DNA from: Pelagimonas phthalicica
Lineage (GTDB): Bacteria > Pseudomonadota > Alphaproteobacteria > Rhodobacterales > Rhodobacteraceae
Direction: 5' to 3'
DNA length: 64,000 nt
Assembly: GCF_004364805.1 (NCBI RefSeq)
Contig: NZ_SOAP01000001.1
Coordinates: forward strand, 1,302,001-1,366,000
In this document: positions 1 through 64,000 of the stretch, piece after piece
How positions within the stretch are numbered: the first letter of the stretch is position 1
How the letters are laid out: the number at the start of each line of letters is the position of its first letter
Made by a program: the position numbers and the translations under genes
Notes under the pieces: model-generated
The model's database searches: none
The model's input: only the letters and a program-made list of their open reading frames with translations
Told to the model about the DNA's origin: nothing

Positions 1-1043
1 CTCCAGGTAAAGTCGATATCGCCCTCATCCAGAAAGGCAAAGCGTTTGCGCAGCCCGACAGCATGTTGTCGTTTGCGCGCGGCCAGGGCGTCGGGGCGCA
101 CACCGCCTGCCAGAAACTCCGCCGTGTTGCGGATCAGAAGTCTACGGTCGCATGTCAGCCGCATCGTCGCCCCCAGAGAGCGCGGCGAAAGGATGCCCCA
201 GCTGGCCGGGTTGCCAATGGCGCGCTCCTCTTCCGGTTTCAGGGGGCGGGTCAAGCTGGCTGTCAGCGCCAATGGAAACACACGGCGTTGTTTCAGCCCG
301 AGCCGGGGAAAGAACGCGTTCACAGCGACAAAGACCTGTTGCGCGCGCAATGTATGCCCGTTTGCCGTCATCGCCCAGCCCCCATCCAGGTGACGAAGTG
401 ACGAAATCGCCGTGTTTTCAAAGACCTCAACCGAGCGCGGCAAATGGGCCGCCAACCCTTGCGCCATCATCGCCGGTTGCAACAATGCGCCTCCGCTGGT
501 CTCGACCCCCAAACCATAAAAATCGGTCCCCAACCGCGTCTTTAGCTCGGGCCCCTCTACCAGGCGCGCATTGATCCCCAATTGCTGAAACGCATCCAAA
601 TGGCGCTGCAATCGTTGGTAATTGCGCGGATCATGTGCCGCATGGATTGACGGGGTATCCTCCCATTGCGCCTCGATGCCATGCTGTTGAACCAGGTCTC
701 GCAAACTGCTGACGCCAAAGCGATCAATCCGGTTCATGGTAAAGTAACTGGCCCGTCCCTGCTCTGTATGTAGCTGCGCATGACCGGGGCCCTCATTGGC
801 AACGGCAAAGCCGGAATTACGCGAACTGGCACCGCCGGTCACGCGCTTGGCGTCCACCAGCACAACCCGCGCCTCTGGCCGCAGCTCGGCAAGGCGGCGG
901 GCAATCGCCAACCCGGTAAACCCCGCCCCGATCACCACGCAATCCGCCGTGGCGTCAGCGTCAAGCGACCGATAGGGGGTCAGACCCGGAGCAAGCGCTG
1001 TCCAGCCACAGATATCTTCGACAAGTTTGGAACGAATATGCAT
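1..1043 (-). CDS. FAD-dependent oxidoreductase, DAO family (PuuB-like), partial
   Basis: Only the first 347 codons lie in the window; the C-terminus runs off the left edge. My translation of the minus strand starts at the ATG at 1043, preceded by CAGGAG. It shows a dinucleotide-binding motif GAGFTG at residues 39-44, an acidic residue ending the second beta strand (VLVDAKR, Asp64) and the family motif GASSRNSGF at 71-79, where gamma-glutamylputrescine oxidases and related amine oxidases carry GASGRNGG. The protein is therefore a flavoprotein expected to oxidise an amine or amino acid. The substrate is not readable from sequence. A second member of the same family closes the polyamine operon at 17.6 kb. 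The gene ends beyond the window, so operon partners on that side are unknown. Confidence 0.85.
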   Translation of the reverse strand, partial: MHIRSKLVEDICGWTALAPGLTPYRSLDADATADCVVIGAGFTGLAIARRLAELRPEARVVLVDAKRVTGGASSRNSGFAVANEGPGHAQLHTEQGRASYFTMNRIDRFGVSSLRDLVQQHGIEAQWEDTPSIHAAHDPRNYQRLQRHLDAFQQLGINARLVEGPELKTRLGTDFYGLGVETSGGALLQPAMMAQGLAAHLPRSVEVFENTAISSLRHLDGGWAMTANGHTLRAQQVFVAVNAFFPRLGLKQRRVFPLALTASLTRPLKPEEERAIGNPASWGILSPRSLGATMRLTCDRRLLIRNTAEFLAGGVRPDALAARKRQHAVGLRKRFAFLDEGDIDFTW

Positions 1044-1360
1044 TGCGACCGAGAGCTCCTGATTCAAAACCAGCCATCATATTCGCCAGATAACGGCAAT
1101 GCCGTGCCCGATGAAAGCCATCACATCGCTATGTCGAAAAGTTCTGGAGGATCGCGGGGCGCAGCGTCTTGGCGACCAAAGGTCAACCTTCCAACTGCCA
1201 CCTAGTCAGGCTGTCCTCTCAGACCTGCTGAGGGCCCGGTCCTGCCCCTAGCCCTATAGCGCTTCGAGAAAACGTTGAATCGCAAAAACCTTGCCATGCG
1301 TCGCGTTCTCAGGCCATTCGCGATCCGTTTGTCGCAACCATTTCTCGAAACACTTTAAAC
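1044..1360. other. Intergenic region between oxidoreductase and lpd
   Basis: No supportable gene. It holds the upstream region of the minus-strand oxidoreductase and, further right, the lpd terminator. A 9-bp inverted repeat (TTCGAGAAA at 1263-1271 and TTTCTCGAA at 1341-1349) is visible but too widely spaced to interpret. Confidence 0.5.
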
Positions 1361-1384
1361 AAAAAAGGCGGGGTTTCCCCCGCC
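1361..1384 (-). terminator. Rho-independent terminator after lpd
   Basis: Read on the minus strand, a perfect 7-bp stem GGCGGGG / CCCCGCC with a GAAA tetraloop is followed by six T residues. It lies 21 bp past the lpd stop codon and ends the aceE-aceF-lpd transcript. Confidence 0.93.
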
Positions 1385-1405
1385 TCTCTTTGTGTCATGT
1401 TCCGC

Positions 1406-3151
1406 TTACTTTTTACGCTTTTTAGGCGGCATCAGGTCGGTGATGGTGCCCTCAAACATCTCGGCGGCAAAGTTCACGGTCTCTGACAGGGTCGGGTGCG
1501 GGTGGATGGTGTGGCCCAGATCAACCGCATCCGCGCCCATCTCAATCGCCAGCGCGCATTCCGAGATCAGATCACCCGCATTGGTGCCCACGATGCAGGC
1601 TCCCAGCAGACGATCATCGCTCGGGTCAAAGATCAGCTTGGTCATGCCCTCAGAGCGCCCATTGGACAGGGATTTGCCCGATGCGGCCCAGGGGAACACG
1701 CCTTTTTCGACCTTGATACCTTTGGCCTTGGCCTCGGTCTCGGTCAGACCGCACCAGGCGACCTCGGGATCGGTATAGGCGACCGACGGGATCAGCTTGG
1801 CGTCAAAGAACCGCTTGTGACCTGCGGCAACCTCGGCGGCCACTTTGCCCTCATGAACAGCCTTATGCGCCAGCATCGGCTGGCCGACCACGTCACCAAT
1901 GGCAAAGATATGCGGCTGCCCGGTGCGCTGCTGCTTGTCCACGGCAATAAAGCCGCGATCATCCACAGCAACCCCCGCCTGGTCGGCATTGATCAGCTTG
2001 CCATTGGGCTTGCGGCCCACGGCGACCAGAACCTTGTCAAACGTATCGGAAAAGCTTTCGCCCTTATCATCCTCAAAGGTGACCTTCATGCCAGCATCAG
2101 TGGCCTCAACCGCCGTCACTTTGTTCTTGAGGAAGATATTCTCATAACGCCCTTTGATGCGGTTCATCAGAGGCTTCACCACATCCTTATCCGCACCCGG
2201 AATGATCTGATCCATCAGCTCAACCACGGTGATCTTCGATCCCAAAGCGTCGTAAACACAGGCCATTTCCAGACCAATGATGCCGCCACCCAGAACCAGC
2301 ATCCGCTCTGGCACGTCTTTCAGCTCCAGCGCGCCAGTGCTGTCGATCACGCGCTCATCCTCAGGAATGAAAGGCAGCGCAACCGGCTCAGACCCCGCCG
2401 CGATGATGCATTGATCGAACGACACGGTGGTGACACCGTCTTCACCGGCAACCGAAATCATATTCGGCCCGGTAAAGGTGCCCATGCCGCGCACAATCTG
2501 CACCTTGCGCCCCTTGGACAAGCCGTCCAAACCACCGGTCAACTGGCCGACAACACTGTCCTTAAAGGCGCGCAACTCGTCCAGATTGATCTCGGGCTTG
2601 GCAAAGCTGACACCATGCGAAGACATCTCTTCGGCCTCGGTGATCACCTTGGCCACGTGCAGCAGCGCCTTGGACGGGATGCAGCCCACGTTCAGGCACA
2701 CGCCGCCCAGGGTCGGGTTCTTTTCGATCAGCACAACCTTTTTGCCAAGGTCCGCCGCACGGAACGCCGCCGTATAGCCGCCCGGGCCAGAGCCCAGAAC
2801 CACGACCTCGGCATGCACGTCACCCGCGCCTGTCGCGGTGCCGGTTGCGGCCACGGGCGCTGGAGCCGCTTCTGCGGCCGCGTCCGCAGGGGGCTCGATG
2901 CCCCCTTCGGACGCCCCCCCTCCAGAGGCCTCCAACACCATGATCAACGAGCCTTCCGAGACTTTGTCCCCTTCAGCAACCTTGATCTCTTTGACCACAC
3001 CAGCTGCGGGCGACGGCACTTCCATCGTCGCCTTGTCGCTCTCGATCTCGATCAGCGGGTCTTCTTCGGCCACGCTGTCCCCCACGGCCACCAGAACGGC
3101 AACCACAGGCACGTCGGTGAAATCACCAATATCGGGTACTTTGATTTCCAT
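1406..3151 (-). CDS. lpdA: Dihydrolipoamide dehydrogenase (E3) with N-terminal lipoyl domain
   Basis: E3 of the pyruvate dehydrogenase complex, which re-oxidises dihydrolipoyl groups using FAD and NAD+. Residues 1-75 form a lipoyl domain with the lipoylation site Lys40 in the DKATMEVP context. An Ala/Pro-rich linker follows to about residue 110. Then come the FAD motif GSGPGG (120-125), the redox-active disulfide Cys152/Cys157 in CLNVGC, and the C-terminal HPHPTLSE carrying the catalytic His. The 581-aa length fits lipoyl-bearing E3 proteins rather than the 470-aa form. I chose the ATG at 3151 because GAGGTG lies 6 nt upstream; a GTG at 3160 is the in-frame alternative. It is the last gene of aceE-aceF-lpd, starting about 10 bp after the aceF stop. 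The lipoyl domain is almost identical to that of aceF. Confidence 0.97.
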
Positions 3152-3161
3152 GATTGTCACC

Positions 3162-4418
3162 TCACCACATCAGCTTGCGCATATCGCCCAGAAGGGTTTT
3201 CAGCGTCACGCAGAAGCGCGCCGCCAAAGCCCCGTCAATGGCGCGATGGTCATAAGACAGCGACAGCGGCTGCATCAGGCGCGGCACAAATTCCTCGCCA
3301 TTCCAGACCGGGGCCATCTTGGAGCGGGTCAGCCCCAGGATCGCCACCTCTGGCGCATTCACGATCGGCGTGAAGGAGGTCCCGCCAATCCCGCCCAGCG
3401 AGGAAATGGTAAAGGTCGCCCCGGACATATCCGCTGATTTCAGCTCACCCGCGCGGGCCTTGCCGGACAGTTCCATCAGGTCCTTGGAGATTTCGACAAT
3501 TCCTTTGCGATCCGCATCCTTGATCACCGGCACAACCAGTCCACCAGGAGTGTCGGCCGCAAAACCGATATTGTAGTAATCCTTCTTGATCAGCTTATCG
3601 CCGTCAGGATGGATCGAGCTGTTGACTTCCCAATGCTCTTTCAGCGCCGAAACAGACGCCTTGATGACAAAGCTCAGCAAGGTCACGCGATAGCCATTCT
3701 CTTTGGCCATCGTGTCCATTTCCTTGCGGTACTTGTCCAGGTCGGTGATGTCCGCTTCGTCATTATGCGTGACATGTGGAATGTTGAGCCAGTATTTGTG
3801 CAAGGCAGGCCCGGACAGTTTTTTGATCCGCGGCATTTCCACATCTTCAACCGGGCCGAATTTCGAAAAGTCTACAGCTGGGATCGGTGGGATACCCATG
3901 CCGCCCTGTGCGCCGGCTGCTGCCGCTGCCGGGGCCACGCTGGATTTCAGCGCCTTCTCGATGTCTTCGCGCAGGATGCGTCCCTTGCGACCGGTGCCGT
4001 TCACCTTGTTCAGGTCCACCTCAACCCGACGGGCAAAGGCACGCACCGAGGGTGAGGCATGCACCTTTGAGAACCCCGCATCGGTGACCGGAGCCGCCGC
4101 CACAGGGGCCGGAGCCGCTGCTGCGGGCGCTGCCGCCGGGGCGGCCTCTGCCTTGGGGGCCTCGGTTGGGGCGGCTGCCGCGCCAGATCCTTCGACCACC
4201 ATGATCAGCGTGCCTTCCGAGACATTGTCGCCCTCGGCAACTTTGATCTCTTTGACCACACCGGCCACCGGCGATGGTACTTCCATCGTCGCCTTGTCGG
4301 ATTCAATCTCGATCAGCGGGTCTTCTTCGGCCACCGTGTCGCCCACGGAAACCAGAACCGCCACAACCGGCACATCAGTGAAATCGCCAATATCGGGGAC
4401 TGTTACGTCAACTGTCAT
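3162..4418 (-). CDS. aceF: Pyruvate dehydrogenase E2, dihydrolipoyllysine acetyltransferase
   Basis: Core E2 of the pyruvate dehydrogenase complex, transferring acetyl groups from lipoyl-lysine to CoA. There is one lipoyl domain (residues 1-78, Lys42 in DKATMEVP), an Ala/Pro linker (about 82-112), a peripheral-subunit-binding domain (about 118-155, with [20 protein letters not shown]) and the catalytic domain (about 190-418). The active-site motif DHRAIDG spans 390-396. At 418 aa it has a single lipoyl domain, unlike the three-domain enteric enzyme. The extra lipoyl domain on E3 may compensate, though that is inference. It lies between aceE, with an 85-bp gap that contains a palindromic element, and lpdA. 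Confidence 0.97.
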
Positions 4419-4446
4419 TGTTCAAACTCCAGATTTCTTTTTGGCC

Positions 4447-4491
4447 GCTTGCCCGAACCGCAAAACCGGTACCCACTTTTGCTGGGCAAGC
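4447..4491. repeat. 45-bp interrupted palindrome between aceE and aceF (REP-like)
   Basis: The arms GCTTGCCC (4447-4454) and GGGCAAGC (4484-4491) are perfectly complementary, and a nested pair GCAAAA / TTTTGC lies inside. The central sequence (about CGCAAAACCGGTACCCAC) resembles palindromic intergenic units common in alphaproteobacteria; that family resemblance is from memory. It may act as an mRNA hairpin separating E1 from E2 expression. Confidence 0.7.
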
Positions 4492-4503
4492 TCCATATCC
4501 CGC

Positions 4504-7161
4504 TCAAACCAAACGCGGGTTCGGCTTTTCGCCGTCGATGTCATATTTTGCCAAAGCGGCTTTCAGGTCTTTCTCGCTCACCACGCCTTCGCGGAAGAGA
4601 TCGACCATCGCGGCTGCGGCGATGTGGTTGGCATCCACCTCAAAGAAGCGACGCAGGTTCACCCGGCTATCCGAGCGACCAAACCCATCTGTCCCCAGAA
4701 CCGTGTAACGGTTTGGAACACAGGTGCGGATCTGCTCTGCATAGTTCTTCATGTAATCGGTGGCAGCGATGATCGGACCTTTGGCATTGGCGAATTGCTG
4801 CGCCACGTAAGAGGTCTTTTGCTCTGCCAGCGGGTTCAACCGGTTATGGCGCGCCACATCCTGGCAATCCCGTGCCAATTCGTTCAGCGAGGTCGCCGAC
4901 CAGATATCCGAGGTCACGCCAAAGTCTTCCTTGAGCATCTCGGCGGCTTTGATCGCCTGCACCAGAATGGTGCCCGAGCCCATCAGGTTCACATGCTTTT
5001 TCGCCGGTTTCGCCGTCTTCTGGAAACGGTAGAGACCTTTGATAATGCCCTCTTCAGCGCCCATCGGCATGTCGGGATGGCTGTAATTCTCGTTCATCAA
5101 GGTCAGGTAAAAGAACACGTCTTCCTGATCCTGATACATCCGTTTCATACCATGCTGCACGATCACCGCGACCTCATAGCTAAAGGTCGGGTCATAGCTG
5201 ATGCAGTTCGGGATGGTGCCCGCAAGGATGTGGGAATGCCCATCCTCGTGCTGCAAGCCTTCGCCGTTCAGCGTCGTGCGGCCCGCAGTGCCGCCCAGCA
5301 TAAAGCCACGGGCACGGCTGTCGCCTGCGGCCCAAGCCAGATCGCCGATGCGCTGGAAGCCAAACATCGAGTAATAGATAAAGAACGGGATCATCGGCAC
5401 GCCGTGGTTGGAATAAGACGTCGCCGCCGCAATCCAATCCGCCATCGCACCCGCTTCGTTGATGCCTTCCTGCAGAACCTGACCGCTTTCAGATTCCTTG
5501 TAATACATCATCTGTTCAGCATCTTCGGGCGTGTATTGCTGGCCCTTGGGGTTATAAATCCCGACCGAGCGGAACAGCCCTTCCATCCCGAATGTGCGGC
5601 TTTCATCCGGCACGATTGGCACGATATTCTTGCCGATCTTCTTGTCCCGCAGCAGCGTGGTCAGAATACGGACAAAGGCCATGGTGGTCGAAATCTCGCG
5701 CTCACCGGTGCTTTCTAGTTGAGCCTTAAACTTTTCCAGTTCCGGGATCTCAAGCGCAGGCGCGCCAGTAAAGCGTTTGGGGAATTCCCCGCCCAGCTCT
5801 TTGCGACGATCCGCAAGATAGGCTTTTTGCGCGTTGTTCAGCGTAACAAACGGCACCTTCTCTTTCAGCTCCTCATCCGTCACTGGAATTTGGAAACGGT
5901 CGCGCATGGCTTTCAGCTGATCTTCGGCCATTTTCTTTTGCTGGTGGGTGGTGTTCTGCCCCTCACCAGCGCTGCCCATGCCGTAACCCTTGACGGTTTT
6001 GACCAGAAGCACAGTTGGCTGACCCTTGGCCTCGGTCGCGCGTTTAAAGGCGTTATAGACCTTTTTCGGGTCATGCCCGCCGCGACGCAGCGCCCAAATC
6101 TGATCGTCCGACCAGTCTTTGACCAGCTCAGCCGTCTCTGGATATTTGCCAAAGAAATGCTCGCGGATATAGGCCCCGTCCTTAGACTTAAAGGTCTGGT
6201 AATCGCCGTCCACGGTCTCTTCCATCAGCTGGCGCAGCTTGCCGCTGGTGTCTTTCTCCAGCAGCTCGTCCCAGCCTTTGCCCCAAAGCAGCTTGATCAC
6301 ATCCCAACCGGAACCGCGGAAATTGCCTTCGAGTTCTTGCACGATCTTGGAGTTGCCGCGCACCGGCCCGTCAAGACGCTGCAGGTTGCAGTTCACAACA
6401 AAGATCAGGTTGTCGAGACCCTCGCGCGCGGCCAGATGGATCGCGCCGAGGCTTTCGGGCTCGTCCATTTCGCCGTCACCAAGGAAGCACCAGACTTTGC
6501 GGTCGGCCATGTCGATCTGACCACGGTTGTGCATGTATTTCATGAACCGCGCCTGATAGATCGCCATCAGCGGGCCCAGACCCATGGAAACGGTTGGGAA
6601 CTGCCAGTAATCCGGCATCAGCCAAGGGTGCGGATAAGAGGACAACCCGCCGCCAGCAACCTCCGAGCGGAAGTTTTCCAACTGCTCTTCGCTCAGACGG
6701 CCTTCCATAAAGGAACGCGCGTAAATGCCGGGGATCACGTGCCCCTGAAAGAAGACCAGATCGCCGCCATGAATTGCGGATTTGGAGCGCCAGAAGTGGT
6801 TCAGACCAATATCATAAAGCGCAGCCGAGGAGGCGAAGGAGGCAATGTGCCCGCCATATTCGCTGCTCTCTTTATTGCGGCGCACAACGGTCGCCATGGC
6901 GTTCCACCGGTTGATGGTGCGGATGCGCCATTCCATATCGGTATCGCCGGGCATCTCGACTTCGTCATCGGTCGAAATGGTGTTCTGATAAGGCGTGGTC
7001 GCCGAGAAGGGCAGTTTCGCCCCAGCTGCGCGCGCTTGTTGTACAGCCTTGTCCAACAGGAAATGGGCGCGATCAGCACCGTCACGCTGGATGACGTCTT
7101 CGACCGCCTCCTGCCATTCCTGGGATTCAACCGGATCAATGTCATTTGGTAGATCTGCCAT
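4504..7161 (-). CDS. aceE: Pyruvate dehydrogenase E1, homodimeric type
   Basis: Thiamine-diphosphate-dependent E1 that decarboxylates pyruvate and acetylates E2. It is a single 885-aa chain, matching the homodimeric AceE class (E. coli 887 aa), not the split alpha/beta type usual in alphaproteobacteria. The ThDP-binding segment GDGEMDEPES...NCNLQRLDGP lies at about 229-266. The ATG at 7161 follows GAGAGGAC. It is first in aceE-aceF-lpdA. The promoter region (7162-7388) carries two GTTTA-N4-TAAAC boxes, suggesting control by a dedicated repressor or activator that is not encoded nearby. Activity with pyruvate rather than another 2-oxoacid is assumed from family. Confidence 0.97.
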   Translation of the reverse strand: MADLPNDIDPVESQEWQEAVEDVIQRDGADRAHFLLDKAVQQARAAGAKLPFSATTPYQNTISTDDEVEMPGDTDMEWRIRTINRWNAMATVVRRNKESSEYGGHIASFASSAALYDIGLNHFWRSKSAIHGGDLVFFQGHVIPGIYARSFMEGRLSEEQLENFRSEVAGGGLSSYPHPWLMPDYWQFPTVSMGLGPLMAIYQARFMKYMHNRGQIDMADRKVWCFLGDGEMDEPESLGAIHLAAREGLDNLIFVVNCNLQRLDGPVRGNSKIVQELEGNFRGSGWDVIKLLWGKGWDELLEKDTSGKLRQLMEETVDGDYQTFKSKDGAYIREHFFGKYPETAELVKDWSDDQIWALRRGGHDPKKVYNAFKRATEAKGQPTVLLVKTVKGYGMGSAGEGQNTTHQQKKMAEDQLKAMRDRFQIPVTDEELKEKVPFVTLNNAQKAYLADRRKELGGEFPKRFTGAPALEIPELEKFKAQLESTGEREISTTMAFVRILTTLLRDKKIGKNIVPIVPDESRTFGMEGLFRSVGIYNPKGQQYTPEDAEQMMYYKESESGQVLQEGINEAGAMADWIAAATSYSNHGVPMIPFFIYYSMFGFQRIGDLAWAAGDSRARGFMLGGTAGRTTLNGEGLQHEDGHSHILAGTIPNCISYDPTFSYEVAVIVQHGMKRMYQDQEDVFFYLTLMNENYSHPDMPMGAEEGIIKGLYRFQKTAKPAKKHVNLMGSGTILVQAIKAAEMLKEDFGVTSDIWSATSLNELARDCQDVARHNRLNPLAEQKTSYVAQQFANAKGPIIAATDYMKNYAEQIRTCVPNRYTVLGTDGFGRSDSRVNLRRFFEVDANHIAAAAMVDLFREGVVSEKDLKAALAKYDIDGEKPNPRLV

Positions 7162-7199
7162 ATGTCCTCTCTCCCTTGCTGCGCCGGGGCGCGTTAATT

Positions 7200-7215
7200 G
7201 GTTTAAAGCTAAACC
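7200..7215. promoter_or_regulatory. Palindromic operator candidate upstream of aceE, copy 1
   Basis: GGTTTAAAGCTAAACC is a perfect dyad (6-bp arms, 4-bp centre) 39 bp upstream of the aceE start. It shares GTTTA-N4-TAAAC with copy 2 at 7358-7371. The centres are 157 bp apart, close to 15 helical turns. Confidence 0.6.
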
Positions 7216-7357
7216 AAGTCAATTTCCGCGCAATCAGGAAGAGAAAGCCAAGGCGATACTCTTCTGCAATCGCGTTGGAATGATGATTTAGCAGGTCCCG
7301 CTACGTCACGGCAGATAAGCAGACGCATAGCTTTCATGCGCCAGACGCATGGCTATT

Positions 7358-7371
7358 GTTTAACGTTAAAC
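7358..7371. promoter_or_regulatory. Palindromic operator candidate upstream of aceE, copy 2
   Basis: GTTTAACGTTAAAC is a perfect 14-bp palindrome between the rmuC stop and aceE. It repeats the GTTTA-N4-TAAAC architecture of the site at 7200-7215. Confidence 0.6.
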
Positions 7372-7388
7372 TTTAGATGATTTCTAAA

Positions 7389-8756
7389 CTAGCTCTTATC
7401 CGGCAGGGCAACCACATTGCCCGTACCGTCCTGCGCCAGCTCTTCGAAATCGAAATTATCCAAACGCCGTGCACGTTTACCAGCCTTGTCCGAGCTGATC
7501 TTGATCTCTTCGATATCCTTGGCCGCCTGGCCAAAGTGACGGTCCAGATTGCCCACGCGGGTGCCCAAACGCTCCACATCCTGCGAGAGCATCGACAATT
7601 CTTTACGAATGGCCCCGGCCTGTTCGCGCATCCGCGCATCCTTGAGAATCGCCCGCATTGTGTTCAGCGTGGCCATACACGTCGTAGGCGAAACGATCCA
7701 AACCCGCGCGGCAAAGCCTTCGCGCACCAGATCGGGAAAGTTCGCGTGCAGCTCGGCATAGATCGCCTCAGACGGCAAAAACATCAGCGCGCCATCCGCG
7801 GTCTCACCATCCAGGATGTATTTCTCGGAAATATCCTTGATGTGCTTCCTGACCGAGGTCTTGAGCTGCCGCGCCGCCTCGACCACCTGCGCATCCGTCG
7901 TCGAATTGCGCAGCGCCTCGTACCCTTCCAGCGGGAACTTCGCATCCACCACAATCGGCCCCGGAGGGTTGGGCAAATGGATCAGGCAATCGGCCCGCTT
8001 GCCGTTGCTCAGCGTCGCCTGCAGCGTATAGCTGTCCTTGGGCAGTGCTTTGGAGACAATATCCGTCAGCTGAATTTCCCCAAACGCCCCGCGTGTCTGC
8101 TTGTTCGACAGGATATCCTGCAAGGTCAGCACATCACCCGACAGTTTGGTGATATTCTCTTGCGCCTTGTCGATGGTTTGCAGCCGTTCCTGCAAGGCCG
8201 ACAGCGAGGTCGCGGTGTTCTTGGCGCTGCCAGACAAAGCGACATTCATCTTTTCCTGCAGATCGGTCAGGTTGCGCGCGGTCTTCATCTGCAGATCCGC
8301 CATATTCTCCTGCAACCGCACCTGATTTTGCCCCAGCGTCTCGGACAGTTTCAACTGCTGCGCCGCCATATTATCCGCTAGGCTTTGCTGCATATGGGCA
8401 AGGTTTTCACCGGTATTGCGCTGCACCTTTGACAGGTCCTCATGCAGGCGCAACTGCACCTCGCCCAGCCGCTGCTCCATCAGCACTGTCATTTGGGTCG
8501 CCGATTGGGTCTGCTGATGCGCCACCGAGTTCAAACTGCCTTCAAGCTGCCCCTGCCCATTGGCCAGATGATCGACCCGGGCCGACATATCGCCCAAAGC
8601 ATGGGCCAGCATCTCGGCGGTTTGCGCGGTCTGCCCGGCGCGGCGCAGGCTGGTGATCAACAGCACCAGCATCAGCAGCAGCACAAAGCCAACCGCCAGC
8701 ACCATCACAACCACCGGGTCCTGCAAAGAATAAGACGTGTCACCAATCTGGATCAT
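7389..8756 (-). CDS. rmuC: DNA recombination protein RmuC
   Basis: RmuC-family protein of 455 aa, linked in other bacteria to limiting recombination at inverted repeats. One N-terminal membrane segment (about residues 14-36) is followed by a long heptad-like coiled coil rich in Gln, Leu and Met (about 45-215). The nuclease-like RmuC core comes next, with VDAKFPLE near residue 268 and a MFLPSEAIYAEL segment. The ATG overlaps the mutL stop by 4 bp (ATGA), so translation is coupled to mutL. It is separated from aceE by 227 bp that carry the aceE regulatory region and no obvious rmuC terminator. Confidence 0.93.
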   Translation of the reverse strand: MIQIGDTSYSLQDPVVVMVLAVGFVLLLMLVLLITSLRRAGQTAQTAEMLAHALGDMSARVDHLANGQGQLEGSLNSVAHQQTQSATQMTVLMEQRLGEVQLRLHEDLSKVQRNTGENLAHMQQSLADNMAAQQLKLSETLGQNQVRLQENMADLQMKTARNLTDLQEKMNVALSGSAKNTATSLSALQERLQTIDKAQENITKLSGDVLTLQDILSNKQTRGAFGEIQLTDIVSKALPKDSYTLQATLSNGKRADCLIHLPNPPGPIVVDAKFPLEGYEALRNSTTDAQVVEAARQLKTSVRKHIKDISEKYILDGETADGALMFLPSEAIYAELHANFPDLVREGFAARVWIVSPTTCMATLNTMRAILKDARMREQAGAIRKELSMLSQDVERLGTRVGNLDRHFGQAAKDIEEIKISSDKAGKRARRLDNFDFEELAQDGTGNVVALPDKS

Positions 8757-10612
8757 GTGCGTCCAAACAGCCTTTCAATATCGCTGAGCTTCAGCTCGAC
8801 ATAGGTGGGGCGGCCATGGTTGCACTGGCCGGAATGGGGCGTTGCCTCCATCTCGCGCAAAAGCGCGTTCATCTCTTCGGCCCGCATCCTCCGCCCGGAC
8901 CGGATCGAGCCATGACAGGCAACGCGCGACAGAATCGCCTCGATCTTTTCCTGCACCAATTGCGATTGGCCGATATCTGAAAGCTCATCAAGAATGTCGA
9001 GGATCAGCGCCTTGGCATTGATCTCGCCCAGGATCGCCGGGGTCTCGCGCACCGCCAAAGCCGATCCGCCAAAAGGTTCGATCACCAGCCCCATTTTCGC
9101 CAGATCATCCGAGATTGACAGCAAGCGGGTCAAATCATCCTCCGACAGATCCACCACCTCGGGGATCAACAGCGCCTGCGCCGCGACACCGGTCTCGGCC
9201 ATCTGCTTTTTCAGCTTTTCATAGACCAGACGTTCATGGGCGGCGTGCTGATCGACGATCACCATGCCGGATTCTGTCTGGGCAATAATGTAATTCTCAT
9301 GCACCTGCCCGCGCGCGGTGCCCAGCGGCAACCCCTCATCGCGCTCGGCCAAGCGCGCCTCGGTCTCAACCGGTTCCACCACGCGGGCCGAATAGCTGGC
9401 CGAGAGGTCGGAAAAGCCCGGCGCAACCGGATCGGACGCGGGCAAAGGGGCCTGAGCCTGATAACTGGCCACGCGCGCACCCAGTGACGGGCGATCCATC
9501 TGATAGATACGCGGCTCCACCGGTTCGGGGCGCATCGCCCCCAGGGTCATATCCGCCACCGTGGTCGAGGCGCGATGCCCCGCCTCGGCCAAAGCATGGC
9601 GCAACGAAGACACGATCAGCCCGCGCACAAGGCCCGGGTCGCGGAACCGAACTTCGGATTTCGCCGGGTGCACGTTCACATCCACCTTATGCGGGTCACA
9701 ATCGACAAACAGCGCCACCGCCGGGTGACGCTCCCGCGACAGGAAATCCTGATAGGCCCCGCGCAGCGCTCCGATCAAGGTTTTGTCCCGCACCGGACGC
9801 CCGTTCACAAACAGATGCTGCGCAATCGCGTTGCCACGTGAATAGGTCGGCAAGGCGGCATAGCCGGTCAGGCGAATGCCTTCACGCTCCGCATCAATGG
9901 CCAAGGCGTTTTCGACAAATTCCTGCCCCATCACCCGGCCCAAACGTCCGCGCAGAGCGTCAAACAAATCGCCGGTCTCGGCCTCGACGCGAAAGCTGAC
10001 CTTGTCCCGACCACCGGATACATCGCGCAGACAGAACCCGACCGAGGGCTCCGCCATGGCCAGCCGTTTGATTACATCGCTGATCGCCATGGTCTCGGCC
10101 CGGTCCGAGCGCAGGAATTTCAACCGCGCCGGGGTGGCAAAGAACAGATCGCGCAGGGTCACCACCGTGCCACTGTTTAGCGCACAGGGTTTGATGGCCG
10201 ACATCTCGCCGCCCTCAACGCTCAGCTCAACAGCGTCAAAGCCGCGGGCGCGCGATTGGATGGTCAGGCGTCCGACAGCCCCCAAACTGGGCAGTGCCTC
10301 ACCGCGAAAGCCAAAGGAATGAATGTTCAGCAGGTCCGACCCATCAATCTTTGAGGTCGCGTGCCGTGAAAGCGCCAAAGGCAGCTCATCCGCCGTCATC
10401 CCGCAGCCATCATCGGTGATGCGGATCAGGGTTTTACCCCCATCCGCAATCTCAATCTCCACCCGCCGCGCCCCGGCATCAATGGCGTTTTCAACCAGTT
10501 CCTTCACAGCCGAGCCCGGGCGTTCCACCACCTCGCCCGCAGCGATACGGTTAATGGCGGCATCGTCCAATTGACGGATAACTGGGCGCATATTGGGGGC
10601 TTGGGTATTCAT
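8753..10612 (-). CDS. mutL: DNA mismatch repair protein MutL (endonuclease-type)
   Basis: MutL couples MutS mismatch recognition to strand removal. The GHKL ATPase N-terminus is intact: ELVENAIDAGA at 38-48, then DDGCGM and GFRGEAL. The C-terminal domain carries the endonuclease motif DQHA(x2)E(x4)E as DQHAAHERLVYE, plus ACHGSIRSGRRM and NHGRPT. This indicates the latent nicking form found in bacteria without MutH. Start choice: ATG at 10612 (619 aa), with weak GTAGG just upstream; the ATG at 10591 is a credible alternative, and an upstream extension lacks family similarity. It is first of a mutL-rmuC pair. Confidence 0.95.
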   Translation of the reverse strand: MNTQAPNMRPVIRQLDDAAINRIAAGEVVERPGSAVKELVENAIDAGARRVEIEIADGGKTLIRITDDGCGMTADELPLALSRHATSKIDGSDLLNIHSFGFRGEALPSLGAVGRLTIQSRARGFDAVELSVEGGEMSAIKPCALNSGTVVTLRDLFFATPARLKFLRSDRAETMAISDVIKRLAMAEPSVGFCLRDVSGGRDKVSFRVEAETGDLFDALRGRLGRVMGQEFVENALAIDAEREGIRLTGYAALPTYSRGNAIAQHLFVNGRPVRDKTLIGALRGAYQDFLSRERHPAVALFVDCDPHKVDVNVHPAKSEVRFRDPGLVRGLIVSSLRHALAEAGHRASTTVADMTLGAMRPEPVEPRIYQMDRPSLGARVASYQAQAPLPASDPVAPGFSDLSASYSARVVEPVETEARLAERDEGLPLGTARGQVHENYIIAQTESGMVIVDQHAAHERLVYEKLKKQMAETGVAAQALLIPEVVDLSEDDLTRLLSISDDLAKMGLVIEPFGGSALAVRETPAILGEINAKALILDILDELSDIGQSQLVQEKIEAILSRVACHGSIRSGRRMRAEEMNALLREMEATPHSGQCNHGRPTYVELKLSDIERLFGRT

Positions 10613-10786
10613 CCTACAAAACTTAGCAGAGCGCCCGCGATTCTGAAACAAAGAATGAACAAATGCCCCAGCCGGTTACCTGACGCTTTCCATGCAATAA
10701 TTGTCCAAAAGTCGCATACACGCCGCAAGAAAGTTTCGTTAACCTATTTTCACTAACGTGAGCGGTCTCGAATAAAGGAAAAGCAG

Positions 10787-10888
10787 ATGCCAGTTGCCCT
10801 GATCACCTATGAAGCGATTTCCAACATCTATGGCGAGGCGTTCGCCAAGACCTGGTTCCGCCCAATTTCCAACGCACGCAAATCCTGA
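10787..10888 (+). CDS. Putative 33-aa small protein, function unknown
   Basis: An ATG at 10787 opens 33 codons ending at TGA 10888, preceded by a good ribosome-binding site (AAAGGAAAAGCAG). The peptide begins MPVALITYEAI, contains IYGEAFAKTWF and ends in a basic tail with NARKS. Codon choice is ordinary for the window, with mostly G/C third positions. It stands alone on the plus strand between the divergently placed mutL and the convergent aminotransferase, with 130 bp of upstream space for a promoter. I recognise no family. Expression is unproven. Confidence 0.5.
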   Translation: MPVALITYEAISNIYGEAFAKTWFRPISNARKS

Positions 10889-10907
10889 GGCCCGTATAGG
10901 GCGTGGC

Positions 10908-10930
10908 AAAAAGGGTGACTGGCGTCACCC
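10908..10930 (-). terminator. Rho-independent terminator of the aminotransferase gene
   Basis: On the minus strand the stem GGGTGAC / GTCACCC with loop GCCA is followed by TTTTT. The aminotransferase stop codon lies inside the stem. It also faces the end of the 33-codon ORF. Confidence 0.85.
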
Positions 10931-12316
10931 CTCCTGCATCAGGCCCTTTTCCCGCAAAATCGCATGGGTCTCGTCCAAACTCTGACGGGCCCGTTCGATC
11001 AAGATGTCGATCTCTTCCTTCGAGATCACCAAAGGCGGCGAGATGATCATGCGGTCATAAACATGGCGCATAATCAAATTGTTGCTGAAACAGCGTTCCC
11101 GACAGATAAAGCCAACCGTCCCCGCCTCGGCGGCAAAGACCGCGCGGGTCTCCTTGTTCGGCGTGAGCGCGATGGATCCCATCATCCCGACAATCTTGGC
11201 CTCGCCCACCAGCGGGTGATCGACCAACGCCTCGAACTTCTGTTTCAGATAGGGGGCGGTTTCATCGCGCACCCGCTCGATGACCTTTTCCTCTTCCAAC
11301 AAGCGCAGGTTTTCCAGCGCCACGGCGCAGGCCACCGGATGGCCGGAATAGGTGTAGCCGTGGTTGAACTCGACCCCGCCGATGACCTCTGCCACCTCAT
11401 CACAGACGATCGAGCCGCCAATCGGCTGATAGCCCGATGACAGGCCTTTGGCGATGGTCATGATATGCGGGCGCAGGCCCAGAGTCTCGGTCGCAAACCA
11501 GTTCCCGGTGCGCCCAAAACCGCAAATCACCTCATCCGCGATCAGCAGGATACCGTATTTGTCAACGATCCGCTGGATCTCTGGCCAATAGCTGTCTGGC
11601 GCCACGATCACCCCGCCCGCGCCCTGCACCGGCTCGGCGATAAATGCGGCAACCTTGTCCGGCCCAAGTTCAAGGATCTTTTCCTCAAGCTGGCGGGCGC
11701 GTTCCAGCCCAAATTCTTCGGGCGACATGTCTCCGCCCTCAAGCCACCAGTTCGGCTGATCGATATGTTCGATCCCATCGACAATGCCGCCCTGCGCGTG
11801 CATGCCCTTCATGCCGCCAAGGCTCATCGCGCCCACGGTCGAGCCGTGATAGCCGTTCCAGCGCCCGATGATCACATTGCGCTCTGGCTGGCCTTTGGCC
11901 TGCCAATAGGTGCGCACCATACGCAGATTGGTGTCATTCGCCTCAGACCCGGACCCGGCAAAGAACACATGGTTCAAATCCCCCGGTGCCAGTTCGGCCA
12001 ACTTGGCCGACAGCGCAATCGCGGGCACATGCGAGGTCTGAAAGAAGGTGTTATAATAAGGCAGGTCGCTCATCTGGCGTGCGGCGGCTTGCGACAGCTC
12101 CTCGCGCCCATAACCGATATTCACGCACCACAGCCCCGCCATCGCGTCAAGAATGCGATTGCCCTCACTGTCACTCAACCAGCACCCCTCGGCCCGGGTG
12201 ATGATTCGCGCACCCTTATCCTCCAGTTCCGAGTTATTCGTGAACGGGTGCATATGGTGGGCTGCATCGACGCGGCGCAGCTCTTCGGTCGGGGTATTTA
12301 CGGACAAAAGGGTCAT
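10925..12316 (-). CDS. spuC: Class III aminotransferase, putrescine/polyamine-pyruvate type
   Basis: PLP-dependent omega-aminotransferase, 463 aa, likely transferring the amino group of putrescine or a related polyamine to pyruvate. The PLP lysine is Lys290 in TIAKGLSSGYQP and the cofactor-binding Asp261 lies in IADEVICGFGRTG. GSGSEAND (121-128) and the YHGSTVGAMSL phosphate-binding stretch are intact. The polyamine assignment rests on family resemblance to SpuC-type enzymes and on the neighbouring GntR-potFGHI-puuB genes. Taurine or beta-alanine aminotransferase are alternatives. Its 90-bp promoter gap carries the same TATGATCAAATT motif as the potF promoter. Confidence 0.85.
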   Translation of the reverse strand: MTLLSVNTPTEELRRVDAAHHMHPFTNNSELEDKGARIITRAEGCWLSDSEGNRILDAMAGLWCVNIGYGREELSQAAARQMSDLPYYNTFFQTSHVPAIALSAKLAELAPGDLNHVFFAGSGSEANDTNLRMVRTYWQAKGQPERNVIIGRWNGYHGSTVGAMSLGGMKGMHAQGGIVDGIEHIDQPNWWLEGGDMSPEEFGLERARQLEEKILELGPDKVAAFIAEPVQGAGGVIVAPDSYWPEIQRIVDKYGILLIADEVICGFGRTGNWFATETLGLRPHIMTIAKGLSSGYQPIGGSIVCDEVAEVIGGVEFNHGYTYSGHPVACAVALENLRLLEEEKVIERVRDETAPYLKQKFEALVDHPLVGEAKIVGMMGSIALTPNKETRAVFAAEAGTVGFICRERCFSNNLIMRHVYDRMIISPPLVISKEEIDILIERARQSLDETHAILREKGLMQEG

Positions 12317-12348
12317 GATACGGGCCTTTGCTGAGGGTCACGCCAGAA

Positions 12349-12360
12349 TATGATCAAATT
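12349..12360. promoter_or_regulatory. Candidate GntR operator upstream of spuC
   Basis: TATGATCAAATT lies 33 bp upstream of the aminotransferase start. With flanks it forms AAT-A-TGATCA-A-ATT, a dyad around TGATCA. The identical 12-mer recurs at 13174-13185. Confidence 0.6.
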
Positions 12361-12406
12361 ATTTCATGTCAATGACGCGCAGCATCTGGCGCAAAGATTC
12401 CCGCCC

Positions 12407-13081
12407 TCACAGATCGGGCTGCATGGATTGCCGGATCAGGTCCATCCCTTGGATGACATCCTCTTGGATGGCTTCGACAGCGGCATCGCTGTCCCGCTCC
12501 TGTAAGGCCGTCAGCAATTCCTTGTGTCGATCCGGCAGGTTGCGCGTGCCAAACTGACCACAAACCACCCGCAAAGACGGGCCAAACCGCAGCCAAAGCC
12601 CATCAACAAGCGCCGTCATGATCGGAGCCTGGGCAATTTCGTTCAATCGCGCGTGAAAGGCGTGATTCTCTTTGAGGTACAAAGAGACATCCCCCCGCTC
12701 AATCGCCGAATCCAAACGCGCATCAATTTCAGCCAGTTCGGCAATTTCCGCCTCAGAAATCAGCAAAACGGCCCGTTTGGTCAGCACCGCCTCCAACGCC
12801 AATCGCGCCTCGGTCAGCTCGTCCACATCCGGCAAATCCAACACCGGCACCATGATGCGGCGATTGCCCATAGCCAGCAGCGCGCCCTCGGCGGTCAGGC
12901 GTCGCAACGCCTCGCGCACCGGGGTCATCCCGGCATCCAGCCGCGCGACAAGCCCTTGAATTGTCAGCGGTTCACCCGGTTCAAATTCGCCAAACAGGAT
13001 CGCGTCACGCAAATCTCGGTACACTTTTTCGTGCACCGGAAGCCCTGCGCGCTGCGCTTTGCTTGCTTCAGATTTCATCAA
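12407..13081 (-). CDS. GntR-family (FadR/FCD) transcriptional regulator
   Basis: 224-aa regulator with an N-terminal winged helix (about residues 15-80; VHEKVYRDLRDAILFGEFEPGE and MTPVREALRRLTAEG are typical GntR signatures). The C-terminal FCD ligand domain spans about 90-215, with NHAFHARLNE and a later DRHKELL supplying candidate metal-binding residues. It sits between spuC and the divergent potF, so it is the likely regulator of both, probably responding to a polyamine or a breakdown product. The identical TATGATCAAATT sequences in both flanking gaps are candidate binding sites. An ATG at 13078 is an alternative start. Confidence 0.9.
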   Translation of the reverse strand: MMKSEASKAQRAGLPVHEKVYRDLRDAILFGEFEPGEPLTIQGLVARLDAGMTPVREALRRLTAEGALLAMGNRRIMVPVLDLPDVDELTEARLALEAVLTKRAVLLISEAEIAELAEIDARLDSAIERGDVSLYLKENHAFHARLNEIAQAPIMTALVDGLWLRFGPSLRVVCGQFGTRNLPDRHKELLTALQERDSDAAVEAIQEDVIQGMDLIRQSMQPDL

Positions 13082-13173
13082 CGCGCCTTTCCATTAAGCA
13101 TTTGCGTCGCTCCGGCCCTTGCGCCGGGTAATTTCTCGTGTGAGCATCGCCAAAGTTGCTTTGCAATGCAACT

Positions 13174-13185
13174 TATGATCAAATT
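13174..13185. promoter_or_regulatory. Candidate GntR operator in the gntR-potF gap
   Basis: TATGATCAAATT, identical to the site at 12349-12360, lies 57 bp upstream of potF and 93 bp upstream of the divergent gntR start. Confidence 0.6.
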
Positions 13186-13241
13186 CTTGGAAGAGACACC
13201 AAGACGGGGGCAAAGACCCCCGCGACCAACGGGAGAATGAG

Positions 13242-14327
13242 ATGACCAAGACGCTCACCACTATGACCGCCGCGCTGGCACTGATGGCTGGCATCGCCAG
13301 TGCTGACGAAGTTCGCGTATACAATTGGTCTGACTATATTGACGAGTCTCTTTTGAAGAAATTCGAAGAAGAGACCGGACTGACTCTTGTTTACGACGTT
13401 TTTGACAGCAACGAATTGCTGGAAACCAAAATGCTCGCGGGCGGGTCCGGCTATGACGTGGTTGTTCCAACCGGCGGCTTTCTTCAGCGCCAAATTCAGG
13501 CGGGTGTCTTCCAGCCGCTGGATAAAGCCAAGCTTGGCAATTACGGCAACCTTTGGGATGTGATCTCGGAACGCACCGCGCGTTTTGACCCCGACAACAC
13601 CTATGCCATCAACTACATGTGGGGCACCACCGGCATCGGCACCAATGTCGACAAGGTCAAAGAAGTGCTGGGCGACGATGCGCCGCTCGACAGCCTCGCG
13701 CTGATCTTTGAAACCGCCAATATGGAAAAGCTCGCCTCCTGTGGCGTGCATTTCCTCGACGCCCCGGACGAGCTGTTCCCGGCGGCGCTGACCTATCTCG
13801 GCATTGATCCCAACACCCATGACAAGGAAGATCTGGAAAAAGCCGCGCTGCTGATGGAAAGCGTGCGCCCCCATATCCAGAAATTCCACAGCTCTGAATA
13901 TATCAACGCGCTGGCCAATGGTGACATCTGCGTGGCCGTCGGCTGGTCCGGCGACGTGCTTCAGGCCCGTGGCCGCGCGCAAGAGGCCAATAACGGCGTC
14001 AACATCGCCTATAACCCGCCCAAAGAAGGCGCGCTGATGTGGTTTGACATGATGGCCATTCCGGTGGACGCGCCAAACCCCGAAGGGGCGCATAAATTCC
14101 TGAACTTCATCCTGGATGGTCAGAACATGGCCGCCGCGTCCAACTACGTGTTCTACGCCAATGGCAACAAGGCCGCGCAGGAATTCCTGGTCCCCGATGT
14201 GATCGACGATCCAGCGGTCTACCCACCGGCCGAAGCGCTTGAAACCACTTATATCAAAGACCCTTACCCGGCCAAGGTCCAGCGCTCTGTGACCCGTCTG
14301 TGGACCCGGATCAAATCCGGCGTCTGA
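13242..14327 (+). CDS. potF: Putrescine/spermidine ABC transporter substrate-binding protein
   Basis: Periplasmic binding protein, 361 aa, with a Sec signal peptide (about residues 1-21, ending ASA before DEV). VRVYNWSDYIDE, GYDVVVPTGGF and MWGTTGIGTNVDKV are hallmarks of PotD/PotF proteins. The ATG at 13242 follows GGGAG. It opens potF-potG-potH-potI-puuB and is divergent from the GntR gene. A stem-loop directly after the stop probably gives extra potF mRNA relative to the permease genes. Confidence 0.93.
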   Translation: MTKTLTTMTAALALMAGIASADEVRVYNWSDYIDESLLKKFEEETGLTLVYDVFDSNELLETKMLAGGSGYDVVVPTGGFLQRQIQAGVFQPLDKAKLGNYGNLWDVISERTARFDPDNTYAINYMWGTTGIGTNVDKVKEVLGDDAPLDSLALIFETANMEKLASCGVHFLDAPDELFPAALTYLGIDPNTHDKEDLEKAALLMESVRPHIQKFHSSEYINALANGDICVAVGWSGDVLQARGRAQEANNGVNIAYNPPKEGALMWFDMMAIPVDAPNPEGAHKFLNFILDGQNMAAASNYVFYANGNKAAQEFLVPDVIDDPAVYPPAEALETTYIKDPYPAKVQRSVTRLWTRIKSGV

Positions 14328-14338
14328 TTTGACAATCT

Positions 14339-14370
14339 GCCCGTCCCGATTGCGGGGCGGGCCCGTTCTT
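14339..14370 (+). terminator. Attenuating hairpin between potF and potG
   Basis: GCCCGTCCCG (14339-14348) pairs with CGGGGCGGGC (14353-14362), one wobble in ten, with an ATTG loop. Only an interrupted T stretch (CGTTCTT) follows, so partial termination is more likely than full. Confidence 0.75.
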
Positions 14371-14383
14371 GCCGGGAAATTAC

Positions 14384-15748
14384 ATGGCCCAGACCGTCTT
14401 TGCCCCTTGGGAGGATTCCCAGGAAAAGCCCCTGATCGAATTTGTGAATGTCACCAAACGCTTTGGCGATTTCACCGCGATCGACAATCTCTCTCAGAAA
14501 ATCTATGCGCGCGAATTCTTTGCCCTGCTTGGTCCGTCCGGCTGTGGCAAAACCACGATGATGCGCATGTTGGCCGGGTTTGAAACCCCGAGCGAGGGCA
14601 AGATCCTGCTGGCCGGTCAGGATATCGGAGCCGTGCCGCCCAACAAGCGCGCGGTGAACATGATGTTCCAAAGCTACGCGCTGTTCCCGCATCTCTCGGT
14701 CTGGGACAATATCGCCTTTGGCCTCAAGCGCGAAGGCATGGCCAAGGATAAGATCGCCGCGCGGGTTGACGAGATGCTGCGCCTGACCCGGCTCGAGAAA
14801 TTCGCCCGCCGCAAACCGCACCAAATCTCTGGCGGTCAACGCCAACGTGTCGCCCTGGCGCGTTCTCTGGCCAAAGCCCCGAAACTGCTGCTGCTCGACG
14901 AACCCCTCGGCGCGCTAGACAAAAAGCTGCGCCAGGAAACCCAGTTCGAGCTGATGGATATTCAGGAAAGCACCGGCACCACCTTTGTCATCGTGACCCA
15001 TGACCAAGAGGAAGCCATGACCGTGGCCAGCCGTGTCGCGGTAATGGATCATGGGCGCATTGTGCAGGTGGCCACACCTGATGTTATCTACGAAGCGCCA
15101 AACTCGGTCTATGTGGCTGATTTCATTGGCGATGTGAACCTGATCTCGGGCAAGGCCTCCACTCGAAAAGCCGCACCAGCGTCGCAGTCCAAACCAGCCC
15201 CGCAGCCCGCAAAACCCGCCGAACCGACATCGCCCAGCCCCTCGGACGAACGTCGCCCACAGCCCAATGCCATGGGTGAATGGCTGCATGACCGCGTGCT
15301 TGAACCGGTACTGGGCAAGCGCGATCCTAACACCCCCGCCCCTATTGTCGAGCAGGTCACAGCTGCCGAACCGCAGCCCGTCTCGGCACCGCCCGAGATC
15401 CCAGCGGGCGGGCTGGCCATCACCTGGTCGCCTGACCACCCGCCCCTGATCGCCTCCAACGCATCGGAAACCTTCGGCGGGGCTGATGTCGTACTGGCGC
15501 TGCGCCCGGAAAAGCTCAACATCTCCACCACCAAGCCCGACGCCCCCAATGTGCTTAGGGGCAAGGTGATCGACATTGCCTATCTCGGCAATATCTCGAC
15601 CTATCACGTGCAATTGGACAATGGCACGATGGTCAAAGCCCAGATCGCCAATACACGCCGCGTCTCGCGCCGTCAGATCACCTGGGAAGACGAGGTCTGG
15701 CTCAGCTTTACGACCACGGCGGGCGTGGTGCTGGAGCAAGGGACATGA
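14384..15748 (+). CDS. potG: Polyamine ABC transporter ATPase with extended linker insertion
   Basis: ATP-binding subunit energising polyamine uptake. Walker A is GPSGCGKTT (50-58), the signature ISGGQ (148-152), Walker B LLLLDEP (168-174) and the switch His in VIVTHDQEE. The protein is 454 aa against about 377 for enteric PotG. The excess is a Pro/Ala/Ser-rich stretch (about residues 258-345) inserted between ADFIGDVNLISG and the C-terminal regulatory domain, which resumes at VVLALRPEKLNI. The ATG at 14384 was preferred over an in-frame TTG at 14369. The potH gap after it carries two tandem palindromes. Confidence 0.93.
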   Translation: MAQTVFAPWEDSQEKPLIEFVNVTKRFGDFTAIDNLSQKIYAREFFALLGPSGCGKTTMMRMLAGFETPSEGKILLAGQDIGAVPPNKRAVNMMFQSYALFPHLSVWDNIAFGLKREGMAKDKIAARVDEMLRLTRLEKFARRKPHQISGGQRQRVALARSLAKAPKLLLLDEPLGALDKKLRQETQFELMDIQESTGTTFVIVTHDQEEAMTVASRVAVMDHGRIVQVATPDVIYEAPNSVYVADFIGDVNLISGKASTRKAAPASQSKPAPQPAKPAEPTSPSPSDERRPQPNAMGEWLHDRVLEPVLGKRDPNTPAPIVEQVTAAEPQPVSAPPEIPAGGLAITWSPDHPPLIASNASETFGGADVVLALRPEKLNISTTKPDAPNVLRGKVIDIAYLGNISTYHVQLDNGTMVKAQIANTRRVSRRQITWEDEVWLSFTTTAGVVLEQGT

Positions 15749-15786
15749 TCACCTGGCCCCCTGCCCCCCTCTCCCCGGCCGCCCCC

Positions 15787-15830
15787 CAAATTTCGTCGAC
15801 GAAATTTGCAAATTCCATCCATGGAATTTG
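15787..15830. repeat. Two tandem 22-bp palindromes between potG and potH
   Basis: The first, 15787-15808, is a perfect 22-bp palindrome with half-site CAAATTTCGTC. The second, 15809-15830, starts CAAATTCCATC and is palindromic except at the centre pair. They are variants of each other, directly abutting, and lie in the potG-potH gap. They could be repeats, mRNA hairpins or protein sites. Confidence 0.75.
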
Positions 15831-15859
15831 GCCCAGCCGCACGGCAAGGGAGGGTTAAC

Positions 15860-16750
15860 ATGCGTCGCGCCCTGCTGATCAGTATCCCTTACCTCTGGCT
15901 CTTGGTCCTGTTCCTGATCCCCTTCGTCATCGTGTTCAAGATCTCGCTTTCGGACGCCGCCATTGCCCGCCCGCCTTACCTGCCCACGCTGGAACTCTCC
16001 GAAGGCTGGGCCAGCATCAAAGAGTTCTTTGCCGAGCTCGATTTCGAAAACTACACCTTCCTTGGCGAAGACCCGCTCTATCGCCTCGCCTACCTCAGCT
16101 CGCTGAAAATTGCTGTGGTCTCTACCGTGCTGACCCTGCTGGTAGGCTATCCGATTGCCTATGGCATGGCCCGCGCCGCGCCGGAATGGCGGCCCACCTT
16201 GCTCATGCTGATCATCCTGCCCTTCTGGACCAGCTTTCTGATCCGCGTCTACGCGTGGAAGGGCATTCTCAGCACCGAAGGCCTGCTGAATCAGCTCCTG
16301 ATGGGGATCGGCCTTGTCGACGCGCCGCTCACCATCCTCAACACCAACACCGCCGTCTATATCGGCATCGCCTACACCTATCTGCCCTTCATGGTCCTGC
16401 CGATCTATTCCGCGCTGGAAAAGATGGACGATTCCCTGCTCGAAGCCGCCGAAGACCTCGGCTGTTCTCGCCTGCAAGCCTTTTGGATGGTCACCATGCC
16501 CCTGTCCCGGGCCGGGATCTTTGCGGGCAGCTTCCTTGTCTTCATCCCGGCCTTGGGCGAATTCGTCATCCCCTCGCTTCTCGGCGGCTCGGACACGTTG
16601 ATGATCGGCAAGGTTCTCTACGAGGAATTCTTCTCTAACCGCGATTGGCCAGTGGCCAGCGCCGTGGCGGTGATCCTGCTCTTGATCCTGATCGTGCCCA
16701 TCGTGCTCTTTCAGCTTAACCAGCAAAAACAACAGGAGGCCGGGAAATGA
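15860..16750 (+). CDS. potH: Polyamine ABC transporter permease, PotH type
   Basis: Inner-membrane permease of 296 aa with about six hydrophobic segments, the first at residues 4-27 (LLISIPYLWLLVLFLIPFVIV). The cytoplasmic EAA loop for ATPase docking is EAAEDLGCSRLQAFWMVTMP. I used the ATG at 15860 with GGGAGG upstream; a longer reading from 15806 would start inside the palindromic repeat. The 3' end overlaps potI by 4 bp (ATGA). Confidence 0.93.
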   Translation: MRRALLISIPYLWLLVLFLIPFVIVFKISLSDAAIARPPYLPTLELSEGWASIKEFFAELDFENYTFLGEDPLYRLAYLSSLKIAVVSTVLTLLVGYPIAYGMARAAPEWRPTLLMLIILPFWTSFLIRVYAWKGILSTEGLLNQLLMGIGLVDAPLTILNTNTAVYIGIAYTYLPFMVLPIYSALEKMDDSLLEAAEDLGCSRLQAFWMVTMPLSRAGIFAGSFLVFIPALGEFVIPSLLGGSDTLMIGKVLYEEFFSNRDWPVASAVAVILLLILIVPIVLFQLNQQKQQEAGK

Positions 16751-17565
16751 GACGGTTCTCCTGGTTCAACGCCACATCCCTGACCTTGGGCTTTGCCTTT
16801 CTCTACCTGCCGATGATCATCCTGGTGGTCTATAGCTTCAACTCATCGCGGCTGGTCACGGTCTGGGCCGGGTTCTCCACCAAATGGTATGGCGAATTGC
16901 TGCAGAACGAGGATTTCCTGCAAGCGGCCTGGGTCACGCTCAAAGTCGCCTTTTTCGCCTCAACACTCGCCACGGTCCTTGGCACTTTGGCGGCTTATGT
17001 TCTGGTGCGCGGCGGGCGCTTTGCCGGGCGCACGCTGTTTTCCGGCATGATCTATGCACCGCTGGTCATGCCCGAGGTCATCACTGGTCTCTCGCTGCTT
17101 TTGCTCTTTATTGGCATCGGCCTTGATCGCGGCATTCTGACGGTGATCCTGGCCCATACCACCTTTGCCATGTGCTATGTCTCGGTTGTGGTCAGCTCGC
17201 GCCTGGTCAGTTTTGATCACTCGCTGGAAGAGGCCGCGCTGGACCTTGGCTGTTCCCCGTTCGAGGCATTCCGCCTTGTCACCCTGCCCATCATCGCCCC
17301 TGCGGTGATTTCGGGCTGGCTGCTGGCCTTTACCCTGTCGCTTGATGATCTGGTCATTGCCAGCTTTACCACGGGCCCCGGCGCGACCACCCTGCCGATC
17401 AAGGTGTTTTCCGCCGTGCGCCTGGGCGTCAGCCCGGAAATCAACGCGCTATCCACCATCCTGATCGCCATTGTGACCGTAGGCGTGATCACCACCTCGC
17501 TGATCTCCAAACGCGCCGCCGTGCGCCAGGCCAAAGAAGAGCGCGCCGCCGAACGCAGCACATGA
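16747..17565 (+). CDS. potI: Polyamine ABC transporter permease, PotI type
   Basis: Second permease subunit, 272 aa, with about six transmembrane helices starting LTLGFAFLYLPMIILVVYSF. The EAA loop is EAALDLGCSPFEAFRLVTLP and the downstream LDDLVIASF segment is typical of PotC/PotI. It is translationally coupled at both ends: ATGA with potH and ATGA with the oxidoreductase that follows. The C-terminus is charged (RQAKEERAAE) and cytoplasmic. Confidence 0.93.
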   Translation: MRRFSWFNATSLTLGFAFLYLPMIILVVYSFNSSRLVTVWAGFSTKWYGELLQNEDFLQAAWVTLKVAFFASTLATVLGTLAAYVLVRGGRFAGRTLFSGMIYAPLVMPEVITGLSLLLLFIGIGLDRGILTVILAHTTFAMCYVSVVVSSRLVSFDHSLEEAALDLGCSPFEAFRLVTLPIIAPAVISGWLLAFTLSLDDLVIASFTTGPGATTLPIKVFSAVRLGVSPEINALSTILIAIVTVGVITTSLISKRAAVRQAKEERAAERST

Positions 17566-18875
17566 AACGCATCTACGAGGCCGAGGCCTACAAGCCCGAC
17601 AGTGGCAGCTATTGGGCGTCAACGGTTGACCCTGAGGCTTGGCCAAGCCTTGACCAAGACCATAGCTGCGACATCGCCATCATCGGCGGCGGCTTTACCG
17701 GCTTGAATGCGGCGCTTACCTTGGCGCGGTCCGGGCGCAAGGTGGCCGTGTTTGACGCCATGCATCCGGGTTGGGGCGCATCGGGGCGCAATGGCGGGTT
17801 TTGCTGTGCCGGCGGTGCGCTGATCACCCCCGCGCGGATGGACAAGTATTTTGGCGACGGTGCGGGGGCCGATTGGCTGCGGGCCGAGGCGCAGGCCATT
17901 AATCACGTCTCGGGCCTGTTGGCCGATCATACCATCGATGCCGACACCCATTCCCAAGGCGAAACCTGTCTCGCCCATTCCAAACGCGCCTGGCGGGCGA
18001 TGCAGAAACAGGCGGCTGAAACACCGCCCAACGCCGAGGCGCAACCCCAGCTTTTGACCCGCCAAGACCTGCAGGCGCAGGGCCTAAACGGCCCTTGGCT
18101 GGGTGGCCTCACCTCGCCCAAAGGCTTTGCCCTGAACCCGATGAAATACCTCTCGGGCCTCTCCCAAGTGGTCAAATCCGCCGGGGCCGAGCTGTTCCAG
18201 AATGCCCCGGTCTCGCAAATCACGCCCCACGCCTCGGGCTGGCATCTGACCACTGGCGCGCATCAGGTGCAGGCCAAACAGGTCATCATCGCCACCAATG
18301 GCTATTCGAGCGATGACCTTCCCGACTGGCTCGGCGCGCGTTATCTGCCGGTGCAATCCCATGTCATCGTCACCCGCCCTTTGACCGAGACCGAGCAGCA
18401 AGAGGCTGGTTGGTGGTCGGACCAAATGGCCTATGACTCGCGCAATCTGTTACATTATTTCCGCCTTATGCCCGATGGCCGCTTTCTGTTTGGGATGCGC
18501 GGCGGGCTGCGCGCCACCGCCAAAAGCCAACAGGCCCTGTCACGCAAGATCCGTCAGGATTTCAACTTGATGTTTCCCGCCTGGCGCAAGGTCGAGATCA
18601 GCCATGAATGGTCTGGGCTGGTCTGCCTGATGGGTGATCTGACCCCCTTTGTCGGTCAGGTGCCCGAGGCCCCAAACCTCTACGCCACGCTTGGCTTTCA
18701 CGGCAATGGCGTGGCCATGGGCAGCTATGCCGGCCACCTGCTGGCGCAGCACCTGATCGACGGCACCGCCCTGCCCGCCACGATGGCCGCCCCGCCGGGC
18801 AAATTCCCCTTGGGCCGCTTCCGCCGCAATCTTCTCGCTCCAAGCTATTGGTTGGCCGAAACCTTTGATCTTTAA
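17562..18875 (+). CDS. puuB: FAD-dependent amine oxidoreductase, gamma-glutamylputrescine oxidase-like
   Basis: 437-aa DAO-family flavoprotein. GGGFTG at about 41-46 binds FAD, GWGASGRNGGFCCAGG matches the PuuB signature, and the C-terminal substrate/FAD segment is LGFHGNGVAMGSYAG. It overlaps potI by 4 bp, so it is made together with the polyamine importer and should act on the imported amine or its derivative. No PuuA or PuuD homologue lies in the window, so the true substrate may be a free or N-modified polyamine. The gene name is by similarity only. Confidence 0.85.
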   Translation: MKRIYEAEAYKPDSGSYWASTVDPEAWPSLDQDHSCDIAIIGGGFTGLNAALTLARSGRKVAVFDAMHPGWGASGRNGGFCCAGGALITPARMDKYFGDGAGADWLRAEAQAINHVSGLLADHTIDADTHSQGETCLAHSKRAWRAMQKQAAETPPNAEAQPQLLTRQDLQAQGLNGPWLGGLTSPKGFALNPMKYLSGLSQVVKSAGAELFQNAPVSQITPHASGWHLTTGAHQVQAKQVIIATNGYSSDDLPDWLGARYLPVQSHVIVTRPLTETEQQEAGWWSDQMAYDSRNLLHYFRLMPDGRFLFGMRGGLRATAKSQQALSRKIRQDFNLMFPAWRKVEISHEWSGLVCLMGDLTPFVGQVPEAPNLYATLGFHGNGVAMGSYAGHLLAQHLIDGTALPATMAAPPGKFPLGRFRRNLLAPSYWLAETFDL

Positions 18876-18885
18876 GGCTTGATCT

Positions 18886-19800
18886 TTAACCCTGCGGGGT
18901 CATCCCGGGCCGCGCCTTGCCGCGTTTCAGCCCCAGCTGCCGCTCGCGCCAGATGATCAACCCACCCGCCGCCATAACAATACCCGACCCGATCAGCACC
19001 ATGGCCGTCGGCACTTCGGCAAAGAACACATAGCCAAACAGAATCGCAAACAGGATCGAGGCGTAATCAAACGGGGCCAGCAACGCCGCTTCGGCATGCT
19101 TATAGGCCGAGGTCAAAAAGATCTGCGCCACGCCGCCCACAAACCCCGATGCCGCCAGCAATCCAAACCCAAACCAGCCCGGCCAGGCCCAGCCAAAAGG
19201 AATGGTCAGCAAAGACAGGCTCGTCGCGGTGAGCGAGAAAAAGAACACAATGGCCGAGGTCTCTTCGGTAGCGACAAGCTTGCGAATATGGATCTGCGCC
19301 AGGGCGCGCAGCACGGCAGAAATCAACACGCAGGCAACGCCCAACATCGCCACATCATCCAACTGATCCAGCGACAGGCGCGGCCACATCACCACGATCA
19401 CCCCGACCAGCCCCAGCCCCACCGCGCTCAGACGAAAGGCACGCAGCCTTTCGCCCAGCAAAACGGCGGCGAACAGGACCGTGAACATCGGCGCGGCATA
19501 ACCGATGGCGGTGACCTCTGGCAAAGGCAGCAAGCCCAGCGAGGCAAAGCCGAACCCCATCGCCGACACCCCAATCACCCCACGCCAGAAATGCCCCATA
19601 GGGCGCTTGACCCGGAGCCCGGTTTTCAAATCGCCGCGCAGAAACAGCCAGCCAATGATGATCGGCATGGCAAAGAAAGACCGGAAAAACACCGCCTCAC
19701 CCGGCGGCACCAGATCCGAGGTCGCCTTGATCAGGGACGCCATGATGGTGAACAGAAAAACCGCACAGAGTTTCAGCGCAATGCCGCGAAACGGGGACAT
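18886..19800 (-). CDS. DMT-superfamily (EamA) transporter
   Basis: 304-aa inner-membrane protein with about ten hydrophobic helices in two EamA repeats (first repeat from ALKLCAVFLFTIMASLIKA, second after ALAQIHIRK). Such proteins export or import small metabolites; the substrate is unknown. The ATG at 19800 has AAGGAG five bases upstream. It converges on puuB with a 10-bp gap, and a dispersed repeat element lies just upstream of it. Confidence 0.9.
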   Translation of the reverse strand: MSPFRGIALKLCAVFLFTIMASLIKATSDLVPPGEAVFFRSFFAMPIIIGWLFLRGDLKTGLRVKRPMGHFWRGVIGVSAMGFGFASLGLLPLPEVTAIGYAAPMFTVLFAAVLLGERLRAFRLSAVGLGLVGVIVVMWPRLSLDQLDDVAMLGVACVLISAVLRALAQIHIRKLVATEETSAIVFFFSLTATSLSLLTIPFGWAWPGWFGFGLLAASGFVGGVAQIFLTSAYKHAEAALLAPFDYASILFAILFGYVFFAEVPTAMVLIGSGIVMAAGGLIIWRERQLGLKRGKARPGMTPQG

Positions 19801-19867
19801 GAAAGCTCCTTGCCAAGAATGGCCGCAACCTGAGCCGATCTTGGGCACGGGTCAAGGTGAGAGGGGG

Positions 19868-19930
19868 ATGGGGCGCTGCCCCGTCCCGAGCAAGCTCGGG
19901 ACTCCCCGGGATATTTTTGGCCCAAAGAAA
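19868..19930 (+). repeat. Dispersed intergenic repeat, copy A
   Basis: Two consecutive hairpins (GGGGC-GCT-GCCCC, then GTCCCGAGCAAGCTCGGGAC) are followed by TCCCCGGGATATTTTTGG and CCCAAAGAAA. Copy B at 22129-22190 is nearly identical in opposite orientation. Copies C and D are more diverged. Confidence 0.85.
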
Positions 19931-19951
19931 CCCGAATGCCGTGACAAAAGG

Positions 19952-20335
19952 TCAGGTGGTTTCCAGACAATGGCGACGGAAGGCGCGTTTGAGCATGTCC
20001 AGCTCGGCGCGCAGCAGATCCACCTCGGCGCGGATGTCATCGCCCAGCACATCCCCCGCGATCAGCGTGAAACTGTCCAGCACCACATCCGCATTGGCAT
20101 CACTGATCAAAAAGGTTTGCACCCCTTCGCCCACCGCCTCAACCGGCACCGGAATCTGGATCACCCAGCGCCCGGCCTCCTTGGCATCGGTCAGGGTCAC
20201 GCCGCGCACCGGCATGTCGCGCAATGTCACCGAAATCTCCGGCTGCGCTGCACCTTTTTCGACGGCGGTCAGCAGACCTTCCCAAAGGCCTTCGCGAAAG
20301 CGGGTTTTGGTGAGGGAAAAGGCGCTCATTTCCAT
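19952..20335 (-). CDS. Small protein encoded with the DUF6478 gene, unknown function
   Basis: 127 aa, no signal peptide or membrane segment. The N-terminus (MEMSAFSLTKTRFREGLWEGLL) is amphipathic. The middle is beta-rich (ISVTLRDMPVRGVTLT, WVIQIPVPVEAV) and the C-terminus (about 98-127, LRAELDMLKRAFRRHCLE) is a probable coiled-coil helix. The ATG at 20335 follows AGGAG. It starts 10 bp after the DUF6478 stop, so the two form an operon and probably work together. I recognise no family. Confidence 0.8.
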   Translation of the reverse strand: MEMSAFSLTKTRFREGLWEGLLTAVEKGAAQPEISVTLRDMPVRGVTLTDAKEAGRWVIQIPVPVEAVGEGVQTFLISDANADVVLDSFTLIAGDVLGDDIRAEVDLLRAELDMLKRAFRRHCLETT

Positions 20336-20345
20336 GTCTCTCCTG

Positions 20346-21119
20346 TTACAGCTCCGCCCGCTTGCGACGGCTAAAGGTGAGATCCCGCAGGATCACCTGG
20401 TTCATCTGAGGGCCTTCGAAAATCAGATCCAGCCACATCTTTTCCACCCGCTTTTCGTTCAGCTTGGTATAGGCCAGATCAAATTCGACGACGATATCTT
20501 CTTCGTTCAGGGGCAGTTCGCGCACGATCTGCTCGGTATTGGGGCCGTGCTTGATGTTCAGCCGCGCAAAAATCTCCAGCGGTTTCTCCATCTCAACGAT
20601 GGTTTCAATGCGGATCAGATGTTTGCGCAGCAACCCCGCGCTCGCCTCTTCGGGCAGGTCAATCGCCAGCGACAGGTAAGAGCCGTCAAAGCGGAACACA
20701 TCCATGCGCAAGCCAAAGGCGGCCAGATCCTCTTCGCGCATATTGCGGATCTGGCGCAGGGTCAGTTCCGAATGCTGGCAATCGTGAAACAGCGTCGCCT
20801 CTTTGCCCAGCATGGATTTTGACTGCACCGAGGAAATCCCGGGAACGGGAAGCGGGCCACACCACAGTTCGGGCCGCCAGGCCCAATCGGCATCCGCCGG
20901 CCGTGGGAAAGACTGATTCCCGATATAGGGAAGCGCAAGGCGTGAGTCAGCCACGTGAATGAGTTCATCGAGCTGATGCTTGAGCTTACGCGCCCGCACA
21001 CGTTGGTTGCGCAATTCGACCAGATCGGTATCCGCCGCAGCCCGGGCCGCACGCGACCAGCGGCGCAGCGCGCCATGCTCTAACGAGCGGTCCAGCCAAC
21101 CTTGTTTTTCGCCACCCAT
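20346..21119 (-). CDS. DUF6478 family protein
   Basis: 257-aa soluble protein of a family I recognise from Rhodobacterales as DUF6478, function unknown. Typical segments are RNQRVRARKLKHQLDELIHVA, DWAWRPELWCGPL, TLFHDCQHSELTLRQIRN, EDLAAFGLRMDVFRFDGSYLSLAIDLP and RLNIKHGPNTEQIVRELPL. Dense acidic and basic runs and a beta-rich C-terminal half (FDLAYTKLNEKRVEKMWLDLIFEGP) suggest a protein- or carbohydrate-binding fold, but that is a guess. The ATG at 21119 was preferred over an upstream TTG at 21191 because similarity begins near it. Confidence 0.8.
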   Translation of the reverse strand: MGGEKQGWLDRSLEHGALRRWSRAARAAADTDLVELRNQRVRARKLKHQLDELIHVADSRLALPYIGNQSFPRPADADWAWRPELWCGPLPVPGISSVQSKSMLGKEATLFHDCQHSELTLRQIRNMREEDLAAFGLRMDVFRFDGSYLSLAIDLPEEASAGLLRKHLIRIETIVEMEKPLEIFARLNIKHGPNTEQIVRELPLNEEDIVVEFDLAYTKLNEKRVEKMWLDLIFEGPQMNQVILRDLTFSRRKRAEL

Positions 21120-21214
21120 AGAATGCCCCGATTTGCCGTTCTCATCCCAGCCAAGCCGACTGTTTCGCCGCCAAAACGCAGCGAAACCCAAGCCTGATCA
21201 TAGTATGGCAAATC

Positions 21215-21934
21215 TTAACGGCCGAATAAACGGTCCAATAGCGCGTTTTGCTGTGGTTTTTTGCGCTTGGTCGGTTTTGCCGCGCCACTTGGGCTCAGCG
21301 AGGCGACTTTGTTATGCAGCTTGCGCAGCATCCCACCGCCATGCGCCCCGGCATAGGGGCTGCCCTTGGGCGCATAAAGCGCCAGCCCAACCAGCCGATC
21401 CCCTTGCAAAAACGCGCCGCGCCAATGCCGCTTATCGCCGCCCTCCAGCAGGGCATCACCGCCACCATCCAGGTTGGCAACAACAAAACCCTCACCAGTC
21501 TCCCCCCCCAGCAAAGGGGCCTTGGCGGTAAAGGCCAGCTCGCGCGGGGTCGGCAGGTCCGAGGCACCGCCCTTGGGGCCAACCGTAACAGTGATCAGGA
21601 CAGGCTCAACCGCTTGACCTACCTTGCCATCAGACAGGATGTGACAGGAGGCAATCAGGGCAAACCCCCGGTCGCGCTTGTTCTCGATGGTCACCGGATC
21701 CAGACAATAACCCTCAGGCCCGGCCACAATCACATCGCCGCCCACCAGACGCGCCCGCGCCAAAGGCAGTTGGGTCTTGGCTGGTTTGGCATCACTTTCC
21801 GAGGTTTTGGGGGCCATAAGGCCAGACAGGAAACCGCCGGTTTTTGCAGGTTTGCCCTGATCCGGATTTGAGGCTGGCAAGCCGCCACAAGCTGACACAA
21901 AACCCGCCAAAACCAGACCTGCAAGGACCCGCAT
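21215..21934 (-). CDS. Putative lipoprotein, unknown function
   Basis: About 239 aa. The N-terminus MRVLAGLVLAGFVSAC is a lipoprotein signal with lipobox VSAC, giving a lipidated Cys near residue 16. A Pro/Lys-rich tether follows (about 20-55). A globular region has two Cys (GYCLDPVTIENKRDRGFALIASCHIL) that could form a disulfide, and the C-terminus is strongly basic and ends ALLDRLFGR. ATGs at 21940 and 21943 are alternatives; 21934 has GAAGGG at 9 nt. It precedes the DUF6478 pair on the same strand with a 95-bp gap. Confidence 0.75.
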   Translation of the reverse strand: MRVLAGLVLAGFVSACGGLPASNPDQGKPAKTGGFLSGLMAPKTSESDAKPAKTQLPLARARLVGGDVIVAGPEGYCLDPVTIENKRDRGFALIASCHILSDGKVGQAVEPVLITVTVGPKGGASDLPTPRELAFTAKAPLLGGETGEGFVVANLDGGGDALLEGGDKRHWRGAFLQGDRLVGLALYAPKGSPYAGAHGGGMLRKLHNKVASLSPSGAAKPTKRKKPQQNALLDRLFGR

Positions 21935-21943
21935 TCTCATCAT

Positions 21944-22464
21944 CCCTTCACCCTTCACCAAAACCAGAAACAGCCCATGTGATCTCACCTATCAACGAGC
22001 GCCCGCGGTGGTGTTCTATCGGGAATAGCGAAGCCCATCCAAGGGGACAAGATGAAACAAATACCGCTTCCGCGCCCATCACCCGCCCAACCCGACGCAG
22101 CCCCATCCCAAAACACGCAGCCCCATGCTTCTTCTTGGTCCAAATACTCCGGGGAGTCCCGAGCTTGCTCGGGGCGGGGCAGCGCCCCAAATCGCCGCCA
22201 AACTGGGGTAAATTAACACTTATGAATCGGATTTAACCAAAAACTTTGCCCGGCACATCGCAAGCGCCCCAATGCCCGGCCAATCTCCCCCAAACAACGC
22301 CAGAATCGGACAGATTGGCCAAATCGCCCCTCTCAGCACCCCGTGACACCCCGGGGCAATCTCTACAAAACAGCGGGCGTTTTGTACCAATACCCCCGTT
22401 GCACAAAAGGCGCGCGATCCGTTACCGGCACCGCACGCCTTCTTAATACGCTTCCGTCAGAGGC
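21944..22464. other. Intergenic region with repeat copy B
   Basis: About 520 bp without a supportable gene. It contains repeat copy B at 22129-22190. The rest (22191-22464) is C-rich, low-complexity intergenic sequence with no hairpin followed by a T run. Confidence 0.6.
22129..22190 (-). repeat. Dispersed intergenic repeat, copy B
   Basis: Inverted counterpart of copy A: after reverse complement it contains GGGGCGCTGCCCCG, CCCGAGCAAGCTCGGGAC and TCCCCGGAGTATTTGG in the same order. Copies A and B face each other around the DUF6478-lipoprotein genes. Confidence 0.85.
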
Positions 22465-23421
22465 TCAGAGATAGTCCCAAGTCGCTGGTGTAAAGCGATA
22501 GGCCTCGCCGGATTTCTCGACATAGCCAACACCCGGGAATGGCATATGCATGCCCGCGATCTTCTGGTCGCCTTTCACCAGCGAGGCAAACAGATCCGCC
22601 CGCGTTTTCGCCGCCAATTCCTGATCCGTGTCAAAGCCAATGGTGACTTCGGGATGGGTCATCTGCACATGGCTCACATGCACAATATCGCCCCAAATCA
22701 ACAGGCTGTCCCCGGCACTTTCCAGCATAACCCCTTGATGTCCAAGGGTATGTCCCGGCATCGGGCGACCAACTAAACCCGGGGCTAGATCAGCCTCGCC
22801 CTCGACAATGCGCAGCCGATCCTGATAGGCGGCAATGACGCCCATGGCCAGATCAAAAGCCCCACGGAAATTCTCCGGGGCCTGGGCCTGAATGTCTTTC
22901 GAGGTCCAGAAATCCACATCCGCCTTGGTCACCACCAGTTCGGCATTGGGATAAAGCGCCGCGCCATCCGCAATCGCCCCGCCAATATGATCGCCATGCA
23001 TATGCGTGACAATCAGCTTGGAAACGTCACCAGGCTGCACCCCTAAGGCACTCAAAACACTTGGCAAATCCCCCAAGGTCGGCCCAAAGACAGCCCCAGT
23101 CCCCGCATCAATCAGCCAGTTTTCACCACCCGATTGCACCAGATAAGCGTTCACCGCGGCGCGGAAGTTGGCCGGGTCCTGATGACCGGCGACCAGCAAT
23201 TGCGCAATCGTCTCCTGATCCGCGCCCTGCAGCATATTCAGCGGCATGTTAAAGTAACCATCTGAAATGGCTGTCACAATCATGTCGCCAATTTTGAATT
23301 TCTGGGCGGCAACCACCTGTGTCCCATGCCCATCCGCCATAACGGCAATGGGAACGATACCGGCGGTGGCGGTCAAGGCCGCTGCGGCGGGAAAAGTCTT
23401 GAGAAAAGTACGGCGTTTCAT
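22465..23421 (-). CDS. MBL-fold metallohydrolase with Tat-type signal
   Basis: 318 aa. The N-terminus MKRRTFLKTFPAAAALTATAG is a twin-arginine signal (RRTFLK), so the folded enzyme is probably exported to the periplasm. The metallo-beta-lactamase zinc motif is HMHGDH (about 139-144), with later ligands in PMPGHTLGH and a GMHMPFPG segment. Relatives include lactonases and other hydrolases; the substrate is unknown. It is divergent from the YciI gene. Confidence 0.88.
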   Translation of the reverse strand: MKRRTFLKTFPAAAALTATAGIVPIAVMADGHGTQVVAAQKFKIGDMIVTAISDGYFNMPLNMLQGADQETIAQLLVAGHQDPANFRAAVNAYLVQSGGENWLIDAGTGAVFGPTLGDLPSVLSALGVQPGDVSKLIVTHMHGDHIGGAIADGAALYPNAELVVTKADVDFWTSKDIQAQAPENFRGAFDLAMGVIAAYQDRLRIVEGEADLAPGLVGRPMPGHTLGHQGVMLESAGDSLLIWGDIVHVSHVQMTHPEVTIGFDTDQELAAKTRADLFASLVKGDQKIAGMHMPFPGVGYVEKSGEAYRFTPATWDYL

Positions 23422-23591
23422 GGCAGTGTCCTTCTGCGTGAATTCACGGCCAACAACCTAGAGCATTGTGCGATTCGGGAAAGGACAACCGGGCAACTCT
23501 TTTGTGATCATCTGGGATAAGTGCCGCGAGCATCTGGCTCTATGGCCCTTGCCCTCTCGCGCGTAGCCTCTTGAAAACAGGAGGATAAAGG

Positions 23592-23891
23592 ATGACCCGC
23601 TGGGCCGTGATTTTCAAAGACCACCCCGATATGATGGCAATCCGCGCGGATAAATCCCGCCGCGATGCCCATGTCGCCTATGTCAAAGCCCACCCCGAAT
23701 TGCTGATCGGCGGCGGCTTGCGCCCGGATGCCGGGGCGGATTTCTGCGGTGCGCTTTGGATCGTGGAACTGGACAGCAAAGCCAAGGTCGAGGTCCTGAT
23801 CTCTGCCGATCCGTTCTACGTCCCCGAACTTCGCAATTACGAGATTTTTGCATGGGGCAAAATTCTCGAAGATCAAAGCGCTGTTCTCTAG
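23592..23891 (+). CDS. YciI family protein
   Basis: 99-aa YCII-related protein, a small ferredoxin-like fold with no firm enzymatic role in general. WAVIFKDHPDMMAIRADKSRRDAHVAYVKAHP carries the conserved Arg/His-Asp region, and ADPFYVPELRNYEIFAWGK is the family C-terminal motif. GAGGATAAAGG precedes the ATG. The TAG stop (23889-23891) coincides exactly with the left end of a MITE-like element, so the insertion probably defined the present C-terminus. Confidence 0.9.
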   Translation: MTRWAVIFKDHPDMMAIRADKSRRDAHVAYVKAHPELLIGGGLRPDAGADFCGALWIVELDSKAKVEVLISADPFYVPELRNYEIFAWGKILEDQSAVL

Positions 23892-24201
23892 GGTCAGGAC
23901 CCATCAATTCACAATGCTCAGCATGGAAAAATACGTGTTATCAGAGGCTTGAATTTCGCAGACAAGGCTGGTTGCCTTGGCAAGAAAATAGAGCCGCTGA
24001 GAGCGTGTATTTCTCCATGCCCGTCCTCCCGAAGGGAGGCCAACTGGTATTAGCGCGCTTCTGGCGCGACGGGTTCGCCGGATTTTGCCCCAACCTGCGT
24101 TATATACCCTTGAAATAGAACCACTATTCCTGCGGGCATATGCCTGGTCTGGAACAAAATCTGGCGAACTGAGCGTTGTGAATTGATGGGTTCTGACCCT
24201 A
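23889..24201. mobile_element. 313-bp MITE-like element with 33-bp terminal inverted repeats
   Basis: Terminal repeats at 23889-23921 and 24169-24201 match at 31 of 33 positions (TAGGGTCAG, ACCCATCAATTCACAA, GCTCAG segments). They are bounded by TA, or by CTAG/CTAA if read as a 4-bp target site. A second nested inverted repeat (23921-23948 with 23993-24020, 22 of 28) and smaller hairpins (CAAGGC/GCCTTG, CCTCCC/GGGAGG) lie inside. No transposase is encoded. It looks like a non-autonomous derivative of a DDE insertion sequence, possibly the IS5 or IS630 family. Confidence 0.85.
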
Positions 24202-24259
24202 ACAGAATAAACGCCCGAATTTCGGCGGCGGCCCGTGTCTGGCATGTTAGAACACCCTC

Positions 24260-25327
24260 ATGTTGTTCAAGCTTCCCGATCCCGACACCCTGTATCAGGC
24301 CCTTTTGGACCGCGACCCGACCTATGACGGGCGCGCCTATGTTGGTGTGTCCAGCACCGGTGTCTTTTGTCGACTGACCTGCCCGGCCCGCAAGCCGAAA
24401 CGCGAAAATTGCACGTTTTATGAAAGCGTTGCGGATTGTATCGAGGCCGGGTTTCGCCCCTGCAAACGCTGCCACCCCCTGCTGGCCGAAGCCGAGGCTG
24501 ACCCGGCAATCAAGGTGCTGTTGGACGCCCTTGAAAACCGCCCCGCCTATCGCTGGAAAGAGGCCGATGTCGCGCGACTGGGCTTTGATCCGTCAACAAT
24601 CCGTCGCAGCTTTAAACGCCATTTTGGCATGACCTTTCTGGAAATGGCGCGGCAAAGGCGCATTCGCGAAGGCTTTGAAACCATCGCCGGGGGCGGCGCA
24701 GTGATTGAGGCGCAGTTGGATGCGGGCTTTGACTCGCCCAGCGCCTTTCGCGACGCCTTTGCCAAACTGCTGGGTCGCGCACCTGGCACCCTGTCCCGCC
24801 AACCGCTTTTGTTTGCCGATTGGATTCCCACAGCCCTTGGCGACATGATCGCCGTGACCAGCAAGACTGAACTGCATCTGCTCGAATTTCTCGAACGCAA
24901 GGCCCTGCCGACCGAGCTGAAAAAACTGAACAAGTTTGCCAAGGGCGAAATCGGCATTGGCAAGACCGAGATCTCGGCGCAAATCGCTGAGGAACTGGCG
25001 GGCTTTTTCGCAGGCACCAAAGCCACGTTCGAAACGCCCCTCGCCTATCACGGGTCAGACTTCACGCGCGAGGTCTGGCACGCGCTCCGGCGCATTCCCG
25101 CAGGTGAAACCCTCAGCTATTCCGAATTGGCCCAACAGATGGGCAAGCCCAGCGCCACCCGCGCCGTGGCCCGCGCCAACGGGGCCAATCAAATTGCACT
25201 GGTCATCCCCTGTCATCGGGTGCTTGGCGCGGATGGATCGCTGACCGGATATGGCGGCGGGTTGTGGCGCAAACAGAAGCTATTGGAAATTGAACGGCAA
25301 TATCTGCCACAGAGGGAGAGGACATGA
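24260..25327 (+). CDS. ada: Bifunctional Ada: DNA-repair methyltransferase and regulator
   Basis: 355-aa Ada protein of the adaptive response to alkylation damage. The N-terminal zinc domain has Cys37, Cys41, Cys68 and Cys71 (GVFCRLTCPARKP and FRPCKRCHP); Cys37 is the expected methylphosphotriester acceptor. An AraC-type helix-turn-helix follows (about 85-180, including FKRHFGMTFLEMARQRRI). The C-terminal O6-methylguanine methyltransferase domain has its acceptor Cys318 in PCHRV. All key residues are present. The only upstream space is 58 bp right of the MITE, so the insertion may have displaced its original promoter region. It overlaps the next gene by 4 bp. Confidence 0.95.
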   Translation: MLFKLPDPDTLYQALLDRDPTYDGRAYVGVSSTGVFCRLTCPARKPKRENCTFYESVADCIEAGFRPCKRCHPLLAEAEADPAIKVLLDALENRPAYRWKEADVARLGFDPSTIRRSFKRHFGMTFLEMARQRRIREGFETIAGGGAVIEAQLDAGFDSPSAFRDAFAKLLGRAPGTLSRQPLLFADWIPTALGDMIAVTSKTELHLLEFLERKALPTELKKLNKFAKGEIGIGKTEISAQIAEELAGFFAGTKATFETPLAYHGSDFTREVWHALRRIPAGETLSYSELAQQMGKPSATRAVARANGANQIALVIPCHRVLGADGSLTGYGGGLWRKQKLLEIERQYLPQRERT

Positions 25328-26079
25328 CCCAAGTAGAAAAGGCGCAGATCTTCAAAGGCTTGCATAAAAAGGGTGACCCGGTTGTTCTGTATAACATCTG
25401 GGATGCGGGCGGAGCGCAAGCCTTGGCAAAAGAGGGAGCTAAGGCCATCGCCACCGGCAGTTGGTCAGTTGCTGCCGCACAAGGCTATCCAGATGGCGAG
25501 ATGCTCCCAATGGACCTGCTCTTGTGTATCGCTGAGCGCATCGTGGCCAGCACCGAGCTGCCAGTGACGATTGATTTTGAGGGTGGGTATGCGGTTGATC
25601 CTGAACCTTTGGCCGAAAATATCCGCCAATTGATCGAGACCGGCGCTGTGGGTTTGAATTTCGAAGACCGTATCGTGCAAGGCGAAGGTTTGTACCCGCT
25701 CGAACAACAGGCCAAGCGCATCGCGGCCATTCGCGCCCAGGCCGATGCTCAAGCTGTGCCTTTCTTTATCAATGCCCGCACCGATTTGTTTCTCAGAGAA
25801 AATCCAGAGGATCACGCCGCCCAGATTGAAGAGGCATTGGAGCGCGCGAGCGCATATAAGGAGGCTGGAGCCGATGGGTTCTTTGTACCAGGTCTTACAG
25901 AGCCTGATTTGATTGCGCAGATCGTCGAAGGCACAGATCTGCCCGCCAATGTGATGATGCGCGGTATTCCTACGGTTCAATCCGTCGCTGAGCTAGGTGT
26001 TGCACGTGCCAGCTATGGCCCAATCCCATACTTTGACGCGCTTGGCGACCTGACAACTCGCTACAGGACCATCACATAA
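25324..26079 (+). CDS. Isocitrate lyase/PEP mutase superfamily protein
   Basis: 251 aa, TIM-barrel fold. YNIWDAGGAQALAKEGAKAIATGS, VTIDFEGGY, GLNFEDRI and FFINARTDLF follow the order of the PEP mutase/oxaloacetate decarboxylase-like branch. However, the isocitrate-lyase KKCGH motif is absent, so the reaction cannot be named. It is translationally coupled to ada (ATGA), an arrangement that places it in the alkylation operon without explaining its role. Confidence 0.85.
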   Translation: MTQVEKAQIFKGLHKKGDPVVLYNIWDAGGAQALAKEGAKAIATGSWSVAAAQGYPDGEMLPMDLLLCIAERIVASTELPVTIDFEGGYAVDPEPLAENIRQLIETGAVGLNFEDRIVQGEGLYPLEQQAKRIAAIRAQADAQAVPFFINARTDLFLRENPEDHAAQIEEALERASAYKEAGADGFFVPGLTEPDLIAQIVEGTDLPANVMMRGIPTVQSVAELGVARASYGPIPYFDALGDLTTRYRTIT

Positions 26080-26080
26080 A

Positions 26081-26118
26081 GAAAACGCCCTGCGGAGCCG
26101 ATCCGCAGGGCGTTTGTT
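26081..26118. terminator. Bidirectional terminator
   Basis: A 13-bp perfect stem (AACGCCCTGCGGA at 26084-26096 with TCCGCAGGGCGTT at 26102-26114) has an A-rich left flank and a T-rich right flank. It sits between convergent genes and can end both transcripts. Confidence 0.93.
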
Positions 26119-26136
26119 TTGGCTTGTCGCGGCAGC

Positions 26137-28308
26137 TTAAAGCTTGCCAATCGACCAGAAGAAGGTCTCGCCCGAGCTGTCATCGACACCATCATTGTCG
26201 GTGCTGACAAAAGCCGAGCCGTCCGGCAGGATCGCCAGGCCTTCGATCTTGTCGGTGACGTAACCGCCAAAGGACTGCAGATCTGGGATCAGGTCGCGCA
26301 CTTCTTCTTTGGACACGACGGGCAGAACCTCACCCAGTTTCGCAGGCACCATTTCGGCAGCCGGGATGCGGTAGATTTTCTTGGTCACAACGTCCGACCC
26401 GATCTGATTGTCGCGCTCGATGACATAGACGTAATCGCCATGTGCCACGATCTCGGACAGACCAACCCAGCCCTTTTTCGGCTCGGCTTTGGGATAGTGA
26501 ACCGCGCCCCATTCCTTGGTTTCAAGGTTATAAGCCACCAGTTTCACGTGGTTCTTGGGGTCGTCTTTCCATTCGCGCTGAACGGCCATCCACAGAGTAT
26601 CGCCAATCATGGTGATGCCCTCAAAGCCAAAGCGTTTCTCAACCGCCATCAGCTCAGCTGGCAGGCCAATTTCCTGCTTATGGCTTTTGATCAGACCATC
26701 GCCGTCGACGTGGTAAACCGCGTGCGGGATCGCGCGGTCGGTGCGCCCCTCAGAGGCAAGATAGAAACCACCCTTGCCGTCCAGAGTGATGCCTTCGAGG
26801 TCCAGTTTCTGGGCAGCGGCACCATCGGCGCGGTGAACGCGGATCACGTCAACGATCTTGGCCGGTGTCTGGCTGGCATCGATCTTGAAGATCGACGGCT
26901 GGAAGCCAAAGAAGCTGTCATTGACCGCATAGATCATGCCGTCTTTGTCAGCCACCATGCCCGAAATCGCGCCCCAGCCGATCAGCTCTTTGGCACCTTC
27001 GGAGGTCAGGGTCGGATACTGAGGGGCCGCATCCTGCAGCTCATACATCATGACATGGGCACGCGGGCCCTTGTCTTCGATCAGATCTTTTTCATTGGCG
27101 GATACCAGCAGGTTGCGCGCGGGCAGGGCAACGTACCCCTCTGGGCCAACACCCGATGGCAGGATCTGTTTCAGAACCGGCGCGCTGAGATCGGTGACGT
27201 CATAGACACCCACAGCGGACCCACGCTCGGACCCGACAAAAACGTAAGGCGTGTCGCCGAATTTGGCGAATTCGATGCTTTCCGGCTCAACGCCTTTGCT
27301 GTCGGAACGCTTATCCGGGTAGTGGCCGATCTGAACCAGCGCGTGCTCAAAGCTCGCCCCACTTTCATAGACAACCGAACCATCCTTGTTGAAGATGGTC
27401 CAGCCGCGCGAGCCACCATCCATGTCGCCCTCATTGGCGGTGGCAAAATGGTCGGCATCGATCCACTTGACCGCATCAGGTTCACGGACACGGCCCATTT
27501 GGCTTTCGGTGAAGAGCAGCGCGCCGCGCTCATCCGTGGCGTCGATGCCCTCGAGGTCAACGGCACCGGCTGAGAAGTGGTTCAGGATCTCGCCATCCTT
27601 GGACACAACAACCATGTGGTTGTTCTCCTGCATGGTGACGACGATCTCACCATTGTCGTTGATGTCGACAAATTCGGGCTCTGGATCTTCGGGGGAAACC
27701 TCGGCCAGGCCAGTCAGCTCGATCATTTTCAGCGTGTCACAGGCAGGCACATCACCGTTCAGAGCAACGGTGACCAGAAAGCCAGCGGGCAACTGACCGG
27801 TACGGCCATCGCCCAGATCCTCGTCACGCTCGTTTTCGATGGCGACGGCCACAAAAGACCCATCCTTGGCCACCGCGATGCTGTCGGGCTGACCGCCCAG
27901 ATCACAACGCGCAGCTTCGGACCCGTCAGCAATGTTGATCGCGGCCAGGAAGCCCGATGGATCGGTGTAAGACTCGGACGTGTTCACGCCAACAATGGCA
28001 TTGACACCGGCAACACCAACCGAAGTCGGCTCACCCTCCAGGGCGATATTGCCCAGCGGCTTGGGGTTGGCAGCATCGGTGATGTCGATACGCCCCAGCA
28101 CGCCCAGCGGACTGTCCGTATAGACCAGCGTGTTACCGTCGGCGGTTGCGGCAATGATTTCGGCCGAAGTTTCGGCCTTTTTGTCTTCGCCATCTGCCAT
28201 GTTCATTGGCGTGGCAAAGCTGGAAATGCGGTTGAAATTCATTTCTGCAAAAGCGGTTCCAGCGCTAAGCGCCAATACCGAAGTCAAGCAAAACGTCTTA
28301 AAGCCCAC
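26137..28308 (-). CDS. Secreted esterase-like/phytase-like beta-propeller protein
   Basis: 723 aa with a Sec signal (residues 1-21, AGTAFA before EMN). The N-terminal half has repeated beta-propeller blades (for example IIAATADGNTLVYTDSPLGVLGRIDI and GQPDSIAVAKDGSFVAVAIENE). The C-terminal half (about 440-720) resembles the esterase-like activity of phytase domain, with LDLEGITLDGKGGFYLASEG and KIEGLAILPDGSAFVSTDN. It is probably a periplasmic or extracellular phosphoesterase, but activity is inferred only. It is acidic, as expected for a marine exported protein. A promoter embedded in a long inverted repeat lies upstream. Confidence 0.85.
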   Translation of the reverse strand: MGFKTFCLTSVLALSAGTAFAEMNFNRISSFATPMNMADGEDKKAETSAEIIAATADGNTLVYTDSPLGVLGRIDITDAANPKPLGNIALEGEPTSVGVAGVNAIVGVNTSESYTDPSGFLAAINIADGSEAARCDLGGQPDSIAVAKDGSFVAVAIENERDEDLGDGRTGQLPAGFLVTVALNGDVPACDTLKMIELTGLAEVSPEDPEPEFVDINDNGEIVVTMQENNHMVVVSKDGEILNHFSAGAVDLEGIDATDERGALLFTESQMGRVREPDAVKWIDADHFATANEGDMDGGSRGWTIFNKDGSVVYESGASFEHALVQIGHYPDKRSDSKGVEPESIEFAKFGDTPYVFVGSERGSAVGVYDVTDLSAPVLKQILPSGVGPEGYVALPARNLLVSANEKDLIEDKGPRAHVMMYELQDAAPQYPTLTSEGAKELIGWGAISGMVADKDGMIYAVNDSFFGFQPSIFKIDASQTPAKIVDVIRVHRADGAAAQKLDLEGITLDGKGGFYLASEGRTDRAIPHAVYHVDGDGLIKSHKQEIGLPAELMAVEKRFGFEGITMIGDTLWMAVQREWKDDPKNHVKLVAYNLETKEWGAVHYPKAEPKKGWVGLSEIVAHGDYVYVIERDNQIGSDVVTKKIYRIPAAEMVPAKLGEVLPVVSKEEVRDLIPDLQSFGGYVTDKIEGLAILPDGSAFVSTDNDGVDDSSGETFFWSIGKL

Positions 28309-28351
28309 GACGGTCTCTCCTCATAGTTTTTCGAGCGTCCGGATGGCCTTT

Positions 28352-28407
28352 ATTACGGCTGCGCAACGGTTTTATGTCAAACCTAATAAAAGTCCTGTTG
28401 CGCAGCC
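28352..28407 (-). promoter_or_regulatory. Promoter overlapping an 11-bp inverted repeat, upstream of phytase-like gene
   Basis: On the minus strand TTGACA (28375-28380) is followed after 17 bp by CGTAAT (28352-28357). The arms GGCTGCGCAAC (28357-28367) and GTTGCGCAGCC (28397-28407) are perfectly complementary. One arm fills the spacer between -35 and -10 and the other lies just upstream of -35, the layout expected for repression. Confidence 0.6.
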
Positions 28408-28414
28408 GCAGTGT

Positions 28415-29260
28415 TTATTTGATGGCCAACGCCTCGACCTTGCCAGTCAGCATATGCGGCATGAGGATGACACCGTCACCGGCCCCGATATCTGCCAGCC
28501 CTTGCCCAAATTGCGCGGTTTTGGACACCTCGCCGCTGTCAGAGACTTCAAAGATTTCGCCGGTGATCCAGTCATTGACCAAAAGCTTGCCGTTCAAGCG
28601 GATGACACCATCGATATTGGCCAGCTGAGATACGATGACCTCGACCTTGTCTGTGCCCGGTGTCCAGGCGATCAAATCACCTGGCGCATCGGTGGTGAAA
28701 TCCTCTTTCATCCCGGGGCCCCAATTGCCAATCAAAAGGCGGTCCTGATCCCATAGCAGCCCGTTTGGATGTGTCAGCGAACCACCCTGCAAAATCGGTT
28801 CGACATTGCCGTCAGAATAGCGCCAGATCGTGTGGGTCAGCATATCGCTGATATAGACATTTTCACCGTCCGAGGTCACATCATTCAGCAGCCCGGCCTC
28901 GTCGACCTTGATGCTGTTGACCAGCGTGCCCGTGGCCAGATCGACAATCCGCAGCGTGTCCAGATCCGCCGCAAACAGATGACCGCCAGCAATGGCCATG
29001 CCTTTGGGGGCGTGCATCCCGGTGATCCACTGCTTTTCAATCACCTCGCCCGAGGCGGACAGCAAGGACAGAAAGCCATTTCCATCCGGCTCAAAAGGGG
29101 AGCCGACCATATTGCTGACCACGATCTGGCCGGTTTCTTGCAGCTCGATCGCGGATTCCGGCCAATCAAAGCCTTCTGCGCTCCAGATCGTTTCCGCTTG
29201 GGCGGTCATCGCAAAGGCAGAGGCAAGCACAGTCATCGTCAAGGTTTGGAGTTTCATCAT
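28415..29260 (-). CDS. Exported SMP-30/gluconolactonase-like beta-propeller protein
   Basis: 281 aa with a signal peptide (about 1-22, MTAQA before ET). It has six-blade propeller repeats such as APKGMAIAGGHLFAADLDTLRIVDLATG, LLNDVTSDGENVYISDMLTHTIWRY and HPNGLLWDQDRLLIGNWG. The N-D-containing segments resemble the metal site of SMP-30 lactonases, but catalytic assignment is uncertain. A structural or ligand-binding propeller is possible. It lies upstream of the phytase-like gene on the same strand and is divergent from the XRE regulator. Confidence 0.8.
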   Translation of the reverse strand: MMKLQTLTMTVLASAFAMTAQAETIWSAEGFDWPESAIELQETGQIVVSNMVGSPFEPDGNGFLSLLSASGEVIEKQWITGMHAPKGMAIAGGHLFAADLDTLRIVDLATGTLVNSIKVDEAGLLNDVTSDGENVYISDMLTHTIWRYSDGNVEPILQGGSLTHPNGLLWDQDRLLIGNWGPGMKEDFTTDAPGDLIAWTPGTDKVEVIVSQLANIDGVIRLNGKLLVNDWITGEIFEVSDSGEVSKTAQFGQGLADIGAGDGVILMPHMLTGKVEALAIK

Positions 29261-29269
29261 TGATTTCCT

Positions 29270-29283
29270 TCATCAGTTGATGA
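29270..29283. promoter_or_regulatory. Palindromic operator candidate between SMP-30-like and XRE genes
   Basis: TCATCAGTTGATGA is a perfect dyad (TCATCA, GT, TGATGA) 10 bp upstream of the SMP-30-like start codon. It is a plausible site for the divergently encoded XRE protein. Confidence 0.4.
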
Positions 29284-29318
29284 GGGAAAGATCTATTTGC
29301 GATACCGATCTTCAATAT

Positions 29319-29346
29319 TTGACATTCTTAGCATCATATTTAGATA
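29319..29346 (+). promoter_or_regulatory. Candidate promoter of the XRE gene
   Basis: TTGACA at 29319-29324 and TAGATA at 29341-29346, with a 16-bp spacer, 29 bp upstream of the start codon. Confidence 0.4.
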
Positions 29347-29374
29347 CTCAATCACGCAACCAAGGATCAAACCC

Positions 29375-30142
29375 ATGCATGCCAACAGCTTTGCCATCCT
29401 GCAACAGGCGCTTAAGGCGCGAAACATGACCTATGCGGATCTGGCAAAACGGTTGGACCTGTCCGAACCCACCATCAAACGGATATTCTCGCAGCGCGAT
29501 TGCAAGCTGAGCCGGTTGTTGGAGATCTGCGACGTGCTTGAGGTCAACCTATCTGATGTCGTGGATCGCGCCGAGCGCAGCGTTGATGCCCCGCTGACGC
29601 TGCCCATCGAAGTCGAAGCAGCGCTGGCCAAGGATAAGAGCCTGTTTCACTATTACATCCTGTTGCGCGACAAGGTCTCGGCGGAACACATTCTGGGCCG
29701 CTACAACCTGTCTCAGGATCAGCTCTTTGCCCTGGGTATGAAATTGGAGCGGTTGAACCTGGTTGAGATACGGGAGAATGGCCAAGTGCGGCTAATGTGG
29801 CCCGGCCCGATCCAGTTTCGCCAGGACGGCCCGCTGATGGCCTATATCCGCGAGCTGAACTTGCGGTTCCTGAACATGGTGATGACATCTTTGGGCGAAG
29901 AGCATCAGTTTTTCACCACAGTGTCGCGCCGGATGCGGCCCGATAGTGGTGCCGAAATTCAACGTGAATTGGCGGCCCTACATGCCAAAATTGCGGAATT
30001 GGCGCGGCAGGATCAACTGCTCTTTGCCGATAGCGAGCTGATGACGTTCAAATTCACCGCAGCTTGGGGGGCGATCAAGTATCATGAGGTTTTGCAGATT
30101 GAGGCCCCCTGCCCACAAGGCGAGAAGGTGGGGGCACCCTAA
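29375..30142 (+). CDS. XRE-family transcriptional regulator with long C-terminal domain
   Basis: 255 aa. The lambda-repressor-like helix-turn-helix covers about residues 8-62 (LQQALKARNMTYADLAKRLDLSEPTIKRIF). The remaining 190 residues form a helical domain I do not recognise. It includes a winged-helix-like stretch (LGRYNLSQDQLFALGMKLERLNLVEIRENGQVRL), so the protein may sense through it or dimerise. The ATG at 29375 has AAGGA eight bases upstream; an upstream in-frame extension from 29297 overlaps the promoter. Divergence from the two propeller genes suggests it controls them. Confidence 0.85.
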   Translation: MHANSFAILQQALKARNMTYADLAKRLDLSEPTIKRIFSQRDCKLSRLLEICDVLEVNLSDVVDRAERSVDAPLTLPIEVEAALAKDKSLFHYYILLRDKVSAEHILGRYNLSQDQLFALGMKLERLNLVEIRENGQVRLMWPGPIQFRQDGPLMAYIRELNLRFLNMVMTSLGEEHQFFTTVSRRMRPDSGAEIQRELAALHAKIAELARQDQLLFADSELMTFKFTAAWGAIKYHEVLQIEAPCPQGEKVGAP

Positions 30143-30161
30143 GAAAGGACGCCCCATTAAT

Positions 30162-32234
30162 TTACTGTGACATGCTTTCGGCCAGGCGCATTAGGGTGAT
30201 GGCCTCTTGGCGGTAGCCATAAGGGTCAGCGCCCTTGGCCCCCTGCGCCAGCTTGATCGCATCGCCAAAGGACCAATCACCAATCAGGTCTGAGCCGCGC
30301 AGGATTTGGCCAAAACCGGCGATGGCCAGGGCGAAATCCGCATCTGCAAGCGCATCGGTGTTTTCGACAATCGAGGCCTCGATCAACTGGCTTTCATCTG
30401 CTCCGGGGGCTTTGTAACGCAGGCGCAAAAAGCCCAGCTCATCACTGTCCACCGCCTCTGGCGCAGCGCCATAGCGCAGCGGATCTGTCAGGCGCGCCTC
30501 TGATCCGACAGGGGTGATCTCATAAAGCGCGGTGACCTGATGGCCTGCGCCAATTTCTCCGGCATCGACCTTGTCATTGTTGAAATCCTCGCGTTTCAGG
30601 GCGCGGGTTTCATAGCCGATCAACCGGTATTCAGCGACCTTGGCCGGGTTGAATTCGACCTGAATTTTTACATCATCTGCGATGGGCACCAAGGCACCGG
30701 TCAGTTGATCCACCAGCACTTTGCGCGCCTCGCTCAGCGTGTCGATATAGGCGGCCATGCCGTTGCCGGTCTGTGCCAAGGCCTGCATCGTCGCATCATC
30801 CAGATTGCCGCGACCAAAGCCCAGGACAGACAGATAAGTGCCGCTGTCGCGTTCCTTGGCGATATAATCCTTGAGCTCATCTGGATCATGAATGCCGATG
30901 TTGAAATCGCCATCCGTGGCCAGGATCACGCGCGAGGTCTTGCCCTCTTCTGCCATTTCCTTGGCGGTGGCATAGGCCTGTTGCAGCCCCTCTTGCCCGG
31001 CAGTGCCGCCACCCGCTTGCAGGTTTTCCAGGGCTTGCAGGATCTTGTCGCGCTGATCCGCCGGGGTCGGGTCAAGCACACGGCCCGCGCTGCCAGCATA
31101 GGTCACGATGGAAACGCTGTCATTCTCGGTCAACTGGCCCAGCATCAAACGAAAGCTTTGCTTGAGCAAGGGCAGTTTGGTGGGCTGGTTCATGCTGCCC
31201 GATGTGTCGATCAGAAAGACAAGGTTCATCGGCGGGCGTTCATCCGGCATCATGCCTTGAAGGCCGATATGCACGATCTGTGTGCCATCATTCCAAGGCG
31301 TATCGGTCACGCCAATGCTGGGCTGAAATGGCTGATCGCCGGTTGGGGCCGGGTAGTCGTAAGAGAAGTAATTGACCATCTCTTCGATCCGCACCGCGCC
31401 GTCGGGGGGCAGAGTGCCATAGGTCAGCGAGTTGCGCAGGATCGACCAACTGGCCGTGTCCACATCGATGGAAAAGGTCGAAACCGGGTCTTCGGCGGTG
31501 ACTTTCAGCGGGTTGGCCTCGGCCTCGGGGAAGGCTTCGGTGTTTTCCTCTACGACAATCACAGGCTCCATGGGCGGCATGGAAAGCTGCGCACCGCCAC
31601 CGGAATACATCTGGGTCAAACCGCCATTGGCGGCCCCAACGCGCGGGCTGGCTTTGGCTGTTGGCATCGGTGTTGGTGCTGGCCTTGAAACAGGCGCACC
31701 GAAGGCCTGGCCATTATCTGTTTCTCCTGAGAGGGAAAAGGTGACATCCATATCCGTGTGAAACAATGTTGTTTCACCGCCTTCTGGAACGGTGCCTATG
31801 TCTGCACTTCCCGATAGCGCAATGCCCCCTTGCTGCGGTGCCTCGGCCTCTTCAACGACAGGCTCTTGCGCAGGGTCCAAGGACAGCAGTTCGCCCCCCG
31901 GTGCATTTTGCTCGGTCACAATGGCACCGGGCATGCCGGGTATTTGATCCCTTACAACCGGTACAATCATCACCAGCCCCAAAGCGGCCAGCGCGGTGGT
32001 TGCGGTCAAAACTCCGCGGGTCGAGAAATTGGCAATCATTTTTCTTACTCCTCTGATCAGCCCGTTTTCCGGGCGTTCAGAGGTCAGACGCGTGTCATCC
32101 GCATTTCCTTGGGAAGAAAATTGCAAATCGTCAAAATTTTCCATCGCGCGGGCAAGGTTTTCCGCCTTGCGCGTATCGTCAGCCTTTGGTGTGGCCGCAT
32201 CCAATGCGCGTTTGAGATCATCAAAATCGCTCAT
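30162..32234 (-). CDS. Membrane-anchored von Willebrand A protein (YfbK-like), sigma-factor partner
   Basis: 690 aa. Residues 1-72 are a charged cytoplasmic segment and about 74-95 a single transmembrane helix (VLTATTALAALGLVMIVPVV). A Pro/Glu-rich periplasmic region follows, with YfbK-type sequence (FSIDVDTASWSILRNSL). The VWA domain (about 330-510) has an intact MIDAS: DTSGS, the later Thr in GGGTAG and Asp in ILATDGDFNIG. A C-terminal YfbK domain completes it. The ATG at 32234 overlaps the ECF sigma stop codon and has GGAGG upstream. The N-terminal part occupies the place of an anti-sigma factor in such operons, so it may hold the sigma factor; that is inference. Confidence 0.9.
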   Translation of the reverse strand: MSDFDDLKRALDAATPKADDTRKAENLARAMENFDDLQFSSQGNADDTRLTSERPENGLIRGVRKMIANFSTRGVLTATTALAALGLVMIVPVVRDQIPGMPGAIVTEQNAPGGELLSLDPAQEPVVEEAEAPQQGGIALSGSADIGTVPEGGETTLFHTDMDVTFSLSGETDNGQAFGAPVSRPAPTPMPTAKASPRVGAANGGLTQMYSGGGAQLSMPPMEPVIVVEENTEAFPEAEANPLKVTAEDPVSTFSIDVDTASWSILRNSLTYGTLPPDGAVRIEEMVNYFSYDYPAPTGDQPFQPSIGVTDTPWNDGTQIVHIGLQGMMPDERPPMNLVFLIDTSGSMNQPTKLPLLKQSFRLMLGQLTENDSVSIVTYAGSAGRVLDPTPADQRDKILQALENLQAGGGTAGQEGLQQAYATAKEMAEEGKTSRVILATDGDFNIGIHDPDELKDYIAKERDSGTYLSVLGFGRGNLDDATMQALAQTGNGMAAYIDTLSEARKVLVDQLTGALVPIADDVKIQVEFNPAKVAEYRLIGYETRALKREDFNNDKVDAGEIGAGHQVTALYEITPVGSEARLTDPLRYGAAPEAVDSDELGFLRLRYKAPGADESQLIEASIVENTDALADADFALAIAGFGQILRGSDLIGDWSFGDAIKLAQGAKGADPYGYRQEAITLMRLAESMSQ

Positions 32235-32770
32235 GCTTCGGCCTCCTTCATCGCTTTGAGTTTCTTTTTCGCCTCCGAGATGCGCCAGCTGATCGTACCT
32301 TCGGAGACACCGAGTATCTTGGCAACCTCCGCATGGCTCAGCCCGTCCAGGATCAACACCAGCGTTTCCCGCAACTCGGGCGGTGTCAGTGCATTCATGG
32401 CAAGGCGCAACCAATCCGCCCGTTCCGCCTGTTCCTCTTCGACGGCGCGGCGCGCGATTTCCCAATCACCCCAGCCCTCAGCCGCCTTGGCATGGCTGGC
32501 ACGGCGGCGAAACCGATCCCGCGCCGCGTTCATCACAATCCGATAGAGCCAGGTCATCACCTTGGCCTCGCCCCGAAAGCGGCAGAGCTTGGCCGGCAGA
32601 GCGGCACAGATATCCTGCACCAGATCCTCAGCCTCGGCCTTGCTTCCGGTCAGGCGAAAGGCCAGCCGGAACATCGGGTCATAGATCCGATCCAGCAAAG
32701 CCGCAAAGGCTTGCCGATCTCCATTCGCTGCGGCCAGGGCCAGGTCTTTGTCACTCACAGTCATACGCAT
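32231..32770 (-). CDS. ECF-type RNA polymerase sigma factor
   Basis: About 179 aa, two-domain sigma-70 of the extracytoplasmic-function class. Region 2 includes LAFRLTGSKAEAEDLVQDICAAL and VMTWLYRIVMNAARDRFRRR. Region 4 includes LTPPELRETLVLILDGLSHAEVAKILGVSEGTISWRISEAKKKL. The start is uncertain between ATGs at 32770 and 32764. Its stop overlaps the start of the VWA gene (ATGA), and no classical ChrR- or zinc-type anti-sigma gene is nearby. The promoter it recognises cannot be read from one locus. Confidence 0.92.
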   Translation of the reverse strand: MRMTVSDKDLALAAANGDRQAFAALLDRIYDPMFRLAFRLTGSKAEAEDLVQDICAALPAKLCRFRGEAKVMTWLYRIVMNAARDRFRRRASHAKAAEGWGDWEIARRAVEEEQAERADWLRLAMNALTPPELRETLVLILDGLSHAEVAKILGVSEGTISWRISEAKKKLKAMKEAEA

Positions 32771-32824
32771 CTCATGACTTGGACGCAGCCCAAAGCGCAA
32801 TCCTTGGATACCTTACCCGATTTT

Positions 32825-33613
32825 TTAATTCAGCAGGTCGCGCACCATATCGCTGGACGGGTTGGCCAAGGCGTCGATCACGTCGAAATGGTGTTTTCCA
32901 GGCACGACCTCGTGACCACAGGCCCAGGCTTCGGCCAGCCAACGGGCTTGATCCAGAAAGACCGGGCGTTCCTCTGCGCCGACCCAGACGGTGACCGCAA
33001 CATCCGGTTTGGGCTGGAAAATCGGGCTTTCGGCCTGCGCCTCGGCCTCGTCCACTTTCAGCTCAGCATTCATCGTCAACTGCATCAACGGACGTAGATC
33101 CGAGACCGGAGAGATCGGCTGCACCTTGGCCAAACGCGCCAGAATGTCGTCGGGCAGAACACCGGGCGCGCACATGCGCGACACAAGATGCCCGCCAGCC
33201 GAATGCCCGGACAAGCGCACAGGCCCCTCGATTTCGCGCGCCGCGACGGTGATCGCATTGGCAATCTGACGGGTGATGTCGGCAATCCGCACACGCGGAC
33301 AGAGATCATAAGACGGAACCGCCACGGCCCAACCTTCGGCCTGCGCTCCAGCCGCCAGATGCGACCAATAAGATCGATCAAATTTCAGCCAATAGCCCCC
33401 ATGAACAAACACAACCAAACCCTTTGGTGTGCCTTCGGGCATGAACAGATCGAGCACCTCGCGCGTGCCATGGCCATACATCAGACCCAGCCGCGCCCGC
33501 CCTGTCAGCGCCTGGGATTTGCGAAACTTATCGGCATCCACCGCCCAACGATCCGGGTAGCTTTCCCCGTCCGGGATATAGGCGGCATTGGCATAGGCGT
33601 CATCTAGGTCCAT
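32825..33613 (-). CDS. Alpha/beta hydrolase, kynurenine formamidase-like
   Basis: 262 aa. The oxyanion-hole motif HGGYW (about 90-94), the nucleophile elbow GHSAGGH and a late His in GKHHFDVID give a complete serine hydrolase triad pattern with Asp candidates. HGGYW with GxSAG is typical of arylformamidase-type carboxylesterases, so N-formylkynurenine is one possible substrate. No other kynurenine genes are in the window. It stands alone on the minus strand, divergent from gabD, 55 bp from the sigma factor gene. Confidence 0.85.
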   Translation of the reverse strand: MDLDDAYANAAYIPDGESYPDRWAVDADKFRKSQALTGRARLGLMYGHGTREVLDLFMPEGTPKGLVVFVHGGYWLKFDRSYWSHLAAGAQAEGWAVAVPSYDLCPRVRIADITRQIANAITVAAREIEGPVRLSGHSAGGHLVSRMCAPGVLPDDILARLAKVQPISPVSDLRPLMQLTMNAELKVDEAEAQAESPIFQPKPDVAVTVWVGAEERPVFLDQARWLAEAWACGHEVVPGKHHFDVIDALANPSSDMVRDLLN

Positions 33614-33695
33614 CGGCTCTTCTCTTTTGGCTCTATACTTTTACTTCACCAGATGCTTTGCCTAATGCCAAGTCAGAAACTCCAGGGAATTTCAA

Positions 33696-35162
33696 ATGTC
33701 CGCAACCAACCTCAAAACCCTGCTCAAGGATCCCTCGCTTTTGGAAACCCGCGCCTATATCAATGGCGCTTGGGTCGAGGGCAGCGCCACGTTTGACGTC
33801 GACAATCCGGCACGCGGCGACATCATCGCACAGGTCACCGATCTGACCCGAGAAGAGGTCGCCGGTGCGATTGACGCCGCTTACGTGGCGCAAAAGGATT
33901 GGGCACAATGGACCGGCAAAGAGCGCGCCAATGTGCTGCGCAAATGGTTCGATCTGATGATGGCAAATCAGGATGATCTGGCCACCATCATGACCGCCGA
34001 ACAGGGCAAACCGCTGGCCGAGGCCAAAGGTGAGGTCGCCTATGGGGCCTCTTTCATTGAGTTCTTTGCCGAAGAGGCCAAGCGTATCTATGGCGAAACC
34101 ATCCCCGGCCATATGCGTGACAAGCGTATCATGGTGATGAAACAGCCCATCGGTGTGGCCGCCTCGATCACGCCTTGGAACTTCCCCAATGCCATGATCA
34201 CCCGCAAGGCCGCCCCTGCGCTGGCCGCGGGCTGTTCCTTTGTGGGCCGTCCGGCTTCGGAAACACCTCTTTCGGCTTTGGCCTTGGCGGTTCTGGCCGA
34301 GCGTGCAGGCATTCCGGCGGGTGTGTTCAACATCCTACCCAGCATGGATGCGCCTGGCGTCGGCAAAGAGTTCTGCGAAAACCAAAAGGTGCGCAAGCTG
34401 ACCTTTACCGGCTCCACCAATGTGGGTCGTATCCTGTTGCAGCAGGCCGCGCATAACGTGATGAAATGCTCGATGGAGCTGGGCGGCAACGCGCCGTTTA
34501 TTGTGTTTGACGATGCCGATGTGGATGCCGCCGTCGAAGGGGCCATCGTCTGCAAGTTCCGCAACAATGGTCAGACCTGCGTCTGCGCCAATCGCATCTA
34601 TGTGCAGGCTGGTGTCTATGAGGAGTTCAGCACCAAACTCGCCGCGCGCGTGTCACAGATGAAGGTCGGCGACGGGCTTGAAGAGGGCACTGAGCTCGGC
34701 CCCCTTATCACCCCCGCCGCGATCAAAAAGGTGCAGGATCATGTCGCCGATGCCACGGCCAAAGGCGCTGAGGTGATTTATGCCGGTGAGACACCGCAGG
34801 CACCGGGCAATTTCCTCGCCCCCACCATCGTCAAAGGGGCCACGCGCGAGATGGCGGTCTCAACCGAAGAAACCTTTGGCCCGCTCGCCCCGATCTTTAA
34901 ATTCGAGACCGAGGACGAGGTCATCGAGCTCGCCAATGACACGATCTTTGGCCTCGCCTCCTATTTCTACGCCAAAGACCTCAGCCGCGTATATAAAGTC
35001 GCCGAGGCGCTGGAATATGGCATCGTCGGCGTGAACACCGGCATCATCTCCACCGAAAACGCGCCCTTTGGCGGCGTCAAACAATCCGGCCTTGGCCGCG
35101 AAGGCAGCCATCACGGTATCGAAGACTATCTCGAACTGAAATATGTCTGCCTGACAGTCTAA
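33696..35162 (+). CDS. gabD: Succinate-semialdehyde dehydrogenase (NAD(P)+)
   Basis: 488-aa aldehyde dehydrogenase. The catalytic Cys295 sits in GQTCVCANR, the general-base Glu in MELGGNAPF, and the cofactor-binding stretch is TPWNFPNAMITRKAAPALAAGC. Length and the GRPASETPLSALAL segment fit GabD. It would finish degradation of 4-aminobutyrate, the product expected from putrescine catabolism, although its locus is 15 kb from the polyamine genes. Glutarate-semialdehyde dehydrogenase is an alternative. AGGGAA precedes the ATG. Repeat copy C lies directly downstream. Confidence 0.9.
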   Translation: MSATNLKTLLKDPSLLETRAYINGAWVEGSATFDVDNPARGDIIAQVTDLTREEVAGAIDAAYVAQKDWAQWTGKERANVLRKWFDLMMANQDDLATIMTAEQGKPLAEAKGEVAYGASFIEFFAEEAKRIYGETIPGHMRDKRIMVMKQPIGVAASITPWNFPNAMITRKAAPALAAGCSFVGRPASETPLSALALAVLAERAGIPAGVFNILPSMDAPGVGKEFCENQKVRKLTFTGSTNVGRILLQQAAHNVMKCSMELGGNAPFIVFDDADVDAAVEGAIVCKFRNNGQTCVCANRIYVQAGVYEEFSTKLAARVSQMKVGDGLEEGTELGPLITPAAIKKVQDHVADATAKGAEVIYAGETPQAPGNFLAPTIVKGATREMAVSTEETFGPLAPIFKFETEDEVIELANDTIFGLASYFYAKDLSRVYKVAEALEYGIVGVNTGIISTENAPFGGVKQSGLGREGSHHGIEDYLELKYVCLTV

Positions 35163-35195
35163 AACCAACGCCAGCCCCGCGCGCCTCTTTGTGTT

Positions 35196-35252
35196 TCTTC
35201 TTGGCAAAAATACTCCGGGGAGCGCGAGGGGCTGGCCCCTCGCTCCCCCCCC
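35196..35252 (-). repeat. Dispersed intergenic repeat, copy C
   Basis: Same layout as copy B: a TTCTTGGCAAAAATACTCCG stretch, GGGGAG, then a perfect hairpin GCGAGGGG-CTGG-CCCCTCGC at 35224-35243. The hairpin body has a different sequence from A/B, showing two subtypes with a common tail. It may double as the gabD terminator. Confidence 0.8.
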
Positions 35253-35274
35253 TTCTGAACAAACGAGTTACCCT

Positions 35275-35691
35275 TTAAACCTCGACACGCGTTCTAAACC
35301 GGACAAACCCGATCAACTGCGCTATCGCCCAGGCCAGCTCGGGGATCAGGAACGCCCAGATAATCGGTGAAATCCCCGCCATCAACGCATTCACCATGGC
35401 GACACTAAACAGCACCCGCCCCAGACCATCGAACAGCGCCAACCGGCTATCATTCAAATAGAGCCGCACCAGCGCCCAAATCACAACAACCGATCCAAAG
35501 AAGTTGCCAAACAATACCGCATGCACATCAAGCGCGGGTAAGGCCGCAAATCCCAAAACGGCGTTCAGTGGCATGAACCCGTATTGCCACAAGATCCCCA
35601 GCGTGATCGGCAAAGCAAAGGGCCACGTGATAATCAAATCATACCAGGCAGATAACCTGCAAATCCTGTTCAGTGTTGGTTTAGAATACAT
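35275..35691 (-). CDS. Four-helix membrane protein under MerR control, unknown function
   Basis: 138 aa with about four hydrophobic segments (around 14-36, 40-62, 66-84 and 100-125). No Cys or His clusters suggest metal transport. AAAGGTG precedes the ATG at 35691. The promoter has the stretched 19-bp spacer with a dyad that marks MerR-regulated genes, and the MerR gene is directly divergent. Physiological role unknown; detoxification or stress is the usual theme for MerR targets. Confidence 0.8.
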   Translation of the reverse strand: MYSKPTLNRICRLSAWYDLIITWPFALPITLGILWQYGFMPLNAVLGFAALPALDVHAVLFGNFFGSVVVIWALVRLYLNDSRLALFDGLGRVLFSVAMVNALMAGISPIIWAFLIPELAWAIAQLIGFVRFRTRVEV

Positions 35692-35723
35692 CTTGCGCAC
35701 CTTTCCATTTTGGTCAGGGCGCT

Positions 35724-35754
35724 CTATAAACCTAGGACCATAGTCCAAGGTCAA
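35724..35754 (-). promoter_or_regulatory. MerR-type promoter/operator
   Basis: On the minus strand TTGACC (-35, 35749-35754) and TTATAG (-10, 35724-35729) are separated by 19 bp, longer than optimal. The spacer region carries the dyad ACCTTGGAC / GTCCTAGGT (35743-35751 and 35730-35738), 9-bp arms with one mismatch. This is the classic site at which MerR proteins untwist the DNA. Confidence 0.85.
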
Positions 35755-35763
35755 CAGGGTTTC

Positions 35764-36120
35764 ATGCGCATCGGGGAATTATCTCGTCTCACCGGCGTTA
35801 GCACAGATACGCTCCGCCTTTATGAAAAACGCGGGCTGATCCGATCCGAGCGGCACACCAACGGCTATCGCGATTTTGACCCGGCAATGGCGCGTGTGGT
35901 TCACCTCATCAAAACCGGTCAATCCCTCGGCTTCAAACTGCGTGAAATGGAAGATCTGGCCTGCGCCATGTCTGATCAAGGACTGAGCGCCACAGAAGTA
36001 ACAGGGCTACTGACCGAGAAACTCTGCGAGGTTGATCAAAAGATCGAAGAGATGCATCGCCTTCGCGACATGCTGGCTACCATGGCCGCCACCGCCTGCC
36101 CGCTTTCCACCAAGGGCTAG
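35764..36120 (+). CDS. MerR-family transcriptional regulator
   Basis: 118 aa. The MerR helix-turn-helix and wing are MRIGELSRLTGVSTDTLRLYEKRGLI and NGYRDFD, followed by a dimerisation coiled coil (about 75-110). Only two Cys are present (LACAMSD and TACPLS), without the spacing of SoxR iron-sulfur or CueR/MerR metal ligands. The inducer is therefore probably organic. The ATG at 35764 begins the conserved domain. It is divergent from the membrane protein gene and presumably controls it. Confidence 0.93.
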   Translation: MRIGELSRLTGVSTDTLRLYEKRGLIRSERHTNGYRDFDPAMARVVHLIKTGQSLGFKLREMEDLACAMSDQGLSATEVTGLLTEKLCEVDQKIEEMHRLRDMLATMAATACPLSTKG

Positions 36121-36579
36121 CTTTTATGCCCCGACCATTGGGCAATTCAGCTATAGCGCGTAATATAACCTTCAAACCCACTTTGGTCTGCTACGGCAAA
36201 GCCACTCCTGGGAGCGTGAAGGGCTGCCCCTCGCTCCTACCTCAGTTTTCTTTCAGGTCAGGCTAGAAAGCTTGATCGCGCGTGACGAGCGCCTTACAGT
36301 CAAAGCTCCCTTAGCGGGGTCGGCGGAGAAGACCACGCAAGGGGATCAGCTGGAACGTGTAGCACGTAAAAGGGTTTCCGCCGTCCTTCCAGCACCATTT
36401 CTTTCAAAGCTAACTTTGATCAAGCAAAAGAAGACGCGAGAAACAATGCTACCATTTCAGCGAAATCCAGAGCTACGTTTGGGATTCAAGCTAAAGCGCT
36501 ATGGCTCGCTTAACTAAGCGTTTGACCTTAAGAATTGACCACATTGAATATGTGATGCGTTACCTTTAAGTAGAGTTCA
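36121..36579. other. Gene-poor, relatively AT-rich intergenic stretch
   Basis: No reading frame has a credible start and ribosome-binding site. It includes the decayed repeat copy D, and its base composition is visibly lower in G+C after 36400 than in neighbouring genes. It is possibly a relic of an inserted element, but no integrase or transposase fragment was recognised. Confidence 0.5.
36197..36242 (-). repeat. Dispersed intergenic repeat, decayed copy D
   Basis: CTCCTGGGAGCGTGAAGGGC followed by TGCCCCTCGCTCC aligns with copy C in the same orientation, with several substitutions in the hairpin. Confidence 0.55.
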
Positions 36580-36666
36580 AGAGAGGTGACTGAGTGGCCA
36601 AAGGTACTCCGCTATACCAGGGAGTAAGCATGTCTGTGCTTCGAGGGTTCGAATCCCTCCCTCTCA
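36580..36666 (+). pseudogene. tRNA-Ser-like sequence, probably a tRNA pseudogene
   Basis: Class II tRNA architecture is visible: U8, A14, the GG of the D-loop, a 5-bp variable arm (AAGCA / TGCTT) and a perfect T-arm GAGGG-TTCGAAT-CCCTC. The acceptor stem pairs at six of seven positions (GAGAGG with CCTCTC), with an A-A mismatch at 1:72. The anticodon stem has a 31:39 mismatch around an 8-nt loop (CTATACCA). The encoded 3' end is CTA, not CCA. It resembles tRNA-Ser but is unlikely to charge normally. Confidence 0.6.
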
Positions 36667-36826
36667 CTAATCAATCGGGCCTTGCCAACCGCCCCAACCT
36701 CCTGCACTCTCCCGCCCAGGGCAGGCGATGGCGTCGTCACCAACAGCCCCACATTCCGTCCTGTACGCCGGGACCTTGCTTTACCGATGGTAGGGGAAGG
36801 TGCCCCACCATCCTCAGGAGGGTTTC

Positions 36827-38029
36827 ATGGAACGTCCCCAGCAATACCGTTTTCACCAGGGTGAGAAATCTCTGCCTTTTTCCGCGTCCGAATATGACGC
36901 GCGACTGGCGAAACTGCGCACTGCAATGAGCGCGCAGGGCATCGAGGCTTGTGTCTTCACTTCGATGCATAACATCGCCTACTATTCCGGCTTTCTCTAT
37001 TGCAGCTTTGGTCGCCCCTATGGGCTGGTTGTCACGCAAAGCGACAGTGTCACCATCAGCGCCGGAATCGACGCGGCGCAGCCTTGGCGGCGCTCCCATG
37101 GTGACAACATCACTTATACCGATTGGCAGCGGAACAATTACTGGCGCGCGATCCTGTCTCTCACCGGGCCGGGCAAAGTGATCGGCTACGAGGGTGACCA
37201 TCTGACCCTTGCACAGAACGCGCTGCTGAACGAGTTTCTGGCTCCCTCTGAAACCAAAGACATCGCCCCCGCCACAATGCGCCAGCGCATGCATAAATCC
37301 GAGGCCGAAAAAGCCCTGATCCGCCATGGCGCGCAGGTTGCTGATGTGGGTGGCTATGCCATCCGCGAGGCGATCAAACCCGGTGCGCGCGAGATTGACA
37401 TTGCTATGGCCGGGCGCGACGCGATGGAGCTGGAAATCGCCAAACGCTTTCCGGATGCCGAATATCGTGACACTTGGGTTTGGTTCCAATCGGGTATCAA
37501 TACCGATGGCGCGCATAACCCGGTCACCTCCCGGCAATTGCAGCGCGGAGATATCCTGTCGCTCAACACCTTCCCAATGATCTCGGGCTATTACACCGCG
37601 CTGGAACGCACCTTGTTCGTGCAAGAGGTCGACCCGGCCAGTCTCAAGATCTGGGAGGCCAATGTCGCGGCCCACGAATACGGCATATCGCTGTTGAAAC
37701 CGGGGGTCAGCTGCGCCGAGGTGACCGAGAAGATCAACGAATTTTTCGCCGAACGCGACCTGCTGCAATACCGCACGTTTGGCTATGGTCACAGCTTTGG
37801 CGTGTTGTCGCATTACTACGGGCGCGAGGCCGGGCTTGAGCTGCGCGAAGACATCGACACGGTGCTGGAACCCGGCATGGTGATCAGCATGGAACCGATG
37901 CTGACTTTGCCCGAAGGCCAGCCCGGCGCGGGTGGCTACCGCGAACATGACATCCTGGTGATCACGGAAACCGGCAATGAAAACATCACCGGGTATCCCT
38001 ACGGCCCTGAGACCAACGTGGTCGGCTGA
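36827..38029 (+). CDS. Creatinase
   Basis: 400-aa member of the M24 (pitta-bread) fold, very close to Pseudomonas creatinase (403 aa), which hydrolyses creatine to sarcosine and urea. Diagnostic stretches recalled from that enzyme are present: SGFLYCSFGRPYGLVV, QSGINTDGAHNPVT, ILSLNTFPMISGYYTALERT and FGYGHSFGVLSHYYGREAG. His230 in GAHNPVT matches the known catalytic His. CAGGAGG precedes the ATG at 36827. No creatininase, sarcosine oxidase or urease gene is adjacent. The product sarcosine could feed one-carbon metabolism (glyA lies 19 kb away, link speculative). Confidence 0.93.
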   Translation: MERPQQYRFHQGEKSLPFSASEYDARLAKLRTAMSAQGIEACVFTSMHNIAYYSGFLYCSFGRPYGLVVTQSDSVTISAGIDAAQPWRRSHGDNITYTDWQRNNYWRAILSLTGPGKVIGYEGDHLTLAQNALLNEFLAPSETKDIAPATMRQRMHKSEAEKALIRHGAQVADVGGYAIREAIKPGAREIDIAMAGRDAMELEIAKRFPDAEYRDTWVWFQSGINTDGAHNPVTSRQLQRGDILSLNTFPMISGYYTALERTLFVQEVDPASLKIWEANVAAHEYGISLLKPGVSCAEVTEKINEFFAERDLLQYRTFGYGHSFGVLSHYYGREAGLELREDIDTVLEPGMVISMEPMLTLPEGQPGAGGYREHDILVITETGNENITGYPYGPETNVVG

Positions 38030-38620
38030 TCACTGACCGGCGCGGCCAAGAACGGCAATCTTGGCCGCCCATTTTTCGACCTGCCCGTCTTTGGGCTGTC
38101 CGGCGGCGGCCAACCAGGTGAATTTGCTTGGCTTGATGCCGACAAAGCTCAGCACCTGATTGCGGATCTGCTTTTGGAACGCGTTTCCGTAAACCCATTT
38201 CTGAAAAAAGCTTGGTGTATCCGAGGTGATAATCACCCGAGCTGAACGCCCTGTCAGCAGAGGCTTGGGCAACCCGACGAAATTCGCATTGCGCGTGTCA
38301 AAGGCACGCCCGGTCATGAGCGCGCGATCCAACAGCGCCTTGGTTTTGGCAGGATAGCTTCCCCACCACATCGGCATAGTCATCACGAGATGATCTGCCG
38401 CTTCCAACGCTTGCATAAACGTCTCAAGGTCGGGCTCAAATGGCTTTGTTTGGCGGTAATGGGTCTGCCCAAAATCCGGGTCAAACTGCATGTCAGACAG
38501 GGACATTGTCGTCACCTGATGTCCCGCGGTGCGTGCGGCATCAGCATAGGTTTTGGCCAAATGGGCATTCAGCGTGTTGGCGACAGGATGGGCGTCAAAG
38601 ACGAAAATATTGCGGGTCAT
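38030..38620 (-). CDS. NAD(P)H-dependent flavoprotein oxidoreductase (MdaB/KefF-like)
   Basis: 196-aa flavodoxin-fold quinone reductase. The N-terminus MTRNIFVFDAHPVANTLNAHLAKTYADAA is the FMN/FAD phosphate-binding start of the NQO1/KefF family, and MPMWWGSYPAKTKALLDRALMTGRAF is its conserved active-site region. GGAGAG precedes the ATG at 38620. It is divergent from a TetR gene, with three operator-like palindromes between, a standard arrangement for quinone- or electrophile-induced reductases. It converges on creatinase with no gap. Confidence 0.9.
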   Translation of the reverse strand: MTRNIFVFDAHPVANTLNAHLAKTYADAARTAGHQVTTMSLSDMQFDPDFGQTHYRQTKPFEPDLETFMQALEAADHLVMTMPMWWGSYPAKTKALLDRALMTGRAFDTRNANFVGLPKPLLTGRSARVIITSDTPSFFQKWVYGNAFQKQIRNQVLSFVGIKPSKFTWLAAAGQPKDGQVEKWAAKIAVLGRAGQ

Positions 38621-38640
38621 TGGGGGCTCTCCGATAAAAA

Positions 38641-38703
38641 TGACTACGGTCAAATATCGGATGGAATTGACCGTGGTCAATATCTAATTTGACCGCGGTC
38701 AAA
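38641..38703. promoter_or_regulatory. Three palindromic TetR operator candidates
   Basis: TTTGACCGCGGTCAAA (38688-38703) is a perfect 16-bp palindrome. TTGACCGTGGTCAA (38667-38680) and TGACTACGGTCA (38641-38652) repeat the TGAC-N4-GTCA plan. Centres are 27 and 22 bp apart. They fill the gap between the flavoprotein gene and the divergent tetR gene, so one regulator can control both. Confidence 0.85.
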
Positions 38704-38707
38704 ATTT

Positions 38708-39310
38708 ATGCAAACTGAAGCCATGACCAAAGCCACCCAAGCCCGCACTTTGAAAACCCGCGCCCGCCTGCTTGAGGCTGCGCGGCAAGCTGTTGAAGAA
38801 CAAGGATATCCCGGCCTGCGCACCGAAGAGGTGGTCAAGCGTGCAGGCACGGCCAAGGGCACGTTTTTCGCCCATTTTCCGGACAAAGAAGCCCTGCTCG
38901 ATCATCTGATCGGAGAGGATATCGACGGGATATTGGAGGAAATGGAGGCACTGCCAGCGCCGAAAACCGTGCCCGACCTGATCGAATCACTGATGCCTTT
39001 GGTGACCTATATGGCCCAGGATCGCGACATCTTTGACGTGATCATCCGCCGGTCCGGCGCGGCGGCGATCGAGGAAATCGGACCGATTGCCGTGACCTTT
39101 GAACGCCAATTCGGGATTTTCATTCACTGGCTGTCAAACCCGGCCTTTCGCCAGGATGTTTCGCCGGATCTTTTGGCCGAAGGGGTCCAGGCCTTTCTCG
39201 TGCAGGCCGTTGCGCTGAATTTTTGCGCCTTGCACAACACAATTGCGCTGCCTGACCGGCTTTTGCCCTATCTGGAGGCCTGGCTGATCCCAGGCCCCCA
39301 AAGCTCTTGA
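38708..39310 (+). CDS. TetR-family transcriptional regulator
   Basis: 200 aa. The helix-turn-helix spans about residues 14-60 (TRARLLEAARQAVEEQGYPGLRTEEVVKRAGTAKGTFFAHFPDKEALLDHL). The C-terminal ligand domain is hydrophobic and unassigned. The ATG at 38708 starts only five bases from the nearest operator and lacks a clear ribosome-binding site; the ATG at 38723 is an alternative. Bound repressor would overlap its own start, implying autoregulation. Confidence 0.92.
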   Translation: MQTEAMTKATQARTLKTRARLLEAARQAVEEQGYPGLRTEEVVKRAGTAKGTFFAHFPDKEALLDHLIGEDIDGILEEMEALPAPKTVPDLIESLMPLVTYMAQDRDIFDVIIRRSGAAAIEEIGPIAVTFERQFGIFIHWLSNPAFRQDVSPDLLAEGVQAFLVQAVALNFCALHNTIALPDRLLPYLEAWLIPGPQSS

Positions 39311-39859
39311 TCACTGACCGAAATTGGCCATGGCTTTGAAATCCATCTGCTCCAGAATTTGCTGAGCCAGCGCCAGGTCCCCCTCGGTCTGAATGAGGAT
39401 ACGATTGGCAACCAGCGCCATCATCTGCTGATCCTGAATGGCAAAACGCTGGCGGTTGATGCGTTCCACCTTCATCCCCATGGCCGAGGCGTTGGTGATC
39501 ATCGCCGCCATGCTGCCCACCATCGGGTTATCCGCCATCAGGGTGATTTTAACTGACGCGCCGTCACCGTTGCTATAGGTGCCTTCGGCCCCGACACCGC
39601 CGCCCAACATGCCCAGGGCCGAATTCATTTCGGAGTTCTTTTCGAAACTCCACCCCTCAGGCGCAGGAGGCAAGAATGCCCCGAGGCTGTCGGTTTTTAG
39701 CTCCAACAGTTTCTGTTTCGCGAAATCCAGCTCTTCCAATGCATATTGGATGTCGCCATCCGCATAAGCATCCAAAGCGGATTGCAACGTATCGCTGATC
39801 TCATCAGCATGAGCCGGAAGCGCAAGCGCACCGGCGATCAAGATTGCAACCAAACGCAT
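39311..39859 (-). CDS. Exported periplasmic protein, unknown function
   Basis: 182 aa with a signal peptide (about 1-18, MRLVAILIAGALALPAHA before DEI). A helical segment (ALDAYADGDIQYALEELDFAKQKLLELK) is followed by a beta-rich domain (GASVKITLMADNPMVGSM) and a Met/Gln-rich C-terminal helix. AAGGGG precedes the ATG at 39859. It converges on tetR with no gap. Family not recognised. Confidence 0.8.
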   Translation of the reverse strand: MRLVAILIAGALALPAHADEISDTLQSALDAYADGDIQYALEELDFAKQKLLELKTDSLGAFLPPAPEGWSFEKNSEMNSALGMLGGGVGAEGTYSNGDGASVKITLMADNPMVGSMAAMITNASAMGMKVERINRQRFAIQDQQMMALVANRILIQTEGDLALAQQILEQMDFKAMANFGQ

Positions 39860-39937
39860 GGCAATATCCCCTTTTTCTATCAATGCTTGGCTTTTGCCGA
39901 ACGGATGGAGATCGCTCAAGTCAGGTATTCCGCAGGG

Positions 39938-40864
39938 CTAACTTGTCAGTTTGGCAGTCTCTACCGGGGCCTCGGCCAGAAAGGGCGTCAGGCTTTGGAT
40001 AAAGGCCTCGATAAAGTCGATCACCACAGGTGTTCGCGCCCCCGTCGCAGGGCGCAGGATCGACAGGCGGTGATAAATCGGCGGATCAAAGGGGCGGATG
40101 ACGATGCCTGCCTCGCGAAATTGTTCCGCGTCCAGCGCACTGACGATTGAGGCCCCCATGCCTTTGCTGACCATGGTGCAGGCGGTGGTGAACTGGCGGA
40201 CCTCGACCCAACTGTTGATCGCGACACCCGCATCGGAAAAGGCGCGGGACAAACGGTAATAAAAGCGGCTGTCGCGTTTGGTGTGGATCATCTTTTCATC
40301 GGCCAGATCCGCCGGGCTGATCCGCTGTTTCGACTGCAGCGGGTGGCCTTTGGGCAGAATACAAACCGATTTGATAAACAAATCCCGACTTTCGGTTGCT
40401 GGGTGACCGGCAAACCCATCCGTGAGGCCGCAATCATATTGCTCGCCAATGATCCATTCCAAAATCCGTTCGGGACGATCCGGGTCGATTGTCACGGTAA
40501 CCCCCGGTCTTTCCTTGAGAAAATCAACCAGGACCTTGGGCAGATGGCTGGTGGCAAAGCCGGGCAGGCAGGCAATGCGGATATGCCCCGCCGTGCGTTC
40601 GGTCAGATCCCGGCGCAGATCTTCGAGATGGTCGAGCCCGTCAAGAATCCGGGTGACTTCGGTCAGCAGATAGCGCGACTCACTTGTCGGCTCCAACACC
40701 CCGCGACGGCGCTCAAACAGTTCGAAACCGACGGACTTGGCAAAGTCTGACAGCAAACGGCTGACCGCTGGCTGCGACACCCCCAAATTTTTTGCGGCGC
40801 GTGTGATATTACCGGCTTCTGCCACGGCGCGAAACGCCTCAAGCTGTCTTAGTTGAAATTTCAA
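39938..40864 (-). CDS. LysR-family regulator of the ugp-type operon
   Basis: 308 aa. The helix-turn-helix is at about 3-62 (LRQLEAFRAVAEAGNITRAAKNLGVSQPAVSRLL) and the periplasmic-binding-like effector domain at about 92-295. The start is TTG at 40864 with a strong GGGGG nine bases upstream. It is divergent from ugpB, and the gap holds a 17-bp perfect palindrome of LysR type. An LysR rather than Pho control suggests this operon responds to substrate, not only phosphate status. Confidence 0.93.
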   Translation of the reverse strand: MKFQLRQLEAFRAVAEAGNITRAAKNLGVSQPAVSRLLSDFAKSVGFELFERRRGVLEPTSESRYLLTEVTRILDGLDHLEDLRRDLTERTAGHIRIACLPGFATSHLPKVLVDFLKERPGVTVTIDPDRPERILEWIIGEQYDCGLTDGFAGHPATESRDLFIKSVCILPKGHPLQSKQRISPADLADEKMIHTKRDSRFYYRLSRAFSDAGVAINSWVEVRQFTTACTMVSKGMGASIVSALDAEQFREAGIVIRPFDPPIYHRLSILRPATGARTPVVIDFIEAFIQSLTPFLAEAPVETAKLTS

Positions 40865-40916
40865 TAACTTAACCCCCTGTTAACGCCTCAGGCTGCGCGT
40901 TCTTCTCCACCACTAT

Positions 40917-40933
40917 CATAACACAGTGTTATG
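40917..40933. promoter_or_regulatory. LysR operator candidate (17-bp palindrome)
   Basis: CATAACACAGTGTTATG is a perfect palindrome about a central A. It is 53 bp upstream of the LysR start and 90 bp upstream of ugpB, with the T-N11-A framework of LysR recognition sites. Confidence 0.8.
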
Positions 40934-41022
40934 TCAGATTTACAAATATTTCACTTGAATTATCATTTCCGCTGGCAAATGCTGCTTTTCACAGCAGTTT
41001 TGAAACTGTCAGGGAGAAACAC

Positions 41023-42327
41023 ATGACCTTTACCAAATCGCTTCTGGCGAGCACCGTATTGATGGGTGCCCTCGCCACATCCGCTTATGCGCAAACCGAA
41101 ATCAACTGGTGGCACGCCATGGGCGGCACCAATGGTGAACGCATCGACAAAATGGCTGCCGACTTTAACGCGTCGCAGTCCGACTACGTCGTCAAACCCT
41201 CCTACAAGGGCAACTACACCGAGACCATGACCGCCGCTATCGCCGCCTTCCGCGCCGGTGAGCAGCCGCATCTCGTTCAGGTTTTCGAAGTTGGCACCGC
41301 CACGATGATGGCCGCCAAGGGCGCGATCTATCCGGTTGAAAAACTGATGGCCGACGCCGGTGAGCCGTTCAATGGCGACGATTATTTGCCAGCGGTTGTG
41401 TCCTACTACCAGACCCCAGAGGGTGAGCTGCTTTCGATGCCGTTCAACTCCTCCACTCCAGTTCTGTGGTACAATGCCGACGCTCTGGAAGCGGCAGGTG
41501 TTGAAGTACCCGGCACCTGGGAAGAAGTGGACGCCGCCGCCAAGGCGCTGGTCGACAATGGCATGAAATGCGGCATCTCCTTTGGCTGGCAGTCCTGGGT
41601 CATGATCGAGAACTTCTCGGCCTGGCACGATCTGGCACTGGGCACCAAAGAGAACGGTTTTGCCGGTTTCGACACCGAGCTGACCTTTAACAACGATCAG
41701 GTTGCCGCCCGTCTGCAAGCCGTTGCTGACATGCAAGCTGACAACAAGTTCGTCTATGGCGGTCGTCGCGGCGACAGCCTGCCCATGTTCACCAATGGTG
41801 AATGCGGCATGTGGATGAACTCTTCGGCCTATTACGGCTCGATCGTGGGTCAAGCCAAGTTCAAGTTCGGTCAGACCATGCTGCCGCTGGACAAGACCGT
41901 TGCTGACGCGCCTCAGAACTCCATCATCGGTGGCGCAACCCTGTGGGCTCTGCAAGGTCACGAATCTGACGAATATAAAGGGCTGGCACAGTTCCTGACC
42001 TACCTGTCTTCGCCTGAGGTTCAGGCTTGGTGGCACCAGGAAACCGGCTATGTGCCGATCACCAAAGCGGCGGCCGAGCTGTCCAAAGAGCAGGGTTTCT
42101 ATGAAAGCAACCCAGGCACCGACACCGCGATCAAACAGCTGAGCCTGAACACCCCGACCGCCAATTCCCGCGGCCTGCGTTTTGGCAACTTTGTTCAGAT
42201 CCGTGACGTGATCAACGAAGAAATGGAAGCTCTGTGGGCCGGTAACATCTCGGCTCAGGAAGCGCTGGACAATGCTGCAAACCGCGGCAACGACCTGCTG
42301 CGCAAGTTCGAGCGTTCGGTCAAATAA
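41023..42327 (+). CDS. ugpB: ABC transporter substrate-binding protein, glycerol-3-phosphate/diester type
   Basis: 434-aa periplasmic binding protein with a signal peptide (about 1-23, TSAYA before QTE). INWWHAMGGTNGERIDKMAADFN, YKGNYTETMTAAIAAFRAGEQPHLVQVFEVGTATMM and MPFNSSTPVLWYNADAL match UgpB. The ligand should be sn-glycerol-3-phosphate or glycerophosphodiesters such as glycerophosphocholine. The downstream diesterase favours the latter. A strong terminator follows the stop codon. Confidence 0.93.
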   Translation: MTFTKSLLASTVLMGALATSAYAQTEINWWHAMGGTNGERIDKMAADFNASQSDYVVKPSYKGNYTETMTAAIAAFRAGEQPHLVQVFEVGTATMMAAKGAIYPVEKLMADAGEPFNGDDYLPAVVSYYQTPEGELLSMPFNSSTPVLWYNADALEAAGVEVPGTWEEVDAAAKALVDNGMKCGISFGWQSWVMIENFSAWHDLALGTKENGFAGFDTELTFNNDQVAARLQAVADMQADNKFVYGGRRGDSLPMFTNGECGMWMNSSAYYGSIVGQAKFKFGQTMLPLDKTVADAPQNSIIGGATLWALQGHESDEYKGLAQFLTYLSSPEVQAWWHQETGYVPITKAAAELSKEQGFYESNPGTDTAIKQLSLNTPTANSRGLRFGNFVQIRDVINEEMEALWAGNISAQEALDNAANRGNDLLRKFERSVK

Positions 42328-42346
42328 ACCGATCCACCTGACATCG

Positions 42347-42379
42347 GGCCCGGCGACCAGAGCGTTGCCGGGCCTTTTT
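42347..42379 (+). terminator. Terminator hairpin between ugpB and ugpA
   Basis: GGCCCGGC (42347-42354) pairs perfectly with GCCGGGCC (42367-42374) and is followed by TTTTT. Partial read-through would leave ugpB more abundant than the permease genes. Confidence 0.88.
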
Positions 42380-42404
42380 CCGCCTTTCCAATCCCCGAGA
42401 TCCG

Positions 42405-43286
42405 ATGCTCAAGCGCGTTCACTTTCCCGCGTCGATCCTGCCCTACCTTTTGGTAGCGCCGCAGGTCATCGTCACGCTGATCTTCTTTATCTGGCCCGCC
42501 AGCCAGGCGGTCTATCAATCCTTTCTGATCGAAGACGCCTTTGGCCTGTCGACCGAATTCGTGTGGTTTGAAAACTTCACCTATCTCTGGGATGACAGCC
42601 ATTATCGCAGCTCATTCGGGCGGACGATCTTTTTTTCGGCCTGCGTGGCGTTCCTATCCATGGCGTTCGCTCTGATCCTTGCCGGGTTTGCAGACCGCGT
42701 CATTCGCGGCTCGACCGTTTACCGCACCTTGCTGATCTGGCCCTATGCGGTGGCACCTGTTCTGGCCGGGGCTTTGTTCCTGTTCATGTTCAATCCAACC
42801 ATCGGGATCTTTCCCTTTATCCTGGAAAAGATCGGCTATGGTTGGAACCATTATCTGAATGGTGGCCAAGCCATGTTCCTGGTGATCATCGCCGCCGCGT
42901 GGAAACAGGTTGCCTATAACTTCTTGTTCTACCTCGCCGCGATGCAATCTATCCCGCGCTCGATCACTGAGGCCGCTGCGATTGACGGCGCTGGTCCGAT
43001 CCGCCGCTTTGCAACGATCATCTTCCCGCTGATTTCGCCCACAACGTTTTTCCTGCTGGTGATCAACGCGACCTATGCCTTTTTTGAGACCTTCGGCATC
43101 ATCCACGCCGTGACCCAAGGCGGCCCGGCCAATTCCACCACAACGCTGGTTTACAAGGTCTACAATGACGGGTTTGTCGGGCTCGACCTCGGCGGGTCTG
43201 CCGCGCAGTCGGTGATCCTGATGATCTTGGTGATCGGCATGACCGTGATCCAATTCCGCTTTATCGAAAAGAGGGTGCAATACTGA
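42405..43286 (+). CDS. ugpA: Glycerol-3-phosphate ABC transporter permease
   Basis: 293-aa inner-membrane permease with about six helices (first [28 protein letters not shown]). The EAA loop is [25 protein letters not shown]. The stop overlaps the ugpE start (TGATG). No strong ribosome-binding site is visible upstream of the ATG. Confidence 0.93.
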
Positions 43287-44137
43287 TGGTTGAGAACCGC
43301 CCTTTCCTTGCGATCCTGTCCCACCTGATCCTGATCCTGGGTGTGGCCATGGTTGCCCTGCCGGTCTGGATCACCTTTGTCGGGGCCAGCCACGAAGCCG
43401 AGCGCATGTTGCAAACGCCGATCCCGATGTGGCCCGGCGACCAGTTCTTTGTGAACCTGAAACAGACCTTCTGGGGCTCTGGCCTGACCGGGACCTCAAT
43501 CGCGCCGGTCTGGATGATGATGTTCAACTCGCTCCTGATGGCGCTGATGATCGCCTTTGGCAAAATCGCGATTTCGCTGCTGTCGGCCTTTGCGATTGTC
43601 TATTTCAAATTCCCCTTCCGCATGGGTTTTTTCTGGATGATCTTCATCACCCTCATGCTGCCGGTTGAGGTGCGTATCCTGCCCACTTTCGAAGTGGTCG
43701 CCGATCTTGGCATGCTCAACAGCTATTGGGGCCTGACCATTCCGCTGATCGCCTCGGCTACGGCGACATTCATGTTCCGCCAGGTGTTCCTGACCATCCC
43801 TGACGAAATGCTGGAAAGCGCGCGGATTGATGGCGCGGGCCCGATGCGATTTTTCTGGGACATCCTGATCCCGCTCAGCCGCACCAATATCGCCGCGCTG
43901 TTTGTGATCCTGTTCATCTATGGCTGGAACCAATATCTCTGGCCGCTGTTGATCACCACAGATGCGGATATGTCCACCATTGTGGTGTCGATCAAACAGA
44001 TGCTTGAAGCGGCCGAACAATCCCCCGAATGGAACATCATCATGATGATTGCCTTGCTGGCCATGGTGCCACCAATCTTTGTGGTCATCGCGATGCAAAA
44101 GCTCTTTGTGCAAGGGCTGACGGAAACCGATAAATAG
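43286..44137 (+). CDS. ugpE: Glycerol-3-phosphate ABC transporter permease
   Basis: 283-aa partner permease with about six helices. The EAA loop is [24 protein letters not shown] and the C-terminal [35 protein letters not shown] is typical of UgpE. Coupled to ugpA, 14 bp before ugpC. Confidence 0.93.
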
Positions 44138-44151
44138 GACGAGACGAGCAG

Positions 44152-45207
44152 ATGGCTGGTATCAAACTCGACACATTAACAAAATCCTACGGCGATACGC
44201 AGGTCTTACACCACATTGATGCCGAGATCGAAGACGGCGAATTTGTCGTCATTGTCGGCCCGTCGGGCTGTGGGAAATCCACCTTGCTGCGCATGGTGGC
44301 CGGGCTGGAAAGCGTGACTTCGGGCAATGTCCATATTGGTGACAAGCGGGTGAATGATCTGGAGCCAGCAGATCGCGACATTGCGATGGTGTTCCAGAAT
44401 TACGCGCTGTATCCGCATATGAGCGTGCGTGACAACATGGCCTATGGGCTCAAGATCCGCAAACTCTCCAAGGCCGAGATCGACCGTCGCGTGAATGAGG
44501 CCGCCGAGATCCTTGAGATCGGGCAATATCTGGATCGCAAGCCGCGGCAATTGTCCGGCGGTCAGCGTCAGCGCGTCGCCATGGGCCGCGCGATTGTGCG
44601 TGATCCGCAGGTGTTTTTGTTCGATGAACCTTTGTCAAACCTCGACGCCAAGCTGCGCGTGCAGATGCGGCTGGAAATCCGCAAACTGCAAAAGCGCCTT
44701 GGGGTCACCTCGATTTTTGTGACCCATGACCAGGTCGAGGCCATGACATTGGGCGATCGTCTCATGGTCTTGAATGGCGGCTATGTGGAACAGTTTGGCA
44801 CGCCGATTGAGCTCTATGAACGCCCCGCCTCGATCTTTGTCGCCGGGTTCATCGGTTCGCCCTCGATGAACTTTCTGTCCGGGGCCGCCAATGCTGGTCA
44901 GGTGACCCTGAGCAATGGCACGACCATCGCGACCGGATCGACTGCGTCTGGCGAAGTCCTGCTGGGTGTGCGCCCCGAACATCTGAAACCTGAGGAGAAC
45001 GGGCCGTTCAAGATGACAATTGAGATGCTCGAACATCTCGGTGGCGTGACGCTCCTGCACGGAGTTCTCGATGGGACCGACACGCAAATCGTCGCCAGCC
45101 TGAACGGGATCACCGACCATCAGGTTGGTGATCAGGTCTCCTTTGCCGCCAAGCAGTCGCATTTGCACCTGTTCGACGCCAAGTCCGAAAAACGGATTGA
45201 AGAGTAA
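44152..45207 (+). CDS. ugpC: Glycerol-3-phosphate ABC transporter ATPase
   Basis: 351-aa MalK/UgpC-type ATPase. Walker A is GPSGCGKST (36-44), the signature LSGGQRQR near residue 135, Walker B in [16 protein letters not shown], and switch His in [10 protein letters not shown]. The C-terminal TOBE domain (about 240-351) is of normal length, unlike PotG in this window. It lies between the permeases and the diesterase gene, three bases from the latter. Confidence 0.95.
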
Positions 45208-45210
45208 GTC

Positions 45211-46185
45211 ATGACTGATCCCCTCGCCCCCCTGCGAAAGGCCCCCGGTATTGTCCGGCTACATGGCCACCGCGCCGCGCGGGGGGTTTTGCCGGAAAAC
45301 ACCATGATGGCCTTCCGCCATGTCTTTGACATCGGGGTCAAAGTTGTTGAGTTGGATGTGCTGTCGACCAAGGATGGCGTGCCGGTGATCACCCATAACC
45401 CTCAGCTTATGGCCGCCTCGACCCGTGACCGGAACGGGCATTGGTTGCCAAACGAAGGGCCGGGGATCTTTGAACTGAGCTTTGATCAGCTGCAAACCTA
45501 TGATGTTGGCGGATTGCGCGCCGGGACAGGCTATGCCACGCGCTATCCCGATCAGGCGTTCCTGTCGGGGCTTCGTATCCCGAAACTTGCGGACTTGGCG
45601 GCACTGGTTCAGCAGCCGCCCTTTGATGACATCTGGCTAAATGTCGAAATCAAAAGCCACCCCAAACACCCGGAATTCACCCCTCCGGTGGATGAGTTCA
45701 CCGATCAAATCCTGTCGGTTTTGGAAGATTTTGGCCTGACTCAGCGCTGCATCGTGCAAAGCTTTGACTGGAATATCCTGACAGCGGTCAAGAAACGCGC
45801 GCCCGCGATCCCAAGGTCACACCTGACCTACGCGCCCAAGGCCAAAGCACCGATGGAGTCCAACGTCTTTGAAGGTTCGCCCTGGATGGCCGGAGCATCC
45901 TTGGCTGATTTCGACGGCTCTTTGCCGGATCTGATCGCCGTTCTTGGTGGGTCCGTTTGGAGCCCCTATTTCGCGGACATCACCAAATCCGATGTGGCCC
46001 GCGCACAAGAGCTTGGCCTCATCGTCAACGCCTGGACGGTGAACGAAGTCAAAGACATTCAGAACGCCATAGATGCCGGGGTTGACGGGATCATCACAGA
46101 CTACCCCGGTCGCGCCCAGCGCTTGCTATTGGAAAATGGGTTGAGCTGGGTCGAGCCTGACCCAGTGTTGGTCAAGACAGGGTAA
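45211..46185 (+). CDS. ugpQ: Glycerophosphodiester phosphodiesterase
   Basis: 324-aa GDPD-family enzyme that splits glycerophosphodiesters into glycerol-3-phosphate and an alcohol. His20-Arg21 (HGHR), Glu29-Asn30 (PENT), Glu47 and Asp49 (ELDV) and His62 (THNP) reproduce the family active site. There is no signal peptide, so it acts in the cytosol on imported diesters. The start lies 3 bp after the ugpC stop. Length exceeds enteric UgpQ (about 247 aa) through insertions between blades of the barrel, for example YDVGGLRAGTGYATRYPDQAF. Confidence 0.92.
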   Translation: MTDPLAPLRKAPGIVRLHGHRAARGVLPENTMMAFRHVFDIGVKVVELDVLSTKDGVPVITHNPQLMAASTRDRNGHWLPNEGPGIFELSFDQLQTYDVGGLRAGTGYATRYPDQAFLSGLRIPKLADLAALVQQPPFDDIWLNVEIKSHPKHPEFTPPVDEFTDQILSVLEDFGLTQRCIVQSFDWNILTAVKKRAPAIPRSHLTYAPKAKAPMESNVFEGSPWMAGASLADFDGSLPDLIAVLGGSVWSPYFADITKSDVARAQELGLIVNAWTVNEVKDIQNAIDAGVDGIITDYPGRAQRLLLENGLSWVEPDPVLVKTG

Positions 46186-46194
46186 GAGGCCTTG

Positions 46195-47100
46195 ATGACC
46201 AGCTTTCTGTCACCGCAATGGGCGTTTGAGCGCTACGAAGCCATTCGCCCCCGCCTTCCTCGCGCGGAGTTTCCAAGCCAATCGACCTTTGGCCAGTCGC
46301 TTGCAGACACCGCCCAACACTTTGACGCTTACATCCTGGACGCGTTCGGTGTGCTCAATCGCGGAGAAGAGGCGATTGCAGGGGCCGTCGAACGGCTGCA
46401 AGAGCTGCGCGGCTTGGGCAAACGCCTGATCGTTTTGACCAACGCAGCAAGCTACACGCGTGTCCAGCTTTTGGCGAAATACCACAGGCTTGGTTTCGAT
46501 TTCACCGCTGATGAGGTCGTGTCGAGCCGGGATGTGGCCTTGGCCTCTTTGCCGGTTCTGGAAAGCGGTGCGCCATGGGCAGCGGCAGCTCTGGCTGAGG
46601 ATGATTTCTCTGACAGCCCCTTTCCTTTGCGCAACCTGCATCTCGATCCGTCCTTGTATGAGCGCGCTGGTGGGTTCCTTTTGCTCTCCAGTCAAAACTG
46701 GGGTGATGCCGACACAATCCGGCTGCGCGATGCGCTGCGCCGGAACCCTCGCCCGTTAGTCGTCGCCAACCCGGATCTGGTGGCACCGCGTGTCGATGGG
46801 TTGTCTTTGGAGCCCGGCACAATCGCGCATGAGATTGCCGATCAACTGGGCACGCAGCCGCTGTTTTTCGGCAAACCCTACAAAAATGCCTTCGACGTGG
46901 CCCTTGCCCGGCTCGCTGGCATCCCCAAATCGCGCATCGCCATGGTTGGCGACACGCTACACACCGACGTCTTGGGCGGGTCCGCCGCCGGGGTTGGCAC
47001 CATTCTGATCACCCGTCACGGGTTGTTTCGCGGTCTTGAGGTTGATCCTTTCATTCAGGCCTCGGGCATTTGTCCTAATTGGGTTGTCGAAACGACTTAG
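46195..47100 (+). CDS. HAD-superfamily class IIA phosphatase
   Basis: 301 aa. The nucleophile motif is DAFGVLN (family DxDGV/DxFGV), motif II is VLTNAAS and the late motif GDTLHTDVLGGSAAG carries the metal-binding Asp. Class IIA members dephosphorylate small phosphates, including glycerol phosphates and phosphoglycolate. Position in the ugp operon, right after the diesterase, argues for glycerol-3-phosphate as substrate, yielding glycerol and phosphate. The ATG at 46195 has AAGAGG upstream. Confidence 0.88.
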   Translation: MTSFLSPQWAFERYEAIRPRLPRAEFPSQSTFGQSLADTAQHFDAYILDAFGVLNRGEEAIAGAVERLQELRGLGKRLIVLTNAASYTRVQLLAKYHRLGFDFTADEVVSSRDVALASLPVLESGAPWAAAALAEDDFSDSPFPLRNLHLDPSLYERAGGFLLLSSQNWGDADTIRLRDALRRNPRPLVVANPDLVAPRVDGLSLEPGTIAHEIADQLGTQPLFFGKPYKNAFDVALARLAGIPKSRIAMVGDTLHTDVLGGSAAGVGTILITRHGLFRGLEVDPFIQASGICPNWVVETT

Positions 47101-47145
47101 GGTCATCTATTCAGAACCTTGGGTAACCGACCAAAGGCCAGGAAC

Positions 47146-48024
47146 ATGACCACAATCCCAGATGTGATCGCAATTGACGGCGGCGGCAGTCGTTGCCGCG
47201 TGGCCTGTGAGATCAACGGCGCGCGTGTGGTTGTCGAAACCGGCAGCAGCAATGTCAGCACAGATCTTGCCGAGGCCGTCAACAGCATAACCCAAGGCCT
47301 GGTTTTGCTCGCATCCGAGATCAACCTACCCGTCGAAACGTTGCACTCCGTGCCCGCCTATCTGGGCCTTGCCGGCGTGACGGGGGATGAGAAAGCGCAA
47401 GAGGTCGCCGCCGCCCTGCCCTTTGCCACCTGCAAAATCGAAGAGGACCGAATGCCTGCGCTGAACGGAGCACTGGACGGGCAGGATGGGGCCTTGATGC
47501 ATTGCGGCACCGGGTCGTTTCAGGCGGTTCAAATCGACGGTTCCGCGCGGTTTGCCGGTGGCTGGGGCGCTATTCTGGGTGACGAGGCCTCGTCCCAATG
47601 GGTGGGCCGCAAGGCGCTTTCCGCCACTTTGGCCGCACAGGAAGGTTTGCAGGCAGGCAGCGCTTTGACAGAAGCCATTCTGGCCAAGTTCGGCAATGCG
47701 GCCGACATCATCGCCTTTGCCGGGCAGGCGGATGCGGCGGATTTCGGGGCGCTGGCCCCAATGGTCACGCAAGCCGCCGAAACGGCGGACCCAATCGCCC
47801 ATGAGATTATGCAAGACGGCACCGACATCATCGCAGACGCTCTGCGCCAAATGGGTTGGCAGGCCCATTTACCCCTCACCTATACCGGCGGGATCGCCCC
47901 GCATTTCGCGACCTTCCTGCCCCAAGACATGAAAAACAACCTGACCGCCCCCAAAGGCAGCCCTTTGGACGGCGCCTTTGCCTTGGCACAAAGCTGGGTT
48001 TCAAACACCGATCCGCAAGGTTGA
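47146..48024 (+). CDS. BadF/BadG-type ATPase, N-acetylglucosamine kinase-like
   Basis: 292-aa ASKHA-fold protein. The phosphate-1 motif is AIDGGGSRCRVACE, a central HCGTGSFQAV motif and GGWGAILGDEASSQWVGRKAL match BadF/BcrA-type kinases that include eukaryotic N-acetylglucosamine kinase. It probably phosphorylates a sugar or polyol. As the last enzyme in the ugp-ugpQ-HAD series it may handle the alcohol released from a glycosylated diester. That is inference. CCAGGAA precedes the ATG at 47146. Confidence 0.85.
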   Translation: MTTIPDVIAIDGGGSRCRVACEINGARVVVETGSSNVSTDLAEAVNSITQGLVLLASEINLPVETLHSVPAYLGLAGVTGDEKAQEVAAALPFATCKIEEDRMPALNGALDGQDGALMHCGTGSFQAVQIDGSARFAGGWGAILGDEASSQWVGRKALSATLAAQEGLQAGSALTEAILAKFGNAADIIAFAGQADAADFGALAPMVTQAAETADPIAHEIMQDGTDIIADALRQMGWQAHLPLTYTGGIAPHFATFLPQDMKNNLTAPKGSPLDGAFALAQSWVSNTDPQG

Positions 48025-48055
48025 CCGCCGCCAGCGCCACCCCCATCTTGGCGCT

Positions 48056-48385
48056 ATGTTTCTTGGCCTAGCACTCCCTTCTCTCGCCCTCATCGCGCTG
48101 GCCATTTTGGTGCCGCGCATCATCGAAAGATGGATGCCCGAAACCGTGTTTGGCATGGCGACCACGGCTGCAGTCTCTTCTGTCGTACTTTGGGCGCTCT
48201 CGGCCTGCGGCTTTGCACTGCTTTACCAATTGGAAAACCCGCAACTGACCGCTCTCCTCTTTTCGACCACCGGCAGCCTCAGCTATTTCACCACGCTCGG
48301 GGCCAAGGCGGTGATCATTTGGGGGCCGGTTCTGGCGCTGGTCATCTCGACCGCGCCAAGACGCTGGACAACAAATACTTGGTAG
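48056..48385 (+). CDS. Small membrane protein, unknown function
   Basis: 109 aa with three hydrophobic stretches (about 1-19, 33-54 and 72-100). The ATG at 48056 is 31 bp after the BadF-type gene and has no strong ribosome-binding site. Hydrophobic pattern and codon use support a real gene, but it may belong to either neighbouring operon. Family not recognised. Confidence 0.6.
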   Translation: MFLGLALPSLALIALAILVPRIIERWMPETVFGMATTAAVSSVVLWALSACGFALLYQLENPQLTALLFSTTGSLSYFTTLGAKAVIIWGPVLALVISTAPRRWTTNTW

Positions 48386-48441
48386 TCTCAACTGGGCTGG
48401 AAAACACCTGATGGCGGTCTTACCTGTCAGACAAGGGGAAT

Positions 48442-48711
48442 ATGATGTTTGCCATGTTGCGGTTCCTGGTCCTGGCCTTGATCGTGCAGACCGTGATCTT
48501 TGTGATCCTGTGGATCCGTTGGCGCAATGCCAAGCAGGAGGAGCTGGAGCAAGACTGGCTGTCGCAGGGTCAACCGGATGATCGAGAGCAATTTATCGAC
48601 CAAGGCCTCGCTGAAAGCGGAAAACAGCGTCGCACCATGCTGTTTCTGCTGGTCTATGTGCTGCCAATCTGCATTGTGGCCAGCATCATCTATCTGACGA
48701 ATTTCCACTGA
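48442..48711 (+). CDS. Small two-helix membrane protein, unknown function
   Basis: 89 aa. Helices at about 4-24 (MLRFLVLALIVQTVIFVILWI) and 64-85 (MLFLLVYVLPICIVASIIYL) flank a charged cytoplasmic or periplasmic loop. AAGGGGA precedes the ATG. It is 12 bp upstream of the DUF1523 gene and probably co-translated, so the two may form a membrane pair. Confidence 0.8.
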   Translation: MMFAMLRFLVLALIVQTVIFVILWIRWRNAKQEELEQDWLSQGQPDDREQFIDQGLAESGKQRRTMLFLLVYVLPICIVASIIYLTNFH

Positions 48712-48723
48712 AAGGGGCCGGGA

Positions 48724-49347
48724 ATGGCATATGTCAAATGGACAATCATAATTGCGTTTTGGGTCATTGTTGCGGCCTTCCTGCACTACACCCTGCCCCA
48801 AAACGACATCGTTCGGATCACGGACACCTACGAAAAGCGGGTCGATCCCGGTGAAAACAGCTGGTTCTGGGCACAGGCCGATGTGGGCAGTGATGGCACC
48901 CTGCCAACACGCGATGTGTTCTTTATTCAGACCGTCGATTCTGATGGCGGGATCATGGTCTATCGCAACGAAGATACCGGCTGGGGCTGGCCGCCCTATT
49001 TCAAGTTCGATACATCCAACCTGTACGCCGAAGCCAGCGATATGAAATCCACAGCCGACGATCCCCGTTGGATCGCGGTGCGCCATTACGGGTGGCGAAA
49101 CGAGTTTATCTCGATCTTTCCCAATGCCGTATCTGTCAAAGAAGTCGACAGCCCCGACACCCGCATCATCCCCTGGACAAACATTGTCATCCTGACCGTA
49201 CTTTTTGCGCTGTTCTGGGCCATCCGTGTGCGCTGGAAACGCTTTCAGGCCAAACGCATCGATCCCGTTGTCCAAAGCGTCGAGGACCGTATCGATGATG
49301 GCAGCGACTGGTTGAAAGACACGTTCAGCAGCGACAAAACGAGCTAA
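48724..49347 (+). CDS. DUF1523 family membrane protein
   Basis: 207 aa. An N-terminal helix (about 5-24) anchors a periplasmic domain (about 25-150; DIVRITDTYEKRV, DVFFIQTV, RNEDTGWGWPPYFKF, WIAVRHYGWRNEFISIFPNAV). A second helix (about 153-171) follows, then a basic cytoplasmic tail. I recognise this as DUF1523, of unknown function. It is the last gene before a bidirectional terminator. Confidence 0.85.
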   Translation: MAYVKWTIIIAFWVIVAAFLHYTLPQNDIVRITDTYEKRVDPGENSWFWAQADVGSDGTLPTRDVFFIQTVDSDGGIMVYRNEDTGWGWPPYFKFDTSNLYAEASDMKSTADDPRWIAVRHYGWRNEFISIFPNAVSVKEVDSPDTRIIPWTNIVILTVLFALFWAIRVRWKRFQAKRIDPVVQSVEDRIDDGSDWLKDTFSSDKTS

Positions 49348-49381
49348 CCACCGGCCAATTCCGCGCCGGGTTGCCGCCAAC

Positions 49382-49425
49382 AAAAAACGGGCCGTGGGTC
49401 ACACTGACCTACGGCCCGCTTTTTA
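49382..49425. terminator. Bidirectional terminator
   Basis: A 14-bp stem (49388-49401 with 49405-49418, one wobble, loop CAC) is flanked by AAAAAA on the left and CTTTTT on the right. It lies between the convergent DUF1523 and uspA genes. Confidence 0.92.
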
Positions 49426-49431
49426 AGCACT

Positions 49432-50259
49432 CTAGTGCGAAATCATAACCGGAAGGGTTGCGTCATCCAGAATGCTCCGCCCGGTGCCACCATGCACCAA
49501 GCCGCTGCGCAACCGCGCTGACCCACGACTGCCCACCACCAGAATATCGGCGTCTTTGTCTTGGCAATACTGCAGGATCTGATCGGCGGTGTTTCCGCTG
49601 GGCTTAACGGTCGTCAAGGTGATGCGCGGATTGTGAAGGGCCAGATGTGCCTTCAACTCGACCAACGGTGCCTTGTTCGGGTCCGCTTTGGTAATGCTGA
49701 GAACGTCGATATGCTTGACAAAAGGCAGCATGAGCAGTGCGTCATTCATGGCACGTGTGGCGGTCAAACCACCATCCCAGGCGATGACAATCCGCTCGAT
49801 CGGCTGCTCGGTTTCCCAATCGCGCGGCACAACCACCAAGGGACGCCCCGAACGGGTGACGATATGTTCCGAACGCACATGCGTCCCGGTTTCTTCGGTG
49901 GTTTCCGAGTATTTGCCCACGACCAGCAGATCGTGGAGCCGAGAATGCGAGGCAAGCGCATCCGCGACGTTCCCGGTTTCAACGCGCCATTTGACCGTGT
50001 CCGGTTTACCCAGCTGCGCCAGCAAGGCCTCCATGGCTTCTTTGGCTTTCTGCGGCGCGGCCTCATTGGCATCCTTCACCCGTTGCATCAGTTTTTCGGG
50101 CATCCAGGTCGAGATCTGCATCTCTTCCATCACAATCGGAGCCACGTGCAGCGCGGTGACGCTGGCCTCGGCTTGCTCTGACAAAGACAAGCCAAATTTC
50201 AGGACGTTTTGCGACGTGCTGCCACTGCTGAAGGCAACCAAAATATCTTTGAGCGGCAT
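49432..50259 (-). CDS. Universal stress protein, tandem Usp domains
   Basis: 275 aa, two Usp domains (about 1-140 and 150-275). The second has the ATP-binding signature GSRGSARLRSGLVHGGTGRSIL, and the first has a degenerate version (VVGKYSETTEETG). It is the last gene of a dctP-dctQ-dctM-usp unit on the minus strand. TRAP operons with a co-encoded Usp are known (TeaD in the ectoine transporter), where it modulates transport. A regulatory role on this transporter is therefore likely. Confidence 0.92.
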   Translation of the reverse strand: MPLKDILVAFSSGSTSQNVLKFGLSLSEQAEASVTALHVAPIVMEEMQISTWMPEKLMQRVKDANEAAPQKAKEAMEALLAQLGKPDTVKWRVETGNVADALASHSRLHDLLVVGKYSETTEETGTHVRSEHIVTRSGRPLVVVPRDWETEQPIERIVIAWDGGLTATRAMNDALLMLPFVKHIDVLSITKADPNKAPLVELKAHLALHNPRITLTTVKPSGNTADQILQYCQDKDADILVVGSRGSARLRSGLVHGGTGRSILDDATLPVMISH

Positions 50260-50327
50260 GATATGTCCATTCCCTCTCGTTTATGGGATCACGAGACCCG
50301 GCGACAGCCGCCGCCGGGCCATCAATC

Positions 50328-51632
50328 CTATTGAACTCCCATCAACACGCGCGGCAGATACAGCGCGATGTCGGGAATGTAGGTGACCAGAAGAACAACG
50401 GGCAGATGACCGATCAGCATGAACTTCAGGGTGGGTTTGATGTATTGATCGATTGTCTGCCCGCCGATTGCGCCGGACATAAACAAGAGCGGCGCACAGG
50501 GTGGAGTGACGTTCCCAAGGCCCAGATTCGTCCCAACAATGGCTGCGAAATGGATCGGGTGAATGCCAATCTCATTGGTGACCGGAAGCAGAACAATCGC
50601 GGCCAGGACTGCGCCGGCGGTGTCATCCACAAGCATGCCCAGCATCAGCAACAGCGCATTGATCATCAGCAGGATGACAATCTTGTTGTCAGACAGCGAC
50701 AGCATGAACTCCGCGATGTCACGCGGGATGTTTTCCTGAACCATGGCGCGGCTCATGATGAACAAAAAGAACAGCATCATCATGATAGCGCCGGTGTTGC
50801 GCGCGCCTTCGACAAACGCATCGGTTGTCGTGCGCATGTTCAGGCCTTTGTAGATCAGGAACCCGACAGGAAGCGTGTAAATCAGCGCGACGGCTGCCGC
50901 TTCGGTCGGGGTGAAAATCCCGCCATAGATACCACCCAGCATGATGCCCGGCATAAGCAATGCCCAGAACGCCCCCTTGGTCGCCCGACCAATTTTGCCC
51001 AGACGTTCCGGAAAAGTCACCTTAGGCTCAACCTCGAGATCCTTGAAACCACGGGCCTGAAAGATGTTCATGACCACATAGATCGCCATGATCAACACGC
51101 CCGGAATGATCGTCGAAAGAAAGCAAGCCGCAACTGACAGGCCGCTGGTGATGGCAAACAGGATCATGGCAACGCTGGGTGGGATCAGGATCGCCAGAAC
51201 CGACGAACAGGCCACCAGCGAAATGGCATAAGACCTGGGATACCCAGCCTCGACCATGCGTGGGATCATCATCGACCCGATGGCGGCAATGGCGGATGAT
51301 CCGCTACCCGCAATGGCACCAAACAGGGCGCAGGTGACAATCGTCACTGCCCCTAGCCCGCCTTTGATCGAGCCCACAAAGGAGTTCACAAAACGGACAA
51401 GCTGGTCAGAAATGCCGCTTGCCCCCATCAGCGAGCCAGCGATCACAAAGAGTGGCAGTGCCAAAAGAGCAAAGCTGCTTTCCTGTTGATAGGCATAGGG
51501 AATGAGGAATTCGATATCCCGACCCGTCAGGATAACAATGATGAAAGATGCCAGACCAAAGACAAAGGCGACGGGCACTTCCAACATCAAGAGAACGACA
51601 ATAACGACAAGCGCGACAGAGACGGCAAGCAT
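50328..51632 (-). CDS. dctM: TRAP transporter large permease (DctM)
   Basis: 434-aa membrane protein with about twelve hydrophobic segments. GRDIEFLIPYAYQQESSFALLALPLFVIAGSLM at the N-terminal end and GLGNVTPPCAPLLFMSGAIGG near the C-terminus are DctM hallmarks. It couples sodium-driven uptake to the DctP binding protein. The start overlaps the dctQ stop by one base. Confidence 0.95.
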   Translation of the reverse strand: MLAVSVALVVIVVLLMLEVPVAFVFGLASFIIVILTGRDIEFLIPYAYQQESSFALLALPLFVIAGSLMGASGISDQLVRFVNSFVGSIKGGLGAVTIVTCALFGAIAGSGSSAIAAIGSMMIPRMVEAGYPRSYAISLVACSSVLAILIPPSVAMILFAITSGLSVAACFLSTIIPGVLIMAIYVVMNIFQARGFKDLEVEPKVTFPERLGKIGRATKGAFWALLMPGIMLGGIYGGIFTPTEAAAVALIYTLPVGFLIYKGLNMRTTTDAFVEGARNTGAIMMMLFFLFIMSRAMVQENIPRDIAEFMLSLSDNKIVILLMINALLLMLGMLVDDTAGAVLAAIVLLPVTNEIGIHPIHFAAIVGTNLGLGNVTPPCAPLLFMSGAIGGQTIDQYIKPTLKFMLIGHLPVVLLVTYIPDIALYLPRVLMGVQ

Positions 51633-52159
51633 CAGATTTCTCCCTGAGCGGTGTTGCTGAAATTGCGAATGATCTTGAAATCACGGATGGATTGGAAAAT
51701 CAGGAACAGCGTCATCACGCCAAAGCCGAACACCATGCTGGCGACCCACAGGGCGCGCGGCCACTGAAGATAGGTGCTCTTGCGTCCCTTATCGAAAGTG
51801 AACCAGCCGTATTTGGTCGCGTACCACAGAGCCACCACAGTGACGCCAAGGCAGATCAGCGTGGTCATCAAACGCACGTAATTGCGGCTTTTCTTCTGCT
51901 TCACCACGAGGTGAAGAGCGCCTCCGCAGATATGCGACCGCGTGCCGGTCACATAGCCCGCGCTGACAAAATACAGCCAAATGCCAAGCAAAATTGCGGC
52001 TTCTTCGATGGCCAGGAATGGGTTGGACAACCCGTAGCGCATGACCACTGTGACAAACATCAAAACGGCGAGCGCAATCGCGAACAGGATCATGGATGAT
52101 TTTAGAACGAGCACCAAAGCTCGTTCGAGACCGGTGGCCTCTGATGTTTCAAGTGTCAC
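51632..52159 (-). CDS. dctQ: TRAP transporter small permease (DctQ)
   Basis: About 175 aa with four helices. FLAIEEAAILLGIWLYFVSAGYVTGTRSHI is the conserved DctQ segment. I chose the GTG at 52159, which has GGGGGGAAG upstream and gives a normal short cytoplasmic N-terminus. An ATG at 52192 would add 11 residues. It is separated from dctP by 86 bp containing a perfect hairpin. Confidence 0.9.
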   Translation of the reverse strand: MTLETSEATGLERALVLVLKSSMILFAIALAVLMFVTVVMRYGLSNPFLAIEEAAILLGIWLYFVSAGYVTGTRSHICGGALHLVVKQKKSRNYVRLMTTLICLGVTVVALWYATKYGWFTFDKGRKSTYLQWPRALWVASMVFGFGVMTLFLIFQSIRDFKIIRNFSNTAQGEI

Positions 52160-52205
52160 GGACACTTCCCCCCAAATGTTAATTATTTTCATCCGGCCCA
52201 AAAGC

Positions 52206-52232
52206 GATTGCCCGGCACGAGGCCGGGCAATC
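52206..52232 (-). terminator. Attenuating hairpin between dctP and dctQ
   Basis: GATTGCCCGGC (52206-52216) and GCCGGGCAATC (52222-52232) form a perfect 11-bp stem. On the minus strand it is followed by a short CTTTT. It probably lowers permease expression relative to the binding protein. Confidence 0.85.
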
Positions 52233-52245
52233 AGTTGGGAAGGGT

Positions 52246-53253
52246 TTATTCAACGCCCGCAGCAGCCTTCAGAGCGGCAGTCGTTTCAGGGCCTACGATT
52301 TTCTCGAGGAACGGCCATTCCTGCTCGTAGACGATCTTTTTCACAGCGGCGAGTTGCTCGTCGTTGAACTCAACTACGTTGATGCCCGCGCCACGAATGT
52401 CTTCGAGGGTTTTGTCGCTGATGGTCTTGGCTTCATCCCACGCCCAGCTGACAGCTGTATCAACTGCCGTCTGCATTTTGGCGCGGTCTTCGTCCGACAG
52501 ATCATCCCACCAGCTTTTGTTCACCAGCCAATAGGCGTGCTCAAAGTAGTCCTTGCTGTAAACATAGGTTTCCAGCACGTCACGCATCTGCCAGATTTCT
52601 GGTGGTGGGCCAAAGGTACGACCATCGACGGTGCCAAGCTGCAGTGCGGTGTAAAGCTCGGCGAACGGCATTGGAACCGGGCTGAAGCCCAGCAATTCGT
52701 AGCGCTTGATCGCGATTTCCAGGCCCGGCACACGAACCTTGATCCCGTTGCCTTCGGCAGGCAGGTCAAGCGGTACAGCGCCAACACCTTTGCGGATGGC
52801 GTAGCCGCCAAAGTCAACCGGCAGAACGCCGACCAGCTTCATGTCCAGGTCCGAGAGGATCTCGTCATAAACCGGGATCATTGCACCGTTGGGGCCATAC
52901 ATCTTGCGGGCCTGTTCCCAGCTATCAACGATGTAGCCGGCGGCAAAGATGTTCAGACGCGGATCAAATTCCGTGGCTGCAAAGGTCATGGTCATGGGAA
53001 CCGCGCCTTGCATCGCCTGCTCAAACAGCGAAGTCCAGTCGCCCAGGTCACCGCCCGGGTGGTATTCCACCTCAAAACCTTCGCCCAGCGCTTCCATGAA
53101 CTTTTCGGACGTTGGGTGGAAGATGTGTTCCGGCGGCATGGCATGCGCCAGGGTAAAACGCTCGTCAGCTTGGGCGGTGCCTGTTGCTGCCAGCATGGTT
53201 CCAGTAGCGAGCACGGCCGATGCGGCGATGCTCGAGAGGGTCTTAAAGATCAA
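52246..53253 (-). CDS. dctP: TRAP transporter substrate-binding protein (DctP)
   Basis: 335 aa from a TTG start at 53253 that has GGGAGG at ideal distance. This gives a clean signal peptide (IFKTLSSIAASAVLATGTML..., cleaved near TAQA before DERF). FTLAHAMPPEHIFHPTSEKFMEAL and the VRVPGLEIAIKRYELLGFSPVPMPFAELYTALQLGTVDG region are typical DctP, the latter holding the ligand-binding Arg. The ligand is unknown; carboxylates, ectoine or amino-acid-like compounds are possible. It is divergent from a LysR gene. Confidence 0.93.
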   Translation of the reverse strand: MIFKTLSSIAASAVLATGTMLAATGTAQADERFTLAHAMPPEHIFHPTSEKFMEALGEGFEVEYHPGGDLGDWTSLFEQAMQGAVPMTMTFAATEFDPRLNIFAAGYIVDSWEQARKMYGPNGAMIPVYDEILSDLDMKLVGVLPVDFGGYAIRKGVGAVPLDLPAEGNGIKVRVPGLEIAIKRYELLGFSPVPMPFAELYTALQLGTVDGRTFGPPPEIWQMRDVLETYVYSKDYFEHAYWLVNKSWWDDLSDEDRAKMQTAVDTAVSWAWDEAKTISDKTLEDIRGAGINVVEFNDEQLAAVKKIVYEQEWPFLEKIVGPETTAALKAAAGVE

Positions 53254-53642
53254 TTGAAATCCTCCCAGATTGAGATCTTTCACCCCAAATTCGTTAGGTC
53301 GGGGTGCGTCAGTGGCCCGTTTTTCGAACCATTCAGGAGGCGGAAACAACGAAATGTTTTTTGGTCTGGGCCAAATTTAACTATGGCGCAACATGTGGTT
53401 CCCCTCATCTCTTCGCGCCTCAGGGCATCTGTTTTATATAAAATTCAATAAAGTAAACGCGTGTTGCAACAGTCACTCTAAGCAGATGTTAGCGCCGCAT
53501 CACTTGTACAACACGCGCATTAGCCAAAAAATTTCTATGCCTCTTTTTTGTTGAGTGAATCAACTAGGAATGCGAAGGCATGGGCCAGCCGCCCTCAAAA
53601 AGCGGGCTCTCACACGACCCCAGCAGCAAGAGAACCTAAGGC
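53254..53642. promoter_or_regulatory. Divergent promoter region between dctP and LysR gene
   Basis: A 389-bp AT-richer gap with no gene. It contains a 9-bp inverted repeat (CGCGTGTTG at 53458-53466, CAACACGCG at 53509-53517) and TTGAGTGAATCAA near 53552. Either could bind the adjacent LysR protein. Confidence 0.5.
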
Positions 53643-54542
53643 ATGTCTAACGCATCCCCCCCGTTATACTCACTGACCGCCTTCGAAGCTGCAGGGCGTT
53701 TGAACAGCTTCAAAAAGGCGGGGGCCGAGCTGAACTTGACACCAGCTGCGGTGGCTCACCAGGTCAAGAATCTGGAGCAAAGCTTGAACGTCGAGCTATT
53801 CAAGCGCCATGCGCGCGGGGTCGAATTGAATCAAGCCGGGCAGGACTACCTGCAAATCGTCCAGCGGTTTCTGACGGATTTCAAACTGCGCACCCAGGTA
53901 TTCAAATCGCAATATGACGAACAACCTATTCGGATCGGCGCACTTCATGTGGTGTCCGAAAGGATCGTGCTGCCTCTTGTGCAAGATTTCATTCACGCCT
54001 TCCCGGATGTCAGGGCCGAGCTGGTGGCGGATCTGGTAGGGCCAAACTTTCTGGCCAACGATCTGGATATCATGATTTGGCACGGGACGAAGCCACCGGA
54101 GAACTATGCCTGTGTCCAGCTTATGTCGGAAATGCTGACACCTGTTTGCGCACCCGGATTGCTGGCCAAATTTCCCGATGGCTTGACCCTGGATGATCTG
54201 CAAAACGTTCCCGCCCTATACGACCTGTATTGGCAAGATGATTGGGAAGACTGGCTGACTTACGTCAATGGGCCGGAGCTGACAAACTCCCTTGGCTTTT
54301 CGCTCTACTCTGCGCTGATTCAAAGCGCGCTGAACGGCAATGGTATCGCCATTGGCCATACCGGCCTGCTCCGAAACGAGCTTGCTTCGGGCCAATTGGT
54401 GAAGCCCTTCAAAGAGGAAGTCCCAGCCCCCAAAAGCTATTATGTTGTCACCTCGGACAACAAGCTGATGAAACGAAATGTGCGCACGTTCTGGGATTGG
54501 ATCGGCAAGACCATCGGCCAAAGACACGGGTCCGTGCTCTGA
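53643..54542 (+). CDS. LysR-family (GcvA-like) regulator, likely for the TRAP operon
   Basis: 299 aa. The N-terminus PPLYSLTAFEAAGRLNSFKKAGAELNLTPAAVAHQVKNLEQSL is the GcvA-type helix-turn-helix, followed by an effector domain with HVVSERIVLPLVQDFIHAFPDV. Divergent from dctP, so the TRAP operon is the likely target. Convergent with a second GcvA-like gene 50 bp away. Confidence 0.92.
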   Translation: MSNASPPLYSLTAFEAAGRLNSFKKAGAELNLTPAAVAHQVKNLEQSLNVELFKRHARGVELNQAGQDYLQIVQRFLTDFKLRTQVFKSQYDEQPIRIGALHVVSERIVLPLVQDFIHAFPDVRAELVADLVGPNFLANDLDIMIWHGTKPPENYACVQLMSEMLTPVCAPGLLAKFPDGLTLDDLQNVPALYDLYWQDDWEDWLTYVNGPELTNSLGFSLYSALIQSALNGNGIAIGHTGLLRNELASGQLVKPFKEEVPAPKSYYVVTSDNKLMKRNVRTFWDWIGKTIGQRHGSVL

Positions 54543-54591
54543 GGCCTAGCGCAGCGAAACGGGCGCGGAGTGCCAGGCCCCTATCCCGTGG

Positions 54592-55476
54592 TCAATTCTC
54601 TTCTAGCAAAACCGATTTCACTTTCTCATAAACCGGTGACTTGCAAAAAGCTGGCGTAAATTTTGCCACCAGTTTTCGGGGCAGCGTCAAAGAGCCGGAA
54701 AAAGGTCGAACAAGAACGCCCGTTTTGAGAAAATCCTGCACAAGCAGTTCGTGCGCCATCAAAACCCCACCCCCGTGACGGGCCTCCTCCAAGGCGACCG
54801 AAAACAGCGAGTGCACTGTGCCCGACTTGGGCATGGACTGCGGATTTCCCTGGCTTTTCAGCCATTTCTCCCAGTCATCGCGCCACGATCCGTCATGTAG
54901 CAAAGTCTCGGATTTCAGGTCACTTACATCCTGCAACCGCTCGGCCACCGCAGGGGAACACACCGGAAAAATCACGTCATCAGAAACGGTAAGATCAAAG
55001 TCACCCGGCGCTTCCTCGGAATAGAACAGCGCCAGATCAAAGGGTTCGCGGGCCAGATTGGGGGCCACCTCCAAGGCTACGACCGAAACAGTGGCCTCGG
55101 TCGCCAGAAGCCTCAGTTTTCCTAAACGCGGTGCCAGCCAAAGCTGCGCAATCGAGGGGAGCGCGGCAATCCTGATCCGCTCAGGCTGCGCCTTGTTTCG
55201 CAGGTTGTGAACGGCTGCACCCAACTGGTCAAAGGCGTAAGAAAACTGTGGTAACAGCTCTTCGGCCAGAGGCGTCAGAGTGACCCCGCGTGCATTGCGA
55301 ACAAACAAGGGCGTTCCGGCCCAGGCCTCAAGCGTTTTTACATGTTGCGTGACCGCGCCAGCCGTCACCGAAAGCTCATCCGCTGCCGCTGCAAAACTCT
55401 TCAATCTGGCGGCAGCTTCAAAGGCGCGAAGGGAATTCAGATGCGGCCCTTTGGGCCTTTGGGGAGAAAGCGACAT
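54592..55476 (-). CDS. LysR-family (GcvA-like) regulator, divergent from glyA
   Basis: 294 aa. Helix-turn-helix in HLNSLRAFEAAARLKSFAAAADELSVTAGAVTQHVKTLE, effector domain with RIRIAALPSIAQLWLAPRLGKL. It is divergent from glyA across 110 bp, which carry a CA-TTGTC/GACAA-TG inverted repeat. By analogy with GcvA control of glycine metabolism it may regulate glyA. It is clearly a different protein from its convergent neighbour, not a recent duplicate. Confidence 0.92.
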   Translation of the reverse strand: MSLSPQRPKGPHLNSLRAFEAAARLKSFAAAADELSVTAGAVTQHVKTLEAWAGTPLFVRNARGVTLTPLAEELLPQFSYAFDQLGAAVHNLRNKAQPERIRIAALPSIAQLWLAPRLGKLRLLATEATVSVVALEVAPNLAREPFDLALFYSEEAPGDFDLTVSDDVIFPVCSPAVAERLQDVSDLKSETLLHDGSWRDDWEKWLKSQGNPQSMPKSGTVHSLFSVALEEARHGGGVLMAHELLVQDFLKTGVLVRPFSGSLTLPRKLVAKFTPAFCKSPVYEKVKSVLLEEN

Positions 55477-55520
55477 GTGATTTAGGCTTAGTTTTTCTGC
55501 GCGTACTTTTTAGCAATACT

Positions 55521-55544
55521 CATTTGTCTCACCTGCGACAAGTG
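55521..55544. promoter_or_regulatory. Candidate LysR box upstream of glyA
   Basis: TTGTC at 55524-55528 and GACAA at 55537-55541 form a dyad with an 8-bp centre, extended by CA/TG at its edges. It lies 43 bp upstream of glyA and 45 bp upstream of the LysR start. Confidence 0.5.
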
Positions 55545-55586
55545 CAGATCATTGAGCAAAGCCTGATTCCACCGGAGGACCCTAAA

Positions 55587-56852
55587 ATGTCAGCGCATTT
55601 CTCTGATACTGTTGCGACAGTCGATCCGCTTGTCGCCGAAGCACTCGTCAACGAGCGCCAGCGCCAAGAAGATCAGATCGAACTGATCGCATCCGAAAAC
55701 ATCGTGAGCCGCGCCGTGCTGGATGCGCTGGGTCACGCGATGACCAACAAGACGCTCGAAGGCTATCCGGGCAACCGCTTCCATGGCGGTGGCCAATATG
55801 TCGATGTGGTCGAACAGGCCGCCATTGATCGCGCCAAAGAGCTGTTTGGCTGCGAATATGCCAACGTGCAGCCCCATTCGGGCAGCCAGGCGAATCTTGG
55901 CGTGTTCTTCCTGCTGCTCAAGCCAGGTGACAAGGTTCTGTCGTTGGACCTGGCCGCCGGTGGCCACCTGAGCCACGGTCTCAAGGCGAACCTGTCCGGC
56001 CGTTGGTTCGAGCCGCACCATTACGGCGTCGACGCGACCACCGAAGTCATCGACTATGATGAGCTGGAAAAACTGGCCGAAGAAGTAAAGCCTAAGCTGT
56101 TGATCACCGGTGGCTCTGCCTATCCGCGCGAGATAGATTTTGAGCGCATGGGTCAGATCGCCAAAAAGGTTGGTGCCTATTTCCACGTCGATATGGCGCA
56201 TATCGCCGGTCTGGTTGCTGCGGGCGTCCACCCCTCGCCATTCCCACACGCGGATATCGTCACCTGCACCACCACCAAAACCCTGCGCGGCCCACGCGGT
56301 GGCCTGATCCTGACCAATAACGAGGAATGGTTCAAAAAACTGCAATCCGCCGTTTTCCCGGGTGTTCAGGGCTCGATCCACAGCCAGGTTCTGGCAGGCA
56401 AAGCCGTATGTCTGGCCGAAGCGCTGACCGACGAATTCAAAGCCTATGGCGCGCAAGTCAAAGCCAACGCAGCCAAACTGGCGGACACTCTGCAAACCCG
56501 CGGCATCCGCATCGTTTCCGGTGGCACCGACACGCATATCGTTCTGCTCGACCTCAGCCCCAAGGGCATCACCGGCAAACGCGCTGAAACAGTGCTGGAA
56601 AAGGCCAACATCACCGCCAACAAAAACGCCATCCCGAATGACAGCCCACGCCCACCTGAATGGGTTGGCCTGCGCCTTGGTGTGAGCGCGGCAACGACCC
56701 GTGGCATGAAGGAAGATGAGTTTGTCCAGTTGGGCGAAATGATCGCCGACCTGATTGAGGCGGAAGCGGCCGAAGACACAGATGCAACCATTGAGCGCTG
56801 CAAAGCGCAGGTTGCGAAACTCTGCGCAGCGTTCCCGACCTACGCTGCTTAA
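55587..56852 (+). CDS. glyA: Serine hydroxymethyltransferase
   Basis: 421 aa, PLP enzyme interconverting serine and glycine with tetrahydrofolate. PLP Lys231 is in TCTTTKTLRGPRGG, with Asp202/His205 in VDMAHIAGL and the substrate region LEGYPGNRFHGG. GGAGG precedes the ATG at 55587; the upstream extension has no family similarity. It sits among regulators and amino-acid catabolic genes, so it may be a catabolic copy rather than the sole housekeeping one. A terminator follows. Confidence 0.96.
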   Translation: MSAHFSDTVATVDPLVAEALVNERQRQEDQIELIASENIVSRAVLDALGHAMTNKTLEGYPGNRFHGGGQYVDVVEQAAIDRAKELFGCEYANVQPHSGSQANLGVFFLLLKPGDKVLSLDLAAGGHLSHGLKANLSGRWFEPHHYGVDATTEVIDYDELEKLAEEVKPKLLITGGSAYPREIDFERMGQIAKKVGAYFHVDMAHIAGLVAAGVHPSPFPHADIVTCTTTKTLRGPRGGLILTNNEEWFKKLQSAVFPGVQGSIHSQVLAGKAVCLAEALTDEFKAYGAQVKANAAKLADTLQTRGIRIVSGGTDTHIVLLDLSPKGITGKRAETVLEKANITANKNAIPNDSPRPPEWVGLRLGVSAATTRGMKEDEFVQLGEMIADLIEAEAAEDTDATIERCKAQVAKLCAAFPTYAA

Positions 56853-56889
56853 CAGCTCCTCCGTTGGTCTCTTGTAGACCACTACAAGC

Positions 56890-56925
56890 CTCCATCGCCC
56901 ATTATGGGCGGTGGAGCACTTTTAT
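56890..56925 (+). terminator. Rho-independent terminator after glyA
   Basis: CTCCATCGCCC (56890-56900) pairs with GGGCGGTGGAG (56906-56916), one wobble, loop ATTAT, followed by CACTTTTAT. Confidence 0.88.
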
Positions 56926-57127
56926 AGGGCCCTTAGACAACACGGCACGATCCGCCTTTGGAACCACGTACCAAAGACAGGGCATTGCCACCGTGACCAG
57001 CGGGTCTCCAAATCTAAGAAAGCCGGTCTGAAAGGGCGTTCCTTAACACCAATTCGAAACAGTCGGTCGGTGCCGACAGGCGACAATGACAGGCGTGACC
57101 AGCGCAGTTCGAAGGGAAGGTTTCAAC

Positions 57128-58165
57128 ATGCATCACCAGCCACATATCAAAGCGGACCGAGCTTCGAACATCCGTCCTTTCAAGACCACGTCAAAACATG
57201 TCGCAATTGTCGTTCAGGATGCGGGATCAGCCTATGCTGTCACGGCCTGCGAAGAGCTGTTCGCACTGGCAAACCGCTTTTCAACCGACGTCCAATACAA
57301 TGTCGATATCGTTGAGGATTTCGCACAGGCCTTTGAGACCGGCGCGGAATTTTCTGACCGAACTGTCATTCTGTTCGGTTCGGTCGAAACGCCGTGGCTG
57401 ATAAATGCCCAGGATGCGCGCAAGTTGCGGACGCATTTGCCCTGCGTCCAGCGTGTCGGTTTTGTCGGCAGCGCCGTGTTGGCCGCCGCCGATATCCCGC
57501 CATATCGGTCCCATAAATACTGCGTGCATATGGAATTTTCGCAGGCTGCGAATGAGCTACAGTTACACTCCGATGATACACGCGCCACAAGCCTGCGCGA
57601 TCGAAACGTCTATTCCGCAACGGGCAAACTGGCGGCGGCCCATATGGTCATCGAGATGATCACCGTTGATTGCGGCGAGTACCTGGCCGAGCAGGTGCAA
57701 TCCTGCGTTGGCCTGGCGGCAGCTCATGCCAACACACGCACGGACACCGAAAACCACTACATCCGCCTTGCCCATGGAGATCAGACCGTTTCGCGAGCCA
57801 TCGCCATCATGAAGGATCACATCGAGGACCCGTTGCGCATCGAAGACTTTTACAAGCTGCTCCCCGTGTCCTCACGTCAATTGCAACGCAGCTTTATGAA
57901 GTACTTCAACGAAACGCCTCTGACTGTTTACCGCAACATTCGTTTGGAACGGGCCAATCAGCTGCTGAAGTTTACCGATCTTCCGATCCGCGAAGTGGCC
58001 ATTGCCACGGGCTTCTCTTGTGGTTCATTGTTTTCCAAACAGTTCCAACGGCGCTATTTCCTACACCCAATTCGGTGCCGTGAACTCCGCTATGCCCGCC
58101 CTGCGGCGGCCAATGAACCCGCGGAAAATGCACAGGATTGCAAAAGAACCCTATCGGCCCTTTAG
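57128..58165 (+). CDS. GlxA-type AraC regulator with DJ-1/PfpI-like domain
   Basis: 345 aa. Residues about 20-200 form a class I glutamine-amidotransferase-like domain (VAIVVQDAGSAYAVTACEELFALANR). The C-terminal AraC domain spans about 225-325, with two helix-turn-helices (IEDFYKLLPVSSRQLQRSFMKYFNETPLTVYRNIRLERANQLL and REVAIATGFSCGSLFSKQFQRRY). Relatives in pseudomonads (GbdR, SouR, CdhR) sense quaternary amines and sarcosine. Here it heads a ridA-dadA unit. GAAGG precedes the ATG at 57128. Confidence 0.92.
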   Translation: MHHQPHIKADRASNIRPFKTTSKHVAIVVQDAGSAYAVTACEELFALANRFSTDVQYNVDIVEDFAQAFETGAEFSDRTVILFGSVETPWLINAQDARKLRTHLPCVQRVGFVGSAVLAAADIPPYRSHKYCVHMEFSQAANELQLHSDDTRATSLRDRNVYSATGKLAAAHMVIEMITVDCGEYLAEQVQSCVGLAAAHANTRTDTENHYIRLAHGDQTVSRAIAIMKDHIEDPLRIEDFYKLLPVSSRQLQRSFMKYFNETPLTVYRNIRLERANQLLKFTDLPIREVAIATGFSCGSLFSKQFQRRYFLHPIRCRELRYARPAAANEPAENAQDCKRTLSAL

Positions 58166-58190
58166 GCCGCACACAGAAATGAGAAAGACA

Positions 58191-58535
58191 ATGATCGAAC
58201 GTTTTGAAACCGGCACCCGCATGAGCAAAGTCGTCAAGCATAATGGCGTATTGTACCTGTGTGGTCAGGTCGGTGCCGGCGACACGGTGGCAGAGCAAAC
58301 CAAAGATTGCCTGTCGCGAGTCGAAGCCTTGCTCGACAATCACGGCTCGTCGCGCGAACACATCCTTCAAGCGATTGTTTGGCTGGCCGACATGGCCGAT
58401 TTCGCCGAGATGAACGAAGTTTGGGACGCATGGGTTCCCGAAGGCAAGGCCCCGTCCCGCGCCTGTGGCGAGGCCAAGCTGGCGCGCGAACAGCTTCGAG
58501 TTGAAATCATCGTAACTGCTGCCGAAGCAAACTGA
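58191..58535 (+). CDS. ridA: RidA-family imine/enamine deaminase
   Basis: 114 aa. MSKVVKHNGVLYLCGQVGAG and the C-terminal RACGEAKLAREQLRVEIIVTAA follow the YjgF/RidA family, with the catalytic Arg in SRACGEAKLA. RidA hydrolyses 2-imino acids released by PLP enzymes and amino-acid dehydrogenases. The gene is 25 bp after the AraC regulator and 30 bp before dadA, whose product is an imino acid, so the pairing makes biochemical sense. An ATG at 58179 is an alternative start. Confidence 0.9.
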   Translation: MIERFETGTRMSKVVKHNGVLYLCGQVGAGDTVAEQTKDCLSRVEALLDNHGSSREHILQAIVWLADMADFAEMNEVWDAWVPEGKAPSRACGEAKLAREQLRVEIIVTAAEAN

Positions 58536-58565
58536 CCCTAGCGACCACGCAAGAAAGCCAAATCA

Positions 58566-59819
58566 ATGAAAGTCATCATTCTGGGTGCCGGTGTCATCGG
58601 TGTTACGACAGCCTACTACCTTGCCAAGCAAGGGGCTGAGGTTGTCGTGATTGACCGCCAACGCGAGGCAGGGCTGGAAACCAGCTTTGCCAATGCCGGC
58701 GAACTTTCTTACGGAATGTCCTCTCCCTGGGCCGCGCCCGGCATTCCAAAGAAAGCCCTGAAATGGATGTTGATGCGGTATCGCCCGCTCACGATCTGGC
58801 CATTGCTCAGCACGACCATGTGGTCCTGGGGCCTGCAAATGCTCCGGAATTGCAACGAAGCCTCCTATCGGATCAACAAAAGCCGCATGGTCCGTATTTC
58901 CGGCTATAGCCGCGAAGCACTGACCGATTTGATGGCCGAGGTTCCAATCCAGTTCGACCAGCGCGAACTGGGTACGCTCCAGCTGTTTCGCAGCGAAAAG
59001 CAGGTCATCAGTTCAAAAGTCGATCAGGAAATCCTCGAAGAATTCGGTTCGCCCTTTCGGGTTCTGGATCGCGAGGGGTGCATCGACGCTGAACCCGGAT
59101 TAAAGCATGTGTCCGAAAAATTCGTCGGCGGGCTGCAACTGACCTCAGACCGCACTGGCGATTGCCGCAAGTTCACCACAGCCCTGGCAAGCGAAGCTGA
59201 AAAGCTCGGCGTTCAGTTCCGTTATAACGAAACCATCAAGGGACTGCGGCATGAGGCGTCGGGCATTTCGGCCGTTATGACAGAGAATGGCGAGGTTGAG
59301 GGAGACAAGTTTGTCTGCTGCCTTGGTCCATTCTCTGCGGTTTTGCTAAGAAAACTTGGCATTCGCCTGCCGATCTATCCGGTCAAAGGATACTCGATCA
59401 CACTGCCGGTTATGGACGGCGATGCGGCCCCTCAATCCACGATCATGGATGAAAGCTTTAAGGTTGCCCTCACCCGCCTGGGGGATCGCATCCGGGTGGC
59501 CGGTCAGGCTGAAATCATTGGGTATAACAAGTCTTTGGGGAAACACGCCACCGACGCTGTTCGGCATGTCGTAAACGACCTTTTCCCGAAGGGCGGCGAT
59601 CAATCCAAGATCGAAGGCTGGACAGGGCTTCGCCCGATGACCCCGGATGGAACGCCAATTCTGGGTCGGACAAAGTTTAACAACCTGTTTTTGAACACCG
59701 GCCATGGCACACTTGGTTGGACCATGGCCTGCGGGTCAGGCCGCGCCGTTGCCGATCTGGTGGCCGAAAAAGAGCCCGACATTTCATTCGACGGTCTCGA
59801 AGCCAGCCGCTACGCCTGA
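58566..59819 (+). CDS. dadA: D-amino acid dehydrogenase small subunit
   Basis: 417-aa FAD-dependent dehydrogenase that oxidises D-amino acids to imino acids and passes electrons to quinones. GAGVIG (7-12) binds FAD. LETSFANAGELSYGMSSPWAAPGIPKKALKWM is the DadA signature, and TGLRPMTPDGTPILGRT plus NTGHGTLGWTMACGSGRAVADL complete the C-terminal FAD site. It is the last gene of the AraC-ridA-dadA unit. No alanine racemase (dadX) is adjacent, so the substrate could be a D-hydroxy or other D-amino acid. Confidence 0.94.
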   Translation: MKVIILGAGVIGVTTAYYLAKQGAEVVVIDRQREAGLETSFANAGELSYGMSSPWAAPGIPKKALKWMLMRYRPLTIWPLLSTTMWSWGLQMLRNCNEASYRINKSRMVRISGYSREALTDLMAEVPIQFDQRELGTLQLFRSEKQVISSKVDQEILEEFGSPFRVLDREGCIDAEPGLKHVSEKFVGGLQLTSDRTGDCRKFTTALASEAEKLGVQFRYNETIKGLRHEASGISAVMTENGEVEGDKFVCCLGPFSAVLLRKLGIRLPIYPVKGYSITLPVMDGDAAPQSTIMDESFKVALTRLGDRIRVAGQAEIIGYNKSLGKHATDAVRHVVNDLFPKGGDQSKIEGWTGLRPMTPDGTPILGRTKFNNLFLNTGHGTLGWTMACGSGRAVADLVAEKEPDISFDGLEASRYA

Positions 59820-59902
59820 GTTAAAAAGTTAGGAGGCGACGATGCCGTCGCCTTCCCCATCTAGGCCAAAATGTATCGCTGCCGCCCAAGCGTGGAAAGA
59901 GC

Positions 59903-60976
59903 TTAAATATTTTCGCCCCGTATCGCCTGGCACACAGCTTCGGTCACATCTTTGGTTGTGGCAGTGCCGCCCACATCCGGCGTCAACACTCCGTCAGAGC
60001 ACACTTTATCAACTGCGCGCATGAGCCGCTTGGCCGCATCCATTTCCCCAAGATGTTCCAGCATCTGGCTGGCCGTCCAGAAGGTCGCGACCGGGTTGGC
60101 GATGCCCTTGCCGGTAATATCAAACGCCGAGCCGTGGATGGGCTCGAACATCGACGGGTTCCGCCGCTCTGGATCGATGTTTCCAGTGGGCGCGACACCC
60201 AACGAACCGGCAAGAGCCCCAGCCAAGTCCGACAGGATATCGGCATGCAGATTCGTGGCAACGATCGTATCCAAAGAGGCCGGATCTTTGACCATGCGCA
60301 CGGTCATCGCATCGACCAGCATCTTGTCCCAGGTCACATCCGGGAAATCCTTGGCGACTTCAGCTGCGATTTCATCCCACATGACCATCCCATGCCGTTG
60401 AGCGTTGGATTTGGTCACGACTGTCAGGAACTTGCGTGGACGTGATTGCGCCAGCTTAAACGCATAGCGCATAATCCGCTCGACACCGACCCGAGTGAAA
60501 ATCGAAACTTCGGTTGCGACTTCTTCGGCTTGGCCACGATGCGCACGACCGCCAACACCAGAATACTCCCCTTCGGAGTTTTCCCGCACGATAACCCAAT
60601 CCAGATCGTCGGGCCCGACCCCCGCAAGCGGAGAGGTAATGCCCGGCAGTATGCGTGTTGGACGGACATTGGCGTATTGGTCAAAGCCCTGACAGATCGG
60701 CAGGCGAAGCCCCCAAAGCGTTACATGGTCAGGCACGTCGGGTGCCCCAACAGCCCCAAAGAAAATCGCATCAAAATTCTTGAGCTGCTCTTTGCCATCC
60801 TCCGGCATCAGCGCACCAGTGCGTTTATAGCGCTCAGACCCCCAGTCAAATTCGGTTACGTCCAATTCAAACCCGCCATCCCGACGCGCCAAAGCTTCAA
60901 GAGCCTGAAGACCCGCTGCAATAACTTCAGGGCCGATACCGTCGGCGGGAATGGCTGCGATCTTGTAGGTTTTCAT
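59903..60976 (-). CDS. ttuC: Tartrate/D-malate dehydrogenase (decarboxylating)
   Basis: 357-aa member of the isocitrate/isopropylmalate dehydrogenase family. IPADGIGPEVIAAGLQALEAL at the N-terminus, LPICQGFDQYANVRPTRILPG and RENSEGEYSGVGG follow the TtuC/DmlA subgroup. NLHADILSDLAGALAGSLGVAPTGNID and FEPIHGSAFDITGKGIANPVA hold the metal-binding Asp residues and cofactor site. The exact substrate among tartrate, D-malate and 3-isopropylmalate analogues is not decidable. Divergent from a LysR gene and close to a TAXI transporter. Confidence 0.92.
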   Translation of the reverse strand: MKTYKIAAIPADGIGPEVIAAGLQALEALARRDGGFELDVTEFDWGSERYKRTGALMPEDGKEQLKNFDAIFFGAVGAPDVPDHVTLWGLRLPICQGFDQYANVRPTRILPGITSPLAGVGPDDLDWVIVRENSEGEYSGVGGRAHRGQAEEVATEVSIFTRVGVERIMRYAFKLAQSRPRKFLTVVTKSNAQRHGMVMWDEIAAEVAKDFPDVTWDKMLVDAMTVRMVKDPASLDTIVATNLHADILSDLAGALAGSLGVAPTGNIDPERRNPSMFEPIHGSAFDITGKGIANPVATFWTASQMLEHLGEMDAAKRLMRAVDKVCSDGVLTPDVGGTATTKDVTEAVCQAIRGENI

Positions 60977-61135
60977 GTCCGTCTTGCCTTAGATGGGGTT
61001 GTGGCATTCCACGCCTTGGGCACGTTTCGGTTGGCGTGCATCCGGACGTTTCCGCGTCTTTGTCCAAGGACGCTATCGGGAAGTTCTGGCCAAGCCAACT
61101 TCTTGTTGATTATATACGGATCAGCAATAATTTTG

Positions 61136-62059
61136 GTGTTCGCCTTGGATATTAATCAACTCAAATGCTTTATCGCTGCGGCGGAAACCCTGCATTTTGG
61201 CCGTGCGGCACAGTCCTTGGATATGCTGCCTGCCTCGCTGGGCCGGCATATCAAACAGCTAGAGGACAACCTTGATGTGCGCTTGTTTCAACGCACCACC
61301 CGTTCAGTCGCTCTGACGGAAATCGGCACGTCCTTGCTTGAGGATGCCCGCGCCCTGGTCACGCAGACCGAAGCGTTTGAAAGCCGCGTGCGGGACATGC
61401 GCGGGTCGGAAAATCGGGTTTTGCGAGTGGGGGCCATCGACAGTGCGGCAGCCGGTCTCGTGCCGCAATTCCTTGCCATTCTGCGGGAAGAAGCGCCTGA
61501 GATAGCCGTTCAAATTATCGAGCAGAAGACCATTCGTCTTCTGCCCCGATTGCTAAGCGGCGGTTTGGATATTGCCTTTTGTCGCCCACCAGACCAACGC
61601 GACCCCAGGATTCAGTTCAGGACCTTGTTCTTTGAAACGGCTGTTGTCGCTTTGCGCCACGATCACCCTTTGGCTGACAGCTCTCTGATTTCTATTGCGG
61701 ATTTGGCTGAGGAACCACTGATCGTCCCCGACCGCAGGTCCCGCCCCCACAGTCACGACCTGACGATTAAACTGTTTCTCGACGCTGGGTTAACCGCTCG
61801 GGTGGCCCAGGTCGCTGACGAAAAACAAACCATTGTCAATTTGGTAGCTGAGGGAACCGGGCTGGCCATTGTGCCGCGTTGGACCGCGCGGTTTCAGGTG
61901 TCCGGTGTTCGCTTTGTTCCGCTGGATCTACCCGTTGGCGCAACACGATCTAAGCTGATCCTTGCGGCGGCCTGGACTCGTGGCACCCGCGATCCTGTTC
62001 GAGATGCGTTTCTCGATCTGCTTGACCGCCATCTAGAGACACTTGAGGCGACCGCCTGA
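61136..62059 (+). CDS. LysR-family regulator, divergent from ttuC
   Basis: About 307 aa. Helix-turn-helix in LDINQLKCFIAAAETLHFGRAAQSLDMLPASLGRHIKQLEDNL; effector domain from about 95. The start is unusual: GTG at 61136 or TTG at 61145, with no good ribosome-binding site. An open frame continuing upstream runs antisense through ttuC and is not credible. A TGAT-N9-ATCA dyad lies at 61107-61123 in the divergent gap. Likely targets are ttuC and the TAXI transporter downstream. Confidence 0.88.
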   Translation: MFALDINQLKCFIAAAETLHFGRAAQSLDMLPASLGRHIKQLEDNLDVRLFQRTTRSVALTEIGTSLLEDARALVTQTEAFESRVRDMRGSENRVLRVGAIDSAAAGLVPQFLAILREEAPEIAVQIIEQKTIRLLPRLLSGGLDIAFCRPPDQRDPRIQFRTLFFETAVVALRHDHPLADSSLISIADLAEEPLIVPDRRSRPHSHDLTIKLFLDAGLTARVAQVADEKQTIVNLVAEGTGLAIVPRWTARFQVSGVRFVPLDLPVGATRSKLILAAAWTRGTRDPVRDAFLDLLDRHLETLEATA

Positions 62060-62182
62060 TTTTATATCATTTGTGAATATAATCTTGCTCCCGTTGGGAA
62101 ACACCTTTGGCATGGTCATTCTCTGGCCAGAGGGACCACACCGCATCTGCGGATGATGACCCAATAGTGGAGGAGGAAACCC

Positions 62183-63157
62183 ATGAAATTCACCAAGATT
62201 GCAGCAGCAACGATGTGTCTGGCTCTGGCCGCCCCGGCAATGGCGCAAGACCGCGATGGCTGGCCCGACAGCATCACCATTGGAACCGGCTCGCAGGGTG
62301 GCACCTATTTTGGATACGGATCGGGCTTTGGTGCCATGATCACCGAAGCTCTCGGTATCAACGCCGGTGCGGAAATTACCGGTGGGCCGGTACAAAACGT
62401 GACCCTGGTTGAAACCGGTGAACATCAGCTAGGCTTTGTCACACTCGGCCCAGCGGACGAGGCGCGCAAAGGCGAAAGCCCTTTGATGCCGGGCGTTCCG
62501 CATGAAAAAGTGCGCGCGCTCTTCCCGATGTATCAGACTCCGTTGCAGGCCGCAGTGCTGGCATCGTCCGACATCACCGGATTTCAGGACATGGCCGGTA
62601 AGCGCGTGGGCGTTGGCCCCGCGGGCGGCACGTCTGCCACCTATTGGACTCGTTTCTTTGAAAACGCCGATGGCTATGACGGTGTCAAAGTCTCCAATGC
62701 TGGCGGCTCCGACACGGCAGGTCAGCTCAAGGATGGTCTGATTGACGCCTTTGTTTATGCCGCAGGCCTGCCAACCGGGGCCTATGCCCAATTGGCCGTT
62801 GAAAACGATGTGCGCTTTATCTCGATGGATGAAGAAACATTGGGCAAGATGATGACGATCGTTCCAGCCATGGCTCCGTTCACCATCCCTGCCAACACTT
62901 ATGAAGATCAGCCCGAGGCCCTGCAAACCGTCTCGCTGTGGAACTTTGCCATCACCAATGAAAGCCTGCCGGAAAGTCTTGCCTATGAGATTACCAAGCT
63001 GGCCATGACCAATCACGACCGGATGGTGACAAACCACGCTGCCGCCAAGGAAACTCTGGCGGAAAATGTGCTCAAGAACCAGGTCATTCCATTCCATCCC
63101 GGTGCGGTGAAATGGTTTGAAGAAAACGGATACGAGATTCCGGCGAACTTGAAGTAA
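62183..63157 (+). CDS. TAXI-family TRAP transporter substrate-binding protein
   Basis: 324-aa exported protein (signal about 1-21, APAMA before QDR). SITIGTGSQGGTYFGYGSGFGAMITEALG is the TAXI-family opening and GKRVGVGPAGGTSATYWTRFF the second conserved segment. The ligand is unknown; TAXI proteins bind glutamate or other carboxylates in characterised cases. GGAGGA precedes the ATG. A strong hairpin separates it from the permease gene. Confidence 0.93.
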   Translation: MKFTKIAAATMCLALAAPAMAQDRDGWPDSITIGTGSQGGTYFGYGSGFGAMITEALGINAGAEITGGPVQNVTLVETGEHQLGFVTLGPADEARKGESPLMPGVPHEKVRALFPMYQTPLQAAVLASSDITGFQDMAGKRVGVGPAGGTSATYWTRFFENADGYDGVKVSNAGGSDTAGQLKDGLIDAFVYAAGLPTGAYAQLAVENDVRFISMDEETLGKMMTIVPAMAPFTIPANTYEDQPEALQTVSLWNFAITNESLPESLAYEITKLAMTNHDRMVTNHAAAKETLAENVLKNQVIPFHPGAVKWFEENGYEIPANLK

Positions 63158-63177
63158 TCAACCTTCCAGAAAATTTG

Positions 63178-63204
63178 CGGGCGGGCCGCCAAAAGGCCCG
63201 CCCG
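63178..63204 (+). terminator. Attenuating hairpin between TAXI binding protein and permease
   Basis: CGGGCGGGCC (63178-63187) and GGCCCGCCCG (63195-63204) form a perfect 10-bp stem with loop GCCAAAA. No T run follows, so it may stabilise the upstream mRNA or only partly terminate. Confidence 0.8.
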
Positions 63205-63241
63205 ACGTGCTTCTGCTCTCTCTCAATAAGAAGAAAACACC

Positions 63242-64000
63242 ATGCGCCAGCCTTCGGATCCCGAAACCGTGATGGGAGATAATCACCATCAGTCGCTGAT
63301 CGAACAGGAAACCGCCCGGGCCAACGTGGATGAGGAACCTCTATCCGCCAACCAACGCGATTTTGACGGCACCCGGAACTGGGTCATCGCCATCCTGTGT
63401 GCAAGTTACACAGTCTTTCACCTCGCGGTTATGAACGTCTATCCGCTTGAAACATGGGCCTATCGTCTGTCGCATGTGGGCGGAGGGCTGGCACTGGGTT
63501 TCCTGCTATATAGTTCGACCCGTTTTTCGGACGCAATGTCGAAACGGTCACCTCTATCGATGGCTCTTTTGGCCCTTGCTGGTGCCGGGATCCTGTACGG
63601 CTTTGCAGGTGTCGCGGCGATCTGGATCAATGGCACAATTCTCGGCGAACGGCTCCCACCTGCTTGGGCAATGCAAAGCTTTGGCCTGCCTTTGGCATTA
63701 GGGACTGGCCTGGCCATCCTGAATGGGTGGCTTTTCCCTGATCGCAACCGGGCCCGCTTTGATGCGGGAGACGTTCTCTTGGCCATCGCAACCATTGCTG
63801 CCATTGGTTACATCATCTTCTTTGCGCGCCAGCTTCAATTGCGTGCGGGCATGCCAATGGCTTTGCCGGGCGACATGTGGGCGTCGATCACTGGGGTCAT
63901 GCTTATTATTGAACTGACAAGGCGGCTTGCGGGTATGGCACTGGTGATCATTGTCGGCATTTTCGTGGCCTATGCGTTTCTTGGCCCTTGGTTGCCCGGT
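63242..64000 (+). CDS. TRAP transporter fused permease (4TM/12TM), partial
   Basis: The first 253 codons are present; the gene leaves the right edge. My translation from the ATG at 63242 shows a charged cytoplasmic N-terminus (about 1-44), then at least six hydrophobic segments, including NWVIAILCASYTVFHLAVM, ALLALAGAGILYGFAGVAAIW and MALVIIVGIFVAYAFLG. ITGVMLIIELTRRLAGMAL is characteristic of the fused DctQM proteins that partner TAXI binding proteins. Ribosome-binding site AAGAAGAAA is weak. Confidence 0.88.
   Translation, partial: MRQPSDPETVMGDNHHQSLIEQETARANVDEEPLSANQRDFDGTRNWVIAILCASYTVFHLAVMNVYPLETWAYRLSHVGGGLALGFLLYSSTRFSDAMSKRSPLSMALLALAGAGILYGFAGVAAIWINGTILGERLPPAWAMQSFGLPLALGTGLAILNGWLFPDRNRARFDAGDVLLAIATIAAIGYIIFFARQLQLRAGMPMALPGDMWASITGVMLIIELTRRLAGMALVIIVGIFVAYAFLGPWLPG

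Follow-up and report, generated by a model that had tools for sequence, protein, structure and literature searches.

A putative transmembrane VWA/YfbK-family anti-sigma factor with a promoter-like element inside its own gene, paired with an ECF sigma factor in Pelagimonas phthalicica

CnrY is a membrane-anchored anti-sigma factor, and RseA, RsiW and RskA are precedents for the release of a sigma factor by regulated intramembrane proteolysis. In the excerpted text of PMC7406223, the class II anti-sigma domain consists of two helices that bind σ4 and σ2, and the class I domain of four helices in about 100 residues, often with an HxxxCxxC motif; many of the class I proteins described there (RseA, RsiW, RskA, ChrR) combine a single membrane helix with a sensor part at the C-terminus. 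In the RpoE6–EcfR6 system of Sinorhizobium meliloti a promoter lies within the sigma gene and the anti-sigma gene is left whole. The YfbK family (PF12450 plus PF12034) is uncharacterised in Pfam, and an ArnB-like architecture is given for the predicted structure of Escherichia coli YfbK in the available part of PMC12852372. Among the matches listed from the open-licence literature, as far as their excerpts go, none describes an ECF sigma factor that has a YfbK/VWA anti-sigma factor as its partner.

The locus analysed here belongs to a stretch of 64,000 nucleotides of the P. phthalicica genome (the window), and all its features lie on the minus strand. The sigma gene (32231..32770, probably starting at the ATG at 32770) encodes a product of 178 residues beginning with MRMTVSDKD, in which Pfam recognises Sigma70_r2 (residues 26–90, 1.6e-14) and Sigma70_r4_2 (residues 119–170, 1.4e-10), and which reaches 92.7 bits with TIGR02937 (cut-off 42.9). 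The family scan of the 178 residues gave no σ3 match, and the protein is an ECF sigma factor, with σ2 and σ4 only; its closest relative of solved structure is CnrH (4cxf, E 8.6e-15), the partner of CnrY. The end of this ORF is joined by a 4-nt ATGA overlap to the start of the next one (30162..32234), whose product of 690 residues is a bitopic protein that we propose as anti-sigma factor and sensor. It is a member of the YfbK family, with vWF_A PF12450 (residues 230–322, 31269..31547, 7e-34, 116.1 bits), a VWA domain (residues 337–500, 30735..31226, 2e-18, 67.4 bits) and YfbK_C PF12034 (residues 514–687, 30174..30695, 9e-67, 225.3 bits), the same VWA and YfbK_C module as in E. coli YfbK and the unlinked family members. 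Residues D343, S345, S347, T411 and D441, which we take to be those of the MIDAS, are invariant across 63 aligned rows, so that the DxSxS, T and D pattern of a VWA domain with MIDAS is present and the metal site is putative. The original prediction of an ECF sigma gene overlapping that of a 690-residue VWA protein is thus borne out by the overlap, the Pfam domains and the invariant residues, as is the proposed topology of a short cytoplasmic N-terminus, a single membrane helix, VWA and YfbK_C. The neighbourhood of the module was inspected at 12 loci; in the conservation of the flanking genes antisense frames dominate the signal, and that analysis was set aside.

No family covers residues 1–229 in the Pfam scan of the full-length protein, and residues 1–112 scanned alone gave a single sub-threshold match, to DUF4192 (E 0.025). 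The AF2 model places helices at residues 4–14, 20–40, 58–68 (short, with a pLDDT of about 70) and 72–97, the last being the membrane helix (31944..32021), and a confident fold at residues of about 240–690. Confidence is low at residues 42–55 (below 50) and 101–216, and the latter 116 residues are probably a disordered periplasmic linker. The periplasmic ArnB/Sec23-like module is possibly oligomeric.

The pairing of the two genes was surveyed among 369 unique family members, a comparison that leaves out VWA ORFs below 250 bits, 21 duplicates and 9 ORFs cut by contig edges; matches in G862, G884, G886, G894, G897, G904, G907 and G930 and weak partial matches in G133, G266, G286, G364 and G444 were likewise left out. 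Since 284 of the 369, the window included, combine the N-terminal domain with an ECF sigma gene immediately in front, the arrangement is not due to chance; the exact 4-nt overlap is found at 204 of the 284 loci. The profile of the N-terminal domain matched all 284 sigma-linked proteins and none of the 76 unlinked ones, and, as it was trained on the linked set, the informative figure is the 0/76 (0/75 without L284, a fragment broken by N that lacks its N-terminus). The unlinked proteins have neither a sigma neighbour nor an anti-sigma domain, and 55 of them show a lipobox after the hydrophobic stretch, against 0/284 of the linked ones. At the level of genomes, the VWA gene occurs in 35 of the 73 family genomes covered by the scans for both proteins and the orthologous sigma factor in all 35 of these; in G030, the one additional genome with the sigma factor, its gene lies at the edge of a contig. 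Within the family, the frequent separation of the two genes that would have spoken against the original prediction did not occur. In the same set of genomes, five from other families (G120, G122, G155, G157, G160) contain only the sigma-free YfbK type, and the N-terminal profile matched 4 of 115 genomes of the class, three of these matches being this protein and one weak (E 0.006).

Upstream of the sigma gene lies a candidate autoregulatory promoter of ECF type, CCAAGGATTGCGCTTTGGGCTGCGTCCAA (32779..32807). With one mismatch allowed, 270 of the 279 upstream regions have its CCAAG/CGTC site, and the spacing is N16 in 269 of the 270; the 279 include a third group of 39 that was itself outside the enrichment test. 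The stringent pattern has only two matches in the 64-kb window (mean of shuffles, 0.02). With its conserved −35 and −10 elements at a fixed distance in front of the sigma operon, this site has the sequence features of an ECF-type promoter. A second promoter-like element, CCAAGGAAATGCGGATGACACGCGTCTGA (32084..32112), lies over codons 41–51 of the VWA gene. There, CCAAGG-N16-CGTC, at 32087..32112 in the window, is present within one mismatch at 274 of 280 loci, against 10/280 in a control region, and exactly, in a single frame, at 197 of the 280; the rest of these genes, 451,554 nt in all, contains no exact copy. Both sites are also present in Rhizobium etli CFN 42 p42c, where the module is RHE_RS23540–RHE_RS23545, and in Ruegeria sp. 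B32. The extension CGTCNNA is common to the two, with A at 96% (268 loci); covariation between both promoters of one locus is weak, as judged by shuffles that ignore phylogeny.

In the protein, codons 41–51 appear as a near-invariant QG-x5-R motif, with R49 invariant and Q42 above 90%, as would be expected if the motif served the anti-sigma protein, the only product were full-length and the codon bias were incidental. However, in the proteins that have the residue, CAA encodes Q42 in 271 of 272 cases, GGA encodes G43 in 221 of 225 and CGT encodes R49 in 277 of 279, while the background use of these codons is 26%, 8% and 11%, respectively. Moreover, the R49 codon is followed by C in 258 of 279 cases, the CGTCNNA extension is that of the sigma promoter, and the model confidence is at its lowest precisely over these residues. 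The protein-motif reading was rejected because of the codon counts, CAA, GGA and CGT being almost exclusive, and we regard it as highly improbable. Instead, the motif seems to be DNA, a second copy of the promoter of the sigma operon. In this sense, Q42, R49 and G43 hold, in either order, the first three ranks of codon conservation in the 177 Rhodobacteraceae-type loci, the 103 others and all 280. The codon of G62, within the ribosome-binding site described below, is fourth in the 177, seventh of 637 scored positions in the 280 and outside the top eight in the 103. The counts show that the inner promoter-like element, together with this presumed ribosome site, is under selection at the level of codons.

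The segment that precedes the inner element, residues 1–40 (32115..32234; helices 4–14 and 20–40), very probably forms an anti-sigma domain of a new, two-helix kind. Coupling and codon analyses were made on 280 sigma–VWA pairs, 4 of the 284 being left out. The strongest coupling between the two proteins, R17 of the sigma factor with D35, is first of 15,372 in five settings, among them each of the two sequence groups analysed separately, and its score (4.35) compares with maxima of 1.08–1.96 in 24 re-pairings. The couplings after this pair are weak evidence: the third scores 1.96, equal to the best re-pairing, periplasmic pairs rank fourth and fifth in the joint run, and some of the high pairs, between σ4 and the membrane helix, cannot be contacts. 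The top 20 comprise 7 N-terminal, 4 membrane and 9 periplasmic pairs (expected 4.8, 2.3 and 12.9), and in the 103 non-Rhodobacteraceae-type pairs only R17–D35, together with A11–A14, recurs in the top eight. E155–G43 was withdrawn as a protein contact because the G43 codon belongs to the −35 element; this coupling may reflect sigma-to-DNA rather than protein-to-protein recognition. The complex was modelled with AF2 as a single chain from L093, where the two genes are in the same frame and the natural stop that separates them was read through, with alignment A3, after A1 and A2 had been dropped for apparently misplaced rows. The fusion reached a pTM of 0.55, and by Foldseek its sigma part has a lower rmsd to RNA-polymerase-bound sigma factors than to compact anti-sigma complexes.

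Compared with the described classes, the VWA gene resembles those of class I in adjoining the sigma gene, but its N-terminus has two helices in about 40 residues and not four in about 100. The HxxxCxxC motif was not found in the N-terminal alignment (A5), and this is not a class I domain. Its anatomy in the model is that of class II, as in CnrY: a two-helix cytoplasmic domain, short, followed by the membrane helix. Unlike CnrY, to which the N-terminal domain has no detectable sequence relation, the protein carries its putative VWA/YfbK sensor module in the same chain and has the promoter-like element within its gene; the A5 profile found no relatives among solved anti-sigma domains up to E 10.

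The VWA protein might, on the other hand, be only a co-transcribed effector, with residues 1–65 carrying the promoter and linking translation and not binding the sigma factor. This would agree with a QG-x5-R motif accounted for by DNA, an N-terminus not recognised as a known anti-sigma domain, a fold that leaves the interface undecided and the weakness of all couplings but one. Nonetheless, at residues 1–40 it is the amino acids that are conserved and the codons vary more freely (four are used for A30 and two for F34), the R17–D35 coupling falls outside the promoter, and the domain is absent from all the sigma-free VWA proteins examined, so that we consider an effector without sigma binding quite unlikely. 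Sequestration of the sigma factor by the N-terminus, the core of the original prediction, is strongly supported in silico by co-occurrence without exception and by the top coupling, and the membrane protein probably keeps its paired sigma factor inactive. What that prediction had missed is that residues 42–50 of the conserved N-terminus reflect a promoter-like element and not a protein motif, and that the gene is very likely to encode two products.

Downstream of the inner element, a ribosome-binding site and start codon, AGAGGAGTAAGAAAA-ATG (32037..32054), open at Met66 a predicted short product (residues 66–690, 30162..32039) with the membrane anchor and the periplasmic domains and without the anti-sigma domain. 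An in-frame ATG between the −10 element and the start of the membrane helix exists at 276 of 280 loci, and a Shine-Dalgarno run of at least 4 precedes 270 of these 276, against 11.5% of 2938 control ATG codons. We infer that the gene has two products: the full-length protein, acting as sensor and anti-sigma factor, and a short form whose synthesis is induced by the sigma factor. It is unlikely that the intragenic promoter, though real, merely raises the amount of VWA mRNA, with the ATG of Met66 as a by-product or the short form unstable. In its favour, the promoter is better evidenced than an accumulating short protein, and the Met66 column is Met in just 216 of 280 loci, the ATG elsewhere being at another position; yet the near-universal start with its ribosome site and the high codon conservation of G62 in the Rhodobacteraceae-type loci argue against it, and transcripts from the inner promoter cannot encode residues 1–48.

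The evidence most probably describes an autoregulated module of an ECF sigma factor and a transmembrane anti-sigma factor with a built-in isoform switch. Translation that starts at the ATGA overlap would give the full-length VWA protein, which would hold the sigma factor with the two helices of its first 40 or so residues and display the ArnB/Sec23-like VWA module outside the membrane, a plausible sensor. A periplasmic event, for instance proteolysis or a protein or metal-dependent ligand attaching to this module or leaving it, would free the sigma factor, which would then transcribe from the two CCAAGG-N16-CGTC promoters. The upstream one would yield more sigma factor and full-length protein, and the one within the VWA coding sequence the short form, which begins at Met66 and shares the anchor and the periplasmic domains of the long one. 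The short form would most likely be either the effector of the response, removing or occupying the ligand of the long form, or a subunit mixing with it, and in either role would set the gain of the loop.

As to the release step alone, regulated intramembrane proteolysis by site-1 and site-2 proteases, with the VWA module blocking cleavage in RseA-like fashion, is possible but less likely than not, the alternative being a conformational or subunit-exchange signal passed through the helix. The single-pass topology and the probably disordered linker would suit a protease target; the large, folded and possibly oligomeric module favours a signal of binding or assembly.

Within the isoform-switch module, it is conceivable, at somewhat under an even chance, that a single protein serves as both sensor and effector, the two forms being distinguished through a promoter concealed in the coding sequence for the anti-sigma factor. 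Once active, the sigma factor would direct the synthesis of VWA protein devoid of the anti-sigma domain, and this form would join or compete with the sensing one at the membrane until the periplasmic ligand is titrated. The outcome would be a self-scaling homeostatic loop, written in a single reading frame and retained by two families of Alphaproteobacteria and, in a scattered way, by other lineages. In contrast to RpoE6–EcfR6, the promoter would here lie within the anti-sigma gene and remove the anti-sigma domain. If right, the known anti-sigma factors gain a family that bears a VWA domain and binds the sigma factor through a minimal domain of two helices, and the module offers a functional handle on the YfbK family. 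It would also place a sigma-type promoter in near-invariant codons of the inhibitor's own gene, activation giving an inhibitor-free isoform, a regulatory trick invisible to annotation. A near-invariant protein motif may, as a caution, be a DNA signal instead.

Finally, CCAAGGA-N15-CGTC-NNA has 64 sites in 20 sigma-positive genomes and 21 in 20 sigma-negative ones; the module's own pair of sites accounts for 32 of the 64, which leaves 32 extra against 21, a modest excess. DUF4139 was over the cut-off in 8 of 30 genomes, and a one-mismatch site at the start of its gene was found in 1 of 3 sigma-positive genomes (G034, not G065 or G084) and 0 of 5 sigma-negative ones, of which only G034 and G065 are independent of the original 20 + 20. 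Given the modest excess and this follow-up, the wider regulon appears patchy and is only a lead. Of the 32 extra sites, 14 were inspected by eye: 4 look like chance, 5 are closely followed by DUF4139/DUF4140 genes, 3 are followed by SIMPL genes, 1 is followed by a gene for a trypsin-like protease and 1, in the window's own genome, by an ORF of 138 aa.

Besides being coupled to the gene of its ECF sigma partner, the VWA gene very probably contains a second switch that is embedded in its codons. The sigma gene (32231-32770, minus strand; Pfam domains sigma2 and sigma4) ends in an ATGA that also provides the start of the 690-codon VWA gene (30162-32234, minus strand; vWF_A, VWA and YfbK_C). This overlap, the Pfam domains and the membrane helix of the AF2 model confirm the original prediction of an ECF sigma factor overlapped by a membrane-spanning VWA protein. 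Residues 1-229 of the protein have no Pfam match. In the AF2 model, built on a 63-row alignment (pLDDT 80, pTM 0.70), the N-terminus consists of helices at 4-14 and 20-40, a short helix at 58-68 and the membrane helix at 72-97. Confidence is low at 101-216 and high across a module spanning residues ~240-690. The MIDAS residues of the VWA domain are invariant across the 63 rows. In Foldseek, the whole model is matched best by ArnA/ArnB, a Catenulispora VWA protein and inter-alpha-inhibitor heavy chain 1; Sec23/24 ranks lower.

Searches of the genome itself, its relatives, the class, the phylum and two families gathered 384 loci with 390 VWA ORFs at a threshold of at least 250 bits, 369 of them unique. 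An ECF sigma ORF lies directly ahead of 284 of these (linked), while 76 are unlinked and the other 9 are incomplete at an edge. Of the 284 linked pairs, 204 share an overlap of exactly 4 nt. A profile built from residues 1-60 of the linked proteins matches all 284 of them and none of the 76 unlinked ones, 75 of which are informative (L284 is a fragment without N-terminus). Conversely, a lipobox after a hydrophobic stretch is found in 55 of the 76 unlinked proteins versus 0 of the 284 linked ones. Among 121 genomes, 36 carry the orthologous sigma (E up to 1.2e-34), separated by a wide gap from the next ECF (1.4e-21). The set includes 73 genomes of the family, in which the VWA gene occurs 35 times, always with the orthologous sigma; the 36th sigma (genome G030) is cut short by the end of its contig, and five genomes of other families have only the sigma-free YfbK type. 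A profile search of 115 class genomes gave no convincing match of the N-terminal domain on other proteins: three matches were the VWA protein itself and one was weak (E 0.006). Nine of the 76 sigma-free proteins (L007, L116, L128, L133, L135, L159, L196, L248 and L253), versus 0 of the 284 linked ones, have in their N-terminal linker a VVTGSR-like stretch similar to the beginning of the plug in TonB-dependent receptors. Three records titled Enemella evansiae, Exiguobacterium profundum and Vicinamibacteraceae (L032, L094, L104) encode proteins closely related to the Rhodobacteraceae-type one, with 64-66% identity over the best segment; these assemblies are possibly mislabelled or mixed.

Mean-field direct coupling analysis of 280 sigma/VWA pairs points to the N-terminus as the putative sigma-binding part. 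The top inter-protein pair, sigma R17-VWA D35, scored 4.09 in the joint run, exceeded only by one pair within sigma, and ranked first of 15,372 under three parameter settings, as well as in the 177 Rhodobacteraceae-type pairs and the remaining 103 taken separately. The observed top scores were 4.35, 2.12 and 1.96; when partners were re-paired 24 times, at random or within near or wider neighbourhoods, the best score was 1.08-1.96. The signal is weak below this pair (periplasmic pairs hold ranks 4 and 5 in the joint run), so R17-D35 carries the case and A54-R29 lends lesser support; some high-scoring pairs couple sigma4 to the membrane helix, where contact is impossible. Sigma R17 and A54 are within or adjacent to sigma2 (Pfam 26-90; alignments to solved sigmas), the domain that, according to PMC7406223, is contacted by the last helix of other anti-sigma factors. 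The VWA N-terminus resembles CnrY-type (class II) anti-sigma factors in size and topology, but a profile search gives it no sequence membership there, and it does not qualify as class I. By word search, "von Willebrand" and "VWA" are absent from PMC8999054, PMC8103513, PMC7406223 and PMC6180224.

CCAAG/CGTC pairs with ECF spacing precede the sigma gene in 172 of 176 Rhodobacteraceae-group sequences (shuffles 0.4) and in 58 of 63 of a second group (shuffles 0.6). The groups are labelled by the searches that supplied their loci, the Rhizobiaceae label of the second being inferred, partly from annotated Rhizobium plasmids. The element is present with at most one mismatch in 270 of 279 sequences, 269 of them with N16 spacing (counted after CCAAGG). 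Between the end of the -10 and the Met aligned with MTVSDKD lie 16-24.6 nt (5th-95th percentile), a distance so short that a nearly leaderless sigma transcript is probable in the window (32770-32807) and in most relatives. An alpha/beta hydrolase gene (32825-33613; NCBIfam NF058665, 408 bits) lies upstream on the same strand, and in locus L036, too, the sigma gene is preceded by one for a protein with a similar start.

A motif scan of the window placed a second such element inside the VWA gene (32087-32112, minus strand); with the CGTCNNA extension common to both sites, the 64 kb contain exactly two matches (shuffles 0.02). The intragenic element occurs exactly, in one frame and within the first 140 codons, in 197 of 280 loci, and with at most one mismatch in 274 of 280 (a control region gave 10 of 280); no exact match exists in the remaining 451,554 nt of the VWA genes. 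In sequences that have the residue, its codon is almost fixed: CAA encodes Q42 in 271 of 272 (CAA use otherwise 26% in VWA genes), GGA encodes G43 in 221 of 225 (8%) and CGT encodes R49 in 277 of 279 (11%). Ranked by codon identity among sequences bearing the same residue, the top four positions in the 177 Rhodobacteraceae-type loci are Q42, R49, G43 and G62, and the first three also lead in the full set of 280 and in the remaining 103. G62, whose GGA lies in the ribosome site AGAGGAG ahead of Met66, is 7th of 637 scored positions in the 280 loci and outside the top eight in the other 103. In 276 of 280 loci the stretch from the -10 to the membrane-helix start contains an in-frame ATG, preceded by a Shine-Dalgarno run of at least 4 in 270 of the 276; among 2938 control ATG codons the share is 11.5%. 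Only one of the 76 unlinked genes has such an intragenic site, and both promoter sites are present in R. etli CFN 42 and Ruegeria sp. B32. The nearest precedent met for an internal promoter is the RpoE6-dependent one suggested inside rpoE6 of S. meliloti (PMC6180224), a position that leaves the anti-sigma gene intact.

The core of the proposed sigma-holding sensor stands as far as sequence tells, and the proposal was incomplete in missing the very probable second switch. The full-length protein could hold the sigma factor, whereas the internal transcript would yield only a protein without residues 1-65, with anchor and periplasmic module kept. The simplest loop would start from a signal at the VWA module that frees sigma; sigma would then produce more sigma, more long form and also the short form. 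The latter may perform the periplasmic job or mix with the long form, which is plausible because the modelled fold resembles the partner-binding ArnA/ArnB and Sec23/24.

Sigma-promoter-like sites also lie just before genes for DUF4139/DUF4140, SIMPL and trypsin-like protease proteins in sigma-carrying relatives (L479-L487, L489), and the secreted DUF4139, SIMPL and trypsin-like proteins are candidate further targets. Follow-up support for them is weak and the sites are patchy; the excess of extra sites is modest (32 in 20 sigma-positive versus 21 in 20 sigma-negative genomes). A third promoter-like match in the window (27844-27869), without CGTCNNA and inside a 723-codon ORF (26137-28308), is probably due to chance.
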